Source: Gammaproteobacteria bacterium (GTDB taxonomy: Bacteria > Pseudomonadota > Gammaproteobacteria > Pseudomonadales > Azotimanducaceae). From it: a stretch of DNA of 64,000 bases. The position numbers were made by a program, and so were the translations under genes. The notes below the pieces were generated by a model. The model did no database searches and was not told where the DNA came from. It saw only the letters and a list, made by a program, of their open reading frames with translations. Below are positions 1 to 64,000 of this stretch, piece by piece. The stretch lies in NCBI GenBank assembly GCA_002690865.1, contig NZGG01000001.1, positions 36,686 to 100,685 of the forward strand, given 5' to 3'. Numbering within the stretch: position 1 is the stretch's first letter; the number at the start of each line of letters is the position of its first letter.

Positions 1-303
1 CCCTAAATAGGCAATTTTAAGTGGTTGCTCCAAGGCCAGACAAGCAGACATTATCTGCCGAAATATTTGACTCACCTTCTCACCTGTTAACGGACCACTA
101 TTACGCTCTACCAAATGACGCAATACCTTTGCTTCTCTTTCAGGACGATAAAAAACAGGTTCTTCTTCTACTGATTCTATCTGCTTCACTTTTGCAATGT
201 CTTGTGCGCACTGGGCTCTCTCATTCAATAACTGAAGTAATCTTTCATCTAAAGAATCAATACGCTCACGAAGCTCTTCTAGTCCTAATTCTTTATTTAT
301 CAC
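1..303 (-). CDS. pheA: Chorismate mutase / prephenate dehydratase (P-protein), N-terminal part
   Basis: The minus-strand reading frame starts at GTG (303-301) and runs off the left edge of the window. The visible ~100 residues read as an AroQ-type chorismate mutase (ELGLEELRERIDSLDERLL, then NERAQCAQDIAKVK and FYRPEREAKVLRHL), followed by the linker into prephenate dehydratase (PLKIAYLG). The enzyme converts chorismate to prephenate and then phenylpyruvate in phenylalanine synthesis. An in-frame TAA lies two codons upstream of the GTG and there is no nearby ATG, so GTG is the likely start. It lies 37 nt downstream of gyrA on the same strand; a gyrA-(serC)-pheA order is known in pseudomonads, and no serC lies between them here. 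The plus-strand ORF 21-323 in the track is a shadow. Confidence 0.9.
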   Translation of the reverse strand, partial: MINKELGLEELRERIDSLDERLLQLLNERAQCAQDIAKVKQIESVEEEPVFYRPEREAKVLRHLVERNSGPLTGEKVSQIFRQIMSACLALEQPLKIAYLG

Positions 304-340
304 TCTTTATCGCAGCCACATAATTACTTGATGAAAAACA

Positions 341-2890
341 CTAACCCTCACTCTCGTCTTGCTTAGGTTCATGCACCTGAGCCATACCTACTAAATATTC
401 GTCGTTAGACAGGTTAATCAACCGCACCCCTTGTGTATTTCTCCCCTGAAGCGAAACATCCTCCGCACGTATTCGCACCAAAGTGCCTCTATCGCTTATA
501 AAGATTGCCTCATCCCCATCGAACACCTGAGTGGCCGCAACAACTTCACCATTTCGCGCAGACATTTTCATACCAATCATGCCCTGCCCTCCTCGACCAA
601 TCACAGAAAAATCACCGAAGTTACTTCTTTTTCCAAATCCATTTCGGCTAGAAATCAAAATTTTGCCGTCCTCATCCGGTATCATCAAAGAAATTACTTT
701 TTGTTTGGAGGGTAACTTAATGCCTCGGACCCCTCTAGCTGTGCGCCCCATCGCTCTAACATCTGACTCTTTGAAACGGATTACTTTTCCGTGACTGCCA
801 AAAAGCATCACGTCTTTTGTACCATCAGTAATTGCAGCACCAATCAGTGTATTATCATTCTCTAATTCAATAGCAATTAGGCCAGTACTTCGTTTTCGCG
901 AAAACTCCATCAAAGGAGTCTTTTTTACTGTTCCATTAGAAGTTGCCATAAAGATGTACTTATCATCTCGATACTCATCAAGAGGTAGCATAGCTGTGAT
1001 ACGCTCTAAATCATCTAGTGGTAAAATATTTACTAACGGTCTCCCCCGGGCAGCCCTTCCTGAAGGAGGGATTTGAAATACTCGCAACCAAAAGACCTTG
1101 CCGAGATTCGTAAAACACAAGATAGTATCATGGGTATTAGCTACCATCAGCCTTTCGATAAAATCCTCATCCTTCAGCGAACTGGCCATCTTGCCGCGAC
1201 CGCCCCGTCGCTGCGCTCGATAAGTATCAATAGGTTGAGTCTTCGCGTAGCCGCCCTTCGAAAGAGTCACAACCATGTCCTGCTCCTGGATAAGATCCTC
1301 CATAGTAAGATCTTCCTGAGACTCAATGATCTCTGTCAAACGATCATCACCATAGTCATCACGTACAACCAATAACTCGTCTCTTACGACCTGCATTAAG
1401 TTTTCAGGATTTCCTAAAATATTTAATAGCTGTTCGATCGCATTTATTATCTCCGCATACTCCTCTAGCAGCCGATCCTGTTGCATACTAGTTAAGCTAT
1501 TAAGCCGCATATCTAAGATGGCCTGCGCCTGGTCTTCTGTTAGTTTATAGACTCCACCATCTTGCAAACCATAACGACTATCCAATCCTTCCGGTTTTGC
1601 GGCATTAGGTCCAGCACGCTTCAGCATTGTCACGACACTTTCCGAAGGCCAAGCTTGATGCACTAACCTCTCTTTAGCCATGGCAGTTGACTCAGAGGTC
1701 TTGATAAGCTGAATAACAGGATCGATATTCGTCAATGCGACCACCAATCCCTCAAGGGTGTGTCCTCGTGCGCGCACTCGTCTTAACTCAAATATTGATC
1801 GCCTTGTTACTACCTCTCGACGATGCAAGATAAACGCCTCAAGCACCTGTTTGAGGTTCAGTATCTTCGGCTCATTCTCCACTAATGCTACAATATTTAT
1901 CCCAAAGGCACTTTGTAATTGAGTTTGCGCATAAAGATTATTCAATATGACTTCGCCAACCTCTCCTCGCCGCAACTCAATCACAATGCGAGTATCTTTC
2001 GCAGACTCATCCCGCAGCTCACTGATACCATCAATCTTTTTATCTTTGACGAGCTCAGCAATTCTCTCTATCAACCTGGCACGGTTGACCTGGAAAGGAA
2101 TTTCCTTGACTACAATCGTCTCTCTACCCGTTTTTTCATTTATCTCGATTTCGCACCGGGAACGTATAAAAATTCGGCCCCGTCCAGTGCGATAAGCCTG
2201 AACAATTCCTGCTCGACCATTAATAATTGCTCCTGTTGGAAAATCTGGTCCCTTGACGAATTGCATGAGCTGATCAACATCAAGATTTGAATCATCTATC
2301 AAGGCAACACATGCATTGATAACTTCTGTAAGATTGTGCGGCGGGATATTCGTGGCCATTCCCACTGCGATACCTGTCGATCCATTCACCAAAAGGTTAG
2401 GTACTCTAGAAGGGAGAACCTCCGGCATAGTCAGCGTAGCATCGTAATTCTCTACGAAGTTAACTGTCTCTTTATCAAGATCCGAAAGAATTTCCTGTGC
2501 GATTTTTTGCATTCTCACTTCGGTATAACGCTGCGCCGCCGCACTATCTCCATCAAGAGAACCAAAATTACCTTGCCCATCAATTAACGGATACCGCATA
2601 TTAAAGTCCTGCGCCATCCGAACAATTGTGTCGTAGGCTGCATTATCCCCATGCGGATGATACTTACCGATTATATCTCCAACAACGCGCGCGGATTTCA
2701 AAGTCGGGCGATTGTATATATTGTTGAGTTCGCTCATAGCGAACAGAACGCGCCTATGAACTGGCTTGAGCCCATCCCGCACATCTGGCAATGCTCGAGA
2801 AACAATGACACTCATGGCATATTCCATGAACGAATCTCGAAGCTCATCCTCAATATTGATATCGGCTATATCGCCATCAAACTCAGACAT
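341..2890 (-). CDS. gyrA: DNA gyrase subunit A
   Basis: At 849 residues this is the usual GyrA length. It is the breakage-reunion subunit of gyrase, which introduces negative supercoils in an A2B2 complex with GyrB. The catalytic tyrosine is Tyr122 ([11 protein letters not shown]), the N-terminal winged-helix region is intact, and the C-terminal domain carries the GyrA box QRRGGRGK, diagnostic of gyrase rather than topoisomerase IV. Numbering matches E. coli through the quinolone-resistance region: [15 protein letters not shown] puts Asn at position 83 (Ser in E. coli), while Asp87 is kept. A GAGGGG Shine-Dalgarno lies just before the ATG. It is divergent from mtaD across a 322-nt spacer. Confidence 0.98.
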
Positions 2891-2914
2891 TTCCCCTCGT
2901 TTACTTTTCTTTTA

Positions 2915-2940
2915 AGGTGATTAAATGATGACCATCACCT
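2915..2940. repeat. Inverted repeat upstream of gyrA
   Basis: AGGTGAT (2915-2921) and ATCACCT (2934-2940) form perfect 7-bp arms around a 12-nt spacer, about 25 nt upstream of the gyrA start. It could be a leader hairpin or an operator for gyrA; it has no T-tract, so it is not a terminator. The function is inferred from position only. Confidence 0.4.
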
Positions 2941-3172
2941 ATCGCGATCATGCGACACCCTAGCAAGGATGGTCCCAAATTTATTACTCGTTTGAACTTT
3001 GCGAAAGCAGCTTTGCAAACCAAATGTTACAAAGTGAAAGTATATCACAAGCGACAAAGTAAACCCACCACTAGGAACGATCTTCTAAATCTATAACTAA
3101 TTGATTTATATTTAGTTTATACATATGAGCCTCCATATATCTACTTCCGAAAAGTAAAATAGCGTGCTCGTG

Positions 3173-3178
3173 TATAAT
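3173..3178 (+). promoter_or_regulatory. Probable -10 box for mtaD
   Basis: A perfect TATAAT preceded directly by TG lies 35 nt upstream of the mtaD ATG. No convincing -35 is seen at 16-18 bp, so this would be a -10-driven promoter if it is real. Confidence 0.4.
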
Positions 3179-3212
3179 TAAGGGGAAGCGCATCCCGAGG
3201 ATTAATCATAAG

Positions 3213-4538
3213 ATGTCAGTAGCACCTGCTAATCATGTAATAAATGCGCGCTGGATTGTACCGATCGTTCCAAAAGGCATAGTGCTGGAGCACCACAGCA
3301 TTGTTATTGAAGCTGGTCATATCATTAAAATTTTACCCACCGGAGATCTAGATAAGAAATATCGTTCATACCAGACAACAAACTTACCAGATCATCTTGT
3401 AACGGCCGGGTTCATAAATGCTCATGTTCACTCTGCTATGACCTTATTTAGGGGATATGCAGATGACTTACCTCTTTCAGAATGGTTAAATAATTATATC
3501 TGGCCAGCAGAAGCAAAGTTCGTTAATAGAGAGTTTGTGCGCGATGGAACATCACTCGCCGTAGCGGAGATGATTGCCGGCGGGACCACATGCGCTGCCG
3601 ATACATACTTTTTTCCCGAAGCGATCGCTGAAGTCTGCGAAGAGAATCATTTTCGAGCCCAGGTTGGCATCCCCGTCATACAATTTTCAAACGCTTGGGC
3701 AGACTCCGAGGAAGAGCACCTAACCAAGGGGCTGGAGTTTTTCGAAAACATAAAGACAAGCTCTCTTATCTCAGCAGCATTTTCACCTCATGCCCCTTAT
3801 ACCGTCTCGGACGACGGCTTCCGTCAAGTTCTCAAGCATGCAATAAATCTAGACATCCCAATACATCTGCATCTGCACGAAACCAAGCAAGAGGTAGAAA
3901 CAGCAAGCACTCAAAACAATCGTAGACCATATACACGTATACAGGAGCTCGGGCTTTTAAACGCTCATCTGCAAACAGTTCATATGACTGAAATAAATGA
4001 TGAGGAAGTTCAAAGTCTTTCTAAGCATCAAATACACGTAGCCCACTGTCCCGAATCAAATATGAAACTAGCGAGTGGCATATGCCCAATAAATACTTTG
4101 ATAGAAAATGGCGTTAACGTTGCGTTAGGTACGGATGGTGCCGCTAGTAATAATAATTTAGATATTCTAGCAGAGGCTCGCGCAGCAGCATTCCTATCGA
4201 AGGTTATTACTAACAGCCCGACAGCCATAACTGCAGAAGATGCCCTTTCAATGGCTACCATAAATGGCGCACGGCTTTTGGGACTTGATAATAAGATCGG
4301 TAGTCTTGAAATTGGTAAGCGTGCAGATATCATAGCATTCGACTTTTCCGGTATTAATTTTCAGCCCATATATAATCCAATTTCTCAGTTAATCTATACG
4401 GCTAATGGGCAACATGTCACACATACTTGGATCAATGGTACATGCGTCTATCGAAACAAGCTTTATACCCAGATCGATCTCACCGACCTTAAGGAAAGGG
4501 TCGAAAATTGGAGAAAAAAAATAGGAGGACATCTTTGA
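3213..4538 (+). CDS. mtaD: 5-methylthioadenosine / S-adenosylhomocysteine deaminase (TRZ/ATZ family)
   Basis: This 441-residue amidohydrolase carries the full metal-binding signature: HVH (residues 71-73) in FINAHVHSAMTLFRGY, then LHLHET, a later HMTEIN/HCPESNMKL block, and the terminal metal aspartate in ALGTDGAASNN. Family members deaminate methylthioadenosine or S-adenosylhomocysteine, or related purines. The location next to gyrA and ubiG matches the pseudomonad methylthioadenosine deaminase, which supports MTA as the substrate; in pseudomonads mtnA lies beside it, but it is absent here. GAGG precedes the ATG by 12 nt. The 3' end overlaps ubiG by 4 nt (TTGA), so the two are probably co-translated. 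Confidence 0.9.
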   Translation: MSVAPANHVINARWIVPIVPKGIVLEHHSIVIEAGHIIKILPTGDLDKKYRSYQTTNLPDHLVTAGFINAHVHSAMTLFRGYADDLPLSEWLNNYIWPAEAKFVNREFVRDGTSLAVAEMIAGGTTCAADTYFFPEAIAEVCEENHFRAQVGIPVIQFSNAWADSEEEHLTKGLEFFENIKTSSLISAAFSPHAPYTVSDDGFRQVLKHAINLDIPIHLHLHETKQEVETASTQNNRRPYTRIQELGLLNAHLQTVHMTEINDEEVQSLSKHQIHVAHCPESNMKLASGICPINTLIENGVNVALGTDGAASNNNLDILAEARAAAFLSKVITNSPTAITAEDALSMATINGARLLGLDNKIGSLEIGKRADIIAFDFSGINFQPIYNPISQLIYTANGQHVTHTWINGTCVYRNKLYTQIDLTDLKERVENWRKKIGGHL

Positions 4539-5242
4539 TCAAAGACAACATAGACCAAAAGGAAATCGACAAGTTCGAAATTATCGCAAGACGCTGGTGG
4601 GATCCCTGCAGCGAATTCAAGCCTCTGCATGATATTAACCCGTTAAGATTAGCTTATATCACGGAACGCACAAATCTTCGTGGGAAAAGAGTGTTGGATG
4701 TGGGCTGCGGAGGGGGCATACTTAGCGAAGCTTTATGTGAGGCAGAGGCCAAAGTCACCGGAATTGATGCAGGAGCCGCGCCAATTTCAGTCGCGAAACT
4801 GCATCAGGTCGAGTCAGGATATGATATTGATTATATGCAACTAACCATTGAAGCATTGGCAAACCAGCATCCAGAACCCTATGATGTGATAACGTGTCTT
4901 GAGATGCTAGAGCACGTTCCAGATCCGGACTCGATCATCCAGACATGTTCTCATCTACTCAAACCCTCAGGAGACCTTTTTCTATCTACAATCAATAGGA
5001 ACCCAAAATCTTACTTATTCATGGTGCTCGGTGCCGAATACTTGCTTAGATTATTACCCAAAGGCACGCATAGCTACAGCAAGTTTATAACCCCAGCAGA
5101 AGTGGGGGAATCTATACGCACTCATAACCTGAATCTAAATGATTTAACTGGCATGACTTACAATCCTATAACGAAACGCTATAAACTCAGCAGGGATGTA
5201 GATGTGAACTATATAGTCCATGCAAAAAAACCTAGTTTGTAG
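4535..5242 (+). CDS. ubiG: Ubiquinone biosynthesis O-methyltransferase
   Basis: Class I SAM-dependent methyltransferase that performs both O-methylations of ubiquinone synthesis. The SAM motif I is VLDVGCGGGILSEAL, and the family signatures FKPLHDINPLRLAYI, CLEMLEHVPDP, LSTINRNPKSYL, PKGTHSYSKFI and YNPITKRYKLSRDVDVNY are all present. The ORF track begins at ATG 4508, but that start would encode the Shine-Dalgarno AGGAGG (4523-4528) as Arg-Arg. I therefore place the start at TTG 4535, 6 nt after AGGAGG and overlapping the mtaD stop; this gives 235 residues, in line with E. coli UbiG. Confidence 0.93.
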   Translation: MIKDNIDQKEIDKFEIIARRWWDPCSEFKPLHDINPLRLAYITERTNLRGKRVLDVGCGGGILSEALCEAEAKVTGIDAGAAPISVAKLHQVESGYDIDYMQLTIEALANQHPEPYDVITCLEMLEHVPDPDSIIQTCSHLLKPSGDLFLSTINRNPKSYLFMVLGAEYLLRLLPKGTHSYSKFITPAEVGESIRTHNLNLNDLTGMTYNPITKRYKLSRDVDVNYIVHAKKPSL

Positions 5243-5418
5243 ATTTAGCTGCCCCGCGTAATGCTTTCAATTTGGAAATCCCATGCGTCACTAATGGGCA
5301 TAGCAAAAGGTCTTTCGAATTCACAATCTCTATTTAAATCTGATTTAATCTGTCAAAGAGCTATTCAAGTGAACCATCCGGAAACCATTATTTCAGTAAA
5401 TAAAGGGAAAGCTTTTTG

Positions 5419-6159
5419 ATGCCAATATCCAGTTATAAACCTAATCCATGCCTTTTAGAAAAACAGATTATTCTCATTACAGGTGCTGGAGACGGTATTG
5501 GTCGAAATGTTGCGAAAACTTACGCAAGCTTTGGTGCGACTGTTTTATTGATGGGTCGCACAGTCAGCAAGCTTGAGAAAGTCTATGATGAAATTATAAG
5601 TGAAAATCATCCAGAGCCAGCAATAATACCTCTTGATCTTGGTAATCTTGAAATGGTAACCCTTACCGAACTTTCGGATAATATTACTGCGAACTATGGT
5701 CGACTCGACAGCCTACTCCATAACGCTGGTGTAATTGGGCAAAAAACCCCGGTGGAATATAGCGATACAGAAGAGTGGGAAAGAGTAATGCAGATCAATT
5801 TTAGTGGGGCAGTTCTTCTCACCCGATCATTACTTCCTTTGCTACAGAGGTCGTCATCCGCATCGCTAGTCTTTACAAGTTCTGCTGTCGGCAGAACACC
5901 GAGAGCATATTGGGGAGCGTATTGTGTATCTAAATACGCAATCGAGGGTTTTGCCCTATTACTTGCCGATGAGTTAGAGAATACGTCAACAATTCGAGTT
6001 AATATCGTAAATCCCGGTGCTACGAGAACAAAGATGCGGGCAACAGCCTACCCCAATGAGGACCCACTGACATTAAAGACGCCAGAGGAATTAATGAACC
6101 TTTATCTTTATTTAGTAGACCCTAACAATAAAGAGAATGGTCAAACTTTCAATGGATGA
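5419..6159 (+). CDS. yciK: YciK-type short-chain dehydrogenase/reductase
   Basis: Rossmann-fold SDR of 246 residues. The NAD(P) motif is TGAGDGIG, followed by HNAGVIG, LVFTSSAVG and the catalytic YxxxK in WGAYCVSKYAIEG. Close likeness to YciK is seen in LHNAGV, INPG/VNPGATRTKMRA and PTEDP-like PNEDP. The physiological substrate of YciK is not established. The C-terminus ends at QTFNG, a little shorter than E. coli YciK. The ATG at 5419 follows AAAGGGAAAG; the track start at TTG 5416 is one codon earlier. Pseudomonads have ubiG-mupP-yciK; the mupP phosphatase is missing here, replaced by a 176-nt spacer. Confidence 0.87.
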   Translation: MPISSYKPNPCLLEKQIILITGAGDGIGRNVAKTYASFGATVLLMGRTVSKLEKVYDEIISENHPEPAIIPLDLGNLEMVTLTELSDNITANYGRLDSLLHNAGVIGQKTPVEYSDTEEWERVMQINFSGAVLLTRSLLPLLQRSSSASLVFTSSAVGRTPRAYWGAYCVSKYAIEGFALLLADELENTSTIRVNIVNPGATRTKMRATAYPNEDPLTLKTPEELMNLYLYLVDPNNKENGQTFNG

Positions 6160-6272
6160 TTCATAGAAACCTCAGTTTTGAACTCTTAGAGTCGACTACT
6201 CAAACAATGGGAGATTATTTTATTTCAGGACAAATAGGATATGTGCTTACAAAGTTTCCACAAAATACGTAC

Positions 6273-7010
6273 CTAGTCCTTTCGAACTCTAGCTAAATCA
6301 TAGAGATCATCGGTTTCTTTCTTCCCCAATTCCAAGAATCTGCCAACCTTTACGCGCGAAGGCACAAAAAAACTGCCGAATCGAACACGCTTTAATCGGC
6401 TGACGGTTAAACCTTGAGACTCCCACAGACGTCGAACCTCACGATTTCTTCCCTCCATTAGTACAACATAATACCAGTGATTAGCGCCGACAGAACCCAA
6501 GGGTCTTTTAATATCAGTGAACCTTGCCAGTCCATCTTCAAGCGTTACTCCCTCTCGTAAATTTCTTAAATTTTCATCAGTTACATTACCTAAGACTCTT
6601 ACGGCATACTCCCTATCAATACAACTTGATGGATGCGCCAACTTATTAGCCAACTCTCCATCAGTAGTAAATAACAACAATCCACTTGTATTAAAATCAA
6701 GGCGTCCGATAGATATCCAGCGTTGATTCTTTAACTTTGGTAGATTTCTGAATACCGTATGCCTACCCTCCGGGTCATCTCGAGAACAAATTTCTCCTGC
6801 GGGCTTGTTATATAAAAGATGGCGGTGGGCAGCCTTCCTGGGAGCTAGGATATGCCCATCGACTTGTATTGTGTCGCTCTCGAGAACCCTATCTCCCAGT
6901 TTAGCAATTGTTCCATTAACTTTTATACGACCTGCACCAATCCAATTCTCCATAGCCCTTCGACTACCGAGTCCAGCATTCGCTAAAGTTTTCTGTAATT
7001 TCTGTGACAT
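6273..7010 (-). CDS. rluB: 23S rRNA pseudouridine synthase B
   Basis: The 245-residue protein has an N-terminal S4 RNA-binding domain (KTLANAGLGSRRAMENWI, KVNGTIAKLGDRV) and an RsuA/RluB catalytic domain. The catalytic Asp is D105 in GRLDFNTSGLLLFTTDG, followed by EGRNREVRRLWESQG. Family knowledge says RluB modifies U2605 in helix 93 of 23S rRNA; RluF or RsuA is less likely because of length and the scpA-scpB neighbourhood. It is the last gene of the trpS-scpA-scpB-rluB series, 60 nt after scpB. Confidence 0.92.
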   Translation of the reverse strand: MSQKLQKTLANAGLGSRRAMENWIGAGRIKVNGTIAKLGDRVLESDTIQVDGHILAPRKAAHRHLLYNKPAGEICSRDDPEGRHTVFRNLPKLKNQRWISIGRLDFNTSGLLLFTTDGELANKLAHPSSCIDREYAVRVLGNVTDENLRNLREGVTLEDGLARFTDIKRPLGSVGANHWYYVVLMEGRNREVRRLWESQGLTVSRLKRVRFGSFFVPSRVKVGRFLELGKKETDDLYDLARVRKD

Positions 7011-7070
7011 AAGAGATAGCAGCTCGGACGGGGAAGGCTCTACTTGGCAGCTCGCATAAAAGCAAACGAT

Positions 7071-7928
7071 CTAATCTTCACGATCAAGATCATCTATTGA
7101 AAAAACATCAGCGTTGCTAGATGACTTCTCAGAGACCTGTGGCAGCGGACTGGTCTTTATATCATTATCTAACACGGCATCATTATCTCTCTCAACCTGT
7201 TCTTTTTCATCGTCTCTCCCTGACTGAGTATACCCATCGACTGGGAACAACGAGTGTATATTATAGTCGATAGCTCTCGCCTCAGCAGAGGCCTCTTCAA
7301 GCGTTTGTTTGGTTGCAGTTTCGGCAGCCAGCGCCGTCCCTTGCTCATTATGATTTGCCTCTTCGACAAGCTCTGAAAAATCTAGTTCTTCATTTACTTT
7401 ACCCACCTCATCTGCCTCTGATAAGTCCGGTAATTCGCCTAAACCGGAAAGATTAAAATAATCTAAGAAGTTTTTTGTGGTCGCATATGTGGCGGGTCGC
7501 CCCGGAACATCACGATAGCCAACGACTCGAACCCACTCTCTCTCTATAAGAGTTCGCATAATATTCGTACTTACGGCAACACCCCTCACATTCTCTATAT
7601 CACCGCGAGTTATTGGTTGCTTGTATGCGATCAAAGCTAAGGTTTCTAGTAATGCTCGCGAGTAACGTTGCGGTTTCTCATCCCAAAGTCTACTGACCCA
7701 TTCACTATATTCTTGACGAACTTGGAATCGATAACCACTTGCAACTTGCTTCAATTCAAATCCTCTCCCGCTACAACTTTCTTCTATCTGTTCTAAAGCT
7801 TCAAGAATCTGGGTTCTAGTAGGCTGCTCACCATCGAATAGTCCAATTATCTTATCTAGATTTAAAGGGCAGTCTGCTGCGAGTATGGCACCTTCAATAA
7901 TCTGACGTAACGAAGAAAGGTCATTCAT
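7071..7928 (-). CDS. scpB: Segregation and condensation protein B
   Basis: Residues 1 to ~175 form the paired winged-helix ScpB core (LRQIIEGAILAADCPL, YRFQVRQEYSEWV, RYSRALLETLALIAYKQPITRGDIENVRGV, YRDVPGRPATYATT). ScpB dimers bind ScpA and Smc to form the chromosome-condensing complex. Beyond residue ~180 there is a long acidic, low-complexity tail (to 285) that looks disordered. The start overlaps the end of scpA by 8 nt, so the pair is translationally coupled. The smc gene is also in this window, at 44-48 kb. Confidence 0.93.
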   Translation of the reverse strand: MNDLSSLRQIIEGAILAADCPLNLDKIIGLFDGEQPTRTQILEALEQIEESCSGRGFELKQVASGYRFQVRQEYSEWVSRLWDEKPQRYSRALLETLALIAYKQPITRGDIENVRGVAVSTNIMRTLIEREWVRVVGYRDVPGRPATYATTKNFLDYFNLSGLGELPDLSEADEVGKVNEELDFSELVEEANHNEQGTALAAETATKQTLEEASAEARAIDYNIHSLFPVDGYTQSGRDDEKEQVERDNDAVLDNDIKTSPLPQVSEKSSSNADVFSIDDLDRED

Positions 7929-8760
7929 TATCTATTACTCGCCCCGATGAGATTTTGACATGAATTGGAGCATAGGGCCCAGTCTGAATTACTTGCAAGT
8001 CGGACTCCTTAATTAGCTCTAATATTGCTATGAAAGTCACAACCACGCCTGCTTTGCCTTCCTCTAGCGAAAAAAGTGAGGCAAATAGTACAAATTGGCC
8101 CCCGGCCTTACTCACTTTTTCTAAAATATCTGACATTCGCTCCCTAGTTGAGAGTGGTTCCAAAGCGATGTGGTGACTTGAAAAATTCTCTGCGCGTTTC
8201 AAAACTGATGCTAATGCTAAAAGTATTTCTTGCAATTGCAGTTGAGGAATCGGCCTCGGCTTATCCTCCAAAGTAATAGGAGCTTTGGCGACCCAAATAT
8301 CTCGATTCATTCTTGCAATAGCATTTAAATCTAGCGCTGCTTGCTTAAAACGCTCATATTCCTGAAGTTTTCTTATCAATTCTGCCCTTGGGTCATCATC
8401 AACCTCTTCTTCCTCTTCATGTCTGGGGAGTAGCATTCTAGATTTAACCTCAGTGAGAACTGCGGCCATAAGCAAATATTCTGCAGCAAGTTCGAACTTG
8501 AGCTCTTCCATAAAGCCAATATAGTCCATATATTGCTTGGTAATATCTGCAACTTTGATCTCCAATATATCTAAGTTCTGACGCCTTATGAGGTAAAGTA
8601 ATAAGTCGAGCGGGCCTTCGAATGCCTCAAGAATCACCTCCAAAGCATCTGGCGGGATGTAAAGGTCCGAAGGGATTTCAGATACTGGGGCACCTCCGAC
8701 CAACGCTAACGGAATTTTCTGTTGCCCATCAGGGCTTCCTAAATGATCTTTCTCTCGCAT
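7921..8760 (-). CDS. scpA: Segregation and condensation protein A
   Basis: Kleisin-family ScpA, 279 residues. The N-terminal Smc-binding region reads FEGPLDLLLYLIRRQNLDILEIKVADITKQY, the middle has an acidic EEEEEVDDDP linker, and the C-terminal winged helix ends in GPYAPIHVKISSG. It bridges the two Smc heads and recruits ScpB. It is preceded by trpS with a 40-nt spacer and overlaps scpB by 8 nt. Confidence 0.94.
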   Translation of the reverse strand: MREKDHLGSPDGQQKIPLALVGGAPVSEIPSDLYIPPDALEVILEAFEGPLDLLLYLIRRQNLDILEIKVADITKQYMDYIGFMEELKFELAAEYLLMAAVLTEVKSRMLLPRHEEEEEVDDDPRAELIRKLQEYERFKQAALDLNAIARMNRDIWVAKAPITLEDKPRPIPQLQLQEILLALASVLKRAENFSSHHIALEPLSTRERMSDILEKVSKAGGQFVLFASLFSLEEGKAGVVVTFIAILELIKESDLQVIQTGPYAPIHVKISSGRVIDNE

Positions 8761-8800
8761 TTTTTTCTAGTCGATTATCAATAATTATACGAGAAGAAGC

Positions 8801-10015
8801 TTATCTATACTCCAAGCCCATCGCGGATCTGACTTCTTCTAAAGTAGATTTAGCGATAACTCTCGCCTTTTCACATCCTTCCGAAACAATACTCTTCACC
8901 AAATCTGGGTTTGACTCATACTGTTTCGCCCGTTCACGCATAGGTTGTTGTTCTTCCAAGACCGCTTCAATAAGAGGCTTTTTACAGTCAATACATCCAA
9001 TAGTTCCGCTCCTACAGCCTTGTATGACCCACTCCTGTTGGTCAGACTCAGAATAAATCTTATGCAAAGCAAAAACGGGACACTTGCTAGGATCACCGGG
9101 ATCATTGCGCCTAACGCGCGCGGGGTCGGTAGTCATAGTCTTTATCTTTTTATCGACTGAATCCGGTTCTTCGCGCAGAGAAATTGTATTGTCATAGGAT
9201 TTAGACATCTTATATCCATCCAGGCCCGGCATCACAGAAGCATCCGTCAAAAGCGCCTGAGGTTCCGGAAGTATTACTTTCCCCCCACCCTCTAAGTAAC
9301 CGAATAATCTATCTCTATCGCTTAATGGAATGTTTTGCTGATCAGACACAAGTGCCGTCGCGGTTTCCAAAGCCTCCTGATTACCCCTCTCCATATAATC
9401 CCGCCGTAAACCGCGGTATAACTTAGCATTTTTCCTGCCCAGCTTTCTAATTGCTCCCTCCGCGATATCTTCAAAGCCTAAATCCCGCCCATAGATATGA
9501 TTGAATCTTCTGGCAATCTCGCGCGTCATTTCTACATGCGGAACCTGATCAGCTCCAACCGGCACATTACCTGCCTGATATATCAATATATCAGCGCTCT
9601 GCAGTACCGGATAACCCAGAAAACCGTAGGTTGCGAGTTCTCGTTCCTTATTTTTAGTTAACATATCTTTATAACTAGGTACTCTTTCGACCCAGCTTAA
9701 TGGAGTAATCATCGACAAAAGAAGGTGCAGTTCAGCATGCTCTGGAACTCTAGACTGGATAAACAAGGAGCTCGACCCGGGATTAACCCCAGCAGCAAGC
9801 CAGTCGACAACCATCTGCCAGACATTCTCCTGAATTACTTCAGGTTCGTCATAATGGGTAGTTAAGGCATGCCAATCAGCCACAAAAAACATGCAATCGT
9901 ATTCATGCTGCAACGTGAGCCAGTTTTTCAACACTCCATGATAGTGGCCAAGATGCAGCCGTCCTGTAGGACGCATACCCGAGAGAACACGTTTTTGAGA
10001 ATCAATAAAACTCAA
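8801..10015 (-). CDS. trpS: Tryptophanyl-tRNA synthetase
   Basis: Class I aminoacyl-tRNA synthetase that charges tRNA-Trp. The HIGH-type motif is HLGHYHG near the N-terminus (SGMRPTGRLHLGHYHG), and the KMSKS motif is KMSKSYDN. At 404 residues it is the longer gammaproteobacterial form with an insertion between the Rossmann halves (LYRGLRRDYMERGNQEALE). The start is TTG (10015-10013), six bases after an AGGT-like Shine-Dalgarno; no ATG is available before the HIGH motif. It heads the scpA-scpB-rluB series. Confidence 0.95.
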   Translation of the reverse strand: MSFIDSQKRVLSGMRPTGRLHLGHYHGVLKNWLTLQHEYDCMFFVADWHALTTHYDEPEVIQENVWQMVVDWLAAGVNPGSSSLFIQSRVPEHAELHLLLSMITPLSWVERVPSYKDMLTKNKERELATYGFLGYPVLQSADILIYQAGNVPVGADQVPHVEMTREIARRFNHIYGRDLGFEDIAEGAIRKLGRKNAKLYRGLRRDYMERGNQEALETATALVSDQQNIPLSDRDRLFGYLEGGGKVILPEPQALLTDASVMPGLDGYKMSKSYDNTISLREEPDSVDKKIKTMTTDPARVRRNDPGDPSKCPVFALHKIYSESDQQEWVIQGCRSGTIGCIDCKKPLIEAVLEEQQPMRERAKQYESNPDLVKSIVSEGCEKARVIAKSTLEEVRSAMGLEYR

Positions 10016-10266
10016 GCTAGCACCTACTCACTAGGGATGACTCAAACGAAGAAAATCTGGACTTTATCAAAAGGAGAACCAAGTTTGATTTCCTTAAGTT
10101 TACAGGAGGAGAGGTAGCAAACAAAATATTACGTTCATTCTATAAGGACTCCAGGAGCACCTTGTTTCTAATGAAACTTCTCTCAAAATTAAGTTCATCA
10201 ATAATCTTTCTCTAAAAATAATACGTAGAATGCATTATGATCATGGATCGACCCGGACAAACACCT

Positions 10267-10827
10267 ATGAAACAATTTGTAGAACTTTTACCAGTAGCGC
10301 TATTTGTAGCTGTTTATTTCTTTACTAAAGATATCTACTTAAGCACATCACTATTAATGGGTGGTATGTGTCTGCAAGTAGGATTCGAGTATGGCAAGAA
10401 TAAAAAAGTAAGTAAGCAAACACAAATTATTTTCTGGGTAGCAATGATTTTTGGGGGTGCCACGTTGTTTTTTCGAAATGAAGAATTCATTCAGTGGAAA
10501 CCAACCATCGTGAATTGGCTATTTTGTACCGTATTAATTACAAGCCAATACCTGGCAAAAGACAACCTTTTAAAAAAAATGCTTGGATCACAGATAATCC
10601 TGCCTGATGGAATCTGGCGAGTTTTAGCAATTGGCTGGGCTGCTGGCTTCTTTTTTGCGGGACTGTTAAATCTGTTTGTCGCTTATAACTTTACTTTAGA
10701 TTTTTGGGTTAGTTATAAACTTTTTGGAGGGTTCATAATTACACTGATTTATATAATCATCACGATAATTTACCTCTCAAAAGGCGGTTATCTCAGAGAA
10801 AAAGAAATCTCAGACTCAGAAGGATGA
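10267..10827 (+). CDS. yciB: Inner-membrane septation protein A (YciB/IspZ)
   Basis: Integral membrane protein with about five hydrophobic helices and the YciB signatures MKQFVELLPVALFV, FGGATLFFRNEEFIQWKPT, LLKKMLGSQIILP and WVSYKLFGGF. YciB is linked to cell-envelope synthesis and normal division; its molecular activity is not settled. The ORF track starts at 10237 (MIMDRPGQTP...). I prefer ATG 10267 because MKQF is the conserved family start, but no strong Shine-Dalgarno decides between them. It is followed 9 nt later by yciI, the usual partner order. Confidence 0.88.
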   Translation: MKQFVELLPVALFVAVYFFTKDIYLSTSLLMGGMCLQVGFEYGKNKKVSKQTQIIFWVAMIFGGATLFFRNEEFIQWKPTIVNWLFCTVLITSQYLAKDNLLKKMLGSQIILPDGIWRVLAIGWAAGFFFAGLLNLFVAYNFTLDFWVSYKLFGGFIITLIYIIITIIYLSKGGYLREKEISDSEG

Positions 10828-10836
10828 GGTATATTA

Positions 10837-11136
10837 ATGTTATATGCATTTATTAGTGAAGATAAGGCAGGCACACAATCGCTAAGAGTAAAGGCGCGTC
10901 CGGCCCACTTGGAGAGGCTTCAAAAATTATACGAGGCTGGCCGACTTGTTATCGCTGGACCTCATCCCGCCATAGATAACGAAGACCCTGGGGATGATGG
11001 TTTTACAGGTAGTCTAATAATTGCTGAATTTGATTCGATAGAAGCCGCCAAAATTTGGGCTGATGCAGATCCTTATCGGACTCAAGAAGTGTACAAAAAA
11101 ACAGTGGTAAAACCATTTAAGAGAGTACTCCCATAA
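10837..11136 (+). CDS. yciI: YciI-like protein
   Basis: Small (99 residues) dimeric alpha+beta barrel protein of the YCII family. His24 (RPAHLERL) and the Asp in ADADPYR are the conserved pocket pair. It also contains the family strings AGRLVIAGPHPA and GSLIIAEFDS. Function in the family is unproven. It sits directly after yciB, as in E. coli and Pseudomonas. Its TAA stop overlaps the proposed ATA start of the next gene (ATAA). Confidence 0.88.
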   Translation: MLYAFISEDKAGTQSLRVKARPAHLERLQKLYEAGRLVIAGPHPAIDNEDPGDDGFTGSLIIAEFDSIEAAKIWADADPYRTQEVYKKTVVKPFKRVLP

Positions 11137-11804
11137 ATAAAATCCAAATAGCCCTTACACTTTTTCTATTGGGTATAAGTGTCACCAATGCGCAAACTGT
11201 CTACATTCGAGATGTAATTTATGTGCCTCTTCGCGGAGGACAATCCAGCGAGCACAGAATACTGCACAATGGACTTCGTAGTGGAACCAGGCTAGAACTC
11301 GTCGAAGAGAATACCGAGTCCGGCTATAGTCGAGTACGAACAGAAACTGGGAAGGAAGGTTGGATACCAAATCAATATCTTGTCAGTCAGCCCATAGCAG
11401 CTGATTTGCTTGACCAAAGAGAACGACGGTTGAAAGCACTTGATCAAGAACATCGAGCAGATTTACTTCGAATCGAAGAACTCGAGAATATCCTTGCTAG
11501 AAACACTCTTACTGAGGAGTCTCTCAAGGCGAAAAATATAGATATACAAGAGAAGCTAGATACAATTACCCAACTATCCGCTAATGCCATCAAGATTAAG
11601 GAGGAAAATAGTCAATTACTAATTGAACGAGAATCACTAATAGCTAACGTTGATGCTTTGGACTCAGCTTATAAAGCACTTGAAGATGACTCTAAGCGGC
11701 AGTGGTTCCTTTATGGAGCTGGCGTTGTATCGATAGCAATCATTTTTGGCTTCTGGTTAGCGAGAAGAATCTACCACAACAATAATTCCGGCGGCTGGGC
11801 ATGA
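11133..11804 (+). CDS. SH3-domain protein with coiled coil and C-terminal membrane anchor (YgiM/TIGR04211-like)
   Basis: The mature protein has a bacterial SH3 domain (YIRDVIYVPLRGGQSSEHRI ... GWIPNQYLV), a long coiled coil, and one C-terminal transmembrane helix (WFLYGAGVVSIAIIFGFWLA) ending in Arg-Arg. This is the layout of the TIGR04211 'SH3 and anchor' family, which is envelope-located. The track start is TTG 11169, which cuts off the signal peptide. Extending upstream in frame gives xNKIQIALTLFLLGISVTNA before QTVYIRD, a convincing Sec signal, and the only codon available to start it is ATA 11133, seven bases after AAGAGAG and overlapping the yciI stop. I list that start, with TTG 11169 as the alternative. 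Its stop overlaps pdxJ (ATGA). Confidence 0.75.
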   Translation: MNKIQIALTLFLLGISVTNAQTVYIRDVIYVPLRGGQSSEHRILHNGLRSGTRLELVEENTESGYSRVRTETGKEGWIPNQYLVSQPIAADLLDQRERRLKALDQEHRADLLRIEELENILARNTLTEESLKAKNIDIQEKLDTITQLSANAIKIKEENSQLLIERESLIANVDALDSAYKALEDDSKRQWFLYGAGVVSIAIIFGFWLARRIYHNNNSGGWA

Positions 11805-12577
11805 GAACTTCGCTAAGTTTTAACCTTAATAAAATTGCACTTATTAGAAATTCTCGTAATACTCAGATTCCAAGTGTGATTGAAGCAGCTCAAACTGCGA
11901 TAAGTGCTGGCGCTAATGGAATAACAGTTCACCCTCGACCAGATATGCGACATATACGCCCTGAAGATGTGTACGAACTTTCTGAACTCTTAGGTAGAGA
12001 ACAATATCAACATATTGAATTAAATATTGAAGGTAATCCTTATGCCGGGCCTCATAGAAATGGGTTTCCAGGCTTCATAGAACTAGTCGGACAAGCCGCG
12101 CCTGAGCAATGCACACTAGTCCCCGACACAACGACACAGTTAACATCGGACCATGGATGGGATCTAGCTACAAACCATGATAGATTGTTCCCGATAGTCC
12201 ATCGTTTACAAGAGCGAAATATACGGGTAAGCCTTTTTATTGACCCAAAAGAAGAACAAGTTGAGATGGCGTCGAAACTTGGTACAGATCGAGTTGAGTT
12301 TTTTACCGGTCCCTACGCAAGCTACTATGCTACAGCAGAAAGAATAAAAATTCTCAATACTTTCAGTAGGGCTGCAGAGTTTGCAAATTTTCTTACAATT
12401 GGCGTTAACGCCGGACACGACCTCAATTTGGAAAATCTCGCTGAATTCTGCAAGGCCGTAACACCAATTCACGAAGTTTCTATTGGCCACGCCATCATAG
12501 TTGACGCATTATGGCTAGGTCTCGAAGAAACAATCAAGCGCTACCTAAGAATTTTGGACCACCTAGCACCGGCTTGA
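11801..12577 (+). CDS. pdxJ: Pyridoxine 5'-phosphate synthase
   Basis: TIM-barrel enzyme of 258 residues that condenses 1-deoxyxylulose 5-phosphate with 3-amino-1-hydroxyacetone phosphate in vitamin B6 synthesis. Family motifs are SFNLNKIALIRNSR, GITVHPRPDMRHIRPEDV, ELNIEGNP, CTLVPDTTTQLTSDHGWD, RVSLFIDP, GVNAGHDLNLENL and EVSIGHAIIVDAL. The VHPRPD form differs from the E. coli VHLRED form and is the variant I associate with other phyla. The ATG overlaps the stop of the SH3 gene (ATGA). Confidence 0.95.
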   Translation: MRTSLSFNLNKIALIRNSRNTQIPSVIEAAQTAISAGANGITVHPRPDMRHIRPEDVYELSELLGREQYQHIELNIEGNPYAGPHRNGFPGFIELVGQAAPEQCTLVPDTTTQLTSDHGWDLATNHDRLFPIVHRLQERNIRVSLFIDPKEEQVEMASKLGTDRVEFFTGPYASYYATAERIKILNTFSRAAEFANFLTIGVNAGHDLNLENLAEFCKAVTPIHEVSIGHAIIVDALWLGLEETIKRYLRILDHLAPA

Positions 12578-12619
12578 CCTAACCGGTATCATAGTCTTAT
12601 TAAACTTCGCTGACGAATT

Positions 12620-13030
12620 ATGCTTACATTCATAAAAAACATCATTATCTCTGTTTTCCTTGGCTTCACAACATACATTGTTCTAGGTCTTCTACGAAAC
12701 GACCTTATACAAATTCCTGCTAACAAATCCGAATACAGTGAAGTTATTGTCATTTGCATCGCGATCTTTATATCTACGTTTTTTGTCTCTAAAACACGCG
12801 AAGCATGCTTAGAAGAAGAAAACGACTACAGGGAGACTGGCACGGTGAAATGGTTTAACGTGAAGAAGGGTTATGGCTTTATAACGCGAGACCAAGGCGA
12901 TGATATTTTCGTGCACTATAAAAACATCGAAGGAAGTGGACGACGATTTATAAGCGAGGGAGAACGTGTCAGCTTCGTCGTTATAGATGGAGATAAGGGA
13001 CTGCAAGCCGATGAAGTTATAACCGTATAA
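12620..13030 (+). CDS. Membrane-anchored cold-shock-domain protein
   Basis: 136 residues in two parts. Residues ~5-24 and ~41-57 are two hydrophobic helices; residues ~72-136 are a complete cold-shock domain with TGTVKWFNVKKGYGFITR (RNP1 KGYGFI at 83-88) and RNP2 DIFVHY (95-100). CSDs bind single-stranded RNA or DNA and melt secondary structure. The hairpin of two helices would hold the CSD on the cytoplasmic face of the inner membrane. Known CSD-DUF1294 proteins have the opposite order (CSD first). The gene is followed 3 nt later by the next ORF, so the two probably share a transcript. The architecture is read directly; the function is inferred. Confidence 0.85.
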   Translation: MLTFIKNIIISVFLGFTTYIVLGLLRNDLIQIPANKSEYSEVIVICIAIFISTFFVSKTREACLEEENDYRETGTVKWFNVKKGYGFITRDQGDDIFVHYKNIEGSGRRFISEGERVSFVVIDGDKGLQADEVITV

Positions 13031-13033
13031 TAA

Positions 13034-13456
13034 ATGCGTGAATATTTTTTTATCGCTGATACAAGCCTAGCGAAAGATCTCACTGAAGGAATTCTAGCGG
13101 AGGATTTACCATCAATGCAATGCAATGGTATTTCCGTGGACGCTCGAGTTCAGCTCTATTCATTACTCACTTCGAGCCGACTAGACGATTCTTATAAAAT
13201 GGAAATACCGCTACTCGCCTCTTATGAGACGAATCCAGCATATTATCAGCTCGACGTTAACCTTGTGTCTACAATCTCACAGATTGATGAGAATACTGCA
13301 GAACTAATTATGAAAGATTGGCTAGCGACAAAAGACCTAGAAGAAATCACTTCGGACGACACTGATCCAAACGATTTTTTATTCAGCCTAATCCACTTTT
13401 GTCAGATCGCGACTAACGAGACAGACCTAGGCATATTTCTTTTATCTGAAACCTAA
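13034..13456 (+). CDS. Hypothetical protein, acidic
   Basis: 140 residues, not recognised. It begins MREYFFIADTSLAKDLTEG, is strongly acidic in the C-terminal half (LEEITSDDTDPNDFLFS), and lacks a signal peptide or membrane helix. It starts 3 nt after the cold-shock-domain gene and ends 13 nt before yciH, so it sits inside a likely operon of RNA- and translation-related genes. That position suggests, but does not show, a related role. Confidence 0.75.
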   Translation: MREYFFIADTSLAKDLTEGILAEDLPSMQCNGISVDARVQLYSLLTSSRLDDSYKMEIPLLASYETNPAYYQLDVNLVSTISQIDENTAELIMKDWLATKDLEEITSDDTDPNDFLFSLIHFCQIATNETDLGIFLLSET

Positions 13457-13469
13457 GAGAAATAAATAT

Positions 13470-13808
13470 ATGGTTAGAGTTTACTCGACAGAGCACGGTG
13501 AACACTGCAAGGAATGCAGTCATCCATCAACTCGCTGTATATGCGCCAATCTTAAAAACATTGAGCAAGAAGCAAATGTCTACCTGGAACGCCAAATAAA
13601 AGGTCGCAGAGGGAAACCTGTGGTAATCATAAGTGGACTTCCGCACGATAGACCTGGGCTAAAGAAAATCGCAAGAAAACTAAAATCGAAATGTGGTGTT
13701 GGTGGAGCAGTAGATAGAAATACCATAATAATCCAAGGCGATAAAAGAGACCTACTTAAACAACAATTAGAGTCTATGGGTTATAAAGTAAAAATCTCTG
13801 GAGGATAA
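13470..13808 (+). CDS. yciH: SUI1-family translation factor (YciH)
   Basis: 112 residues. The C-terminal part is the eIF1/SUI1 fold: KGRRGKPVVIISGL, LKKIARKLKSKCGVGGAVD, IIIQGDKRDLLKQQLESMGYKVKISGG. Bacterial YciH is thought to influence initiation fidelity. The N-terminus carries a compact Cys cluster (CKECSHPSTRCIC) that could bind a metal and is not present in E. coli YciH. A start-site fidelity factor is of interest here because this window appears to use AUU/AUA starts. Confidence 0.9.
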   Translation: MVRVYSTEHGEHCKECSHPSTRCICANLKNIEQEANVYLERQIKGRRGKPVVIISGLPHDRPGLKKIARKLKSKCGVGGAVDRNTIIIQGDKRDLLKQQLESMGYKVKISGG

Positions 13809-13893
13809 TAATCATTCCAAAATGTCGTACAACCCTGCTAATTGCATATATCTATTTGGACAATTTAGGTAGACACCATAGTAACTTAACCGT

Positions 13894-15594
13894 ATGAAAG
13901 ACTATTTGCTTACTGAGGCAACCATCAATTGGCAGGGTAAAACAGCATGCTCCGACGATTTTAGTGATACCTATTGGAGCCGCGAAGCAGCAATTGCCGA
14001 GAAGACGCACGTTTTCACTGATCCGATGCAGGTTCGCTGGGAAAAACTTAAACCAGGTAATGTCTTTACCATTGGGGAAATAGGTTTTGGTTTTGGCTTA
14101 AACTTTATGCTAACTGCAGAGAAATGGAAAAAAAATGGTTTTGAAGGATTCCTCAATTATATTGCTTATGAAAATCGTCCAGTCTCGCCTAGTGACATAG
14201 CAATACTTGGCAGGTTAATGCCACAGCTACCAGTTAGTAATTTACTTAAGCACTACCCACTCCCACTCCATGGACACCATATAATTTGGTTTGCATCCAA
14301 TATTAAACTTATTCTAATGTTTGATGATGCCCTTAATGCACTGAAAGATACGTCAGCTAAAATAGATGCTTGGTATTTGGATGGTTTTACCCCGAGCAAA
14401 AACACCAATATTTGGAACGAACGTGTTTTTAGCCAAATGTTCCGTCTTTCCAAACCGGGAGCAACAGTAAGCACGTACTCGGCGGCTGGAAAGGTTCGCA
14501 GAGGTCTAACTAATTCCGGTTTTAGGGTAGGGCGCAAGGTTGGCTATGGCAAAAAGCGCGAGATGCTATTTGCTGCAGCACGCGGAGAATGGATTCCCAC
14601 TAATCATATAGCCTGTAAAGTGGCTATCGTAGGGAGAGGCATAGCAGGCGCCTATCTTTATGAAGCTTTGCAACGCAGATCAATGGATATAACGATATTC
14701 GATGATGGGGAAGCCACTTCTTCTATAGTTCCTCAACTAGCTATTTATCCTTCTCTGGCTATAAATAATGAACTCCGGTATCGTTTTTCTCTATCCGCAT
14801 TCGAGTACGCCACACAAGATAATACGTATTATCACCAAACAGGAATTATTTTCTCCCCCAAAAATGAAAAAGAACGCGACAGATGGACTAAGATATCTGC
14901 GAAATTTCCGGATGATTTTCTATTTTATCGAAACAATCGCGTATGTTTCCCCTCGGCCGGATGGCTAGCATCACGAAAACTACTTGAAGACACACCTGCC
15001 ACCAATCAACACATAAAGAAAATTTCATGGACCAGCGAGGGGTGGCTACTTACGCACAAAAACGGGTGCTTCATAGCAGATGCTGTGATACTCGCTAATG
15101 GTGCGCAAATATCACCAATCTCGATGCCTTCAATTGTCGATGTCATCCCTGGTCTTGTACTTTCAGTTCATCTAAAGAATCCTATCTCACAGGTCACTAC
15201 CGGGCATAGCTCTATATTTCCGCCATTAAATAACTGTTCCACAGTTTCAGGATTATATGATCGCGATTTAGCAACAGTTACCGAATACCATATCAATGAA
15301 TTACTTGGAGATATTGAAATCTCTCACGAGATACTATCAGCAGACATCGGATATCGCTCAACGACTAGAGACCGATTACCACTTTGCGGCGTCGTGCCTA
15401 GTTGGTCTGACCCGAATGAACCTGATCAAGCTGGCTTATATTTACTCCAAGGTTTAGGATCTCATGGCGCGACGACAGCACGCCTATGCGCAGAATACAT
15501 CACAACTTTAATCACTCAGGAACCCTCTGTTCTAGGAATATCCATGCAGAAAGCTCTAGAACCAAAAAGATTTCTACTCAGAAACTCCAACTAA
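13894..15594 (+). CDS. mnmC: Bifunctional tRNA mnm5s2U methyltransferase / FAD-dependent oxidoreductase
   Basis: Fusion enzyme that completes mnm5s2U at the tRNA wobble position. Residues 1 to ~235 are the MnmC2 methyltransferase (FSDTYWS, TIGEIGFGFGLNFMLTA, WYLDGFTPSKNTNIWNE). From ~240 on it is the MnmC1 FAD domain with GxGxxG in VAIVGRGIAGAYLYEAL and the C-terminal YRSTTRDRLPLCGVVP. At 566 residues it is about 100 shorter than E. coli MnmC, but both domains look intact. Its TAA stop directly abuts the convergent serA stop (zero spacing). Confidence 0.93.
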   Translation: MKDYLLTEATINWQGKTACSDDFSDTYWSREAAIAEKTHVFTDPMQVRWEKLKPGNVFTIGEIGFGFGLNFMLTAEKWKKNGFEGFLNYIAYENRPVSPSDIAILGRLMPQLPVSNLLKHYPLPLHGHHIIWFASNIKLILMFDDALNALKDTSAKIDAWYLDGFTPSKNTNIWNERVFSQMFRLSKPGATVSTYSAAGKVRRGLTNSGFRVGRKVGYGKKREMLFAAARGEWIPTNHIACKVAIVGRGIAGAYLYEALQRRSMDITIFDDGEATSSIVPQLAIYPSLAINNELRYRFSLSAFEYATQDNTYYHQTGIIFSPKNEKERDRWTKISAKFPDDFLFYRNNRVCFPSAGWLASRKLLEDTPATNQHIKKISWTSEGWLLTHKNGCFIADAVILANGAQISPISMPSIVDVIPGLVLSVHLKNPISQVTTGHSSIFPPLNNCSTVSGLYDRDLATVTEYHINELLGDIEISHEILSADIGYRSTTRDRLPLCGVVPSWSDPNEPDQAGLYLLQGLGSHGATTARLCAEYITTLITQEPSVLGISMQKALEPKRFLLRNSN

Positions 15595-16770
15595 TTACTC
15601 GTCGAACACACGAACATTAATGATTCCTTGAATATTCTCTATATCTGCCAACAAACCGGTTGTCGGTTTCGTTTCTATATCTATCAAGTTGTAAGCCACG
15701 TCATCGAGACTCTTATTCAGCATATCTATGACATTAATATTTCTATCGGCCAATATCGACAATACGCTACCAAGAATTCTTGGAACATTTTGATTGACTA
15801 TCGCGATTCGATAACCATCTCCTCTCTCCAACGATAAGTTCGGGAAATTTACAGAATTATTAATATTTCCATTACGGAGAAAATCGAGAATTTGTTCACA
15901 AACCATAACGGCACAGTTTTCTTCAGCCTCTCTGGTGCTTGCTCCTAAATGCGGAGTCGCTATAACACCAGATTTTTCAATTAGATCTGGCGTAGGAAAA
16001 TCAGAGATATATTGCCTAATTTTACCGCTATCAAGTGACACACTTATTGCCTGCTGGTCAACAATCTCTTCCCGAGCAAAATTTATGATTACGGCCCCGT
16101 GCTTAAATTGTGCTAGAGAATCACCATTTATCATCCCTCGAGTCGAGTCCAAGACAGGCACATGAAGAGTTACGATATCAGACTTCGAAAACAACGACTG
16201 CATATTTTCCATCTTTTGGACACGCCGCGATATCCTCCAAGCCGCATCAACGGATAAAGCTGGGTCATACCCCAAAACATTCATATCCATCTGAAGGGCC
16301 ATCTCAGCGACCATGGAACCAATAGCGCCTAGTCCCAGCACACCAAGCGTTTTCCCCTTGAGTTCTTGCCCGCCATAATTTTTTTTGTTGGCCTCAATGA
16401 GCTTATTTAGTTCCACTTTATCAGATATCCCCGATAGATTACGTACATAGTCTATACCGCCCACAATATCTCGAGCAGAAATTAACAAAGCCGCCATCAC
16501 TAGTTCTTTAACGGCATTGGCATTGGCGCCTGGTGTATTAAAAACAACAATGCCCTTCTCTGTGTACGCCGAGACAGGGATATTATTTACTCCAGCCCCT
16601 GCCCTTCCAACAGCACGAAGCTTGGGTGTAACATCGTCTACCGTCAAAATTTGACTGCGCACTAATATAGCATCCGGATCAGTAATGTCTGATCCCACCT
16701 TAAAGTCATGATTAGGAAATCTTTCCAAACCTTTGCTAGAAATATTATTAATGGTTCGGATTTTATGCAC
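15595..16770 (-). CDS. serA: D-3-phosphoglycerate dehydrogenase
   Basis: First enzyme of phosphoserine synthesis, 391 residues. The NAD-binding motif is GVLGLGAIGSMVAEMAL; catalytic residues lie in the NFAREEIVD stretch (Arg) and TPHLGASTREAEENCA (His). A C-terminal ACT domain (YRIAIVNQNVPRILGSVLSILADRNINVIDM) could sense serine. It is the compact ~390-residue form found in several phyla rather than the E. coli type. It stands alone, convergent with mnmC. Confidence 0.93.
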   Translation of the reverse strand: MHKIRTINNISSKGLERFPNHDFKVGSDITDPDAILVRSQILTVDDVTPKLRAVGRAGAGVNNIPVSAYTEKGIVVFNTPGANANAVKELVMAALLISARDIVGGIDYVRNLSGISDKVELNKLIEANKKNYGGQELKGKTLGVLGLGAIGSMVAEMALQMDMNVLGYDPALSVDAAWRISRRVQKMENMQSLFSKSDIVTLHVPVLDSTRGMINGDSLAQFKHGAVIINFAREEIVDQQAISVSLDSGKIRQYISDFPTPDLIEKSGVIATPHLGASTREAEENCAVMVCEQILDFLRNGNINNSVNFPNLSLERGDGYRIAIVNQNVPRILGSVLSILADRNINVIDMLNKSLDDVAYNLIDIETKPTTGLLADIENIQGIINVRVFDE

Positions 16771-16925
16771 TTTTAACGTCCCAAGAGGAAAACGGGCATC
16801 TTAACACTAGTGACATTCTTTACCAGACCTCGTTACCTAAGGGGTAAGATCGTCCGAAAAATATGTCCTCAAAAAGCAAATGGCTCTAATATTATAGAGA
16901 GGATGAAGAATATTTTTAAATGCCA

Positions 16926-17999
16926 TCAGCGCTCCTTTACTATTGCTTTTATCAAACCAGCAATGACACCCACACTATCAATAATTTGAAATCTTTCAAT
17001 CTGCTGAACTATACTTTTTCTATTTCGATAAACATCGTCGATGAGTTCAATTAGGTTAACATTATTTACAGCGGACTCTATAAGCACCCTGCTATATCCC
17101 TTTTCAGCAAAAGTCTGAGCGTTCACAAGCTGATCCCCTCGACTTGCCTTAAACGAGAGAGGCACCAAGATATGAGGCTTACGGGTTATCAACAATTCAT
17201 AAATTGAATTTGCACCTGCTCTAGCAACTACAACATTTGCTGCTGCAAGGATATCGCCAAAATCTTCGTGAAGGAATTCTCTTTGAACGTAACCAGATTG
17301 ATCCAAACTTCTATCTAGGTTCCCAGGCCCCACGACGTGGACAACATGATACCGGTTCAGCAATTGTTCAATGTTCTGACGAACTATCTTATTGATACTC
17401 CGTGCACCTAGACTGCCCCCAAAAAAAAGGACAATTGGCCTGGCTCCCGAAAAACCGAGCAGCTCGCAACCTCTCTCGCTCTTTCCTTCGAGCAAGCTAT
17501 CACGAACAGGCGTCCCAGTTACTACTGCTTTATCACCACTTAAATAGTTTTTCGTCTCTGAAAAATTTAAACAGAGTTTTCTAACGAACGGATAACAAAG
17601 TCTATTAGCCAAACCAGGAGTTACGTCAGACTCATGGCTAATTACCGGAATACGGAGCAGCCAGGCAGCGCCTACTAGTGGGACTGTGACAAATCCACCC
17701 TTCGAAAAAAGAATATTTGGACGTTCTCTAATAACAATACTTATACTCTGTAAAAAACCCCAGAAAATTCGCACTGGATCGATAAAGTTTGCCCAGGAAA
17801 AGTATCTTCGAAGCTTACCCGAGGCTATTCCCAGATACCGAACACCAATATTACTGATAATTTCTTTCTCAATCCCAGAGAATGAACCAACATAAACCAC
17901 ATTCCAACCAGCCTTCTGGAAATACTCAATAAGTGCTATGTTCGGAGTTACGTGGCCCGCCGTTCCTCCGCCCGAAAACATTATTTTGAACTTCTTCAT
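16926..17999 (-). CDS. murG: MurG-type UDP-GlcNAc:undecaprenyl-pyrophosphoryl-MurNAc-pentapeptide transferase, Firmicutes-like
   Basis: GT28 glycosyltransferase of 357 residues. MurG adds GlcNAc to lipid I to make lipid II. Motifs: SGGGTAGHVTPNIALIEYF, SGKLRRYFSWANF, LFSKGGFVTVPLVGAAW, ISHESDVTPGLANRL, LFFGGSLGARSINKIV, VVARAGANSIYELL and SFKASRGDQLVNAQ. These strings match what I remember of Clostridium/Bacillus MurG (GGGTAGHVTPN, HESDxTPGLAN), not the GGTGGHVFPA form usual in gammaproteobacteria. The gene is outside any dcw cluster, downstream of hda and overlapping it by ATGA. It could be a second MurG or a MurG-like transferase acting on another lipid-linked sugar. Confidence 0.85.
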   Translation of the reverse strand: MKKFKIMFSGGGTAGHVTPNIALIEYFQKAGWNVVYVGSFSGIEKEIISNIGVRYLGIASGKLRRYFSWANFIDPVRIFWGFLQSISIVIRERPNILFSKGGFVTVPLVGAAWLLRIPVISHESDVTPGLANRLCYPFVRKLCLNFSETKNYLSGDKAVVTGTPVRDSLLEGKSERGCELLGFSGARPIVLFFGGSLGARSINKIVRQNIEQLLNRYHVVHVVGPGNLDRSLDQSGYVQREFLHEDFGDILAAANVVVARAGANSIYELLITRKPHILVPLSFKASRGDQLVNAQTFAEKGYSRVLIESAVNNVNLIELIDDVYRNRKSIVQQIERFQIIDSVGVIAGLIKAIVKER

Positions 18000-18655
18000 A
18001 AACCAAGCATTCTTTTCACTAGAGGAATAGTTGCTTTTCTCTGCTGGTTCAGTGTCTCAAGCTCAATCCGACCTAATACTTCCATAAGAGACCCCATGTT
18101 TCTCGGCACCCGATCAAGTAAAAAATGTCCAACATCATCATCCAAAGTGAAGCCTCGAAATTTAGCTCGCTTTTGCAAAGCTTGTAACTTCTCCTGGTCA
18201 CTCAACCAATCAGTATGCACCGCTACTGCACTACTCAATCTGGAGCGAAGATCATTCAAATCAACAGCTAGCTGATTAGCAGGGACCTTTGCACTTACCA
18301 CAAGCAACCCTTGCTTATCGCTAACAGCATTTATCAGATGAAATAATGCAAGTTCCCAATCCGAAGCACCGATCACCGTATCAATATCGTCGACGGCAAT
18401 GACAGACATAGATTCGAGACCGTTAAACAACTCCGCCTCATATTCCCATAGGCTTTCTAGGTAAATTGCAGACCTTTTATTGTCATTAGCCTCGTGACAA
18501 AGAGCTTGTAATAGATGGCTACGCCCACTTTGAGTAGGACCCCAAAGATATGCCAGCGTCTTGATCGTACGGATCTTTGAAGCTGCATGACCAATGTAAT
18601 TACCAAAAGTTGCATCGCTTGTAAGAGGGAATTTGAGGGCTAATTGTCCTGTCAT
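17996..18655 (-). CDS. hda: DnaA-homologous regulatory protein Hda
   Basis: 219-residue AAA+ protein that, with the loaded sliding clamp, stimulates DnaA-ATP hydrolysis. The N-terminal GQLALKFPL is a clamp-binding type motif (QLxLxF). The P-loop is WGPTQSGRSHLLQAL, with the Arg in place of Lys that is normal for Hda; Walker B is VIAVDDIDTV; the sensor region is LSSAVAVHTDWLSDQEK. It overlaps perM upstream and murG downstream by 4 nt each (ATGA), so the three are translationally coupled. Confidence 0.92.
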   Translation of the reverse strand: MTGQLALKFPLTSDATFGNYIGHAASKIRTIKTLAYLWGPTQSGRSHLLQALCHEANDNKRSAIYLESLWEYEAELFNGLESMSVIAVDDIDTVIGASDWELALFHLINAVSDKQGLLVVSAKVPANQLAVDLNDLRSRLSSAVAVHTDWLSDQEKLQALQKRAKFRGFTLDDDVGHFLLDRVPRNMGSLMEVLGRIELETLNQQRKATIPLVKRMLGL

Positions 18656-19719
18656 TTATCCTCATTAGATCCATCATAAACCTGGCTACGAAGATAAGTA
18701 GCTCTAAAATCTCTTATGAAAACCATCATTACCGCGGCAATTGGCAAAGCGAGCAGAACACCAAAAAAACCAAATAACTGTCCCCCAGCGAGTACAGCAA
18801 AAATTACTGCAACTGGATGTAAACCGATACGGTCACCCACTAATAATGGTGTTAAGATCATACCTTCGAGGCCTTGCCCTACAAGAAATACAAGTAACAC
18901 ATAAACAAGTGGCATAAGATCCTGGAATTGAAATAAAGCTGCCAATACTGCAGCAAGAATGCCGACTACAAAACCCAAATAAGGGACAATACTCGCTAAC
19001 CCTGCCACCAAACCAATAAGTATGGCTAAATCTAAACCTATAATAGTAAGTCCTAAAGCATAGACACATCCCAGCAAAAACATAATAAGTAGCTGACCCC
19101 GTACAAACTGACTAAGAACATCATCGCATTCTTTCGTTAATGTAACGACTTTTGTTTCCATATGTAGCGGGATCATTTGGCGTATTTTCTCGATAACGTC
19201 ATCCCAATCACGCAGAAGATAAAATGCCACCACTGGCACTAGGGTCATACTAATCAATGCGTTGAGCATCGCTATCCCTGAAGCAGTAACCTCTTGTACA
19301 AAGTGCCCTACAAAACCACCTGCTTGCTGCCAATTATCTAATATAGATTGTTTCAGTCGCTCAAGACTCACATCAAAAGGATCTATATCAAACGTTGATA
19401 CTAAGTATGGACTTGCCGACACCTGCAACCAGCTGAAGATCACTGGAATATCACGAACTAAACTTGACACTTCATTTACTAGTATAGGAATCACGACCAA
19501 AGCTAAACCAAATAATATTAAAAGAAATACAGTGAATACTAACAAAACACCTAAAGTGCGTTTGACCTTATAATCCTCTAAACGATCGACCAGTGGATCT
19601 CCCAAATAGGCTAAAATAACTCCCACAAGAAATGGAGTCAGGATAGACTTAAGGTGATAGATGGCGATTAGTATGATCACCGTAACTATCGAAACCAAAT
19701 ATTTTTGGAAAGCTGTCAT
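18652..19719 (-). CDS. perM: AI-2E family transporter (PerM-like)
   Basis: Polytopic inner-membrane protein of about 355 residues with roughly eight hydrophobic helices and the family pattern ILTPFLVGVILAYLGDPLVD, RGQLLIMFLLGCVYALGLTIIGL, GLASIVPYLGFVVGI and FAVLAGGQLFGFFGVLLALP. Substrate unknown; some family members export small signals or act as Na+/H+ antiporters. The track start is TTG 19734, but that codes the GAGG Shine-Dalgarno; ATG 19719 (MTAFQKYL), nine bases after GAGG, is preferred. Between DUF2066 and hda, as in pseudomonads. Confidence 0.9.
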   Translation of the reverse strand: MTAFQKYLVSIVTVIILIAIYHLKSILTPFLVGVILAYLGDPLVDRLEDYKVKRTLGVLLVFTVFLLILFGLALVVIPILVNEVSSLVRDIPVIFSWLQVSASPYLVSTFDIDPFDVSLERLKQSILDNWQQAGGFVGHFVQEVTASGIAMLNALISMTLVPVVAFYLLRDWDDVIEKIRQMIPLHMETKVVTLTKECDDVLSQFVRGQLLIMFLLGCVYALGLTIIGLDLAILIGLVAGLASIVPYLGFVVGILAAVLAALFQFQDLMPLVYVLLVFLVGQGLEGMILTPLLVGDRIGLHPVAVIFAVLAGGQLFGFFGVLLALPIAAVMMVFIRDFRATYLRSQVYDGSNEDK

Positions 19720-19763
19720 CACTACAATCCTCAAACGATAAAAAACATTAAACCCATAGCAGC

Positions 19764-20822
19764 TTACTGAAGCCAGAGATAATGTAATTGATTTTTATCT
19801 CCAAGTGGTTTGATAAGCACCATCTTCTCATCTAGTTCAATAGTTTCAATCAGTTGGATGCGCTGCCCCTCAATATCCAACCGAAAATCAGCTTGACCGC
19901 TTTCAAGGCTGAGAAGAAAGCTATTAACAACAGGAGTCAAAGACTCGAGGTACAGGCTTAAAGCCGAATAGTCACTAAGCGTATCGACCGAATCGATGCG
20001 CATGCGAACCTCTCCTCGACTAGAATCTAAAGCGTATTGACTTGCAAGATCGTTAGCTAAATGATCAACAACTCTTTGAAGTATTTCCCTGCTACTAAAG
20101 GCCACATCATCAAGCGTATACCAGCGTTCTTCTATTAAGTAGGACCAGCTCGCAACCCAACGTTCTGGGCCCTCCATGTAAAGACGCCCAGAGATTATTG
20201 AATCAGGACTATAGCGCGCTGAAGCAGTTTCTACACGCCCTAGAAAAGCCCCCCATACCTCTGCGGTTGAAATAGCCTCAGCATCCTCTAAATCAAGTAG
20301 AGGGAACAATAATGGGAGTCCTCGCAAGCCAGCCTGATCATTCAGGTACTTATTGAAGTCACCGCTTTCAGATTCTCCAAGAATTCGTCGTCCACGTTTA
20401 TCGCTAACCGCAATCCAAACTAGCACACTAGGACGATTACTTCCCCACACGGGAAACGCTGCACTTCTTAGCAGACGGGCTACAGCACTCGGATCAAAAT
20501 GAAGTCTTAGTCGTCTCGCTGAAGTTGGAACATCATCAAGGAAGAGTAACTTTTCGGAAGAACTATAACTATACTGCGAGTAGTATGATGAAGGATTACG
20601 TAACGCCGCCGCTATAACGCTACTAGCCTCAACAGATGAAGTTCCAGAAACTCGAACGAGAACTTGCAATAAACCAGCACGTCCCCCAAGGAGCAACTGT
20701 GATTCGCCCTCATCTGCAACTAGCACCTCCGCGACATAAAGATCATCGAGCGGTAGCGCCATTACCTGAGATAACTGGAGAAAAAGAAAAAATATGAAAA
20801 CTTGGGAACTTTTCCTAATAAT
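19764..20822 (-). CDS. DUF2066 exported protein
   Basis: The body matches DUF2066 proteins (VRVSGTSSVEASSVIAAALRNPSSY, LRLHFDPSAVARLLRSAAFPVWGSNRPSVLVWIAV), whose function is unknown. The track places the start at ATG 20762, inside what is clearly a signal peptide. Reading upstream in frame gives IRKSSQVFIFFLFLQLSQVMA before LPLDDLYVAEV, a textbook Sec signal with an AxA-like end. No ATG, GTG or TTG opens it; the best start is ATT 20822, five bases after AAGGA. This gives 352 residues. It is the first gene of the DUF2066-perM-hda-murG operon and divergent from DUF3108. Confidence 0.82.
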   Translation of the reverse strand: MIRKSSQVFIFFLFLQLSQVMALPLDDLYVAEVLVADEGESQLLLGGRAGLLQVLVRVSGTSSVEASSVIAAALRNPSSYYSQYSYSSSEKLLFLDDVPTSARRLRLHFDPSAVARLLRSAAFPVWGSNRPSVLVWIAVSDKRGRRILGESESGDFNKYLNDQAGLRGLPLLFPLLDLEDAEAISTAEVWGAFLGRVETASARYSPDSIISGRLYMEGPERWVASWSYLIEERWYTLDDVAFSSREILQRVVDHLANDLASQYALDSSRGEVRMRIDSVDTLSDYSALSLYLESLTPVVNSFLLSLESGQADFRLDIEGQRIQLIETIELDEKMVLIKPLGDKNQLHYLWLQ

Positions 20823-20936
20823 ATATATCCTTAATGTTTATTGATAATAACGTTAGTCTCTCAATTTCATTTTTTCCGCAGCGCGCGGCTACTTGAGATT
20901 GTCATAAACTGTTAGGTCATTTACAAGAACGATTCG

Positions 20937-21632
20937 ATGAAAATATTATGTTTATTGGGAATAATATTCGGCATGGAACTCGCTACGGCGAAACCAATTC
21001 CATTTCGAGCCCTTTACCAAGCCAACTACAAGGGCCTGCCAATTAACGCTACAGGCATACGTGAACTTCGTGAGATAGGTAGAAATAAGTTTGTATTCTC
21101 TTCTTCCGCTAGCACTTTCTTTACTTCAATTAAGGAAACATCACTATTTAGTTGGAATGAGAGCATCATCCCCATTGAATATAAATACGTTCGTCAAGGA
21201 TTAGGTAAAGATAAAAGCACCCTTATAACGTTTAATTGGGAAAACAATATCGCCAACTATAATGGCCAAAGCTATATTATCCAATCTGGTGTAATCGACA
21301 GACTTGCTTACCAACTGCAATTGCGACAAGACCTAGCAAAAGTAGACGCTACCCATCGGCCGATAATGGATTATTTAGTAACAGAAGGAAACCAGTTAAA
21401 AAAGTATAACTTTGCTATCTTGGAGGAACAATATTTGCAGACTTCAATTGGTAAATTCAAAACTATAAAGATAGACCGTATCAGAGATAAATCAGATAGA
21501 AAGACGACCTTCTGGTTAGCGCTCGAATACAATTTCTTACTTATAAAATTGCGACAACGCGAGCCAGGGCAAACTTTTGAGCTTTTATTAAAAAAAGCTG
21601 AGATAAATGGGCGCCCAATAACAGGCAGTTAA
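20937..21632 (+). CDS. DUF3108 exported protein
   Basis: 231 residues with an N-terminal Sec signal (MKILCLLGIIFGMELATA) and the DUF3108 pattern (FRALYQANYKGLPINATGIRELR, FSWNESIIPIEYKYVRQGLGKDK, VIDRLAYQLQLRQDL, TFWLALEYNFLLIKLRQ). Function unknown; predicted periplasmic beta-rich protein. In pseudomonads a DUF3108 gene lies near DUF2066 with purN-purM between; here the two are directly divergent with no pur genes. It ends 4 nt before the convergent dcd stop. Confidence 0.85.
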   Translation: MKILCLLGIIFGMELATAKPIPFRALYQANYKGLPINATGIRELREIGRNKFVFSSSASTFFTSIKETSLFSWNESIIPIEYKYVRQGLGKDKSTLITFNWENNIANYNGQSYIIQSGVIDRLAYQLQLRQDLAKVDATHRPIMDYLVTEGNQLKKYNFAILEEQYLQTSIGKFKTIKIDRIRDKSDRKTTFWLALEYNFLLIKLRQREPGQTFELLLKKAEINGRPITGS

Positions 21633-21636
21633 CGAC

Positions 21637-22203
21637 TTAGGCTTTTGGCAAAGTTACGCCAGTTTGGCCTTGGTATTTACCCCCACGATCCGCGTACGAT
21701 GTTTCGCATATCTCATCTGATTCAAAAAAAAGCATTTGTGCCACGCCTTCATTGGAATAAATTTTTGCTGGTAGAGTAGTGGTATTCGAAAACTCTAGGG
21801 TTACATGGCCCTCCCACTCTGGCTCAAGTGGCGTAACATTCACTATGATACCACACCGAGCATACGTAGATTTACCCAGACATATAGTAAGTATACTTCT
21901 TGGAATACGGAAGAACTCCACAGTACGCGCCAATGCAAATGAGTTTGGCGGGATAACACATACATCACCCTTATAATCAACAAAACTCTTTGCATCAAAG
22001 GCCTTTGGATCCACCACTGCCGAATGAATATTCGTGAAGACCTTAAATTCATCTGAACACCTAACGTCATATCCGTAACTCGAAGTGCCATAGGAAATTA
22101 CTCGTCGATTTTCATTTTGACTAACCTGTTCAGGTTCGAAAGGCTCGATCAAGCCATATTCGACGGCCATACGGCGTATCCATTTGTCTGACTTAATCGC
22201 CAC
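21637..22203 (-). CDS. dcd: dCTP deaminase
   Basis: Trimeric enzyme that deaminates dCTP to dUTP. Signatures are [50 protein letters not shown] and [18 protein letters not shown]. The sequence closely follows the Pseudomonas-type Dcd, which begins [13 protein letters not shown] and has 188 residues. I therefore prefer GTG 22203 ([13 protein letters not shown]) over the track ATG at 22269, which would add 22 unusual residues; no strong Shine-Dalgarno decides. It follows mrp on the same strand. Confidence 0.9.
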
Positions 22204-22269
22204 AGTATGGGATGCTCTTGATTGATTGGTTTCATTTTCTTGCGCGAATTCGTTAATACGTCGCTGCAT

Positions 22270-23094
22270 TTAGTCATCTATAATATCAATTTCCGGATCA
22301 CTTGACACTAAGCCCGCGAGCAAACACATCAACTTTCTAGCTGCAAAACACAGTGATTTTGATATTTTGCTGTCTGGATCAGACACTACAATTGGTATTC
22401 CCCTATCAGACTGCTGACGAATAGAGAGCGCTAGCGGCAACTGTGCTAAAACTTCAGTTTCATATTCCAGTGCAACATGTTCACCACCATTGCTACCGAA
22501 TATTGCCTCCTCGTGTCCACAGTTACAACAGATATGAGTGCTCATATTCTCAATAATACCAAGTGTTGGCACTTCGACTTTAGTAAACATCTCCATCGCT
22601 TTCCGGGCATCCAACAATGCAATATCCTGAGGTGTAGTGACAATCACAGCTCCACTAAGAGGTACACGTTGAGAAAGGGTTAGTTGAATATCACCGGTCC
22701 CAGGCGGCATATCGATAAGTAAAATGTCCAGATCTCCCCACTCTGTATCCATTAATAACTGCTGCAAGGCACCACTAGCCATAGGTCCTCGCCAGATGGC
22801 CGGAGTATTTAAAGACATCAGGAAACCCATAGACATGCACTTTACGCCATGTGCTGTCACCGGCATTAATTGTTTGCCTCTCAATTCTGGCTTGATTTCT
22901 GAAACACCCATCATATGACATTGACTAGGGCCATAGATATCTGCATCTAACAAACCCACATTATGACCACTATTCGCAAGAGCTATAGCGAGATTTGCTG
23001 CGACAGTAGACTTCCCTACGCCACCTTTTCCAGAAGCGACCGCGACAATTTCAATGATTCCCGGTAGTTCTAATTTTTGTATGGTTTTACTAAT
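22270..23094 (-). CDS. mrp: Iron-sulfur cluster carrier protein Mrp/ApbC, short form with AUU start
   Basis: P-loop NTPase that carries and delivers [4Fe-4S] clusters. The Walker A is VAVASGKGGVGKSTVAANLA, then GLLDADIYGPSQ, LIDMPPGTGDIQL and the cluster-binding CxxC in ENMSTHICCNCGHEEAIFG. The ORF track starts at GTG 22959, which would delete Walker A. In frame upstream there is no ATG, GTG or TTG before a TAG; the frame opens at ATT 23094 (ISKTIQKLELPG), five bases after a perfect AGGAGG. I take ATT as the start: 274 residues. The N-terminal DUF59/MIP18 domain found in E. coli Mrp (~369 residues) is absent. Downstream is dcd; metG is divergent, as in pseudomonads. Confidence 0.88.
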   Translation of the reverse strand: MSKTIQKLELPGIIEIVAVASGKGGVGKSTVAANLAIALANSGHNVGLLDADIYGPSQCHMMGVSEIKPELRGKQLMPVTAHGVKCMSMGFLMSLNTPAIWRGPMASGALQQLLMDTEWGDLDILLIDMPPGTGDIQLTLSQRVPLSGAVIVTTPQDIALLDARKAMEMFTKVEVPTLGIIENMSTHICCNCGHEEAIFGSNGGEHVALEYETEVLAQLPLALSIRQQSDRGIPIVVSDPDSKISKSLCFAARKLMCLLAGLVSSDPEIDIIDD

Positions 23095-23105
23095 ATTTTC
23101 CTCCT
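23092..23105 (-). promoter_or_regulatory. Shine-Dalgarno plus AUU start of mrp
   Basis: On the minus strand the sequence reads AGGAGG-aaaat-ATT. The six-base Shine-Dalgarno is a perfect match to the anti-SD core and the 5-nt spacer is near optimal. An in-frame TAG overlaps the start of the Shine-Dalgarno, so translation cannot enter this frame from further upstream. Confidence 0.75.
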
Positions 23106-23122
23106 ATTGATTATCATTAATA
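23104..23122. promoter_or_regulatory. Fur-box-like sequence upstream of mrp
   Basis: The minus strand reads ATTAATGATAATCAATAG, matching about 15 of 18 positions of the E. coli Fur consensus GATAATGATAATCATTATC, including an unbroken TAATGATAATCA core. It lies immediately upstream of the mrp Shine-Dalgarno, where binding would block mrp-dcd expression. Iron control of a cluster carrier is plausible; this is inference from sequence likeness. Confidence 0.45.
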
Positions 23123-23250
23123 GAGTCACACTATGCTCGCTGAAGGTCAACTTCGGATGATAGAAATAAACTCCGAATTTATTATTCGTAAGAAAATATC
23201 TTGAACACTGGTAGACCAGAAAATATAGTTATCATTCCGAAAAGGTCGTT

Positions 23251-25266
23251 GTGAATATGGAAACGAGAAGAATACTGGTAACAAGTGCTTTACCGAATGC
23301 TAACGGCTCCATTCATCTTGGGCATCTAATGGAACATATTCAAACCGACATATGGGTTCGCTTTCAGCGTTCTGTTGGGAATGAGTGTATTTACGTCTGT
23401 GCAGATGACGCACACGGCACTGCCATTATGCTCAGAGCCGATGAAAAAGGCATTTCCCCTGAAACCTTGATAGAAGAGATTAGATCAGAGCATACAAAAG
23501 ATTTCTCAGACTTTTTGATAAGTCACGATAACTACTACACAACTCATTCGGAAGAAAATAAACAATATGCCAACTTTATTTTCGAAAGGCTCAAAGCAAA
23601 TGGGCAAATTGAGGTGCGGTCTGTCGCACAGCTCTACGATCCACAAAAGAAGATGTTTCTAGCTGATCGGTTTATAGTTGGTATCTGCCCACGCTGCAAA
23701 GCAAATGATCAATATGGTGATAACTGCGAAAATTGTGGAGCAACATACGATGCTACCGACCTTATTAATCCTCGATCAAAACTATCAGGCGAGAAACCTA
23801 TATTAAAAGAATCAACCCACTTTTTTTTCACCTTATCCCAATTCGATGACTTCTTACGCAAATGGACTAAGAGTGGGACACTACAGGAACAAATTGCAAA
23901 TAAACTAGCGGAATGGCTAGATTCAGGACTTCAGGATTGGGATATTAGTCGTGATGCACCTTATTTTGGATTTGAAATCCCTGATGCTCCCGGGAAGTAT
24001 TTCTACGTTTGGTTGGACGCACCAATAGGTTATCTAGCAAGCTTCAAACATTATTGTGATCTCAAAAGTCTAGACTTTACCGACTTTTGGGCAACTAACT
24101 CTAGATGTGAGGTACATCACTTCATAGGTAAAGATATAGTCAATTTCCACGCATTATTTTGGCCGGCGATGCTAAAGGCTGCTGACTTTCGAACACCAAC
24201 AAAAATTCACGCGCACGGCTTCGTCACTGTTAACGGCCACAAAATGTCAAAATCACGTGGTACGTTCATTAATGCAAGAACTTACCTAAATCACCTAAAC
24301 CCAGAATATCTTCGCTATTATTTCGCTGCAAAGATAAATGGTAATGTCGATGATCTTGATATTTCTTTAGAGGATTTCGTTCAACGAGTAAATTCAGACC
24401 TTGTCGGTAAGGTAATCAATATTGCGAGCCGATGTGCAGGTTTCATAAATAAACAGTTCGATGGAAAACTATCGGAACACGTTAGCACCGCTCTAGTCGA
24501 ATCATCGATCGCTAAGGGCAAGCAAATAGCAAGTTTCTACGAGGCGGGAGATTATAGTAAAGCTGTACGTGAAATCATGTCATTAGCAGATCAAGCAAAC
24601 CGATACATAGATGAGCAAAAACCTTGGATTATGATAAAGGAACCAGATCATCGGGAAAAAGTACAACAGGTTTGTTCTGATGGGATCAATTTGTTCAGAA
24701 TCATCATGATCTATCTGCAGCCAGTTATCCCTTCCCTTGCAAAAAAAGCGGAAACGTTCCTAGGTGTTGACGAATTAAACTGGACATCATGTCAAAATAT
24801 ACTAGTCGATCATCAAATTAATCCATTCACACCGCTACTAACTCGTATTGAGATGACTGCCATAGACGCAATAGTTGAAACTAGCCGAGCCGAATCTAAT
24901 AACGCGAATGAAGATGTTCAAGAAAATAAAAATGTAATAGAAACGATAAAATATGAAGATTTTGCCAAGCTGGACTTGCGTGTTGCTCGCATATTAAAAG
25001 CTGAGTCTATCCCGGAAGCAAATAAACTCCTCCGACTAACCTTAGACCTTGGTGAAGAGCAGCGTATAATATTCGCAGGCATAAAATCGGCTTATACAAC
25101 TGATGACCTTATAGGTAAATTAACTATTCTAGTGGCAAATCTAGAGCCTAGAAAGATGCGTTTTGGAATATCCGAAGGTATGGTCCTTGCGGCTGGGAAT
25201 GGTGATCAAGAGATTTTTCTGCTAGAGCCTGATCCCGGTGCCGCACCAGGTATGCAAGTTACCTAG
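23251..25266 (+). CDS. metG: Methionyl-tRNA synthetase
   Basis: 671-residue class I synthetase. HIGH-type motif HLGHLMEH ([20 protein letters not shown]), zinc knuckle [24 protein letters not shown] motif [11 protein letters not shown], and a C-terminal EMAP/Trbp tRNA-binding domain ([40 protein letters not shown]) that promotes dimerisation. The track start GTG 23251 has AAAGG five bases upstream; ATG 23257 two codons later is the alternative. It is divergent from mrp and followed 4 nt later by rsxA. Confidence 0.96.
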
Positions 25267-25270
25267 ACGC

Positions 25271-25846
25271 GTGAATGAAGCGGTAGCAATATTACTGACG
25301 ACAATATTCGTCAACAACTTCGTTACAATCCAATTTCTTGGAATTCGTCCTCTGCTTGGAGCAAGTCAAAAAATCGATAGCGCCACTGGAATGATGTTCG
25401 CAACGACTTTTGTTCTAACACTCGCATCTGCGGCAAGCTTTACAGTTGAAAGCTACATCCTTAGACCCCTCGATTTGCAATACCTGCGTATTATCGTTCT
25501 CATAATAATAATTGCATCTCTGGTACAATTTTTCGAACTTATTATCCGGACTACACACCCCCGACTGCACGCGATGCTAGTGACATTTGTTCCCCTAATA
25601 ACCACAAATTGCGCTGTGCTAGGAGTTGCCTTGATTAATATCAGGGAAACTAATTCATTTATAAATTCCGTTGTTTTTGGCTTTGGCGCAGCGATTGGTT
25701 ATTCCCTAGTATTAATAATATTTACAGCCATCCAAGGACAGCAAAGGAACAGCGCCATACCTAGGGTATTTCGAGGCGCTGCAATTAGTATGATTACAGC
25801 AGGTTTATTATCTCTAGCTTTCATGGGATTTACAGGAATAAGCTAA
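25271..25846 (+). CDS. rsxA: Electron transport complex subunit RsxA/RnfA
   Basis: Six-helix inner-membrane subunit of the Rnf/Rsx complex, with the family strings VNNFVTIQFLGIRPLLG, ATTFVLTLASAASF, FVPLITTNCAVLGVALINI, FGFGAAIGYSLVLIIF, RGAAISMITAGLLSLAFMGF. The conserved TTNCAVLG cysteine is kept. The ORF track start (25238) lies inside metG; GTG 25271 (VNEAVAILLTTIFVNNF) is the position of the usual family start and gives 191 residues. Its stop overlaps the start of the decayed rsxB (TAATG). Confidence 0.9.
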   Translation: MNEAVAILLTTIFVNNFVTIQFLGIRPLLGASQKIDSATGMMFATTFVLTLASAASFTVESYILRPLDLQYLRIIVLIIIIASLVQFFELIIRTTHPRLHAMLVTFVPLITTNCAVLGVALINIRETNSFINSVVFGFGAAIGYSLVLIIFTAIQGQQRNSAIPRVFRGAAISMITAGLLSLAFMGFTGIS

Positions 25847-25999
25847 TGATTATAGAGATCTTGGTGTCCACATTAGCTGGATTACTATGCACCAATCAAC
25901 CAATGTTCGCTAGGCAGCGCAAATACTATCGCTTCCCTCGCAAGCATTAATACGTATGGAGAAGTCATAAATATACTTGAAAGGTACTTGACCAACTAA
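25846..25999 (+). pseudogene. rsxB: Decayed remnant of rsxB (rsxC entirely absent)
   Basis: Between rsxA and rsxD, where rsxB and rsxC (about 2.5-3 kb) are expected, there are only 199 nt. An ATG overlaps the rsxA stop exactly as expected for rsxB and begins a hydrophobic stretch (MIIEILVSTLAGLLC) that resembles the RsxB N-terminal anchor, but the frame ends after 34 codons. In another frame, from ~25892, PINQCSLGSANTIASLASI resembles the RsxB segment INxCxPGGxATIxALAxL that follows its first Fe-S cluster. The cluster cysteines themselves and all of rsxC are gone. Identification is by position plus these short likenesses. Confidence 0.55.
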
Positions 26000-26045
26000 A
26001 AGATAGTGCAGCTCTGGTAGCCTATTTAAAAACCTAAACATAGAA

Positions 26046-26987
26046 ATGAAAAGATCTCAGACCAATCGAATAATGTATGAATTTAATTTAGCTCTCGTTC
26101 CGGGGTGCTTAGTAATGATTTATATTTTTGGTTTTGGGGTATTAATCAATGTTACAACTGTGGTCGCTACTGTTGTGCTCTGCGAATATCTTGTATTCAA
26201 AGTAAGAGCGCTACCTAAAAGAAATATTCTAGACGGAAGCGCTGTTGCAACAGGTCTTTTACTCGGCTTAACTCTGCCACCGCTGCTCCCTACCTGGATG
26301 GTTATACTTGGGAGTATCTTTTCAATTCTTATAGTTAAACATGCCTACGGAGGACTAGGGAATAACCTATTTAATCCAGCGATGGCCGGTTTTGCAGTGC
26401 TCGTTGTTTCGTTTCCCATGGCTATGTCTAAATGGAGTGCACCCTTCGTAGATATGAACTTAGCAAAAACTCTAGAAATCAAGATAGGAAGCCCAAAAAT
26501 AGATGGAACCACAAGTGCTACGCCACTTGACGAATTCAAGTTTCGTGAGAAAGTAACGACCGAAGAATATTGGGATCCTAATAGGACCAAAAACTGGAGG
26601 GTATGGGCCTTAATTAATTTAGTTTACTTATTGTCAGGAGCGTATCTCCTATATAAGGGACTTTGCAAATGGCATGCTCCAATTGCCATGTTGAGCACGC
26701 TTACTTTGCTATCTACTATTTTCTATGATGGGGGAAGTTCCGCTAGCCTTGGCTCTCCACTATTTCATTTATTCTCGGGGGCTACAATGCTCGGCGCATT
26801 TTTTATTCTCTCTGACCCAGTCACGTCTCCTAACACATCCGTGGGTCAAATAATCTTTGGGATTGGAATCGCTATTTTGACGTTCTCTATTAGGACAATT
26901 GGAGCCTATCCAGAAGGGATAGCGTTCGCTGTGTTGCTAATGAATGGAGCAACGCCACTAATCAACTACTTAGTGCTCCATAAATGA
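26046..26987 (+). CDS. rsxD: Electron transport complex subunit RsxD/RnfD
   Basis: 313-residue membrane subunit (NqrB homologue) with about eight helices. Family motifs: GSAVATGLLLGLTLPPLLPTWM, HAYGGLGNNLFNPAMAGF and the covalent-FMN site TSATPLD (Thr159). Near the C-terminus HLFSGATMLGAFFILSDPVTSP is typical. The flavinylation site looks functional, although rsxB and rsxC have been lost. Stop overlaps rsxG (ATGA). Confidence 0.92.
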   Translation: MKRSQTNRIMYEFNLALVPGCLVMIYIFGFGVLINVTTVVATVVLCEYLVFKVRALPKRNILDGSAVATGLLLGLTLPPLLPTWMVILGSIFSILIVKHAYGGLGNNLFNPAMAGFAVLVVSFPMAMSKWSAPFVDMNLAKTLEIKIGSPKIDGTTSATPLDEFKFREKVTTEEYWDPNRTKNWRVWALINLVYLLSGAYLLYKGLCKWHAPIAMLSTLTLLSTIFYDGGSSASLGSPLFHLFSGATMLGAFFILSDPVTSPNTSVGQIIFGIGIAILTFSIRTIGAYPEGIAFAVLLMNGATPLINYLVLHK

Positions 26988-27493
26988 GTCTCAAACTATT
27001 TACGTTTGTGGTACTCACACTAATATGTGGTATCAGTATTACTGGCTTACACACATTTAAAAGTGAACAAATCGAATATAATCGCAAAGAGTTCGCTCTA
27101 AGAACAATAAAACAACTAGTTAACCAAAAGCAGTTTTCATTAGTTCAAATTAATGACGAAAGATATGCCATAAAGTATCAAAATGCCTATGATGGAGCAG
27201 TATTTAAAATTAGGACGCCATCCGGATACAACGGTGAAATTATCCTATGGATTGCGACGAATAGCGCAGGATACATTCGAGGTGTTCGAGTTTTAGAACA
27301 TAAAGAAACATCTGGGATTGGCGATCTGATTGATATTGAAGTGTCGGACTGGATACATCAATTCATTGGGATGTCACTTAAAAATAATTGGACATATGAT
27401 AATTCAGATATTGACCACGTATCAGGAGCCACAATTACGACTCGCGCCGTTACAAAAGCAGTTTTCGATGCACTAAAAGTAGAGACCGAATGA
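26984..27493 (+). CDS. rsxG: Electron transport complex subunit RsxG/RnfG
   Basis: 169 residues: one N-terminal membrane anchor (LFTFVVLTLICGISITGL) and a periplasmic FMN-binding domain. The flavinylation motif DHVSGATITT (Thr150) and GYIRGVRVLEHKETSGIGD are intact. FMN would be attached by ApbE, which is not in this window. Shorter than E. coli RsxG (~206). Overlaps rsxD and rsxE by ATGA. Confidence 0.92.
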   Translation: MSLKLFTFVVLTLICGISITGLHTFKSEQIEYNRKEFALRTIKQLVNQKQFSLVQINDERYAIKYQNAYDGAVFKIRTPSGYNGEIILWIATNSAGYIRGVRVLEHKETSGIGDLIDIEVSDWIHQFIGMSLKNNWTYDNSDIDHVSGATITTRAVTKAVFDALKVETE

Positions 27494-28119
27494 ACAGATT
27501 TTCACAGATAGCTTGCGATGGAATTTGGCGCCAGAATCCAGTACTCGTCCAATTACTTGGCTTATGTCCACTACTTGCAGTTTCAACGTCCTTCGTGACC
27601 GCATTCAGTCTCGGGGTAATTACGCTATTTGTATTAACAGCTTCTAATATTGTTATCAGTATAATTCGTTTACTGCTGCATGATGCAATGAGAATGCCCA
27701 CGCAAATTATCGTCATAGCCACTTTCGTTACCCTCTCAGATATTGTTTTGCAAGCCTGGTACTTCGAGTTACATCACCGAATCGGGCTCTTTCTTGCTTT
27801 GATATTTACGAACTGCACTTTACTTGGTAGAGCTGAAATTTTTACTACCCGCAACCCTATTGCTAATTCTGCATTAGATGGTTTTATGATGGGCTTAGGA
27901 TTTCTCTGGGTACTAGTTTTAATGGGATCAATTCGCGAAACTCTTGGTTCTGGAACTTTATTTAGTAATATGCACCTGCTTCTTGGACCAATTGGTGAAA
28001 ACCTCGAGATCACTTTTAGTACTAAGGGTTTTTTACTTCTTGTGTTACCACCAGGAGCCTTCATCACGCTCGGTTTACTCATCGCCTCGAAAAATTATTT
28101 ATTTAACAATCAGGAATAA
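27490..28119 (+). CDS. rsxE: Electron transport complex subunit RsxE/RnfE
   Basis: 209-residue, six-helix membrane subunit paralogous to RsxA. Signatures: NPVLVQLLGLCPLLAVSTS, IFTNCTLLGRAEIFTTRNPIANSALDGFMMGLGF, GSIRETLGSGTLF and LVLPPGAFITLGLLIA. The TNCTLLGRAE cysteine is conserved. Followed directly by nth, as in the E. coli rsx-nth operon. Confidence 0.93.
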   Translation: MNRFSQIACDGIWRQNPVLVQLLGLCPLLAVSTSFVTAFSLGVITLFVLTASNIVISIIRLLLHDAMRMPTQIIVIATFVTLSDIVLQAWYFELHHRIGLFLALIFTNCTLLGRAEIFTTRNPIANSALDGFMMGLGFLWVLVLMGSIRETLGSGTLFSNMHLLLGPIGENLEITFSTKGFLLLVLPPGAFITLGLLIASKNYLFNNQE

Positions 28120-28120
28120 T

Positions 28121-28762
28121 ATGAATGCGGAAAAACGGCATAAATTTCTAGCGCGACTTAAGCTGGACAATCCTTCTCCTCGTACAGAACTCGAATATAC
28201 CTCTACATTTGAATTACTAATTTCGGTCATACTTTCAGCACAAGCAACCGATGTTTCAGTAAATAAAGCAACCAAGACACTTTATGGGATCGCAAACTCG
28301 CCGGAAAAAATCTATGCTTTAGGTGAGAACAAGCTCAGAAGCTATATTAAGACTATCGGTTTATATAATAGCAAGGCAAAAAATATTATTAAGACCTGCA
28401 AAATTCTGGTTGAACAACACGACTCTGTAGTACCACAAACTCGTGCAGAATTAGAGGAACTGCCTGGGGTAGGTAGGAAAACCGCGAATGTCATACTGAA
28501 TACAGCTTTTGGGGCACCTACTATGGCTGTAGATACTCACATCTTTCGCATTGCTAATCGAACAAACTTTGCTCCCGGAAAAACCGTTCTCCAGGTAGAA
28601 AAAAAATTACTCAAAGTAATCTCAGATGAGTTCATTATAGATGCTCACCACTGGTTAATACTTCATGGCCGTTATGTCTGCACCGCTCGCAAACCGCGAT
28701 GCAGTGACTGCTCAGTTCGCGAACTCTGCGAATTTAAGGGAAAACCGTCCGTAGCAAATTAG
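28121..28762 (+). CDS. nth: Endonuclease III
   Basis: 213-residue DNA glycosylase/AP lyase for oxidised pyrimidines. Helix-hairpin-helix LPGVGRKTANVILN with the catalytic Lys, then the catalytic Asp in MAVDTHIFRIANR, and a C-terminal [4Fe-4S] loop C-x6-C-x2-C-x5-C (CTARKPRCSDCSVRELC). The track ORF begins upstream at 27944 inside rsxE; ATG 28121 after CAGGAAT is the true start. Confidence 0.95.
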   Translation: MNAEKRHKFLARLKLDNPSPRTELEYTSTFELLISVILSAQATDVSVNKATKTLYGIANSPEKIYALGENKLRSYIKTIGLYNSKAKNIIKTCKILVEQHDSVVPQTRAELEELPGVGRKTANVILNTAFGAPTMAVDTHIFRIANRTNFAPGKTVLQVEKKLLKVISDEFIIDAHHWLILHGRYVCTARKPRCSDCSVRELCEFKGKPSVAN

Positions 28763-28771
28763 CTAAAATAA

Positions 28772-29995
28772 TTAGGTAATATCTCGGCCCTTTTTAGCAG
28801 CAATCTTCATTCGAAGAGCATTTAATGTAATGAACCCTGAAGCATCTGATTGATCATAGGCACCTGCATCGTCTTCGAAAGTCACAATATCATCATCGTA
28901 AAGACTATCACTGTCAGAATTCCTACCAACGATAATCACATTCCCTTTAAATAGCTTGAGAACAACTTTACCGTTAACGTGTTGTTGCGAATAATCGATC
29001 AATCGCTGTAATGCCTGACGTTCCGGAGACCACCAATATCCATTATATATAAGCTTCGCATAACGAGGCATAAGCTCATCTTTCAGATGAGAGAGTTCTC
29101 TGTCCAAAGTAACAGACTCTATCGCCCGATGTGCCTTTAGCAAAATGGTACCACCTGGGGTCTCATAACAACCCCTTGCCTTCATTCCTACATAACGATT
29201 CTCTACAATATCAATGCGACCGATGCCGTTCTCACCACCCAGGCTATTAAGGCGCGCCAATACCGCCCCGGGAGACATTATTTCTCCGTCAACAGCAACT
29301 ACGTCCCCTTGGCGAAAAGTCAACTCAACATAAGTTGGAGTATCGGGAGCCACCTCTGGAGCTACCGACCATAGCCACATCGACTCCTCTGGCTCTGTAG
29401 CAGGATCCTCTAAAACCCCCCCCTCGTAAGATATATGAAGCAAATTTGCGTCCATCGAATAAGGAGATTTCTCACCTTCATGTCTATTATCTACCTGAAT
29501 TTGATGTTTCTCACAAAAAGAAATCAACGATTCTCTCGATGAGAGATTCCACTCTCGCCAAGGAGCAATGATCTGAACATCTGGTTGAAGCGCAGAGATA
29601 CCAAGCTCAAACCTTACCTGATCATTTCCTTTGCCAGTCGCACCATGTGCAATAGCATCAGAATTCGTTTCATTTGCAATCTCCACTAGTCTCTTCGCTA
29701 TTAATGGTCTAGCAATCGATGTTCCAAGCAGATACTCCCCTTCATATAGGGCATTGCATCGAAACATAGGGAATACAAAATCGCGTGCGAATTCTTCTCG
29801 GACGTCGTCTACAAAAATCTCTTTTACCCCCATACTCGCTGCTTTAATACGAGCTGGCTCGACCTCGCCTCCTTGACCAAGATCAGCAGTATAGGTAACA
29901 ACGTCGCAAGCATAAGTTTCTTGCAGCCACTTCAGAATTACCGAGGTATCAAGACCACCGGAGTATGCAAGTACTACTTTATTTATATTGACCAT
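28772..29995 (-). CDS. argG: Argininosuccinate synthase
   Basis: 407-residue ATP-pyrophosphatase family enzyme joining citrulline and aspartate in arginine synthesis. ATP-binding SGGLDTS is in [19 protein letters not shown]; substrate loops are [32 protein letters not shown] and [17 protein letters not shown]. It is convergent with nth (9 nt apart) and divergent from pyrC. Confidence 0.97.
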
Positions 29996-30141
29996 AAATT
30001 TAGATAGCGAAAATAAGGCGAAACACTATGGTACTCCGTTCTATAGAAGTTTCGTAGTGCACTGCTTGGATAAAGGAAGATTAAAGGAAGCCACTGCAGA
30101 TCATGTTATGATAAAGTTTTTGTGGAGTTAGATTTTTTTAA

Positions 30142-31179
30142 ATGCGTAGTATATCAATAACACGTCCGGATGACTGGCATATACACTTACGCGATGGCGA
30201 GTATCTCGCTGCTACCGTTAAAGATGTTAGTAGATATTTTGGTAGAGCAATCGTGATGCCAAACCTGACCCCACCGATCACCTCAGTGCAAGACGCAAAA
30301 AACTATATGGTTAGAATTAACGCTTTGATTGAAGGGGTTTCTGACTTTAAACCCTTGATGACCCTATATCTTACTGACCAAACCAGACCACAAGTGATAC
30401 GTGACGCGAAAAGATCTGGTTTCATTCAGGCGATGAAGTTTTACCCGGCAGGTGCCACAACTAACTCAGATGCTGGAGTGAAATCTATAGAAAATATCTT
30501 TCATCTTCTAGAGATAATGGAAAAAGAAAATTTGGTGCTGGCGATTCATGGTGAGGTCACTGACCACAGTATAGATATATTCGATCGTGAGAAAGCTTTT
30601 ATCGACAGACATCTAGTACGTATCTGCAAAACATTCCCAAACCTACGAGTAGTTTTCGAACATATAAGTACCAATGATGCAGCCACTTTTGTAGCCGAAT
30701 CAACTAGTAATATAGGTGCAACTATTACAGCACACCACCTATTATTCAATCGGAATCATCTACTCTCGGAGAACCTAAAGCCTGCCTATTATTGCTTGCC
30801 GGTTTTGAAAAGAGATACCCATCAACAAGGCCTCATTAAAGCTGCTACTTCAGGAGATGCTCATTTCTTTCTTGGTACCGACTCTGCCCCCCACCCGAGG
30901 TTCGCCAAAGAATCCGCATGCGGATGTGCTGCGGGCGCTTACACATCGCATGCAGCTATTGAGCTATACACTGAAATATTTGATAGAGCAGATCGTCTAG
31001 ATCACCTAGAGGCTTTCGCGAGTCATAATGGTCCAGATTTTTATGGCCTACCACGCAACACCGATCGAATAACATTAGTGGACAAATCATGGGAAGTACC
31101 CCCTTATTACACTTTCGGTAAGGATAGCCTAGTTCCAATTAGAGCTGGAGAATCAGTTTTCTGGACAGTAGTAGGATAA
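30142..31179 (+). CDS. pyrC: Dihydroorotase, class II
   Basis: 345-residue zinc amidohydrolase of pyrimidine synthesis. Metal ligands: HxH in [10 protein letters not shown] near residue 14, the carboxylated Lys in [17 protein letters not shown], His in LAIHGEV and FEHIST, and the Asp in [13 protein letters not shown] precedes the ATG by about 12 nt. argG is divergent and rnt follows. Confidence 0.95.
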
Positions 31180-31185
31180 TAAAAA

Positions 31186-31809
31186 TTGCGAGTGCAAAAG
31201 TCATCTATAGCAAATCGATTCCGCGGGTTTCTACCAGTGGTTATTGATCTGGAGACTGGTGGATTTAACCCAGAAACTGACGCATTGCTTGAAGTTGCAA
31301 CCATTATTATAAAAATGGACGATTCAGGCGAGATAGCGCCTGGGGAAAAATTATTTTTTAATGTACATCCGTTTGACGGAGCGAATATTGAACAATCTTC
31401 CTTAGACTTTACTGGAATTGATCCATATAACCCCTTACGCAGAGCAGTTTCTGAAAACGATGCATTGGCGGAAATATTTCGTGCCATCCGTACAGAAATT
31501 CGGCATACCGACTGCCAGAGAGCAATTATGGTAGCTCACAACGCTTCATTCGACTTGAGCTTTATTAATGCGGTTTCTGAAAGGTGTAGCCTGAAACGCA
31601 ATCCGTTTCACCCGTTTTCCACACTCGACACAGTCTCCTTAAGCGGGCTTGCTTTCGGACAGACTGTTCTGGCTAGAGCCTGCGAAACTGCTGGGATAGC
31701 CTTCAACAAAAAGGAAGCTCATAGCGCCATCTACGATTGTGAGAAAACAGCAGAGATTTTCTGTCATGTCGTGAACAAGTGGCGAGGCCTCACCAATTTC
31801 TGCTCTTAA
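31186..31809 (+). CDS. rnt: Ribonuclease T
   Basis: 207-residue DEDD exonuclease that trims tRNA and rRNA 3' ends. Exo I is VVIDLETGGFNP, Exo II region MVAHNASFDLSFINA, and Exo III EAHSAIYDCEKTAEIF; the RNase-T string RNPFHPFSTLDTVSLSGLAFGQTVL is diagnostic. The start is TTG 31186, nine bases after AGGA; GTG 31192 is the alternative. It lies 6 nt after the pyrC stop. Confidence 0.94.
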   Translation: MRVQKSSIANRFRGFLPVVIDLETGGFNPETDALLEVATIIIKMDDSGEIAPGEKLFFNVHPFDGANIEQSSLDFTGIDPYNPLRRAVSENDALAEIFRAIRTEIRHTDCQRAIMVAHNASFDLSFINAVSERCSLKRNPFHPFSTLDTVSLSGLAFGQTVLARACETAGIAFNKKEAHSAIYDCEKTAEIFCHVVNKWRGLTNFCS

Positions 31810-31850
31810 CCTGAGCAATAATAATCCAGCTTTCCCACAAAAGCCGTAAC

Positions 31851-32270
31851 CTAGATCTCTAGGTTATCGAGAGCTTTTTGGAACCTGTTAGCATGTGAAC
31901 GTTCTGCTTTAGCGAGCGTCTCCATCCAATCTGCTATCTCATCAAAGCCCTCGTCACGGGCCGTTTTCGCCATCCCAGGATACATATCAGTGTATTCGTG
32001 AGTCTCGCCTGCTATGGCCGCAGCAAGATTATTCGATGTCGATCCAATTGGCATACCTGTTGCCGGATCGCCAGTCAGTTCCAAATATTCCAGATGGCCA
32101 TGCGCATGGCCAGTTTCACCTTCTGCGGTCGATCTGAAGACTGCCGAAACGTCATTATAGCCCTCAACATCTGCCTTCGATGCGAAGTACAAATATCGTC
32201 GATTTGCTTGTGACTCGCCCGCAAATGCATCTTTCAAATTTTTCTCTGTGCTACTACCTTTCAAATCCAT
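31851..32270 (-). CDS. Rubrerythrin (diiron domain only)
   Basis: 139-residue four-helix ferritin-like protein. Diiron ligands are visible: Glu19 ([12 protein letters not shown]), Glu52 and His55 ([11 protein letters not shown]), Glu89 (AGETHEY), Glu123 and His126 (AKAERSH). The C-terminal rubredoxin domain of classical rubrerythrins is absent, so an external electron donor is needed. Rubrerythrins reduce hydrogen peroxide. It lies beside grxD, where pseudomonads carry peroxiredoxin/bacterioferritin genes, so this is an oxidative-stress/iron spot. Confidence 0.93.
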
Positions 32271-32368
32271 CTTTATTCTCCTTAACTACTGAGTTAGATT
32301 CACCTTGACTAGTTATTCTACGCCTTCACTTATAATATGGATGCCATTTCAAATCTACAAGCACCGAA

Positions 32369-32689
32369 TTATACAGCTGCAGCAGCCGACTTTATCATGG
32401 GTTCCAATTCGCCACTGTTATGCAACTCGGTGATGATGTCACAACCACCAACCAGCTCTCCATCAATGAATAACTGCGGAAATGTCGGCCATTCTGAGAA
32501 ATTGGGAAGGTTAGCTCGGATCTCAGGATTTGCCAATATATCGATATACGCGAATTTTTCTCCGCAAGCCATAAGAACCTGCGATGCCTGCGCTGAAAAT
32601 CCACACTGAGGTGCCTCTGGCGATCCTTTCATATAAAGCAGTATAGGATTGTCCTTTACCTGCGTTTTAATTTCTTCGAGTGTCTCCAT
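32369..32689 (-). CDS. grxD: Monothiol glutaredoxin (Grx4 type)
   Basis: 106 residues. The CGFS active site begins at Cys29 (MKGSPEAPQCGFSAQA), with WPTFPQLFIDGELVGGCDII forming the TVP-like loop and glutathione site. Grx4 proteins bind a [2Fe-2S] cluster as dimers with glutathione and deliver it to targets. The C-terminal SAAAAV tail is short. Confidence 0.95.
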   Translation of the reverse strand: METLEEIKTQVKDNPILLYMKGSPEAPQCGFSAQASQVLMACGEKFAYIDILANPEIRANLPNFSEWPTFPQLFIDGELVGGCDIITELHNSGELEPMIKSAAAAV

Positions 32690-32767
32690 GTTTTAAATCT
32701 TCACAAACAAATTTAGACGTAGTTTAGCAGACTTAAGAATCCAAAGGAGAGTGGAAAACGCAATATA

Positions 32768-34303
32768 TTATTCATTACTAAGGCCAAAACCACCTCCTCC
32801 AGGAGTTTCAATTCTCAAAACCTGACCAGGTTTCACAGAAATTTGGCATTTGGCTGGAAGGATTCTACCATCCAGAGAATTAATCCCTGGTAGACCGGAA
32901 AGACCACCTTCCAATCCCCACGGCCGATGATTTCGACGATCAGTTAGTAATGTTACTTCCGTTTCTTCAAGAAAAACCAATTCGCGTACAAGACCATCAC
33001 CGCCATCATATTTACCTGATCCTCCTGAACCATGCCTAATCGCGTAGCTCTTAACACGGACTGGATAATGTGATTCAAAGCTTTCAATTGGAGTATTGAG
33101 TGTATTTGTCATATGCGATTGCACAGCACTGACTCCCTCACCTAATGGGTGGGCACCACATCCACCGCCTATAGTTTCATAATAATCCCATGGTTGCTTC
33201 GAGCGATGATTTCCCATAGCTATATTATTCATTGTTCCTTGGCTAGCTGCCGGTATTTCTTCTGGAAGTGCCTGATGAAGCGCTCCCAGAATTGCATCCA
33301 CGATTCGCATAGAAGTTTCAACGTTGCCTGCAGCTACTGCAGCTGGTCTTGTCGCATTTACTAAAGATCCTTCGGGTGCAGAGATTCTTAAATGCTGGAA
33401 AACCCCTGCACAAGAGGGTGTGTATTCCGGCAATAGACAACGGAAAACATAAAATGCAGCTGCAGCCGTAACCGGAAGCGGACAATTAACATTTCCTGCA
33501 ACCTGCGCGGTAGTACCTTCGAAATTAATAGCCAGACACTTTGAACTAATATCGACATAGCATCTAATCGCTAGATCAAGTGTTCCTTGTCCATCATCAT
33601 CAATGACGTCCCCGAAACTAAAACGTCCCTTGGGTATAGTCGAGAGCGCCGCTAAAGCTAATCGGGATCCATATGCATTAACCTGTTCTATACCAATTTG
33701 GAATCTTTCAAGACCAATGGTTTTCACAAGATCCGAGAGCCGATTTAATCCAATATCATTAGCACTTCGCTGCGCTGCAAAATCCCCCTTGGCCGCGCTA
33801 CCGCCAATTTTGGTTAGCCTCTCCAACAAAACTTCATTTATTTTGCCCTCGCGAACGAGGAAGGTTGGCGGAATAATTTCGCCCTCTTCTTCTAGTGCTC
33901 GTGAAATAGGCATAGAACCTGGGGATATGGAACCAATATTTGCATGATGAGCTCTATTCACAACAAATCCTAATATTCCATGATCGGAAAAAAATGGCGA
34001 TATAAATGTCACATCAGGTAAATGAGTTCCCCCCAGAAAGGGATCGTTAAAAATCAAGAGATCACCTTCACACCACGAAACACTACCAACAACATCCCGC
34101 AATGCAAAAGCCATACTACCAAGATGCACAGGAATATGTGCCGCTTGAGCGAATAATGCCCCTTGACTATCAAATAACGCGCAAGAAAAGTCCAAACGAT
34201 CCTTAATATTGGTAGAAAAAGCTGCTTGGCGAAGCACAAGACCCATTTCGTGACATATGGCCTCAACACGTTTGATAAAAATTGCAAGTTCAATATTCGT
34301 CAT
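32768..34303 (-). CDS. Hydantoinase B / 5-oxoprolinase B-like protein
   Basis: About 511 residues from ATG 34303 (MTNIELAIFIKRVEAI). Family strings: HEMGLVLRQAAFSTNIKDRLDFSCALFD, HIPVHLGSMAFAL, FNDPFLGGTHLPDVTF, GFVVNRAHHANIGSISPGSM and the terminal IETPGGGGFG. HyuB normally pairs with the ATPase subunit HyuA to hydrolyse hydantoin or oxoproline-type rings with ATP; no hyuA is in the window. The track start (34366) overlaps glpK and adds 21 unlikely residues; 34303 leaves a 26-nt gap after glpK, which suggests co-transcription. Confidence 0.88.
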   Translation of the reverse strand: MTNIELAIFIKRVEAICHEMGLVLRQAAFSTNIKDRLDFSCALFDSQGALFAQAAHIPVHLGSMAFALRDVVGSVSWCEGDLLIFNDPFLGGTHLPDVTFISPFFSDHGILGFVVNRAHHANIGSISPGSMPISRALEEEGEIIPPTFLVREGKINEVLLERLTKIGGSAAKGDFAAQRSANDIGLNRLSDLVKTIGLERFQIGIEQVNAYGSRLALAALSTIPKGRFSFGDVIDDDGQGTLDLAIRCYVDISSKCLAINFEGTTAQVAGNVNCPLPVTAAAAFYVFRCLLPEYTPSCAGVFQHLRISAPEGSLVNATRPAAVAAGNVETSMRIVDAILGALHQALPEEIPAASQGTMNNIAMGNHRSKQPWDYYETIGGGCGAHPLGEGVSAVQSHMTNTLNTPIESFESHYPVRVKSYAIRHGSGGSGKYDGGDGLVRELVFLEETEVTLLTDRRNHRPWGLEGGLSGLPGINSLDGRILPAKCQISVKPGQVLRIETPGGGGFGLSNE

Positions 34304-34329
34304 TGTTAGAGGCCCCACGTAGTCAAAAA

Positions 34330-35793
34330 CTATGTTGTACGAACACGGGATACAGCTTCTTGCCATCCTGCATACAATTTATCACTACGAGATCTATCAA
34401 GTTCCACGAAAAACCTTCGATCTTTACGCCAACATGACTCAAGATCTCGCAACGACTTAAATATCCCCACTTGGAGACCAGCCAAGAAGGCTGCTCCTAA
34501 TGAGGTTGTTTCCACAACCACTGGACGATCTACTGGCATCTGTGTGATATCCGCAAGTTGTTGGACAACCCAATTATTAGTGGCCATTCCTCCATCCACC
34601 CGAATCACACTTAGTTCAGCTCTATCATGATGCATCGCACTCAATAAATCCCGGGTTTGAAAACATACTGATTGTAATGTTGCCGTCACTAGATCCTCGG
34701 ACTTGGTATCCCTAGTCAGTCCTAAAACAGCACCGCGTGCCCTAGCATCCCAGTAGGGCGCGCCAAGTCCTGTAAATGCGGGAACTAAATATACCCCCCC
34801 TGTATCAGGATTTGATTTTGCAATGCCCTCCGTCGAATCTGCATCCTTGATCAAACCCAAACCATCCCTTAACCACTGCACTGCAGCACCCGCTATAAAA
34901 ATGCTACCTTCTAAAGCATAAGTAACTTCTCCATTTAAGCGATAGCCGACTGTAGTCAGCAGTTTGTTGTTCGACCTTACAGGCTTTTTGCCCGTATTTA
35001 GAATAGCAAAGCAACCAGTTCCATATGTACTCTTCAACATCCCAGGATAGAAACAACATTGTCCAATCAGAGAAGACTGCTGATCACCTGCTATCCCCGT
35101 AATGGGTATTTCACCGCCAAAAAACGAGGTAGAACCGAAAAAACTACTGCAGTCACAAACTTCAGGCAACATCTGCAAGGGAATATCAAAAAGCTCAAGA
35201 AGTTCTTTATCCCAAACTTGCTGATGAATATTGAACAACATTGTTCGCGATGCATTAGTCGCGTCAGTCTTATGGGATCTACCCTTAGTCAATCTCCATA
35301 GTAAAAAACTATCAACCGTACCGAATAATAAACACCCTTTACGTGCTTTATCACGGGCCCCCTCAACGTGATCTAGAATCCATTTCAATTTTGTGGCAGA
35401 AAAATAAGGATCCAGTAACAGGCCTGTCTTACTCGTCACAGTTGATTCGAATCCCTGCCTCCTCAAAACATCGCAATAATCGGCTGTTCGTCTATCCTGC
35501 CACACAATGGCAGGATAGATCGGCTCACCTGTTTTAAGATCCCAGACAATAGTTGTCTCTCGCTGATTAGTAATACCTATCGCTAAAATAGACCCAGTAA
35601 AATCCACCACGGATTTAATGACTTCCAAGGAAGATGTCCAAATTTCTTCTGGATCATGCTCAACCCAGCCATCTTTTGGAAAAAATTGCGTTATTTCTTT
35701 TTGAGCCATATCCAGAATAGCGCATGTCTCATTAAATACTACTGCACGTGTACTGCTGGTCCCCTGATCCAAGGCAAGTATATTAGTAGCCAT
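34330..35793 (-). CDS. glpK: Glycerol kinase
   Basis: 487-residue FGGY-family kinase converting glycerol to glycerol 3-phosphate. Motifs: [101 protein letters not shown] and [18 protein letters not shown]. No glpF or glpD is adjacent. Upstream of hyuB-like gene on the same strand; divergent from the GH20 gene. Confidence 0.95.
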
Positions 35794-35816
35794 AGACGCT
35801 CTCGATTAATACCCGA

Positions 35817-35833
35817 TATGCATATTATGCATA
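35817..35833. repeat. Tandem 8-bp palindromes between glpK and GH20
   Basis: TATGCATA occurs twice (35817-35824 and 35826-35833) with one base between, in the 99-nt divergent spacer, about 25 nt upstream of glpK. The head-to-tail palindromes could be a regulator site for either gene; no family is assigned. Confidence 0.35.
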
Positions 35834-35892
35834 GATTTATCCTTAAACGGCTGAGACAATAAAAATTCGGAGAATCATCACGTGAGTAAAAG

Positions 35893-37668
35893 ATGAATAT
35901 CTACCCCCCGCCAAAAGCGTTTCGGCTTCATGACTGTTGGACAGCAACTGATTCACGACTCGTTCACGTCTCATATTCTATATCCCCCAGATTACGAAGA
36001 GCTATTAATTCTTTTTGTCAAAAACATCATCTGGAGTTAGCCGAAAAAATTCAAGGCAGGAATGTATTAGTCACTATTAATCGTGTAAATGCTTCTCCGC
36101 AATCTTATAGCCTAAAAAATACAAACAAAGGAATAACTCTAGAAGCAGCAAATGACGACGGTATTTTTTACGGTTTAGCTACGCTAGATCAGTTCATCAC
36201 TTACTCAGGCTCACGCCTCCAATGCTTCACTATTCAGGACCAACCCGATTTTGAGTGCCGAGCTGTCATGCTGGATATAAGCCGTTGCAAAGTACCCAAG
36301 ATGAATACTCTTTTCATGATCATCGACAACTTAGCAGCACTAAAAATTAACCAACTACAGCTTTATGTAGAACATACATTTGCTTTCAAACAACATCGGA
36401 CAGTATGGAAAAACTCATCCCCTTTGACAGCAGGTCAGCTAAGCGAAATTAGGGACTACTGCTACGATCGGTTTATCGAACTAGTCCCCAATCTTAATTC
36501 GTTTGGTCACTTCGAACGCTGGCTAAGGCATCCAGAATACCGAAAATATGCAGAATGTCCGGATGGATTTGTACACCCTTTAACCGATAAGCGCGTTCCT
36601 TTCGGAAGCACGCTCAAACCCAACCAAAAAAGTCTTAAACTCATCGCAGGTCTTTACGATGAATACCTGCCCATTTTCGATAGCCAATACTTTAACGTAG
36701 GTGGTGATGAACCTTGGGAGCTTGGACACGGCTGGAGCGCAAAACAGTGCGAACAAAAAGGGACCGCTCAAGTTTATGTCTCATTCATGCATAAAATAAA
36801 ACATATGGTAGAGAAATATGGAAAGCAGACTATGTTTTGGGCAGATATAGTTTTGAAATACCCTGAATCTATAAAAATTCTATCTGAAGATTTAACAGCT
36901 TTAGTTTGGGGATACGAGGCCGACCATCCTTTCGAGCAAGAATGCAAACAGATAGCTAGTAGAGATCTATCTTTTTATGTTTGCCCAGGAACATCTAGCT
37001 GGAATAGCATCACCGGACGTCAAACTAATGCTACAAAAAACCTGAATAGTGCAGCCGTCAACGGTTTTAAATATGGAGCGAAAGGCTATCTAATTACTGA
37101 TTGGGGTGATCATGGGCATCATCAATATCTACCCATTAGCTTTGGAGGTCTAACGAGTGGAGCCTGTCACGCGTGGAATCATAAAGCTGCAAGATGTATT
37201 ACATTGCCGGATGCCATTCATCGGATCTGGTTACCAGAGCAAGAGAAACTCTCAACGCTTCTTGTCCAATTGGGTGAAATACCAGACGGCATTGATGTTG
37301 GGTTAAGAAATGCTAGTATCTTTAACCACTTGCTGTTTTGGGATATGCGGAAAGAAACGATATTTTCCAAAAAACTTACTGAGGAGCAGCTTGGAGTCCT
37401 CCAACAACAACTATGGGAACTGTTCGAAGAAATAGATGTGATGCCAACAACTCTCGTTAGCAATGAATTAAGTAATGCCTTATGTATGGCTATACATAGT
37501 CTAGATAGGCTAGCATTATTTAGAGGTTATGGTAATCATGCTAGAGATCCAAAAAAGACCATGCGAGATATCATCGCTCGGCATCGTATATTGTGGAAAA
37601 TGAGAAATCGTCTAGGGGGGTTAGCTGAGAGCAATTCTTTCTTATATCAATCAGAAAAATGCTTGTGA
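35893..37668 (+). CDS. GH20 beta-N-acetylhexosaminidase, cytoplasmic
   Basis: 591 residues. Residues ~1-115 form the GH20b accessory domain (NKGITLEAANDDGIFYGLATLDQFI), followed by the GH20 barrel with FECRAVMLDISRCKVPKM and the catalytic Asp-Glu pair D272-E273 in YFNVGGDEPWELG. These enzymes remove terminal GlcNAc or GalNAc by substrate-assisted catalysis. There is no signal peptide, so it should act on imported oligosaccharides in the cytoplasm. It is divergent from glpK and followed by a thiolase; no sugar transporter is nearby. Confidence 0.9.
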   Translation: MNIYPPPKAFRLHDCWTATDSRLVHVSYSISPRLRRAINSFCQKHHLELAEKIQGRNVLVTINRVNASPQSYSLKNTNKGITLEAANDDGIFYGLATLDQFITYSGSRLQCFTIQDQPDFECRAVMLDISRCKVPKMNTLFMIIDNLAALKINQLQLYVEHTFAFKQHRTVWKNSSPLTAGQLSEIRDYCYDRFIELVPNLNSFGHFERWLRHPEYRKYAECPDGFVHPLTDKRVPFGSTLKPNQKSLKLIAGLYDEYLPIFDSQYFNVGGDEPWELGHGWSAKQCEQKGTAQVYVSFMHKIKHMVEKYGKQTMFWADIVLKYPESIKILSEDLTALVWGYEADHPFEQECKQIASRDLSFYVCPGTSSWNSITGRQTNATKNLNSAAVNGFKYGAKGYLITDWGDHGHHQYLPISFGGLTSGACHAWNHKAARCITLPDAIHRIWLPEQEKLSTLLVQLGEIPDGIDVGLRNASIFNHLLFWDMRKETIFSKKLTEEQLGVLQQQLWELFEEIDVMPTTLVSNELSNALCMAIHSLDRLALFRGYGNHARDPKKTMRDIIARHRILWKMRNRLGGLAESNSFLYQSEKCL

Positions 37669-37759
37669 GCAAAGTGTTTTCTACTTTATCTAGATTGACA
37701 AAAGGTGCACAATAAAGCGTTTCGAAAGCACCTAAGTATATTTTACGGAGAGAGAGATA

Positions 37760-38947
37760 ATGCGCGACGTTGTAGTAGTTGATAGTGTAAGAACTGGGCT
37801 AGCGAAGTCCCACCGGGGAACATTTAACCTAACCCGACCAGATGATATGGTAGCGCATTGTATTAATTCGCTATTGGATCGCAATTCGCAGCTAGATCCA
37901 GTAGAAGTAGAGGACGTGATCGTAGGCTGCGCTGGTCAAACTGGAGAACAAGGAGGGAATTTAGCACGCCTAGCAGTGGTTCTCTCCAAACTACCCATAA
38001 CGACAGCGGGGTCGACCATAAGCCGAGCATGCTCCTCTGGACTAAACTCTATCGCATTTGCTGCTAACCAAATTGCCAGTGGCTGTAGTGAAATTATGAT
38101 TGCCGGGGGCGTTGAATCGATTACCGCAGGAGCTCGGGGAACTCCTGGGAAATCAGAGAGTCATTCTACAATAAGAGACATGTCTCCTGATATCTTTATG
38201 GCTATGGGTAATACAGCCGAAGTAGTCGCTCGACGTTACAATATCACGCGAGAGTATCAGGACGAATTTTCATGTGAGAGTCAGAAGAGAACTGCAGCAG
38301 CTCAACAGGCAGGTCTATACGATGACGAAATAGTCCCTATGAAAGTCAAATGGCAAAAAGTTATAGATAAAGAAACAGGGGAAACAGAGATCATTGATGG
38401 TGAATGCGATAGTGACGAGTGTAACCGTCCGGGAACAACCCTAGAGGGTTTAGCGAAACTTCCACCTGCATTTGAAGAAAATGGCACAGTCACCGCAGGA
38501 AATGCTTCCCAACTTTCTGATGGAGCTTCCATGACGCTGCTTATGAGCGCAGAGCGAGCTGCTCAACTTGGCTTAACTCCAAAAGCCTATTTCCGAGGTT
38601 GGTTCGTAGCTGGCTGTGAACCAGATGAAATGGGTATTGGGCCAGTATTCGCTATCCCGAAGCTACTTAAAAACAAAGGTATGACAATAAACGATATTGA
38701 TCTAGTGGAGCTCAATGAAGCATTCGCTTCTCAATGCGTATATTGTCGCGATACGTTAGAGATCGATCCAGCAATATACAATGTTAATGGTGGTTCAATT
38801 TCTATTGGCCATCCCTTTGGTATGACTGGTTCTCGGCTAACAGGGCATATAATTCGCGAACTAAAGCGCCGGGAAAAACGATACGGAATTGTGAGTATGT
38901 GTATCGGAGGAGGAATGGGAGCCGCAGGTTTATTTGAGGCCTGCTAG
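37760..38947 (+). CDS. Thiolase (acetyl-CoA acetyltransferase / 3-ketoacyl-CoA thiolase family)
   Basis: 395 residues. Nucleophile Cys91 ([17 protein letters not shown]), NEAFASQ, the His motif [19 protein letters not shown] and the second Cys in [15 protein letters not shown] are all present. The family either condenses two acetyl-CoA or cleaves 3-ketoacyl-CoA; the chain-length preference cannot be read here. A GGAGAGAGAG Shine-Dalgarno precedes ATG, and a clear terminator follows, so it is probably monocistronic. Confidence 0.92.
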
Positions 38948-38971
38948 CAACTGATTTATTAGCAAATTTCA

Positions 38972-38997
38972 GGGAGTCCAGCATGGCTCCCTTTTTT
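38972..38997 (+). terminator. Rho-independent terminator of the thiolase gene
   Basis: GGGAG(T)CC-agcat-GG-CTCCC forms a 7-bp GC-rich stem with one bulged T, followed at once by TTTTTT. It starts 25 nt after the thiolase stop. Confidence 0.85.
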
Positions 38998-39052
38998 GTT
39001 TGGGAAAACTCAGAAACGAGTGAGTCTAGTTTCAGCAACTTATTAAGGGCGA

Positions 39053-39909
39053 TCATTCCCACTCATCAAGTATTAAGGAAAGCCGATCCATGAACATCAC
39101 CGGCTGATCAAGGAAAATCTGATGTTGAGCATTCGGGATCTCATGAAGCTCAAGTTCTGGCTTTTGCGCTTTCATATATGCTGCACTCTTCGGACCAAAA
39201 GATTTACTTCATTCACCATAAATTAAAGCACATCTATTTGTTAATGATCTAAGATCTTCTAAGTATCGCCCGTTCTGTGCATGCGGCTAATAAGTTCTCT
39301 GTCGAACTTCCATACAAATCCCTCATCGATAGCATCAAGAGAATGCTGAGCTATATACCTTACCAAGTATTGGTTATCGCACTCCTGAGGGGGTAATAGC
39401 CGAAAGCGCTTAATCGCTATCTCTTGACTAGGATATACCTTCTGTTTGGACCAAGGTTTCGTGCTCTCAGCTTTTTCATCATTGGGATATTTAACCCCAG
39501 AATCTACGAGAATAAGTCCTTTAAAACGCGAAGATTTTTGAACCATCACCCGCAGTGCAATAATCCCTCCAAAACTGTGTGCTACAACGATAGTGTTTTC
39601 AGGCATCTTCAAGGCATCTGCAGTCGCGATTATTTCGTCAGCAAACATATCTGTGCTGTAATTGTCTCTATGATCACTATCTCCCATACCAGAAAGATCT
39701 AAAGCTGCCACCTGATATCCATTTTTATAGTGAGGTGCAATAAAATCCCACCAACGCGAATGAGCGCTATGGCCATGGACAAATAGTAGACCTGGTTTTC
39801 CAGCATCACTCCAGAAACAGTATCGAATATCACCGTTAGAAACTTCAACGCATCCCCTCTTAGCTTCAATATCAACTGACCACCCAAACCAATCTGGTAT
39901 ATCCGACAT
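39053..39909 (-). pseudogene. Alpha/beta hydrolase, broken by a frameshift and an in-frame TGA
   Basis: The intact N-terminal 216 codons (39259-39909) carry the hydrolase core: LLFVHGHSAHSRWW oxyanion loop, LDLSGMGDSD and the nucleophile elbow VAHSFGG (Ser112). The frame ends at MHRTGDT. A one-base shift at about 39271-39273 re-enters a second frame, GRYLEDLRSLTNRCALIYGE, which meets TGA at 39209-39211 and then continues SKSFGPKSAAYM ... NAQHQIFLDQP to a stop at 39053. That tail contains the expected catalytic His, so these are pieces of one gene with two lesions. It is the terminal gene of the smc-zipA-ligA-slt-glycerate kinase run. Confidence 0.8.
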
Positions 39910-39938
39910 CCCAATCCCTACTTATATTTTGAGCGGTT

Positions 39939-40808
39939 CTATCTTATATAATTCAGGCGGTCCTTTATTTCAGCTACTCCATGATCATTACCCAAAATAA
40001 CGGAGATATCTGCAGTATATTGCTTGAGCATACGCTCAGTAATTCTCTGATAATGCATCATAAATTCTAGAAGTTCCTTCTCCGTCATTATACGGCGTCC
40101 CGCAACTAGCTGCGACTCTTGTTGTAACCTCCAACGGAAAATTGCTTCCATATCGGGGGCATCCAAAAACACCTGCAGGTCAGTAGAGAAGCATTTTTGA
40201 TAGATATCCGACGCTAAAGCTTGATTTACAAATCTTCGCCAAATCAACTCCGAATCTTGATTTGCCTCCAAATCATTCACTGGGTTTTGTAGTTCTTTAT
40301 CTGTTACAGGCCTTGCACCCCAGCACCATCCTTCAAGAATCAGGACTTCAGGCGGATATTTCATTAGATCATCACGCAAACGATCATCTTCACCCTTACT
40401 AAAAACTGGCACTTTGCACGCTTCGCGACCCCTCAGAGATGCTATCGTCGAATGCATCCAATACATGTCGTGCGTTCCTGGCACACCTCTTACAGCAAGC
40501 AAAGGATGTGTCTTAGCCGCTAATTCAATCCTTTCATTGCGGGTTAAATAATAGTCATCAATAGATAGAACCTCGGCCGAGATTGAAAATACGTGGTATA
40601 AAACATCCTTGACCATATGAGAAATTGTGGATTTCCCAGTACCTTGACCTCCCCCAATTCCGAGTGTCACCATATCACCCTGCAAACATCTTGCTGCAGT
40701 CTGCGCAATATGTAAAACAGCCTCGTAGTAACTCGGAATATGCTCAACAAGAATACCCTTACGCTGCGATCGGGTAGTGAACTCACTCAGGAATTTTGAG
40801 GCGAGCAT
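39939..40808 (-). CDS. D-glycerate 3-kinase (plant/GLYK-type P-loop kinase)
   Basis: 289 residues, uridine-kinase-like fold. The P-loop is GIGGGQGTGKST (50-61), then SIDDYYLTRNERIELA, RGVPGTHDMYW, VPVFSKGEDDR and LILEGWCWGARPV, matching the GLYK/YggH-type glycerate kinases that make 3-phosphoglycerate. It would feed glycerate from photorespiration-like or glyoxylate metabolism into glycolysis. It sits 37 nt downstream of the transglycosylase gene. Confidence 0.82.
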   Translation of the reverse strand: MLASKFLSEFTTRSQRKGILVEHIPSYYEAVLHIAQTAARCLQGDMVTLGIGGGQGTGKSTISHMVKDVLYHVFSISAEVLSIDDYYLTRNERIELAAKTHPLLAVRGVPGTHDMYWMHSTIASLRGREACKVPVFSKGEDDRLRDDLMKYPPEVLILEGWCWGARPVTDKELQNPVNDLEANQDSELIWRRFVNQALASDIYQKCFSTDLQVFLDAPDMEAIFRWRLQQESQLVAGRRIMTEKELLEFMMHYQRITERMLKQYTADISVILGNDHGVAEIKDRLNYIR

Positions 40809-40845
40809 CCTAAAACACTTATCTTAATAAGACTAAATGCAACGG

Positions 40846-43474
<2,629 letters not shown>

Positions 43475-44248
43475 TCAGGCCGAATAACGAAATTGAAAGT
43501 CCCTAATTTCTTGACGACAATGCTCTATCGTTTGTGCTGTAACAACGCTTCTAGTCTCGTCTTTTATCAAACCATCCAGATCTTTTGCAATCGTTTCTGC
43601 GACCTCAAGCATTTTATCGTAAGCATCCTCCGGATCGACCAGTTTATGCACATGCATAAACATTGTTACGCCCGGAATTTTCTGACTCTCCAGATCAACT
43701 AAATCAAAAGTACCGGGCTCGATTGCACTAGCCAAACTAAAAACGGGATCTCCATCCTCACTACACCGATGAAAAATATTCCTTTCACCAAAGGTCATAT
43801 TGAGATTTACCAATATTTCAAGAAGCTGCTGGCCATCAAAAAAATCACCTGACGAAAAAACGTTTAAAATCACACTCTTTTCCAACTGAGCAGAATCTTC
43901 TATCGATCTAGTCTTCTGTATGCCTTCTAAAGAGTCCTTCCCGAGTTGCCTGTAAACTTTGTGATCAATCGCCCTTGGCTTAAGAATTTCTCCTAATTCC
44001 GGATTTTCCTCGGAGGAGTTATAGCTACTCACTTTTTTGAAGCGAGCGCCTCCGTTAGGAAGTTCTGCCGTAAGCGTGATCAGGTCGTCGGCAGCAAGTT
44101 CCTCTCCCACCTTAGAAACGAACTTTTTATCGAGGCCCATTTTAAGATCGTTTCTACCGTTGAGCATCCGCCAATAGCCATGCAATAGAATTGCAATGAT
44201 TAATACGGGACCAAGAACAAATAACCACTGTCTTAAATCGTATTCCAT
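43475..44248 (-). CDS. zipA: Cell division protein ZipA
   Basis: 257 residues from ATG 44248 (MEYDLRQWLFVLG), ten bases after AAGG; the track start is TTG two codons earlier. It has an N-terminal membrane anchor (WLFVLGPVLIIAILLHGYW), a short charged linker, and the ZipA C-terminal FtsZ-binding domain (LEKSVILNVFSSGDFFDGQQLLEIL, IEPGTFDL, ITHH-equivalent GVTMFMHVHKLVDPEDAYDKMLEVAETIAKDL). ZipA tethers FtsZ filaments to the membrane. The linker is short compared with E. coli (328 residues). Confidence 0.93.
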   Translation of the reverse strand: MEYDLRQWLFVLGPVLIIAILLHGYWRMLNGRNDLKMGLDKKFVSKVGEELAADDLITLTAELPNGGARFKKVSSYNSSEENPELGEILKPRAIDHKVYRQLGKDSLEGIQKTRSIEDSAQLEKSVILNVFSSGDFFDGQQLLEILVNLNMTFGERNIFHRCSEDGDPVFSLASAIEPGTFDLVDLESQKIPGVTMFMHVHKLVDPEDAYDKMLEVAETIAKDLDGLIKDETRSVVTAQTIEHCRQEIRDFQFRYSA

Positions 44249-44260
44249 ACTCAACTTACC

Positions 44261-47200
44261 TTAAACGGCTGCCATAGCCACAGCTTCATCCATATTTACA
44301 GACACCAAACGGGATACACCAGGCTCATGCATAGTAACCCCCATTAACTGCTCGCCCATCTCCATAGCAATCTTGTTATGAGTTATATAAATAAACTGCA
44401 CGGTACGTGACATCTCTTTCACCAACTCAGAATAACGACCTACATTTGCATCATCTAGCGGCGCATCAACCTCATCTAACAAACAAAAAGGAGCAGGATT
44501 CAAAGAAAATATTGAGAATACTAAAGCGATCGCGGTAAGGGCTTTTTCTCCTCCTGATAGCAGATGAATACTACTGTTACGCTTACCCGGTGGTCTCGCC
44601 ATTAAACCAACGCCAGTGTTCAGCAAATCATCTCCCGTCATCTCTAAGTAAGCTTGCCCACCACCAAACAGTTTCGGAAACAATTGCTGCAACTTCTTAT
44701 TTACTTGATCGAAAGTTTCCTTAAATCGAGCGCGTGTCTCGACATCAATCTTTCGAATGGCATTTTCTAAAGTTATCAGGGCCTTCTCTAAATCATCATT
44801 CTGTGCATCCAGATAATGTTTCCTCTCAGACTGCACTTTGAAGTCATCTATAGCTGCAAGGTTAGGATTTCCTAGTTTCTGTATTCGATTACCCACAAGA
44901 CGAAGTTTATTTTCCCACTCTGTCTCATTTGCTAACTCTGGAAGCTTTTGAAGCACGCTATCTAAATCCATTCTATCTTCGGTCATCTGTTCCTGTATAG
45001 AAGTTCGACGAACCTCTAATGTCTGATAATTTAGACGAGCCTCCTCAAGCTTAGCTCGATTTATATCCAAAGTCTGATCCAATTGATTCCGTTCCTTTTC
45101 TAAATCACGAAGCCTATAGTCAATTGCCTCTGATTCCCTACGAACCCTCGCCAGCTCTTTTTCTACCTCAAGTCGTTTTGCTAGATATCCATCAAGCTCC
45201 TCTCTCAGATTTTTTTGAGGTAACTCACTGTCTTTGATATTGCTAGAAAGCTCATCATGTTTTTGTTCGAGTGCCATCTTTTGATCTGTCAGACGAACCA
45301 TTCCTCTTTTAGCAGAGGCTATCTGGGTTTCTAGAGACTCTACTTTTAGAGCTAATTCGTGAGCAGACTCTCTATGAGTCTCAGCTTTTTCTTGAGCTTC
45401 ATCAAAACGCACTTGAATTGTTTCTCGCGCATCACTTAGCTTTAATTTCAGTGATATGTCCTCTTCTATTTTATCACTTGCAATTTGCAACTCGTTTTTA
45501 GCTTGAAGCAGCGAGTCTTTGTCCAGCTTAGTTTCGTCTTCACAAAACAGCATATCTTGTTCTGCACGATATATATCTTCTTTAAGCTGTTCTACTTGGA
45601 ATCGTTTAGCCCCAAGCTGGGCACGAGTTTCAGAAAACATTTCCTGTTGCTTCGCCAATCTTGTATGCACCAAATCTCTATCGGCCTCTGCCTGAGTTAA
45701 AGCCATGAAATTAGAATCAAGCTCAGTCGCCCCATCATCAACGGATTCCTTAAGCTTTTGCGTCTCAACATTCAGTCGATCAAGTTCGGCTTGACGACGA
45801 ATGACGCTCTCCTCTTCATCCGGATCTTTATGCACCCGTACCCAATTTTTACCTACCCAAATACCATCCTTGGTGATAATTGATTCTCCCTCGGACAATC
45901 TGAAACGGCGATAAAGGGCATCGTTTAATGACTCCGCCGTATAGATTCCATGGAGCAAATTTGAAACATCAATGTTTCCTCCTACATGAGAGGCCAGTCG
46001 ATCTTCTGGTACGTGGACTGGTAGTTCGCTTGAGATTAATTTAACAGATCCTTTTGAAAAATCAGTTAGCAAATGATCTACATCATCCAGATTGGGCAAA
46101 CAAACGGACTGCAGACTTTCACCCAGCACAGTCTCTACTGCTAGTACCCATTCATCTTCAACAGTAATTTGCTCAACCAGCCTAAGATTTTCTCCTAAAC
46201 CATGACTTGTAAGCCATGCTGACTCTGAGTCATCACTCTGACCAAGTGCGGCTTGCTGAAGTGCTTCAAGAGAAGCTTTTCGTCCTAGCATTAACTGCAA
46301 ATCACTTCGTCTTTTATCAAGTTCTTCGCCTTGACGCGCATTACCTTCACGCTGGCGCTCTATATGCCCCGTAATATTTTCTAATTCAACTTCAATACGC
46401 TGCATCTGTTCTTTCTGAGCACCAAGCATAGTCTCCAGGGGTTCTATTTCCTGCTCATCAGCTGCCTGAGACATTCGATCGACATCATCTCGTAACGATT
46501 TCATGCGATCATTTTGTCTTTGAATCGACTGTTCAAGGTGTTCAATTCTTGACTGTTGGACTCCACTTTTCTGTCGAGATTCAGCGGCACCTTGGTTAAA
46601 TGCATCCCAAGATCTTTGCCAAGTCTCCATATCTTTTTGTGCCGACAACAAGTCCTCGCCTGAAAGTTCTTCCAGACCACGCAATCGCAAATGTTTTGGT
46701 TGAGTTTCTTTCAACTCATGAGTAAGTTCAGCGACAGCCTTTACATCACCAGTCAAATCGATCTCAACTTTACTAAGGTCTAGACTAACTTGTTCCATAT
46801 CGACGTGAAGCTGCTCTACTCTCTCATTCTGGTATTGAATACCATCCTCTAAACGAGCGATCTCGGTTCCAAAAGAATAATATTGTTGTTGTATTTGATC
46901 TCTCATCTCTTCCAGATCTACGAGTTCGTCTCGAAGCTTTTCAAGCTCTGCATCCAATCGACGTTGATCTGCAACAGTAGCCTCCCGTATCGTCGTAAAA
47001 CGATCAATAGTTTCATTCACAACTTTGGCCTCTTCTCCAATAGAAGACCATCTTATTACATGAAGCTCAGCCCTTATCTCCCGCTCCTCCTGACGATATT
47101 CCTTGTAACGCACGGCGGCATTTGCCTGCCCTTCTAAATAATGAAGATTACGTTCAAGCTCTTCGCGCAAATCGGTTAACCGGTCTAGATTGTCACGCGT

Positions 47201-47758
47201 ATGGCGAATTCTGCGTTCTGTCTCTCTTCTGCGCTCTTTATACTTAGAGATACCTGCCGCCTCTTCCAAATATACTCGCAGATCTTCTGGTTTAGCTTCT
47301 ATTAACTGACTAATCATTCCCTGCTCAATAATTGAGTAACTTCTTGGACCAAGACCAGTACCAAGAAAAATATCAGTAATATCTTTTCGCCGGCACTTTA
47401 CTCCGTTCAAAAAATAGTTTGATTGACCATCGCGACCAACTTGTCTCTTAATAGATATTTCACTGTACTCAGCATATTCTCCTACCAAACGACCATCTGA
47501 GTTATCAAACTGCAACTCAATACTGGCTTGACCAACTGGTTTCCGTGCAGTTGAACCATTGAAGATTACGTCGGCCATAGACTCTCCACGCAGTGTCTTG
47601 GCTGACGACTCACCCATCACCCACCTAACCGCATCGATAATATTTGACTTTCCGCAACCGTTTGGACCTACGACGGCGCAAAGATTACTAGGAAACGGGA
47701 CTGTTGTAGGATCTACAAAGGACTTAAAACCTGAGAGCTTAATTGCCTGCAAACGCAT
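44261..47758 (-). CDS. smc: Chromosome segregation protein SMC
   Basis: 1165 residues. N-terminal ATPase half with Walker A GPNGCGKS (31-38), long coiled coil, hinge around residues 500-640, second coiled coil, and C-terminal half with signature LLSGGEKALTAIALVFSIF and Walker B PFCLLDEVDAPLDDANV. It works with ScpA and ScpB, both encoded at 7-9 kb. Heads the smc-zipA-ligA run. Confidence 0.97.
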   Translation of the reverse strand: MRLQAIKLSGFKSFVDPTTVPFPSNLCAVVGPNGCGKSNIIDAVRWVMGESSAKTLRGESMADVIFNGSTARKPVGQASIELQFDNSDGRLVGEYAEYSEISIKRQVGRDGQSNYFLNGVKCRRKDITDIFLGTGLGPRSYSIIEQGMISQLIEAKPEDLRVYLEEAAGISKYKERRRETERRIRHTRDNLDRLTDLREELERNLHYLEGQANAAVRYKEYRQEEREIRAELHVIRWSSIGEEAKVVNETIDRFTTIREATVADQRRLDAELEKLRDELVDLEEMRDQIQQQYYSFGTEIARLEDGIQYQNERVEQLHVDMEQVSLDLSKVEIDLTGDVKAVAELTHELKETQPKHLRLRGLEELSGEDLLSAQKDMETWQRSWDAFNQGAAESRQKSGVQQSRIEHLEQSIQRQNDRMKSLRDDVDRMSQAADEQEIEPLETMLGAQKEQMQRIEVELENITGHIERQREGNARQGEELDKRRSDLQLMLGRKASLEALQQAALGQSDDSESAWLTSHGLGENLRLVEQITVEDEWVLAVETVLGESLQSVCLPNLDDVDHLLTDFSKGSVKLISSELPVHVPEDRLASHVGGNIDVSNLLHGIYTAESLNDALYRRFRLSEGESIITKDGIWVGKNWVRVHKDPDEEESVIRRQAELDRLNVETQKLKESVDDGATELDSNFMALTQAEADRDLVHTRLAKQQEMFSETRAQLGAKRFQVEQLKEDIYRAEQDMLFCEDETKLDKDSLLQAKNELQIASDKIEEDISLKLKLSDARETIQVRFDEAQEKAETHRESAHELALKVESLETQIASAKRGMVRLTDQKMALEQKHDELSSNIKDSELPQKNLREELDGYLAKRLEVEKELARVRRESEAIDYRLRDLEKERNQLDQTLDINRAKLEEARLNYQTLEVRRTSIQEQMTEDRMDLDSVLQKLPELANETEWENKLRLVGNRIQKLGNPNLAAIDDFKVQSERKHYLDAQNDDLEKALITLENAIRKIDVETRARFKETFDQVNKKLQQLFPKLFGGGQAYLEMTGDDLLNTGVGLMARPPGKRNSSIHLLSGGEKALTAIALVFSIFSLNPAPFCLLDEVDAPLDDANVGRYSELVKEMSRTVQFIYITHNKIAMEMGEQLMGVTMHEPGVSRLVSVNMDEAVAMAAV

Positions 47759-47890
47759 TTGCTTTTTCGCTACCTCACGACTTTTCGACTAAAAACTAGT
47801 ATAAAGTCGGATGATTCTATTATAAATTCAAGGTGTAAATAAGATAAAAATGTAACTTTATTAAGCAATTTTTCTTGAACTGACCCCAAA

Positions 47891-48895
47891 ATGTCTAGCA
47901 GCTCAACAATAATCATGATTTGCGTTCTTCTCGCAGTAAGCTTTTGCTTTTGGCGCATCGGTAAGCCTCGTCTTGAACCCGAATCACCAAAATCGAACGT
48001 ACCCAAACACCTGTCATTAATGGAACTAAAAAGTTGGCTTAAGAGCAGGGAAACGGAAGTTTCTTGCCTTATGCCTGAAGTAGAAGCCAATATCACCTGG
48101 GCAGAACCCTCTAATCCTCAGCGAACGAAGCTATGTTTCCTTTATATTCATGGTTTTTCTGCAACGCCTAGGGAAACCTCGCCTTTGACGGAACAGATAT
48201 CGGATCGCTTTTCCGCGAATTATATGCACGCTCGACTTGCAGGCCATGGCATAAAAAACGATATCGATGCAACTGCAGAAGAATGGCTTCAAAGCATCGT
48301 AGATTCATGGGATATAGCTCAGCAAATTGGTGAGAACGTTGTAATCATAGCTACTTCGACGGGAGCAACCTTAACAGTGTGGCTCGCTAATCAGTTGTTA
48401 ACAACAGAAAGGATTTATGCAGCTATTTTTTTAGCCCCTAACTTTAGGGCTCGCCACTCACTGGATACTCCGATTTTTTCTATTTCGTCTATATTGACTT
48501 GGCCTTGGTCCGAATACTGGATACCCTTATTATTGGGGAAACGCCGTGAACTCAATTTTCAAAATGACCTTGAAGAACAATTCTCCACTCATGGTTATTC
48601 GGTAAAGGCACTGATAGAAATGCAAAAAACAGTAGACTGGTCACGCACGGTTGACTACGGCAGGCTCGATATCCCACTCTGCACAATGTACATGAAAAAT
48701 GATCCTACTATTGATTCCTACGCCGCAATCAAAGTACACGAAGAGTGGGGCTCAAATCAAAAAGAACTCATCCCGGTAACTTTAAACGAAAATTCGATCG
48801 AACATGTTTTCGTAGGCGATATCATGGCCCCCCATCGCACTGATTGGTGCACAGAACGTCTGGCATTATTTTTGAGAGGCCTAGAGAAGCTGTGA
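47891..48895 (+). CDS. Membrane-anchored alpha/beta hydrolase
   Basis: 334 residues. An N-terminal helix (IIMICVLLAVSFCFW) precedes a hydrolase fold with LCFLYIHGFSATPRETSPL, the nucleophile elbow IATSTGATL (Ser in AxSxG form) and a late His in SIEHVFVGDIMAPHRTDW. It resembles carboxylesterase/thermophilic lipase relatives; substrate unknown. Its TGA stop overlaps the GTG start of larB, so the two are coupled. Confidence 0.83.
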   Translation: MSSSSTIIMICVLLAVSFCFWRIGKPRLEPESPKSNVPKHLSLMELKSWLKSRETEVSCLMPEVEANITWAEPSNPQRTKLCFLYIHGFSATPRETSPLTEQISDRFSANYMHARLAGHGIKNDIDATAEEWLQSIVDSWDIAQQIGENVVIIATSTGATLTVWLANQLLTTERIYAAIFLAPNFRARHSLDTPIFSISSILTWPWSEYWIPLLLGKRRELNFQNDLEEQFSTHGYSVKALIEMQKTVDWSRTVDYGRLDIPLCTMYMKNDPTIDSYAAIKVHEEWGSNQKELIPVTLNENSIEHVFVGDIMAPHRTDWCTERLALFLRGLEKL

Positions 48896-49548
48896 TAGAT
48901 CAGGAGATTAATCTGGATTTTGATAGAGAAAACCGAACAGGCCTCGCCGAAGCTATTTTTTGTAGTGGTAAAAGCAGCTCGCAACTAAAGAGCATAATTC
49001 AGAATATCCAAGAAAACGATAAGCCAATGCTGTTTACGCATCTATCTAAAAAGCAATTCCTTGAGATCGATAAGAAGTCACCTGATCTATTAAATTATGA
49101 TCCAATATCGAAAACGGCATATCACTCCCCAGCACCCATAAAAGATAAAGATCTTGTTGCTATTGTTACCGGAGGAAGTTCAGATATACCCGTAGCACGT
49201 GAGGCATCTAGAACATTAGCTTACTACGGCTATGCCAGTCTAGAAATTGACGATGTAGGTGTCGCCGGACTATGGCGGATTACGCGTCACCTGGACGAAC
49301 TGAGACAAAGAAAAATCATTATCTGTATAGCGGGTATGGATGCAGCCCTACCGACGGTATTAGCAGGTCTCGTTCCAGGAGTTATGATCGCGGTTCCTAC
49401 CTCCGTTGGCTATGGCATGGCCAGAAATGGCCAAACCGCACTTAGTTCATTGTTAGTAAGCTGTGCCCCAGGAATCACTGTGGTAAATATTAATAATGGC
49501 TTTGGCGCAGCCTGTGCTGCTATTCGTGTTCTCAATCAAATAATATAA
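48892..49548 (+). CDS. larB: Nickel pincer cofactor biosynthesis protein LarB
   Basis: 218 residues from GTG 48892 (INLDFDRENRTGLAEAIFCSGKS), which overlaps the upstream hydrolase stop; the track start at 48844 lies inside that gene. The AIR-carboxylase-like domain has IVTGGSSDIPVAREASRTL, IEIDDVGVAGLWRI-type LEIDDVGVAGL and GMDAALPTVLAGLVPG, VAVPTSVGYG. LarB carboxylates and hydrolyses nicotinic acid adenine dinucleotide at the start of pincer nucleotide synthesis. The stop codon directly abuts the 3' CCA of the convergent tRNA-Arg. Confidence 0.92.
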   Translation: MIDQEINLDFDRENRTGLAEAIFCSGKSSSQLKSIIQNIQENDKPMLFTHLSKKQFLEIDKKSPDLLNYDPISKTAYHSPAPIKDKDLVAIVTGGSSDIPVAREASRTLAYYGYASLEIDDVGVAGLWRITRHLDELRQRKIIICIAGMDAALPTVLAGLVPGVMIAVPTSVGYGMARNGQTALSSLLVSCAPGITVVNINNGFGAACAAIRVLNQII

Positions 49549-49625
49549 TGGCGCACCCGGTGCGATTCGAACGCACGACCTTTGGCTTCGGAGGCCAACA
49601 CTCTATCCGGCTGAGCTACGGGCGC
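49549..49625 (-). tRNA. tRNA-Arg (anticodon CCG)
   Basis: A 77-nt cloverleaf with encoded CCA. The acceptor stem GCGCCCG pairs with CGGGTGC, the anticodon loop CTCCGAA is closed by TTGGC/GCCAA, and the T-arm contains GTTCGAATC. Anticodon CCG reads CGG arginine codons. Confidence 0.97.
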
Positions 49626-49649
49626 AGTGACGAAATGTCCATGTTTACA

Positions 49650-50477
49650 TTACTGCACTGTAAGCGTCTCTATCAAAAAAGCACTACCACGCTTATAAGG
49701 TTCTATTGAAATATTGTTCGAGTACGAATCAAACCCGTTAACCTTAAAAATTCTTCGTACTATCTTTTTTACTTCTGCATTATATTCACTATTCGGATCT
49801 AAAACCTCAGTCGAATCAATCTGAATAGTGACAGAATCTGGCAAAATCCTGCAACGAACAGCTTGAAGAGGTAAATATGAGATTAGAGTAGTCCAGAGCT
49901 CCCTCTCTACCAGATTAATCACTGGTAGTAGGGTTGCATCAATTGCAATACCGGTCGTCACCCTACTAGACAAACATGGGGAAGAAGGCAAGTCCTGTAA
50001 GTCGGTTAAGGACAAGGACTTTGCGATATCTCTTAACTGTGTTTTAGAAATACCAGTTTCTACATATGGATGCACAACGCGATGTTCCTTTGCTGCTTCA
50101 AGACCAGGCCGGTAGTCTCCTAGATCATCCATATTTGTGCCTGATGCAATAGTTAATTCAGTCTGCTGAGACAACGTAGCATAAAGGTTTGTCTTACAGT
50201 AATAGCATCGATTTGCAGGATTGGCTAGATATTGTGGGTCCTCAATTTCCCCAGCTGTCACGATCGTAAGATTCCATCCCTCGTCTTCAGCATAACGCCG
50301 AACGAGCGCTGTGGATTCCAACGGCACAGCGGGGGAAATCGCATGATACATTTCTGTGTCGAGACTTGCGCGATGCGCCACGACGGCGAGAGTCATGCTA
50401 TCTACTCCACCACTTACCGCTATGGCTAAAGGGCCCCTATCCAATAAATGCTTTTCAAGTAAATCTAGCTTACTCAT
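49650..50477 (-). CDS. larE: Nickel pincer cofactor sulfur insertase LarE, three-cysteine type
   Basis: 275 residues. PP-loop ATPase motif IAVSGGVDSMTLAV; Cys91 and Cys94 (NRCYYCKTNLY) and Cys168 (SSPCLSSRV). Lactobacillus LarE sacrifices a single cysteine as sulfur donor; a set of three cysteines in CxxC plus C is the pattern of LarE enzymes that hold a [4Fe-4S] cluster and can act catalytically. Overlaps larC by 8 nt. Minus strand, facing larB across the tRNA. Confidence 0.92.
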   Translation of the reverse strand: MSKLDLLEKHLLDRGPLAIAVSGGVDSMTLAVVAHRASLDTEMYHAISPAVPLESTALVRRYAEDEGWNLTIVTAGEIEDPQYLANPANRCYYCKTNLYATLSQQTELTIASGTNMDDLGDYRPGLEAAKEHRVVHPYVETGISKTQLRDIAKSLSLTDLQDLPSSPCLSSRVTTGIAIDATLLPVINLVERELWTTLISYLPLQAVRCRILPDSVTIQIDSTEVLDPNSEYNAEVKKIVRRIFKVNGFDSYSNNISIEPYKRGSAFLIETLTVQ

Positions 50478-51675
50478 CTCTGTTTGAATACTTCAGGCTT
50501 TTATTTTGTGCACTAAGAACCTTATTTTCCAGGCTTTGCTTTGTCTTTTCTCGCAAACTAGTGTCAACCGCTTGCAAGTCATCCATCTCAACCTTAGCCG
50601 TCCTACCTCCAGGTCGGTCTGCAATTTTTATTCGGAAGTCTCGACCAGCATGGTTCACTACCAATTGCTCGCGTGATAGTTTCGAACGGGTAAGATTCTG
50701 CTTTCGGATACCTAAAGTTGTACTTTCAAGAAAACATCTTTCAGTAATTTCTCCTACTGCTTCAGGTAACGCTAAAATCCGGATACTCGCACCTTGACGA
50801 CCTTTCTTTCCCGTATACCCGATCTGCAGCACATCAAGGACACCCTGCTCTGCGCGAATATTCTCTAAAGCCACTGCTAAAGCTTCTGGGGTCTGGTCAT
50901 CTATCTCGAATTCTATCTGTATTATCTCATCTGTATCCCAATCAATAGCTTGGGTTGGAAGGAAAACTAATGCGCGAACCACATTAGAAAGGCCCGAAAA
51001 AACTTTAGAGCCAAATCCTGTAGCCGAACCTTGTAGCACTAAACCTGGAGGAATTCGTCTTCCAGGGTTTAGGTACTTCAGAATTGCTGCCCCAGTTGGA
51101 GTAACGCGTTCCCCTTCGACCCCATCATCAAAAAAAGAGAATCCTTTAAGAATTAAAGCAGTAGCAGGTGCTGGAACCGGTAGCATTCCATGTGCCGTCC
51201 TTACTTGCCCACGCCCAATAGGAATCGAGGAAACACTCCAGCTACTAACGCCACTTTGAGTGATCAAGTATGCTGCACAAATTACATCTGCTATTGAATC
51301 CCAAGCACCAATCTCATGGAAAGAGATCATATCTACTTCTTTACCATGAATTTCTGCCTCAGCGATTGCTATAATCTCAAAAATCTCAAGGGCGGCTCCA
51401 CACGTGGCGCTATCTAATTTTGAATTATTTAGGATCTTTTTTATTTCCATATATTGCCGATGGCTATGCGCCGTCTTATCCGCCACAACATGAAAACGAG
51501 TTCCTGCGAGCACCCCATCATTATGCAGTTTACAATCAAGAAGAACGAGATCGGCAAAACCCGCATCAATCATCAGACTAGAAAGCTTCGATTTACTTTC
51601 TGGAAAATAATCAAGCATTGCACTAATGAACATATCACCAGATAGTCCACCAACTAAATCAAGATGAATATGCAC
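50470..51675 (-). CDS. larC: Nickel insertion protein LarC
   Basis: 401 residues in one continuous frame: LarC1 part (HIHLDLVGGLSGDMFISAML, SFHEIGAWDSIADVICAAYLI, TPTGAAIL) and LarC2 part (IEFEIDDQTPEALAVALENI, GYTGKKGRQGASIRILA, LGIRKQNLTRSKLSRE). LarC uses CTP to insert nickel into the dithio-pincer cofactor. In Lactobacillus the two parts are joined by programmed frameshifting; here no shift is needed. GTG start after GGGAGA. The last ~35 residues are charged and low-complexity. Confidence 0.93.
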   Translation of the reverse strand: MHIHLDLVGGLSGDMFISAMLDYFPESKSKLSSLMIDAGFADLVLLDCKLHNDGVLAGTRFHVVADKTAHSHRQYMEIKKILNNSKLDSATCGAALEIFEIIAIAEAEIHGKEVDMISFHEIGAWDSIADVICAAYLITQSGVSSWSVSSIPIGRGQVRTAHGMLPVPAPATALILKGFSFFDDGVEGERVTPTGAAILKYLNPGRRIPPGLVLQGSATGFGSKVFSGLSNVVRALVFLPTQAIDWDTDEIIQIEFEIDDQTPEALAVALENIRAEQGVLDVLQIGYTGKKGRQGASIRILALPEAVGEITERCFLESTTLGIRKQNLTRSKLSREQLVVNHAGRDFRIKIADRPGGRTAKVEMDDLQAVDTSLREKTKQSLENKVLSAQNKSLKYSNRDE

Positions 51676-52088
51676 TTAATTTCTCCCTAAAATTCTCTAG
51701 TAACTCAGTAATTGATAAGTGCGTCCATACAGACCGGCCATATAGATGATGTATGTACACGAATTTCGAAATGGGACCCCGTCGTATGACAAACTTTTCG
51801 GTTTCCGGAGACTTTTGCAGTTTCTCCATAGTATCTTTACTCGTATGCCTTACTCCAATCTCTTTTTTGATGACAAGATAAACACAATCTAGATCATCAC
51901 GTAATACTCTAAAAAAAAGATACATTTGAGATTTTAAGTCCATTTTGACTAAGCTTAATATCTCGTATAACACTCCGGATTTGGGAATTCATTCGCTCAG
52001 CAGATGCTTTGCCAGGACAGGCTAGAAAAACAAAACTAGTTAGCGCTCCAAAAGGCGGAAATGCACATCGATTAATCCAGTTTCCCAT
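51659..52088 (-). pseudogene. Exported protein of unknown function, frameshifted at a T8 run
   Basis: An ATG at 52088 preceded by AAGGGGG starts MGNWINRCAFPPFGALTSFV..., a possible signal peptide ending ACPGKASA, and stops after 59 codons at a run of eight T (51911-51918 as A on the plus strand). The track ORF 51659-51973 continues from that run in the next frame (RVLRDDLDCVYLVIKKEIGV ... LLENFREKLSAYSS). With seven T the two would be one ~142-residue protein that overlaps the larC start by 17 nt. Its family is not recognised. It may be a sequencing error, a slippery or phase-variable site, or a real pseudogene. Confidence 0.5.
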
Positions 52089-52275
52089 CCGTTTGTGCCC
52101 CCTTTATTTTCCGTATCGCACTAGTAATAATGTCTTAACTAGTTTTGATTTACCATTAAGAGTGTCAAATGATTGAATTAGATTTCCGTTGGATTACTAT
52201 AAGTTAACAATAGAGTTTAATAACTTTTATTTCGTTAGTTTACTGTATCAATATTACAAGCTATAAAGGACTACC

Positions 52276-52905
52276 GTGCTTATTGATCTGCATACCCATT
52301 CCATCAAATCAGATGATGGACGAGCAAAAGTCGATAACTATTGCAAGTGGATAAAGTCAAAAGCTTTACCTATCGATGGTTTCGTTCTCACAGAACATCG
52401 CCAGTTCGACCTGGAATCTAACTACTCGGATCTCGCCGAAGAGTTTGGTTTAGTTATCCTAAAGGGTAGTGAGATTGAAACGGAGTATGGCCATGTCCTA
52501 GTATTTGGTGTGAATAAACCTTTAATGAAAGCATTTGATTTTAGTAGTATTGACCTTCCCCTCGAAGAAGTAATAGCAACGTGTGAACATCATGGAGCAA
52601 TCGCTGTTCCCTGCCATCCTGGTAGACCGAAAGTGGGAATGTTTGCTCATACAGAGGAATATGGGATCCCCAAGGGAGTTCGTATTGTAGAAATATATAA
52701 CGGGGGCAGCCGCGAAAATGAGGACCAGATTGCAATAGATAACGCTGAAGTTCATGGCTATCGTGGGATTGGCGGAAGCGATTCGCACATAGTTAGTCAT
52801 ATTGGACGTTGTGCCACTCGTTTTTATAGGAAGATAAATGGCATGCACGACTTAATTGATAATCTCAAAGGCTTGGAATTTGAGGCTGTAAACCTAAAAG
52901 ATTAG
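52276..52905 (+). CDS. PHP-domain phosphoesterase
   Basis: 209 residues with the PHP metal motifs DLHTHSIKSDDG (near the N-terminus), VLTEHRQ, LKGSEIETEYGHVLVFG, CHPGRPK and GGSDSHIVSHIG. Such proteins hydrolyse phosphate esters or nucleotides; substrate unassigned. Start is GTG 52276 with AAGGA six bases upstream. coaE follows 3 nt after its stop. Confidence 0.85.
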   Translation: MLIDLHTHSIKSDDGRAKVDNYCKWIKSKALPIDGFVLTEHRQFDLESNYSDLAEEFGLVILKGSEIETEYGHVLVFGVNKPLMKAFDFSSIDLPLEEVIATCEHHGAIAVPCHPGRPKVGMFAHTEEYGIPKGVRIVEIYNGGSRENEDQIAIDNAEVHGYRGIGGSDSHIVSHIGRCATRFYRKINGMHDLIDNLKGLEFEAVNLKD

Positions 52906-52908
52906 TCT

Positions 52909-53496
52909 ATGAAAAAAATCTGTCTAACTGGCGGTCTTGCATCGGGAAAATCGACAGCCGCACAATATTTATCGGAGCAAGGTGCAAGCATCATCGACGC
53001 CGATATATTAGGACATCATGCTTATGACAGAGGAACTATAGCGCACCAGGAAGTGATTAAAACCTTTGGAGAAGATTTGATCACTGAAGATGGCTCTATA
53101 GACCGAAGACTGCTTGGGAAGAAGGTGTTCAGTGACCCCCTGAAACTAAAAAAGCTCACCAATATAGTCTGGCCTGAAATTCGCAGGCTAGCGCAGAAAA
53201 AACTAAATGCCTTTGAGGATAATGAGATTGTAGTTTTAGAAGCAGCAGTTTTGATCGAAGCGGGCTGGCAAGATATGGGTGATGAAATTTGGGTCGTTGT
53301 TGTTGAGAGAGAGGTAGCGATACAGCGATGCATTTCTAGAGATGGACTTGAAAGGGAGGCAATACTCAATCGCCTCGATGCACAGATTTCGAATAAAGAA
53401 AGAAGACAGCATGCCGATGTTGTGCTATCCAACAATGAGAGTGAGGAAGAGTTATTCGAGCAGCTAGACAAACAATGGCATCGACTCATGACCTAA
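52909..53496 (+). CDS. coaE: Dephospho-CoA kinase
   Basis: 195-residue P-loop kinase for the last step of coenzyme A synthesis. P-loop ICLTGGLASGKSTAAQYL, then IIDADILGHHAYDRG (DAD motif) and VLEAAVLIEAGWQDM. The C-terminal part has RCISRDGLEREAILNRLDAQISNKERRQHADVVLSNN. The usual pilD/yacG neighbours are absent; here it follows a PHP gene. Confidence 0.94.
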   Translation: MKKICLTGGLASGKSTAAQYLSEQGASIIDADILGHHAYDRGTIAHQEVIKTFGEDLITEDGSIDRRLLGKKVFSDPLKLKKLTNIVWPEIRRLAQKKLNAFEDNEIVVLEAAVLIEAGWQDMGDEIWVVVVEREVAIQRCISRDGLEREAILNRLDAQISNKERRQHADVVLSNNESEEELFEQLDKQWHRLMT

Positions 53497-53511
53497 CCGG
53501 GGATAATTTTG

Positions 53512-53595
53512 TCAGCCCAACCAAGGCACCAACAAAAAAGTCGTGATGCAGGCGATGATCACGAGAACAAATAAATTATTGAAATTCTTTTCCAT
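53512..53595 (-). CDS. Possible 27-residue single-span membrane protein
   Basis: A short minus-strand frame encodes a basic/polar start (MEKNFNN) and one hydrophobic helix (LFVLVIIACITTFLLVPWL), shaped like many small bacterial membrane proteins. It lies in the 224-nt convergent gap between coaE and a glycosyltransferase gene. The Shine-Dalgarno (GAAG) is weak. Too short for the ORF track. Confidence 0.35.
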   Translation of the reverse strand: MEKNFNNLFVLVIIACITTFLLVPWLG

Positions 53596-53720
53596 GCTAT
53601 AGCTTCATAAAAAATCGATGGTAAGGGTACCTAGAAATGTAGCGCTCAGGAAGAATCAATTATTCATATCGATATAACGCATGGTAATGAGTATAAACAT
53701 TACCTTCCAAACAAAAACGT

Positions 53721-54332
53721 TTAAGAATCGCTCTCCGAAGAGAAGTAGCGACCGACATCTTCAGGTCGATCTACATCCCAGATCAAAGGCATCAAGGACC
53801 ATTCTAGGCGGGCTTGATTAAAGCGACGACAGGTCTCAGAACAAATCTGACTGGAACCCCAAACAAGGTTTTTAAAGTAATTCCAATGTGATTCATGCAA
53901 ACCAATTAGTCCATAGCCCCCATCCTCAGCGGGACCTAATACCGCATCATGATTTAGAAGCTTCACAATTGCCCTATCCAAATAACCGGCATTAATAGAG
54001 GGGCAATCCGTCCCTATAAGAATGACGTTGTCCTTGACAGATAACACTTCATTAAACGCATGATGCATACGCTCCCCTAAGTTATCACCCTTCTGGACAA
54101 TTCGCTTAATCTTCTTAAATGAAGTAAAGAACTCGTGTGAGATATCTGGCCAACAATACAGCACTACCTCAGCAAGATTAGATGCTATAACCTCATTAAT
54201 AAGTCTTTCTGCCAAAGCCCTATGCAGCGCACAAGCTCCATCTTCACCAAGAGTTGGTATAAGCCTTGTTTTAACGCTCCCTGAAATCGGTGCCTTGCAA
54301 AAAATCAGAATAGATGTGTCTTCGTACTTCAT
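53721..54332 (-). CDS. TIGR04282-type glycosyltransferase (arsenosugar cluster)
   Basis: About 203 residues from ATG 54332 (MKYEDTSILIFCKAPISG); the longer track ORF starts inside the neighbour. Motifs: FCKAPISGSVKTRLIPTLG, LGERMHHAFNEVL, VILIGTDCPSI and LGPAEDGGYGLIGL. Family members of this nucleotidyl/glycosyl transferase-like group sit beside TIGR04283 glycosyltransferases and ArsS. The start overlaps the upstream stop by ATGA. Confidence 0.88.
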   Translation of the reverse strand: MKYEDTSILIFCKAPISGSVKTRLIPTLGEDGACALHRALAERLINEVIASNLAEVVLYCWPDISHEFFTSFKKIKRIVQKGDNLGERMHHAFNEVLSVKDNVILIGTDCPSINAGYLDRAIVKLLNHDAVLGPAEDGGYGLIGLHESHWNYFKNLVWGSSQICSETCRRFNQARLEWSLMPLIWDVDRPEDVGRYFSSESDS

Positions 54333-54997
54333 TCGTAATATTGATAATACTGTTTTACCAAGCGTTGTGGAGACACACCAAAAAAGTATAAAAGACGTAA
54401 CCACCACATCAAAAAAACTGTTGGATATATGCCATTTTTTCGCCAACGCCGAGCAGAAGTGATTACTTTTCGCCTAGAACAGTAGGGCTTCGAAAATCGA
54501 TTAAGTCGCTTGCTTAACTCTATATCCTCCATCAATGGGATGTTAGCAAAGCCACCTATCTCAGCGAAAATGGTGCGCTTCACAAATATGGCCTGATCAC
54601 CTGTACAAATACCCGTCAATCGGGAGCGACAATTCATCATCTTCGCGATAATATAAAATGGAAAAGAGCTTTCATCGAAACCAATATCGAAACGACCCCA
54701 AACTTTATTAGCATTAGCTATCACCAAACTCCAATCGGGAGGCAGGGTTGTGTCAGCATGTAAAAACAATAATTGCTCTCCCTTAGCAAATTCTGCCCCT
54801 GCATTCATTTGAGCTGCACGGCCCTTGGGATAAGGCAATATTTTTACGTCAAATTTACGAGCGATATCCAACGTTGAATCGGTACTACCACCATCTACAA
54901 CAATCACGTCGTAGCCTACCAATGACCTAAGTATTTCTTCAATATGATCTGCCTCATTTAGAACGGGAATAACAATAGTGATATGCACGGCTATCAA
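54329..54997 (-). CDS. TIGR04283-type GT2 glycosyltransferase (arsenosugar cluster)
   Basis: 222-residue GT-A glycosyltransferase: ITIVIPVLNEADHIEEIL, VIVVDGGSTDSTLDIA, KGRAAQMNAGAEFAKGEQLLFLHADTTLP and GGFANIPLMEDIELSKRL. It ends in a basic, aromatic helix (MWWLRLLYFFGVSPQRL) that could touch the membrane. Pairs with the following gene by ATGA overlap and lies 3 nt after arsS, so the three form one operon. Confidence 0.9.
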   Translation of the reverse strand: MIAVHITIVIPVLNEADHIEEILRSLVGYDVIVVDGGSTDSTLDIARKFDVKILPYPKGRAAQMNAGAEFAKGEQLLFLHADTTLPPDWSLVIANANKVWGRFDIGFDESSFPFYIIAKMMNCRSRLTGICTGDQAIFVKRTIFAEIGGFANIPLMEDIELSKRLNRFSKPYCSRRKVITSARRWRKNGIYPTVFLMWWLRLLYFFGVSPQRLVKQYYQYYE

Positions 54998-55000
54998 GTA

Positions 55001-55963
55001 CTAATTTAAAGCACCGCCACAGCTACTTCCCTGTCCTGCTGTGCAACCGTAGCAGTGCTCACCTATCGCTACTTCCATCCCTGTCAGATCGACCCTCAGT
55101 AGTTCACTCAAATGCGTTCGCGGCTTATCCGTTGCGACGAGCGGTATCATCAACATTTGATTAAAATCGCAGTCATAGACATAACCTTGATAATCTACAC
55201 TGATCAAAGAACGACACATGACCGTCTCTAGGTTCGCCTGAGAAAAAGATCCGCGCAGTAAATTCATGTATTCAACATAATCACCTTTTGCCAACAAACG
55301 CGCGCCGAATCGACTGATGGGCATATTAGCCAGCGCAAAGAGTTCATTAAATTCAATCTCGTGATCAGCCCAAAGGATCCGTTTATAGTCCTTTGCTAAT
55401 TCCTCCTGTGGAGGAGGCAGCGCGGGTGTATCTGGGTTATAAACTAGATTGAGTTTCAAATCCGAATCTCGTTTCCCATAGCCCAATGAATTTAATCTCT
55501 TTAAACCTAGAATACTGTCACGATATACTCCCTTACCGCGTTGTTGGTCGACATTCTGCTCCGAATGACATGGCATCGATGCGATCACAATCACATGATG
55601 TTGTGCGAGAAACTCTGCCAGATATTCATAGCCTTCCTCTACTAGAATAGTAGGATTACAACGATCCATAACCGTTACACCCATTTTTGTGGCCGCCTCT
55701 ACAAGATAACGAAAGTGTGGATTCATTTCTGGAGAACCACCGGTCAGATCTAACGTACCAATACCCTTCATTGACAAATAATCTAAAACCAAATCAACAG
55801 TATCGCGATCCATCAACTCCGTGCGTGCAGGCCCTGCATTGACATGGCAGTGGGTACAACTGAGATTACAAAGATACCCTAAGTTAACTTGGAGCGTCTG
55901 AAGAGCATCTCTCTGAACAGCTGGAAAATCTGTTTTCAGCAACAGTGGTCGTGTATCCTGCAT
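55001..55963 (-). CDS. arsS: Arsenosugar biosynthesis radical SAM protein ArsS
   Basis: 320 residues. Radical SAM cluster motif CNLSCTHC (Cys32, Cys36, Cys39), LDLTGGSPEMNPHFRYL, VMDRCNPTIL, and the C-terminal DUF3641-type Cys-rich end CYGCTAGQGSSCGGALN. ArsS links the 5'-deoxyadenosyl group to dimethylarsenite to start arsenosugar synthesis. The next two genes encode the glycosyltransferases usually found beside it. The methyltransferase ArsM, needed to make the substrate, is not in the window. Confidence 0.93.
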   Translation of the reverse strand: MQDTRPLLLKTDFPAVQRDALQTLQVNLGYLCNLSCTHCHVNAGPARTELMDRDTVDLVLDYLSMKGIGTLDLTGGSPEMNPHFRYLVEAATKMGVTVMDRCNPTILVEEGYEYLAEFLAQHHVIVIASMPCHSEQNVDQQRGKGVYRDSILGLKRLNSLGYGKRDSDLKLNLVYNPDTPALPPPQEELAKDYKRILWADHEIEFNELFALANMPISRFGARLLAKGDYVEYMNLLRGSFSQANLETVMCRSLISVDYQGYVYDCDFNQMLMIPLVATDKPRTHLSELLRVDLTGMEVAIGEHCYGCTAGQGSSCGGALN

Positions 55964-56051
55964 AAAATCTTTGTTATCTAAAAGGTTCTGAGAGTGTACA
56001 CCAGATAGTGATGATGAAGGTATGTCTTAGATTTTGATATAATTATCCTAA

Positions 56052-56128
56052 GCCCTGGTAGCTCAGCAGGATAGAGCATCCGCCTCCTAAGCGGAGGGTC
56101 GCAGGTTCGAATCCTGCTCAGGGCGCCA
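56052..56128 (+). tRNA. tRNA-Arg (anticodon CCT)
   Basis: A 77-nt cloverleaf with encoded CCA. Acceptor stem GCCCTGG/TCAGGGC, anticodon loop CTCCTAA closed by TCCGC/GCGGA, and GTTCGAATC in the T-arm. Reads AGG arginine codons. Confidence 0.97.
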
Positions 56129-56147
56129 CCCATCATTTGGTGTCCAG

Positions 56148-57290
56148 TCACATAAGGCCATGTGAACGATTAAGGTTACTGTAGCTGTCCGGATTTAGAT
56201 CACGGTTTACGAGCGCCTGGTGATCCGCTGAGTATCGATGAGCTCTATAGATGCTTACAGTGGGTTCGCCCCGCTTATTGTTATTAAGGAAAGGATTAAT
56301 CCACTCCCAGACCACTTCCTCATTACGGTTGACCTCAAACAATCGTCCGCTGGTTCCTTCGCAAATCAGAATATTTCCTGAGTCCAGCGAACTAGCACCA
56401 GAGATATGTCCGCTGTAGAACTGGTGTACCGGCTTACCCGTATACTGCCATACAACCTCGTTGTTGGACGTATCCACTTCAATCACACGGGAGCTAGAAT
56501 CGCCATTATCAAAAATTAGGATATTGCCATTTTCCAGCCAGGTCGGATTATGTTGTCCATGTGTTTCATCCCATTTCCACACTAGATCACCGTCTGAATT
56601 GATTACACAAACCCTATCATTGCATCGACAGGAGATAACAATTTCCCCGCTATCATTTATGTCTAATCCGTTCAGATGGGTCCATTCCCAACGGCGCTTA
56701 TCCGGACGGATAGGGTCTTTAATCGGGTCCAGCATTTGCCAGGTGTGAATACGGCGCACTTCTTCTCCTGCCGGGTTCACCTCCACTAGATCATCACCAA
56801 GCAGTCTTGGAAGACGTTCCCTGTAATGCCTGAACCCTCCCTTCACGCGTTTATGAAGGTCTTCAGGCAGCTCAATCCATTCTGGCACCATGGTATTACC
56901 GTTAGCAAGTCGATGAAAGTCATGGTGCTGAGCACGATTAACATACTCCCAAACGGTATCGCCCTCCCAGGAAACCTCTCGCAGGGTCGTATGATAACCA
57001 CCCAAACGCGTAATGTGCTGTTCGAATGGTGGAGGTGGTTTTGTCGGCTCGTTTTTCGGCGGTTCGGGTAAATTGATATCGGAACCAGTAATTAGCAGAT
57101 TGCCGTTACTAAGCAAACGTCCATAGCCTGGTTTAATATCAGAAAATTTCCAGACATGGACAATTCTTCCTTGTATATCAATGAGATAGGATTGACTATC
57201 ACCATGCGGTGTCAGCAACGTGTAGCCTTTGGTGGATAGATTACCGTTATGCCAAGTAAGACCGGTAGGCCTATTGATAGACCAGCCCAT
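56148..57290 (-). CDS. Arylsulfotransferase (ASST)-like beta-propeller protein
   Basis: 380 residues with repeated propeller blades marked by GN/hydrophobic strings (LLSNGNLLITG, RLANGNTMV, LENGNILIFDNG, DSGNILICEG) and blade-top histidines (QHHDFH, THLNGLD, GQHNPTW, SGHISGASS), as in arylsulfate sulfotransferases that transfer sulfate through a His intermediate. No signal peptide is seen (MGWSINRPTGLTWHNG), unlike periplasmic AssT. AGGA lies upstream of ATG. Base composition looks more GC-rich than the neighbours, a mild hint of transfer. Sulfate-transfer activity is inferred. Confidence 0.8.
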   Translation of the reverse strand: MGWSINRPTGLTWHNGNLSTKGYTLLTPHGDSQSYLIDIQGRIVHVWKFSDIKPGYGRLLSNGNLLITGSDINLPEPPKNEPTKPPPPFEQHITRLGGYHTTLREVSWEGDTVWEYVNRAQHHDFHRLANGNTMVPEWIELPEDLHKRVKGGFRHYRERLPRLLGDDLVEVNPAGEEVRRIHTWQMLDPIKDPIRPDKRRWEWTHLNGLDINDSGEIVISCRCNDRVCVINSDGDLVWKWDETHGQHNPTWLENGNILIFDNGDSSSRVIEVDTSNNEVVWQYTGKPVHQFYSGHISGASSLDSGNILICEGTSGRLFEVNRNEEVVWEWINPFLNNNKRGEPTVSIYRAHRYSADHQALVNRDLNPDSYSNLNRSHGLM

Positions 57291-57607
57291 ATAGGGTGTT
57301 CCTCATTATGTTAGAGCGTTAAATATTAGCTCCATCCATTGTACATGTAATTGATGGACTTTAAGGAGCTTTCAATCAATCATGTCAAATACACCGAAAT
57401 TTCAGAGCATTATATTCGTATCAGAAGCTGAATTTAGGCTCGATGGAGTCTAACTCCTTAGCGATATCAATATGGTTCTGGCACGCTCCAGAAATTCTTT
57501 GGTTCAATTAATGATTCAGAGAAATAGCCTGGTATTCTGACCAAGCGCTGTGAAGTCCAATTTATTCTCTTCGGCGTACCGCGTTAGAATGAAATAGAGG
57601 AAATATC
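57291..57607. other. Intergenic spacer with an imperfect palindrome
   Basis: 317 nt between the divergent ASST-like gene and the DUF6435-like gene. Apart from the palindrome at 57331-57358 and a short chance frame (MSNTPKFQSIIF..., 23 codons) I see nothing coding. Confidence 0.5.
57331..57358. repeat. 28-bp imperfect palindrome upstream of the ASST-like gene
   Basis: The outer six bases on each side (TCCATC / GATGGA) and most inner positions pair around the centre TACATGTA. It lies 41 nt upstream of the ASST-like start and could be an operator or a leader hairpin. No regulator family is assigned. Confidence 0.4.
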
Positions 57608-57784
57608 ATGTTCGGTTGGCTGAAAAGGAATCCGGAGAAACAACTACGCAAACAATATCACGCGAAGCTAGAAGAGGCCTTACACGCACAACGTAATGGT
57701 AATATAAGACAATATTCTTTTCTCACTGCAGAGGCGGAAAAGCTTCGCGAACAGCTGGAAGAAATGGCAGTAAAACAAGTTTAA
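57608..57784 (+). CDS. Small DUF6435/Lacal_2735-like protein
   Basis: A 58-residue frame below the ORF-track cut-off. It starts MFGWLKRNPEKQLRKQY and continues as a charged helix (AKLEEALHAQRNGNIRQY, LTAEAEKLREQLEEM). The MFGxxK-x-K-L-x-K-x-Y-x-x-L-x-E-A pattern is that of small, conserved marine-bacterial proteins of unknown function. GAGGAA lies six bases before the ATG. Confidence 0.75.
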   Translation: MFGWLKRNPEKQLRKQYHAKLEEALHAQRNGNIRQYSFLTAEAEKLREQLEEMAVKQV

Positions 57785-57912
57785 GCAGGGAATAAAGTCA
57801 CTTGGGACCTAAGTATGCAGTCTAAGGTCTAAGTTAGGCCCTTCGACTTAATACTCAGTAGAGGTTAAAAAACCCCGGGTGAGGACCTCAGAACTGAATA
57901 TCATCCATGATG

Positions 57913-58347
57913 TCATAATTGTTCTAAAGGGTTTGTCGTCTTATACGAAAGTCGAACGGCTGGAAGCAGGCCAACTTCAATTTCTATCCGGTCAAAGCTC
58001 ATTCCCTCTATTTCTACTTTTTGTTGGAGATCTGTTGCACGCAGAAGAGCTTTCAACAAAGCGTATCCCATGGTGTTACCTTCTAGCTCTGCCAATGAAA
58101 GTTCTATAGTTTCGGCAAGAACTTCGGCCACAGAGAAATGAGGTATTAATTTAGGCGGTACCCCAACTTCAATTTCCAAACAATCCATCGTATATCCTGC
58201 CTTTGCTAGATACGGTAGAGCCTCATTTAACTTACTTACGATATCTGAGACGGCATCGCTGACCTTACCAGAAGGGTCGCTAACCTTATCTTTTACGTCA
58301 GCAGCCGTTTGCTTAGCTAAATCGATGAGATCGGAAAATTCCATCAT
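57913..58347 (-). CDS. Hypothetical protein
   Basis: About 144 residues from ATG 58347 (MMEFSDLIDLAKQTAADVKDKV); the track start 58404 adds an unlikely leader. The first ~50 residues are an amphipathic helical region (DPSGKVSDAVSDIVSKLNEAL), followed by two similar strand-rich halves (CLEIEVGVPPKLIPHFSV and FDRIEIEVGLLPAVRLSYK), which suggest an internal repeat. No signal peptide. Family not recognised. Confidence 0.65.
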   Translation of the reverse strand: MMEFSDLIDLAKQTAADVKDKVSDPSGKVSDAVSDIVSKLNEALPYLAKAGYTMDCLEIEVGVPPKLIPHFSVAEVLAETIELSLAELEGNTMGYALLKALLRATDLQQKVEIEGMSFDRIEIEVGLLPAVRLSYKTTNPLEQL

Positions 58348-58503
58348 TATTCTCTTATTCGTCTTGTAGGGAGTATTCTGACATAAATAGGACTTTCTTC
58401 GCATAGAGTCGCTACTACTTAGCTCTTTTCACACAGAAAAACTTTATAAACAACTCAACGCAGTAAAAGATTCCAGCCCATTTTTAAAAATTGCATAAAG
58501 ATA

Positions 58504-58547
58504 ATGACAGAAACTATACAAGATTTATAATGAGAACTATTCTCATT
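58504..58547 (+). promoter_or_regulatory. fbp promoter with overlapping Fur box
   Basis: A -35 ATGACA (58504-58509), 16-bp spacer and perfect -10 TATAAT (58526-58531) point to fbpA. The 19-bp inverted repeat AATGAGAACTATTCTCATT (58529-58547; perfect 8-bp arms, 3-bp centre) overlaps the -10 and start site and resembles a Fur operator. Iron-loaded Fur bound here would block transcription. Confidence 0.8.
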
Positions 58548-58563
58548 TGGATAAACATTAAGC

Positions 58564-59586
58564 ATGTTCAAGACAATCTTATCGGTATTCTTACTTTCCT
58601 TTTGCATAGACAGCTTTTTATTCGCACAAGACGTCAATATTTACACCTCTAGACATTATGATTCTGATTATGAGTTGTATGAGGAATTTACTCAGAGTAC
58701 GAACATCAAAGTTAATATTCTTTCTGGGAAGGGTGGTGCTTTACTAGAAAGATTGAAAGCAGAAGGTAAAAACTCACCTGCAGATATATTCTTTACTGTA
58801 GATGCTGGTAATCTTTGGAAGGTTCAAAAAGAAGGTCTTTTCCAATCAATAGTTTCTCCTAAGGTCCTTGCCACCGTGCCCTCGAACCTCAGAGGTCCAA
58901 AGAACGAATGGACCGCAATTGCTAAACGGGCTCGAGTGATGTTTTATAATCCAAGTTCCGTTTCAGAAAACGAGATCGCCAATATCTCGTATGAATCATT
59001 AGCTAATGAACAATGGCGTGGTAGGATTGCTATTAGAAGCTCAAGCAATATGTATAACCAATCTCTCGTTGCATCGTTAATCGCGAAAAATGGCGAGAAA
59101 GAAACAGAGGCTTGGGGAAAGAGTTTAGTTAAAAACCTTGCTCGCAAACCGCAAGGAAATGATAGGGCACAAATAATCGCGGTTGCAAATGGTGAAGCAG
59201 ATATAGCGGTCGCTAATAGTTACTATATCGGTATTATGCTATCTGGAGCTGCAGGTAAAGAGCACCTGGAAGCAGCGAAAAAAGTTCAAATGGTATTTCC
59301 GAATCAACAAGGAAGCGGGGCGCATATTAATATAAGCGGTGCTGGAATTCTTAAATATGCACCAAATGCAAAAAATGCAAATTTATTCCTAGAGTTTTTA
59401 CTATCAGAGAAAGTTCAAGAATATATGGTGAACAGATCTTATGAGTATCCAATAGTTAATGTTGCAGTGAGTAAAGAAATATCCGCTTTTGGACTTGATT
59501 TCAAAGAAGATGCTACATCTGTGAAGGTATTTGGGGATTTGAATCCAGACGCCATAAGACTTATGGATAGGGTGGGCTGGAAATAA
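58564..59586 (+). CDS. fbpA: Ferric iron ABC transporter, periplasmic binding protein
   Basis: 340 residues with a Sec signal (MFKTILSVFLLSFCIDSFLFA). FutA/FbpA-type signatures: VNIYTSRHYDSDYELYEEF, LSGKGGALLERLKAEG, ADIFFTVDAGNLW and the tandem tyrosines Tyr220-Tyr221 in VANSYYIGIM that ligate Fe(III). It delivers Fe(III) to the FbpB permease. First gene of fbpABC behind a Fur-box promoter. Confidence 0.93.
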   Translation: MFKTILSVFLLSFCIDSFLFAQDVNIYTSRHYDSDYELYEEFTQSTNIKVNILSGKGGALLERLKAEGKNSPADIFFTVDAGNLWKVQKEGLFQSIVSPKVLATVPSNLRGPKNEWTAIAKRARVMFYNPSSVSENEIANISYESLANEQWRGRIAIRSSSNMYNQSLVASLIAKNGEKETEAWGKSLVKNLARKPQGNDRAQIIAVANGEADIAVANSYYIGIMLSGAAGKEHLEAAKKVQMVFPNQQGSGAHINISGAGILKYAPNAKNANLFLEFLLSEKVQEYMVNRSYEYPIVNVAVSKEISAFGLDFKEDATSVKVFGDLNPDAIRLMDRVGWK

Positions 59587-59607
59587 TTAAACTTTTGCTT
59601 CTTCTAA

Positions 59608-61233
59608 TTGTCTAGCATTCCTTTGAAATCTCATCCACGAATCCATTGGAAGATTCTGCCCTTTTTTATGGCGAGCATCTTTATCGCGCCAATCGTTATT
59701 GTTTTCTTTAGTGTACTGGGACCTTACTCGGAAAACTGGCAGCACTTAGTTGATTACGTCCTCCTAGACTATGTATCTACATCCTTATATCTTGCTGGAG
59801 GAGTCGCCTTATTGGCACTTTCAATAGGAATATCAACGGCATGGGTGGTAACTAACTACAACTTCAGTGGGAAAGCTGTCTTTGAGTGGGCCTTAATTCT
59901 CCCGTTAGCTATCCCCCCTTATATTCTTGCATATACATTTACTGGTTTGTTTGACTCTTATGGAGACGCAAATAATCTAATAAGGAATATCTTTGATTTA
60001 GAGGAAACTTATATATTTTTTCCAAACGTTAGGAATATCTCAGGTGCCATAATAGTTTTCGCTTTTACGTTATACCCTTACGTTTATCTCGTCACACGAA
60101 ACTCATTTCTAAATCAATCCAGGTCCTTAAAAGAAGCTGGAAGACTGCTGGGGCTCAATCAATTTCAGGTCTTTTATAAAATCGCACTGCCTTTGGCACG
60201 CCCTGCTTTTATAGGTGGACTAATGTTAGTCATAATGGAAACTCTGTCCGACTTTGGAGCAGTCGATCATTTTGCAGTCCAGACATTCACAACGGGAATT
60301 TTTAGAACGTGGTATGGCCTATATGATCTAGATACAGCGATGCAGTTATCTTCACTATTACTTTTAGTAATTGCTATGTTTTACTTTATTGAACGCAGAA
60401 TGACGAAAGATATAAAACATACAACTAATAATTCCACATTTACAACTTCAGCAGAGGTCGAAATTAAAGGTTTAAAAGCATTTATCCCGTTTCTTATTTG
60501 TTTTATCCCAATTTTCATAGGCTTTGTTTTGCCCATCACACAACTGATCATTTGGGCAATTGAGACTAATATGAATTTATTAACTGCCAGATTTCTTTCA
60601 ACCTCGCTCAATACAATTATTCTAGCAGTATCCTCAGGGATTATTTGCGCCTGTCTCGCGCTAGTAATTAATTTTTCAGTTCGTTTAAATAATAGTGACC
60701 TACTAACTAGTCTTAAATCTTTTCTGTCTATTGGGTATGCACTTCCGGGACTTGTTCTCGCGGTCGGAATAATGAAATTGTTCGTGTATTTGGATAGAAG
60801 TTTTGTTTCTGAATTCGGATTTGTAATAACGGGATCACTGGTTGGTCTGCTACTAGCCTACATAATAAAGGCTTACGCACTTGCTAACTCTGCAATTGAA
60901 TCAGGCTACACAAGAATAAGCACTTCTATTGATAACTCTGCACAACTATTAGGCTCTTCAGGATGGAGACTTCTATGCAAGATCCATTTCCCTTTGATGA
61001 AAACAAGTTTTTTAACCGCTGTATTATTAGTAATTTCAGAAGTCGTAAAAGAACTTCCCGCTACTTTAGTCTTAAGGCCTTTCAATTTTGAGACACTTGC
61101 GGTAACAACATATATGTATGCTGCAGAAGAGAGAATGTATCAGGCGACAGGACCTGCCATAGCGATAGTGCTCATTGGATTGATCCCGCTAATATTTTTA
61201 ACGAAAATGATAAGGTCTTCTAGGTCAACTTAA
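59608..61233 (+). CDS. fbpB: Ferric iron ABC transporter, permease
   Basis: 541 residues: two repeated permease halves with about twelve helices, each with an EAA-type loop (SLKEAGRLLGLNQFQVFYKIALPLARPAF and IDNSAQLLGSSGWRLLCKIHFPLMKTSF). It forms the Fe(III) channel through the inner membrane. The start is uncertain: TTG 59608 follows an in-frame TAA and no Shine-Dalgarno is visible; TTG 59623 or ATG at FFMASIF are alternatives. The stop overlaps fbpC. Confidence 0.92.
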   Translation: MSSIPLKSHPRIHWKILPFFMASIFIAPIVIVFFSVLGPYSENWQHLVDYVLLDYVSTSLYLAGGVALLALSIGISTAWVVTNYNFSGKAVFEWALILPLAIPPYILAYTFTGLFDSYGDANNLIRNIFDLEETYIFFPNVRNISGAIIVFAFTLYPYVYLVTRNSFLNQSRSLKEAGRLLGLNQFQVFYKIALPLARPAFIGGLMLVIMETLSDFGAVDHFAVQTFTTGIFRTWYGLYDLDTAMQLSSLLLLVIAMFYFIERRMTKDIKHTTNNSTFTTSAEVEIKGLKAFIPFLICFIPIFIGFVLPITQLIIWAIETNMNLLTARFLSTSLNTIILAVSSGIICACLALVINFSVRLNNSDLLTSLKSFLSIGYALPGLVLAVGIMKLFVYLDRSFVSEFGFVITGSLVGLLLAYIIKAYALANSAIESGYTRISTSIDNSAQLLGSSGWRLLCKIHFPLMKTSFLTAVLLVISEVVKELPATLVLRPFNFETLAVTTYMYAAEERMYQATGPAIAIVLIGLIPLIFLTKMIRSSRST

Positions 61234-61889
61234 TGATGAGTGATAATGTTCTTAAGATTGAAGGCTTATGGCATGCCTACAGAAATGAGGAGGTATTAAA
61301 AAATATCTATCTCGATTTAAATTCAGGCGAAAGGACAGCAATCCTGGGTGAATCAGGTTCTGGGAAAAGTACACTATTGAGATGTATCGCTGGATTTGAA
61401 AGGATTAATCAAGGCAAAATCGTGCTAAATGGACGGATCGTGTCCGATCATATCCTTAACGTCCCAACAGAAGATAGAAATTTAGGGATGGTTTTACAAG
61501 AGAGAGCCCTTTTCCCTCATCTAACCGTCAAAAACAACATTATGTTTGGCATCGATAAAGTTTCTAGCAAAAATAGGATCGTAGCTGACCTAGCTAAATT
61601 GTTTAAAATCACAAGTATTCTTGATAAATTTCCAAGTGAAATATCGGGAGGAGAACAACAGAGAGTCGCTTTTGCGAGATCATTAGCACCCGAACCGGAA
61701 CTCTTGATGCTGGATGAGCCATTTAGCGCTCTTAACCAAGAATTAAAAGAAGAGCTGTACGCTGAGTTGATCAGAATATTTGATGAACGGAACGTAGCAG
61801 TCTTGTTAGTGACGCACGATCTTACAGAGGCTAATATATTAACCTCTAGCCAAGCTAAGCTTGATAGCGGGGAATTAATCAAGACATGA
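61233..61889 (+). CDS. fbpC: Ferric iron ABC transporter, ATP-binding protein (short)
   Basis: 218 residues with Walker A LGESGSGKSTLLR, Q-loop VLQERALFPHLTV, signature SEISGGEQQRVAFARSLAPEP, Walker B LLMLDEPFSAL and H-loop VTHDLTEA. It ends right after the ATPase core; the C-terminal TOBE/regulatory domain of typical ~350-residue FbpC proteins is missing. Translation is coupled to fbpB by TAATG. Confidence 0.9.
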   Translation: MMSDNVLKIEGLWHAYRNEEVLKNIYLDLNSGERTAILGESGSGKSTLLRCIAGFERINQGKIVLNGRIVSDHILNVPTEDRNLGMVLQERALFPHLTVKNNIMFGIDKVSSKNRIVADLAKLFKITSILDKFPSEISGGEQQRVAFARSLAPEPELLMLDEPFSALNQELKEELYAELIRIFDERNVAVLLVTHDLTEANILTSSQAKLDSGELIKT

Positions 61890-61922
61890 CTTCCTTGGAG
61901 CTATGGATCTTTAAAAAGATGA

Positions 61923-61949
61923 TGTACTTAAAATATATTTTTAAGTACA
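61923..61949. repeat. Perfect AT-rich inverted repeat after fbpC
   Basis: TGTACTTAAAA and TTTTAAGTACA form perfect 11-bp arms around TATAT, 33 nt after the fbpC stop and 46 nt before the next gene. It may act as a weak bidirectional terminator (A- and T-runs in the stem) or as an operator for the lipoprotein gene. Confidence 0.55.
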
Positions 61950-61994
61950 AGACAGAACAAACTAATAAATAGAGACATTAAGGACAACGTTTCC

Positions 61995-63953
61995 ATGTTA
62001 AAACCCAACCCACTCTCAATTTCTGCACTATTATTATCTATTGTGTTCTTAACCTCCTGTGGAGGAGGAGGTGGCGGTGGTGCTGAAAATAGCGCTACTT
62101 CTCCTGATTTATCTTCACCAACAACACCTCAGACTAATGACACCACAATTAGTGGTCGAGTCATTGATGGCTACCTCGCCAACGCAAAAGTCTGTATTGA
62201 TAAAAACGATAATCTTCTTTGTGATGCCGATGAAGACTCTGCCTTCACTGATGCAAATGGTGCCTACACCCTAAGCGTTAATTACGACCCAGCTCCTTAC
62301 ACATTAATTGCCGAAGCGATCCCAGGAGAAACGGAGGATTTAGATAGAGGTGAAGTAACTAAAGCCTACACATTAGCAGCACCGGCTTTTGTAAAAGAAG
62401 GCCAAACAGAAAATAATATAACCGTCTATACGACAGTTGCGGCGATTAATCTTTATGAATCCCCATCGCTGCCGAGAACAGAAGACACATTAAATTCGAT
62501 AGAAGCGGTTATAGAACTAACAACTGGTTTAGTTGACCCTATGGGTGTCGACTATATAGCCGAGAATGATGCAGGCGCACAAAAAGCCGCAGAGAATTTC
62601 GTGACTATCCTGCAGGAAATACAGGAGCCTTTAATAGTTAGCGCACAAGAAGCACTCGCGGAAACAGGAGTAGAGGCTGCTACCGAAGTTGCTGCTGAGG
62701 CGATCTCATCGGCTGTTACTACCGCAAAAGAAATGACTTTATTTAGTAATGATTTAGATCCGCGTATTGATACGGTCTCCGAGGAAACCGTTGAGTCGAT
62801 TTCGTCGACGAACACTGACACCGTGGCAAATGTTGTTGCTGCTGCGATCAATGGCAAAGGGGAAGTTAAAACGATTGAGGAAATCGGCGAGAAAGGTGTA
62901 GTAATAATCTCTCAAAAACGTTTCCCAAGGGACATTAATGGAGTCTGCACAAAGAGTGAAACAACATGGCGGATTGAATTTGCAACTGCAATAGATGGCC
63001 TCTTCAACCTACTAGAACGTTTTCATAGCGGCGATTCTTGGGAACCGGCATGTGATGAAGATATTTTCGATCAGGAGGACACCTATGTTCTTAGCGAGTC
63101 AGGGTATGTTCCAGAGCGGGATTTTGGACAAAACTATAGCTTCGTAGATAATTGCATCGTCGCTGATTTAACAGAAGATAGCTCTATAAAAGAGCGCTTT
63201 TGCTTAACTGAAATAAACTTAAGTAATGAAATAAACCTAGAAAAGGCTTTCCCAAAAGCTTGTCCTGATGATTGTCCTGAAGAAGCTTTTCCGGAGGGAG
63301 CTTCTGGTTATGACGTCCACTTTACCAGAACAGCTGATAAAGTAGAGATTTACAAATCAACGCACACCCCTACAGTAGGGGATTTCAACTGCACCTCTCT
63401 GCGAAGTTGTATTAATCAACTTACTGGTGCACGCAACCCGGAAGCCGGGCTAGGCGAGTTTAATTTAGATACCATAAACGTTGGGTACCCTAGGAATGGC
63501 TGTGCTAACAAAACCATTGTTTCAAACTTTCCGAAGACCTGCGAAACGCGTATTCACTTTATAAGTTTTGATGAAGAAACAAGTAAAGGCACTGTGAGTT
63601 GGCACGATCCTATAACTCCAAGGCCTCCAGGTTGGGTAGTGCAACCTCCAGCTACTTTTGAAATAAAAACTGTCTTTGGCAGAGACGTTGCTGTGCTCAG
63701 CAGGGAGGTTGCTATCTATAAGGCAACAAAAGATTATGGTGACTATTTTAATCAAATGCTCTTTACCTATATAGATGAAGAAGAAGGAAATAGTAGTGGG
63801 CTACCGGCAGGATTTTATCGTGGTGAATTTGAGTCAGTAAAAAATACAACTCACTATGACTTAAATCGCAAAGATCAGGATCTATTCTTAAACAAAAAAC
63901 CACTTCCGTTGGTACTCCAGTCATGGGAAAAACCAAGTTTCCCAGATTTATGA
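61995..63953 (+). CDS. Large lipoprotein with poly-glycine linker and carboxypeptidase-regulatory-like repeat
   Basis: 652 residues. Lipobox LTSC at Cys22 is followed directly by seven glycines, a Ser/Thr/Pro linker, then a beta domain (TISGRVIDGYLANAKVCIDKNDNLLCDADEDSAFT) with a DxDxDxxxCDADED-type loop that may bind calcium, an Ala/Glu-rich helical region (~190-290), and a Cys-containing C-terminal half that is not recognised. Such CGGGG lipoproteins are common surface proteins in marine gammaproteobacteria. Function unknown; iron link is only by proximity to fbpABC. Confidence 0.85.
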   Translation: MLKPNPLSISALLLSIVFLTSCGGGGGGGAENSATSPDLSSPTTPQTNDTTISGRVIDGYLANAKVCIDKNDNLLCDADEDSAFTDANGAYTLSVNYDPAPYTLIAEAIPGETEDLDRGEVTKAYTLAAPAFVKEGQTENNITVYTTVAAINLYESPSLPRTEDTLNSIEAVIELTTGLVDPMGVDYIAENDAGAQKAAENFVTILQEIQEPLIVSAQEALAETGVEAATEVAAEAISSAVTTAKEMTLFSNDLDPRIDTVSEETVESISSTNTDTVANVVAAAINGKGEVKTIEEIGEKGVVIISQKRFPRDINGVCTKSETTWRIEFATAIDGLFNLLERFHSGDSWEPACDEDIFDQEDTYVLSESGYVPERDFGQNYSFVDNCIVADLTEDSSIKERFCLTEINLSNEINLEKAFPKACPDDCPEEAFPEGASGYDVHFTRTADKVEIYKSTHTPTVGDFNCTSLRSCINQLTGARNPEAGLGEFNLDTINVGYPRNGCANKTIVSNFPKTCETRIHFISFDEETSKGTVSWHDPITPRPPGWVVQPPATFEIKTVFGRDVAVLSREVAIYKATKDYGDYFNQMLFTYIDEEEGNSSGLPAGFYRGEFESVKNTTHYDLNRKDQDLFLNKKPLPLVLQSWEKPSFPDL

Positions 63954-63966
63954 GGAAGAAAAGATT

Positions 63967-63987
63967 GACCCTCTCAATCGGAGGGTC
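63967..63987. repeat. Inverted repeat at the right edge, possible terminator
   Basis: GACCCTC-tcaatcg-GAGGGTC forms a perfect 7-bp stem 14 nt after the lipoprotein stop. No T-tract follows on the plus strand in the window; on the minus strand a pyrimidine-rich TCTTTTCTTCC follows, so it may end transcription of a convergent gene beyond the edge. Confidence 0.45.
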
Positions 63988-64000
63988 GAGATTGAACCTA

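Follow-up and report, generated by a model that had tools for sequence, protein, structure and literature searches.

The mrp (apbC) gene, encoding an Fe-S cluster carrier P-loop ATPase, very likely starts at an AUU codon behind a strong Shine-Dalgarno (SD) sequence, and comparison with related loci indicates that this start has been maintained. The locus lies in a stretch of 64,000 nucleotides from a gammaproteobacterium, which is called the window here. The use of AUU by mrp, which the initial annotation had proposed, was strongly supported by a conserved AUU/AUC/AUA (AUH) site, a conserved SD, the onset of codon periodicity, and an ATG that other relatives have in the corresponding position. 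The AUU start is about as firm as sequence comparison permits.

The mrp locus and its product

The mrp leader reads, 5' to 3' on the minus strand, ...AATCAAT AGGAGG AAAAT ATT AGT AAA ACC ATA... (Table 1). The SD, the 5-nt spacer, the ATT and an open frame through GKGGVGKS were all found where the initial annotation had placed them. The frame was open from the TAG at 23106-23104 through the TAA at 22272-22270, and a start further upstream of the SD was excluded because this TAG is in frame. Between the TAG and the P-loop the codons were GAG GAA AAT ATT AGT AAA ACC ATA CAA AAA TTA GAA CTA CCG GGA ATC ATT GAA ATT GTC GCG GTC GCT TCT. All of them were read, and none was ATG, GTG, TTG or CTG. This bears out the earlier statements that the TAG overlaps the SD and that no ATG, GTG or TTG precedes the GTG at 22959, and it adds CTG to the codons absent before the P-loop. 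Standard gene callers would choose that GTG, likely an automatic miscall, and a call from it loses the Walker A motif. The motif AGGAGG-N5-ATT occurred exactly twice in the whole window and is therefore weak evidence by itself; the weight for an AUU start comes from the gene context, since mrp and infC alone among 1,890 coding ORFs genome-wide join an SD score of at least 5 to an ATH codon and coding signal upstream of the first canonical start. A promoter scan of positions 23000-23300 gave no site on the mrp strand.

Table 1. Features at and around the mrp start, in window coordinates.
Feature	Position	Strand	Remarks
mrp/apbC coding sequence	22270-23094	-	274 codons + stop; Fe-S cluster carrier P-loop ATPase; PF10609, NF008669, 8zkc
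mrp start codon ATT (AUU)	23094-23092	-	homologous ATT/ATC/ATA in 26 clear loci, window's included; ATG there in L053/L263
Spacer AAAAT, SD to start codon	23099-23095	-	
SD AGGAGG	23105-23100	-	5 nt before ATT; GGAG/GAGG kept in 29/30 AUH loci
In-frame stop TAG	23106-23104	-	overlaps SD (shared bases)
Walker A motif GKGGVGKS	23031-23008	-	
GTG, first canonical in-frame start codon of mrp	22959-22957	-	inside ATPase domain, past the P-loop
Small out-of-frame ORF, ATG..TAG, 15 codons	23070-23117	-	ATG ATA ATC AAT AGG AGG ...; overlaps mrp start; unconserved in most relatives
metG (methionyl-tRNA synthetase)	23257-25266	+	Pfam tRNA-synt_1g; divergent, 162 nt upstream of mrp start; arrangement conserved
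dcd (dCTP deaminase-like)	21637-22269	-	Pfam DCD

The predicted protein matched Pfam PF10609 (331 bits), with the GKGGVGKS of the P-loop ATPase domain present, and the NCBIfam equivalog ApbC NF008669 (351 bits, cut-off 348). The closest structure was the solved Fe-S carrier PDB 8zkc (1.9e-87), with the alignment beginning at chain residue 134. The window Mrp resembles the Mrp/ApbC/Nbp35 Fe-S carrier ATPases (8zkc) in its P-loop, Cys pair and full ATPase domain; it differs from the 8zkc chain in being without the N-terminal region of about 120 residues, its start lying 21 codons ahead of the P-loop. The Cys pair (CxxC), C192 and C195, was invariant between the window Mrp and two genus relatives, and the same pair was invariant in 31 loci, as was the Walker A motif among the loci compared. 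The ATPase domain alone was detected in the window Mrp, with no N-terminal DUF59/MIP18 domain found. That domain is present in E. coli Mrp and is not universal across the Mrp/ApbC family. In other genera of the family, Mrp open frames were long enough for the N-terminal region missing in the window clade, and on the Mrp tree the loss of this domain coincides in location with the AUH start.

Downstream, the ATG of dcd directly abuts the mrp stop codon (TAAATG) with no evident SD, so that dcd may be translationally coupled to mrp by termination-reinitiation in this species. Such coupling was rejected as a general reason for the weak mrp start: the abutting arrangement is not kept in other genera, and most members of genus g24 carry dcd on the opposite strand. 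Elsewhere in the window, an Rnf-type cluster (25238-28119) held rnfA-, rnfD-, rnfG- and rnfE-like ORFs with no rnfB or rnfC between them. In the genome as a whole, which is 99% complete, no match to rnfB or rnfC exceeded the cut-off.

Conservation and evolution of the start codon

Orthologues of mrp were gathered by searching relatives and 201 genomes of the family, and their 5' ends were read. In every locus where metG was found it was divergent and upstream of mrp, and the loci compared were therefore taken as orthologues. An AUH codon (ATT, ATC or ATA) was present at the homologous site in 26 clear loci including the window (17 ATC, 8 ATT and 1 ATA) and in 5 ambiguous ones. Comparison of the 5' regions, named at the outset as a check, thus placed ATT, ATC or ATA at the mrp start position in the window's own genus and in four further genera of its family (g1, g2, g9, g24 and g25 in all). 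The nearest relative (G005, 78% identity) had TAG GAG AAA AAC ATC GGT at this position, G003 and G001 had GGAGACAAATC ATC AGT AGT, G004 had AGGAGAAACAGGT ATC GCT, and G006 had GGAGAACGAAC ATC AGC. Genus g24 had GGAGATAGAAA followed by ATT or ATC and AGT AAT, genus g2 had GGAGAACGGAC followed by ATT TCT AAT, ATA GCC or ATC, and genus g9 had ATT AGT CAG and others. No ATG, GTG or TTG occurred from the stop to the P-loop in six species of three genera (the window, L004; L042 and L045; L043, L044 and L047).

The presence of ATG in relatives, also named at the outset as a check, was found in genus g22, where the homologous codon was either ATG AGT AAT (L053 and L263) or GTG TCA GAA; the ATG AGT AAT marks the homologous site as a start. 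ATG or GTG also served mrp in several nearby lineages (genera g20, g22, g28, g55 and part of g24), which can therefore do without the weak start. In genus g25, a GTG or ATG overlapping the SD is an alternative mrp start. The ATC of L012 is immediately followed by an ATG. Contig scans of other genomes yielded no family member with an AUH start, and the nearest named matches were Pseudomonadales and related gammaproteobacteria.

The SD was closely associated with the AUH codon, GGAG or GAGG being found at -16 to -7 in 29 of the 30 AUH loci compared with 11 of the 447 ATH codons (2.5%) that lie in frame inside these genes. In close pairs, mismatches at codon positions 1/2/3 numbered 24/28/21 upstream and 6/0/31 in codons 2-17 (chi-square p 9e-8, the pairs being partly non-independent); a set limited to a single pair from each sub-clade gave 5/0/23 for the downstream part. 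By this measure, codon periodicity begins exactly at the AUH codon, which is the mark of coding sequence.

In the Mrp tree, a supported branch (99/94) separated the short Mrp sequences, all AUH forms among them, from the long sequences. At least three changes between AUH and canonical starts, in either direction, were required on this tree, and at least seven changes between ATT, ATC and ATA among the AUH forms alone. Across at least five genera the third base of the codon was U, C or A and rarely G, with pyrimidines predominating. Avoidance of ATG at the mrp start is not claimed, because the third-base changes were mostly C/T transitions.

Three other accounts of the start site were weighed against initiation at AUU. 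That the protein begins at another near-cognate codon (ATA 23082-23080, which is in frame, TTA or CTA) or, in shorter form, at GTG 22959, the choice of a standard caller, is very unlikely: a correctly spaced SD precedes only the ATT at 23094, conservation and periodicity start there, and the GTG would delete the invariant Walker A motif. Nor is it any more credible that Mrp arises by frameshifting at AGG AGG from the small upstream ORF (23117-23070) instead of by AUU initiation. A shifted-frame ATG does lie just upstream in the window and in G005, the closest relative, its frame reading through AGG AGG or AGG AGA, but this ORF is absent from most other AUH loci, where the shifted frames stop and start at unrelated places; the upstream sequence has no codon periodicity, and AGG AGG is the SD itself. 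Finally, the genome is a 46-contig draft, in which faulty sequencing or assembly, or else a pseudogene, might be suspected. The chance of this is negligible, given that the same non-AUG start recurred in independent genomes of five genera and that the full-length ORF is under purifying selection, with zero second-position changes in codons 2-17 of close pairs. Initiation at the AUU, maintained as AUH among relatives, is the reading followed below.

Genome-wide survey of AUH starts

In the own genome, 2,418,918 of 2,419,185 bases, on all 46 contigs, were surveyed with codon-model scoring, giving 1,890 coding ORFs. To qualify, an ORF needed an SD score of 5 or more, a candidate codon situated 8 or more codons upstream of the first canonical start, and a coding score of 3 or higher for the stretch between the two. 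Only two ATH cases emerged, the ATT of mrp and the ATT of infC. The infC start lies behind AGAGGAG (GAGGAG-CAAGTGT-ATT), and in the relatives read its position was ATT or ATC; its recovery serves as an internal positive control that the survey finds genuine AUH starts. The mrp start resembles that of infC in the AUH codon behind a strong SD, the lack of a canonical alternative nearby and the conservation over long distances, but differs in that the AUH forms occupy only a single region of the Mrp tree, where ATG or GTG occurs in places. The gene pcnB was ruled out as a second AUU gene here, having an ATG start in this genus.

The other top ORFs without a canonical start, read individually, mostly resembled cases of selenocysteine TGA, genes with an interruption, artefacts from the opposite strand, or ordinary starts preceded by a spurious open frame. 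Three peroxiredoxin-like genes had TGA at the expected Cys (L189:18312-18641, L213:11857-12183 and L283:10298-10663, on own contigs C5, C6 and C25), in the contexts ..KAFTGG*TIECKALRDS, ..RASTPG*TIEGEGFRD and ..FYRGYW*PYCIRQLNGYN. A selB gene was present in the own genome (C5:18904-20781, 442 bits), near one of them, and the TGA-interrupted genes likely encode selenoproteins. A YaiI/DUF188-like gene (C25:152942-153448, equal to L286:12942-13448) seemed to begin, behind AGGAG, at CTG or else at an ATA beside it; its conserved IWVDADACP was preceded by no suitable ATG, GTG or TTG, and genus relatives aligned from the same residue. An xdhB-like frame of 783 codons, identified by eye (L237:16162-18513, C23), had no canonical start in its first 45 codons, and the CTG directly after its upstream TGA is a possible start.

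Possible control by IF3 and significance

The gene infC, with its AUU start, is the textbook case of autoregulation by IF3. Control of mrp by IF3 is a plausible and natural mechanism, by analogy with infC and with sigR (GTC start). In this genome the only other AUU/AUC start is that of infC, and IF3 may therefore govern how much Mrp is made. The product is an Fe-S carrier and not a translation factor, so that, unlike for infC, no obvious autoregulatory loop is apparent. In the proposed mechanism, the strong SD would draw the 30S subunit to the mrp leader, offsetting the weak codon, and the ordinary initiator tRNA (CAU) would pair imperfectly with the AUU. As on infC, IF3 would select against this complex; Mrp would then be made at a low rate, which would go up when free IF3 activity drops. 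In this species, with its ATG abutting the mrp stop, dcd would share part of this control. We consider it probable that mrp is translated from the AUU behind its strong SD, and plausible that IF3 discriminates against this start, in which case Mrp output would be low and would rise as free IF3 activity falls. The own IF3 closely matched full-length E. coli IF3, as expected of a normal IF3, and a pattern search for initiator tRNA gave one site, an ordinary CAU; a special initiator tRNA was rejected on this result.

IF3 is known to discriminate against initiator tRNA on AUU, and more IF3 gives less AUU/CAU initiation product in vitro (PMC10158994). In Streptomyces, sigR has a conserved GTC start and is repressed by IF3 (PMC5472188). 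The two genes are alike in combining an extensive conserved SD with a non-canonical start, which for sigR is kept across a genus; they differ in that the sigR codon is GTC rather than AUH, that sigR encodes a sigma factor rather than an Fe-S carrier, and that repression by IF3, established by experiment for sigR, is a proposal for mrp. In E. coli, the AUU start of pcnB is described as limiting translation, and expression is low (Binns and Masters 2002, as cited in PMC9410913). Like mrp, that pcnB is a non-translation gene with an AUU start; in the genus of the window it starts with ATG, and the second AUU gene is mrp.

The pcnB case is also the precedent for a competing explanation, that the AUU/AUC start of mrp is real and is a passive device for keeping Mrp scarce, with no physiological regulation by IF3. 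In its favour, several related genera have ATG or GTG, which shows that they can do without such control. Nevertheless, weak SDs or GUG and UUG could equally lower the rate, while here a strong SD and an AUH codon are kept together, as at infC, and switches from AUG to AUU are extremely rare elsewhere (1 of 61,358 AUG starts; PMC5622118). Passive scarcity is thus a possible but somewhat doubtful explanation, and discrimination by IF3 remains the preferred one.

Our literature searches found no AUU/AUC start for mrp, and to our knowledge very few such starts outside infC are well documented. It is plausible, by analogy, that mrp joins infC, pcnB and sigR as a gene with a non-canonical start of the IF3-discriminated sort. 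The case is of interest because such genes are so few and because a second, unrelated gene keeping an AUH start over several genera makes the question of an IF3 regulon directly testable. For annotation, automated gene calling in this clade can cut Mrp off past its Walker A motif, so that the protein looks inactive or is wrongly recorded as absent. More tentatively, the family might have a small IF3 regulon beyond infC, in which mrp, with dcd added by coupling in this species, would tie Fe-S delivery to the balance of free IF3 and 30S subunits. If so, the maturation of Fe-S proteins would respond to translation-initiation stress.
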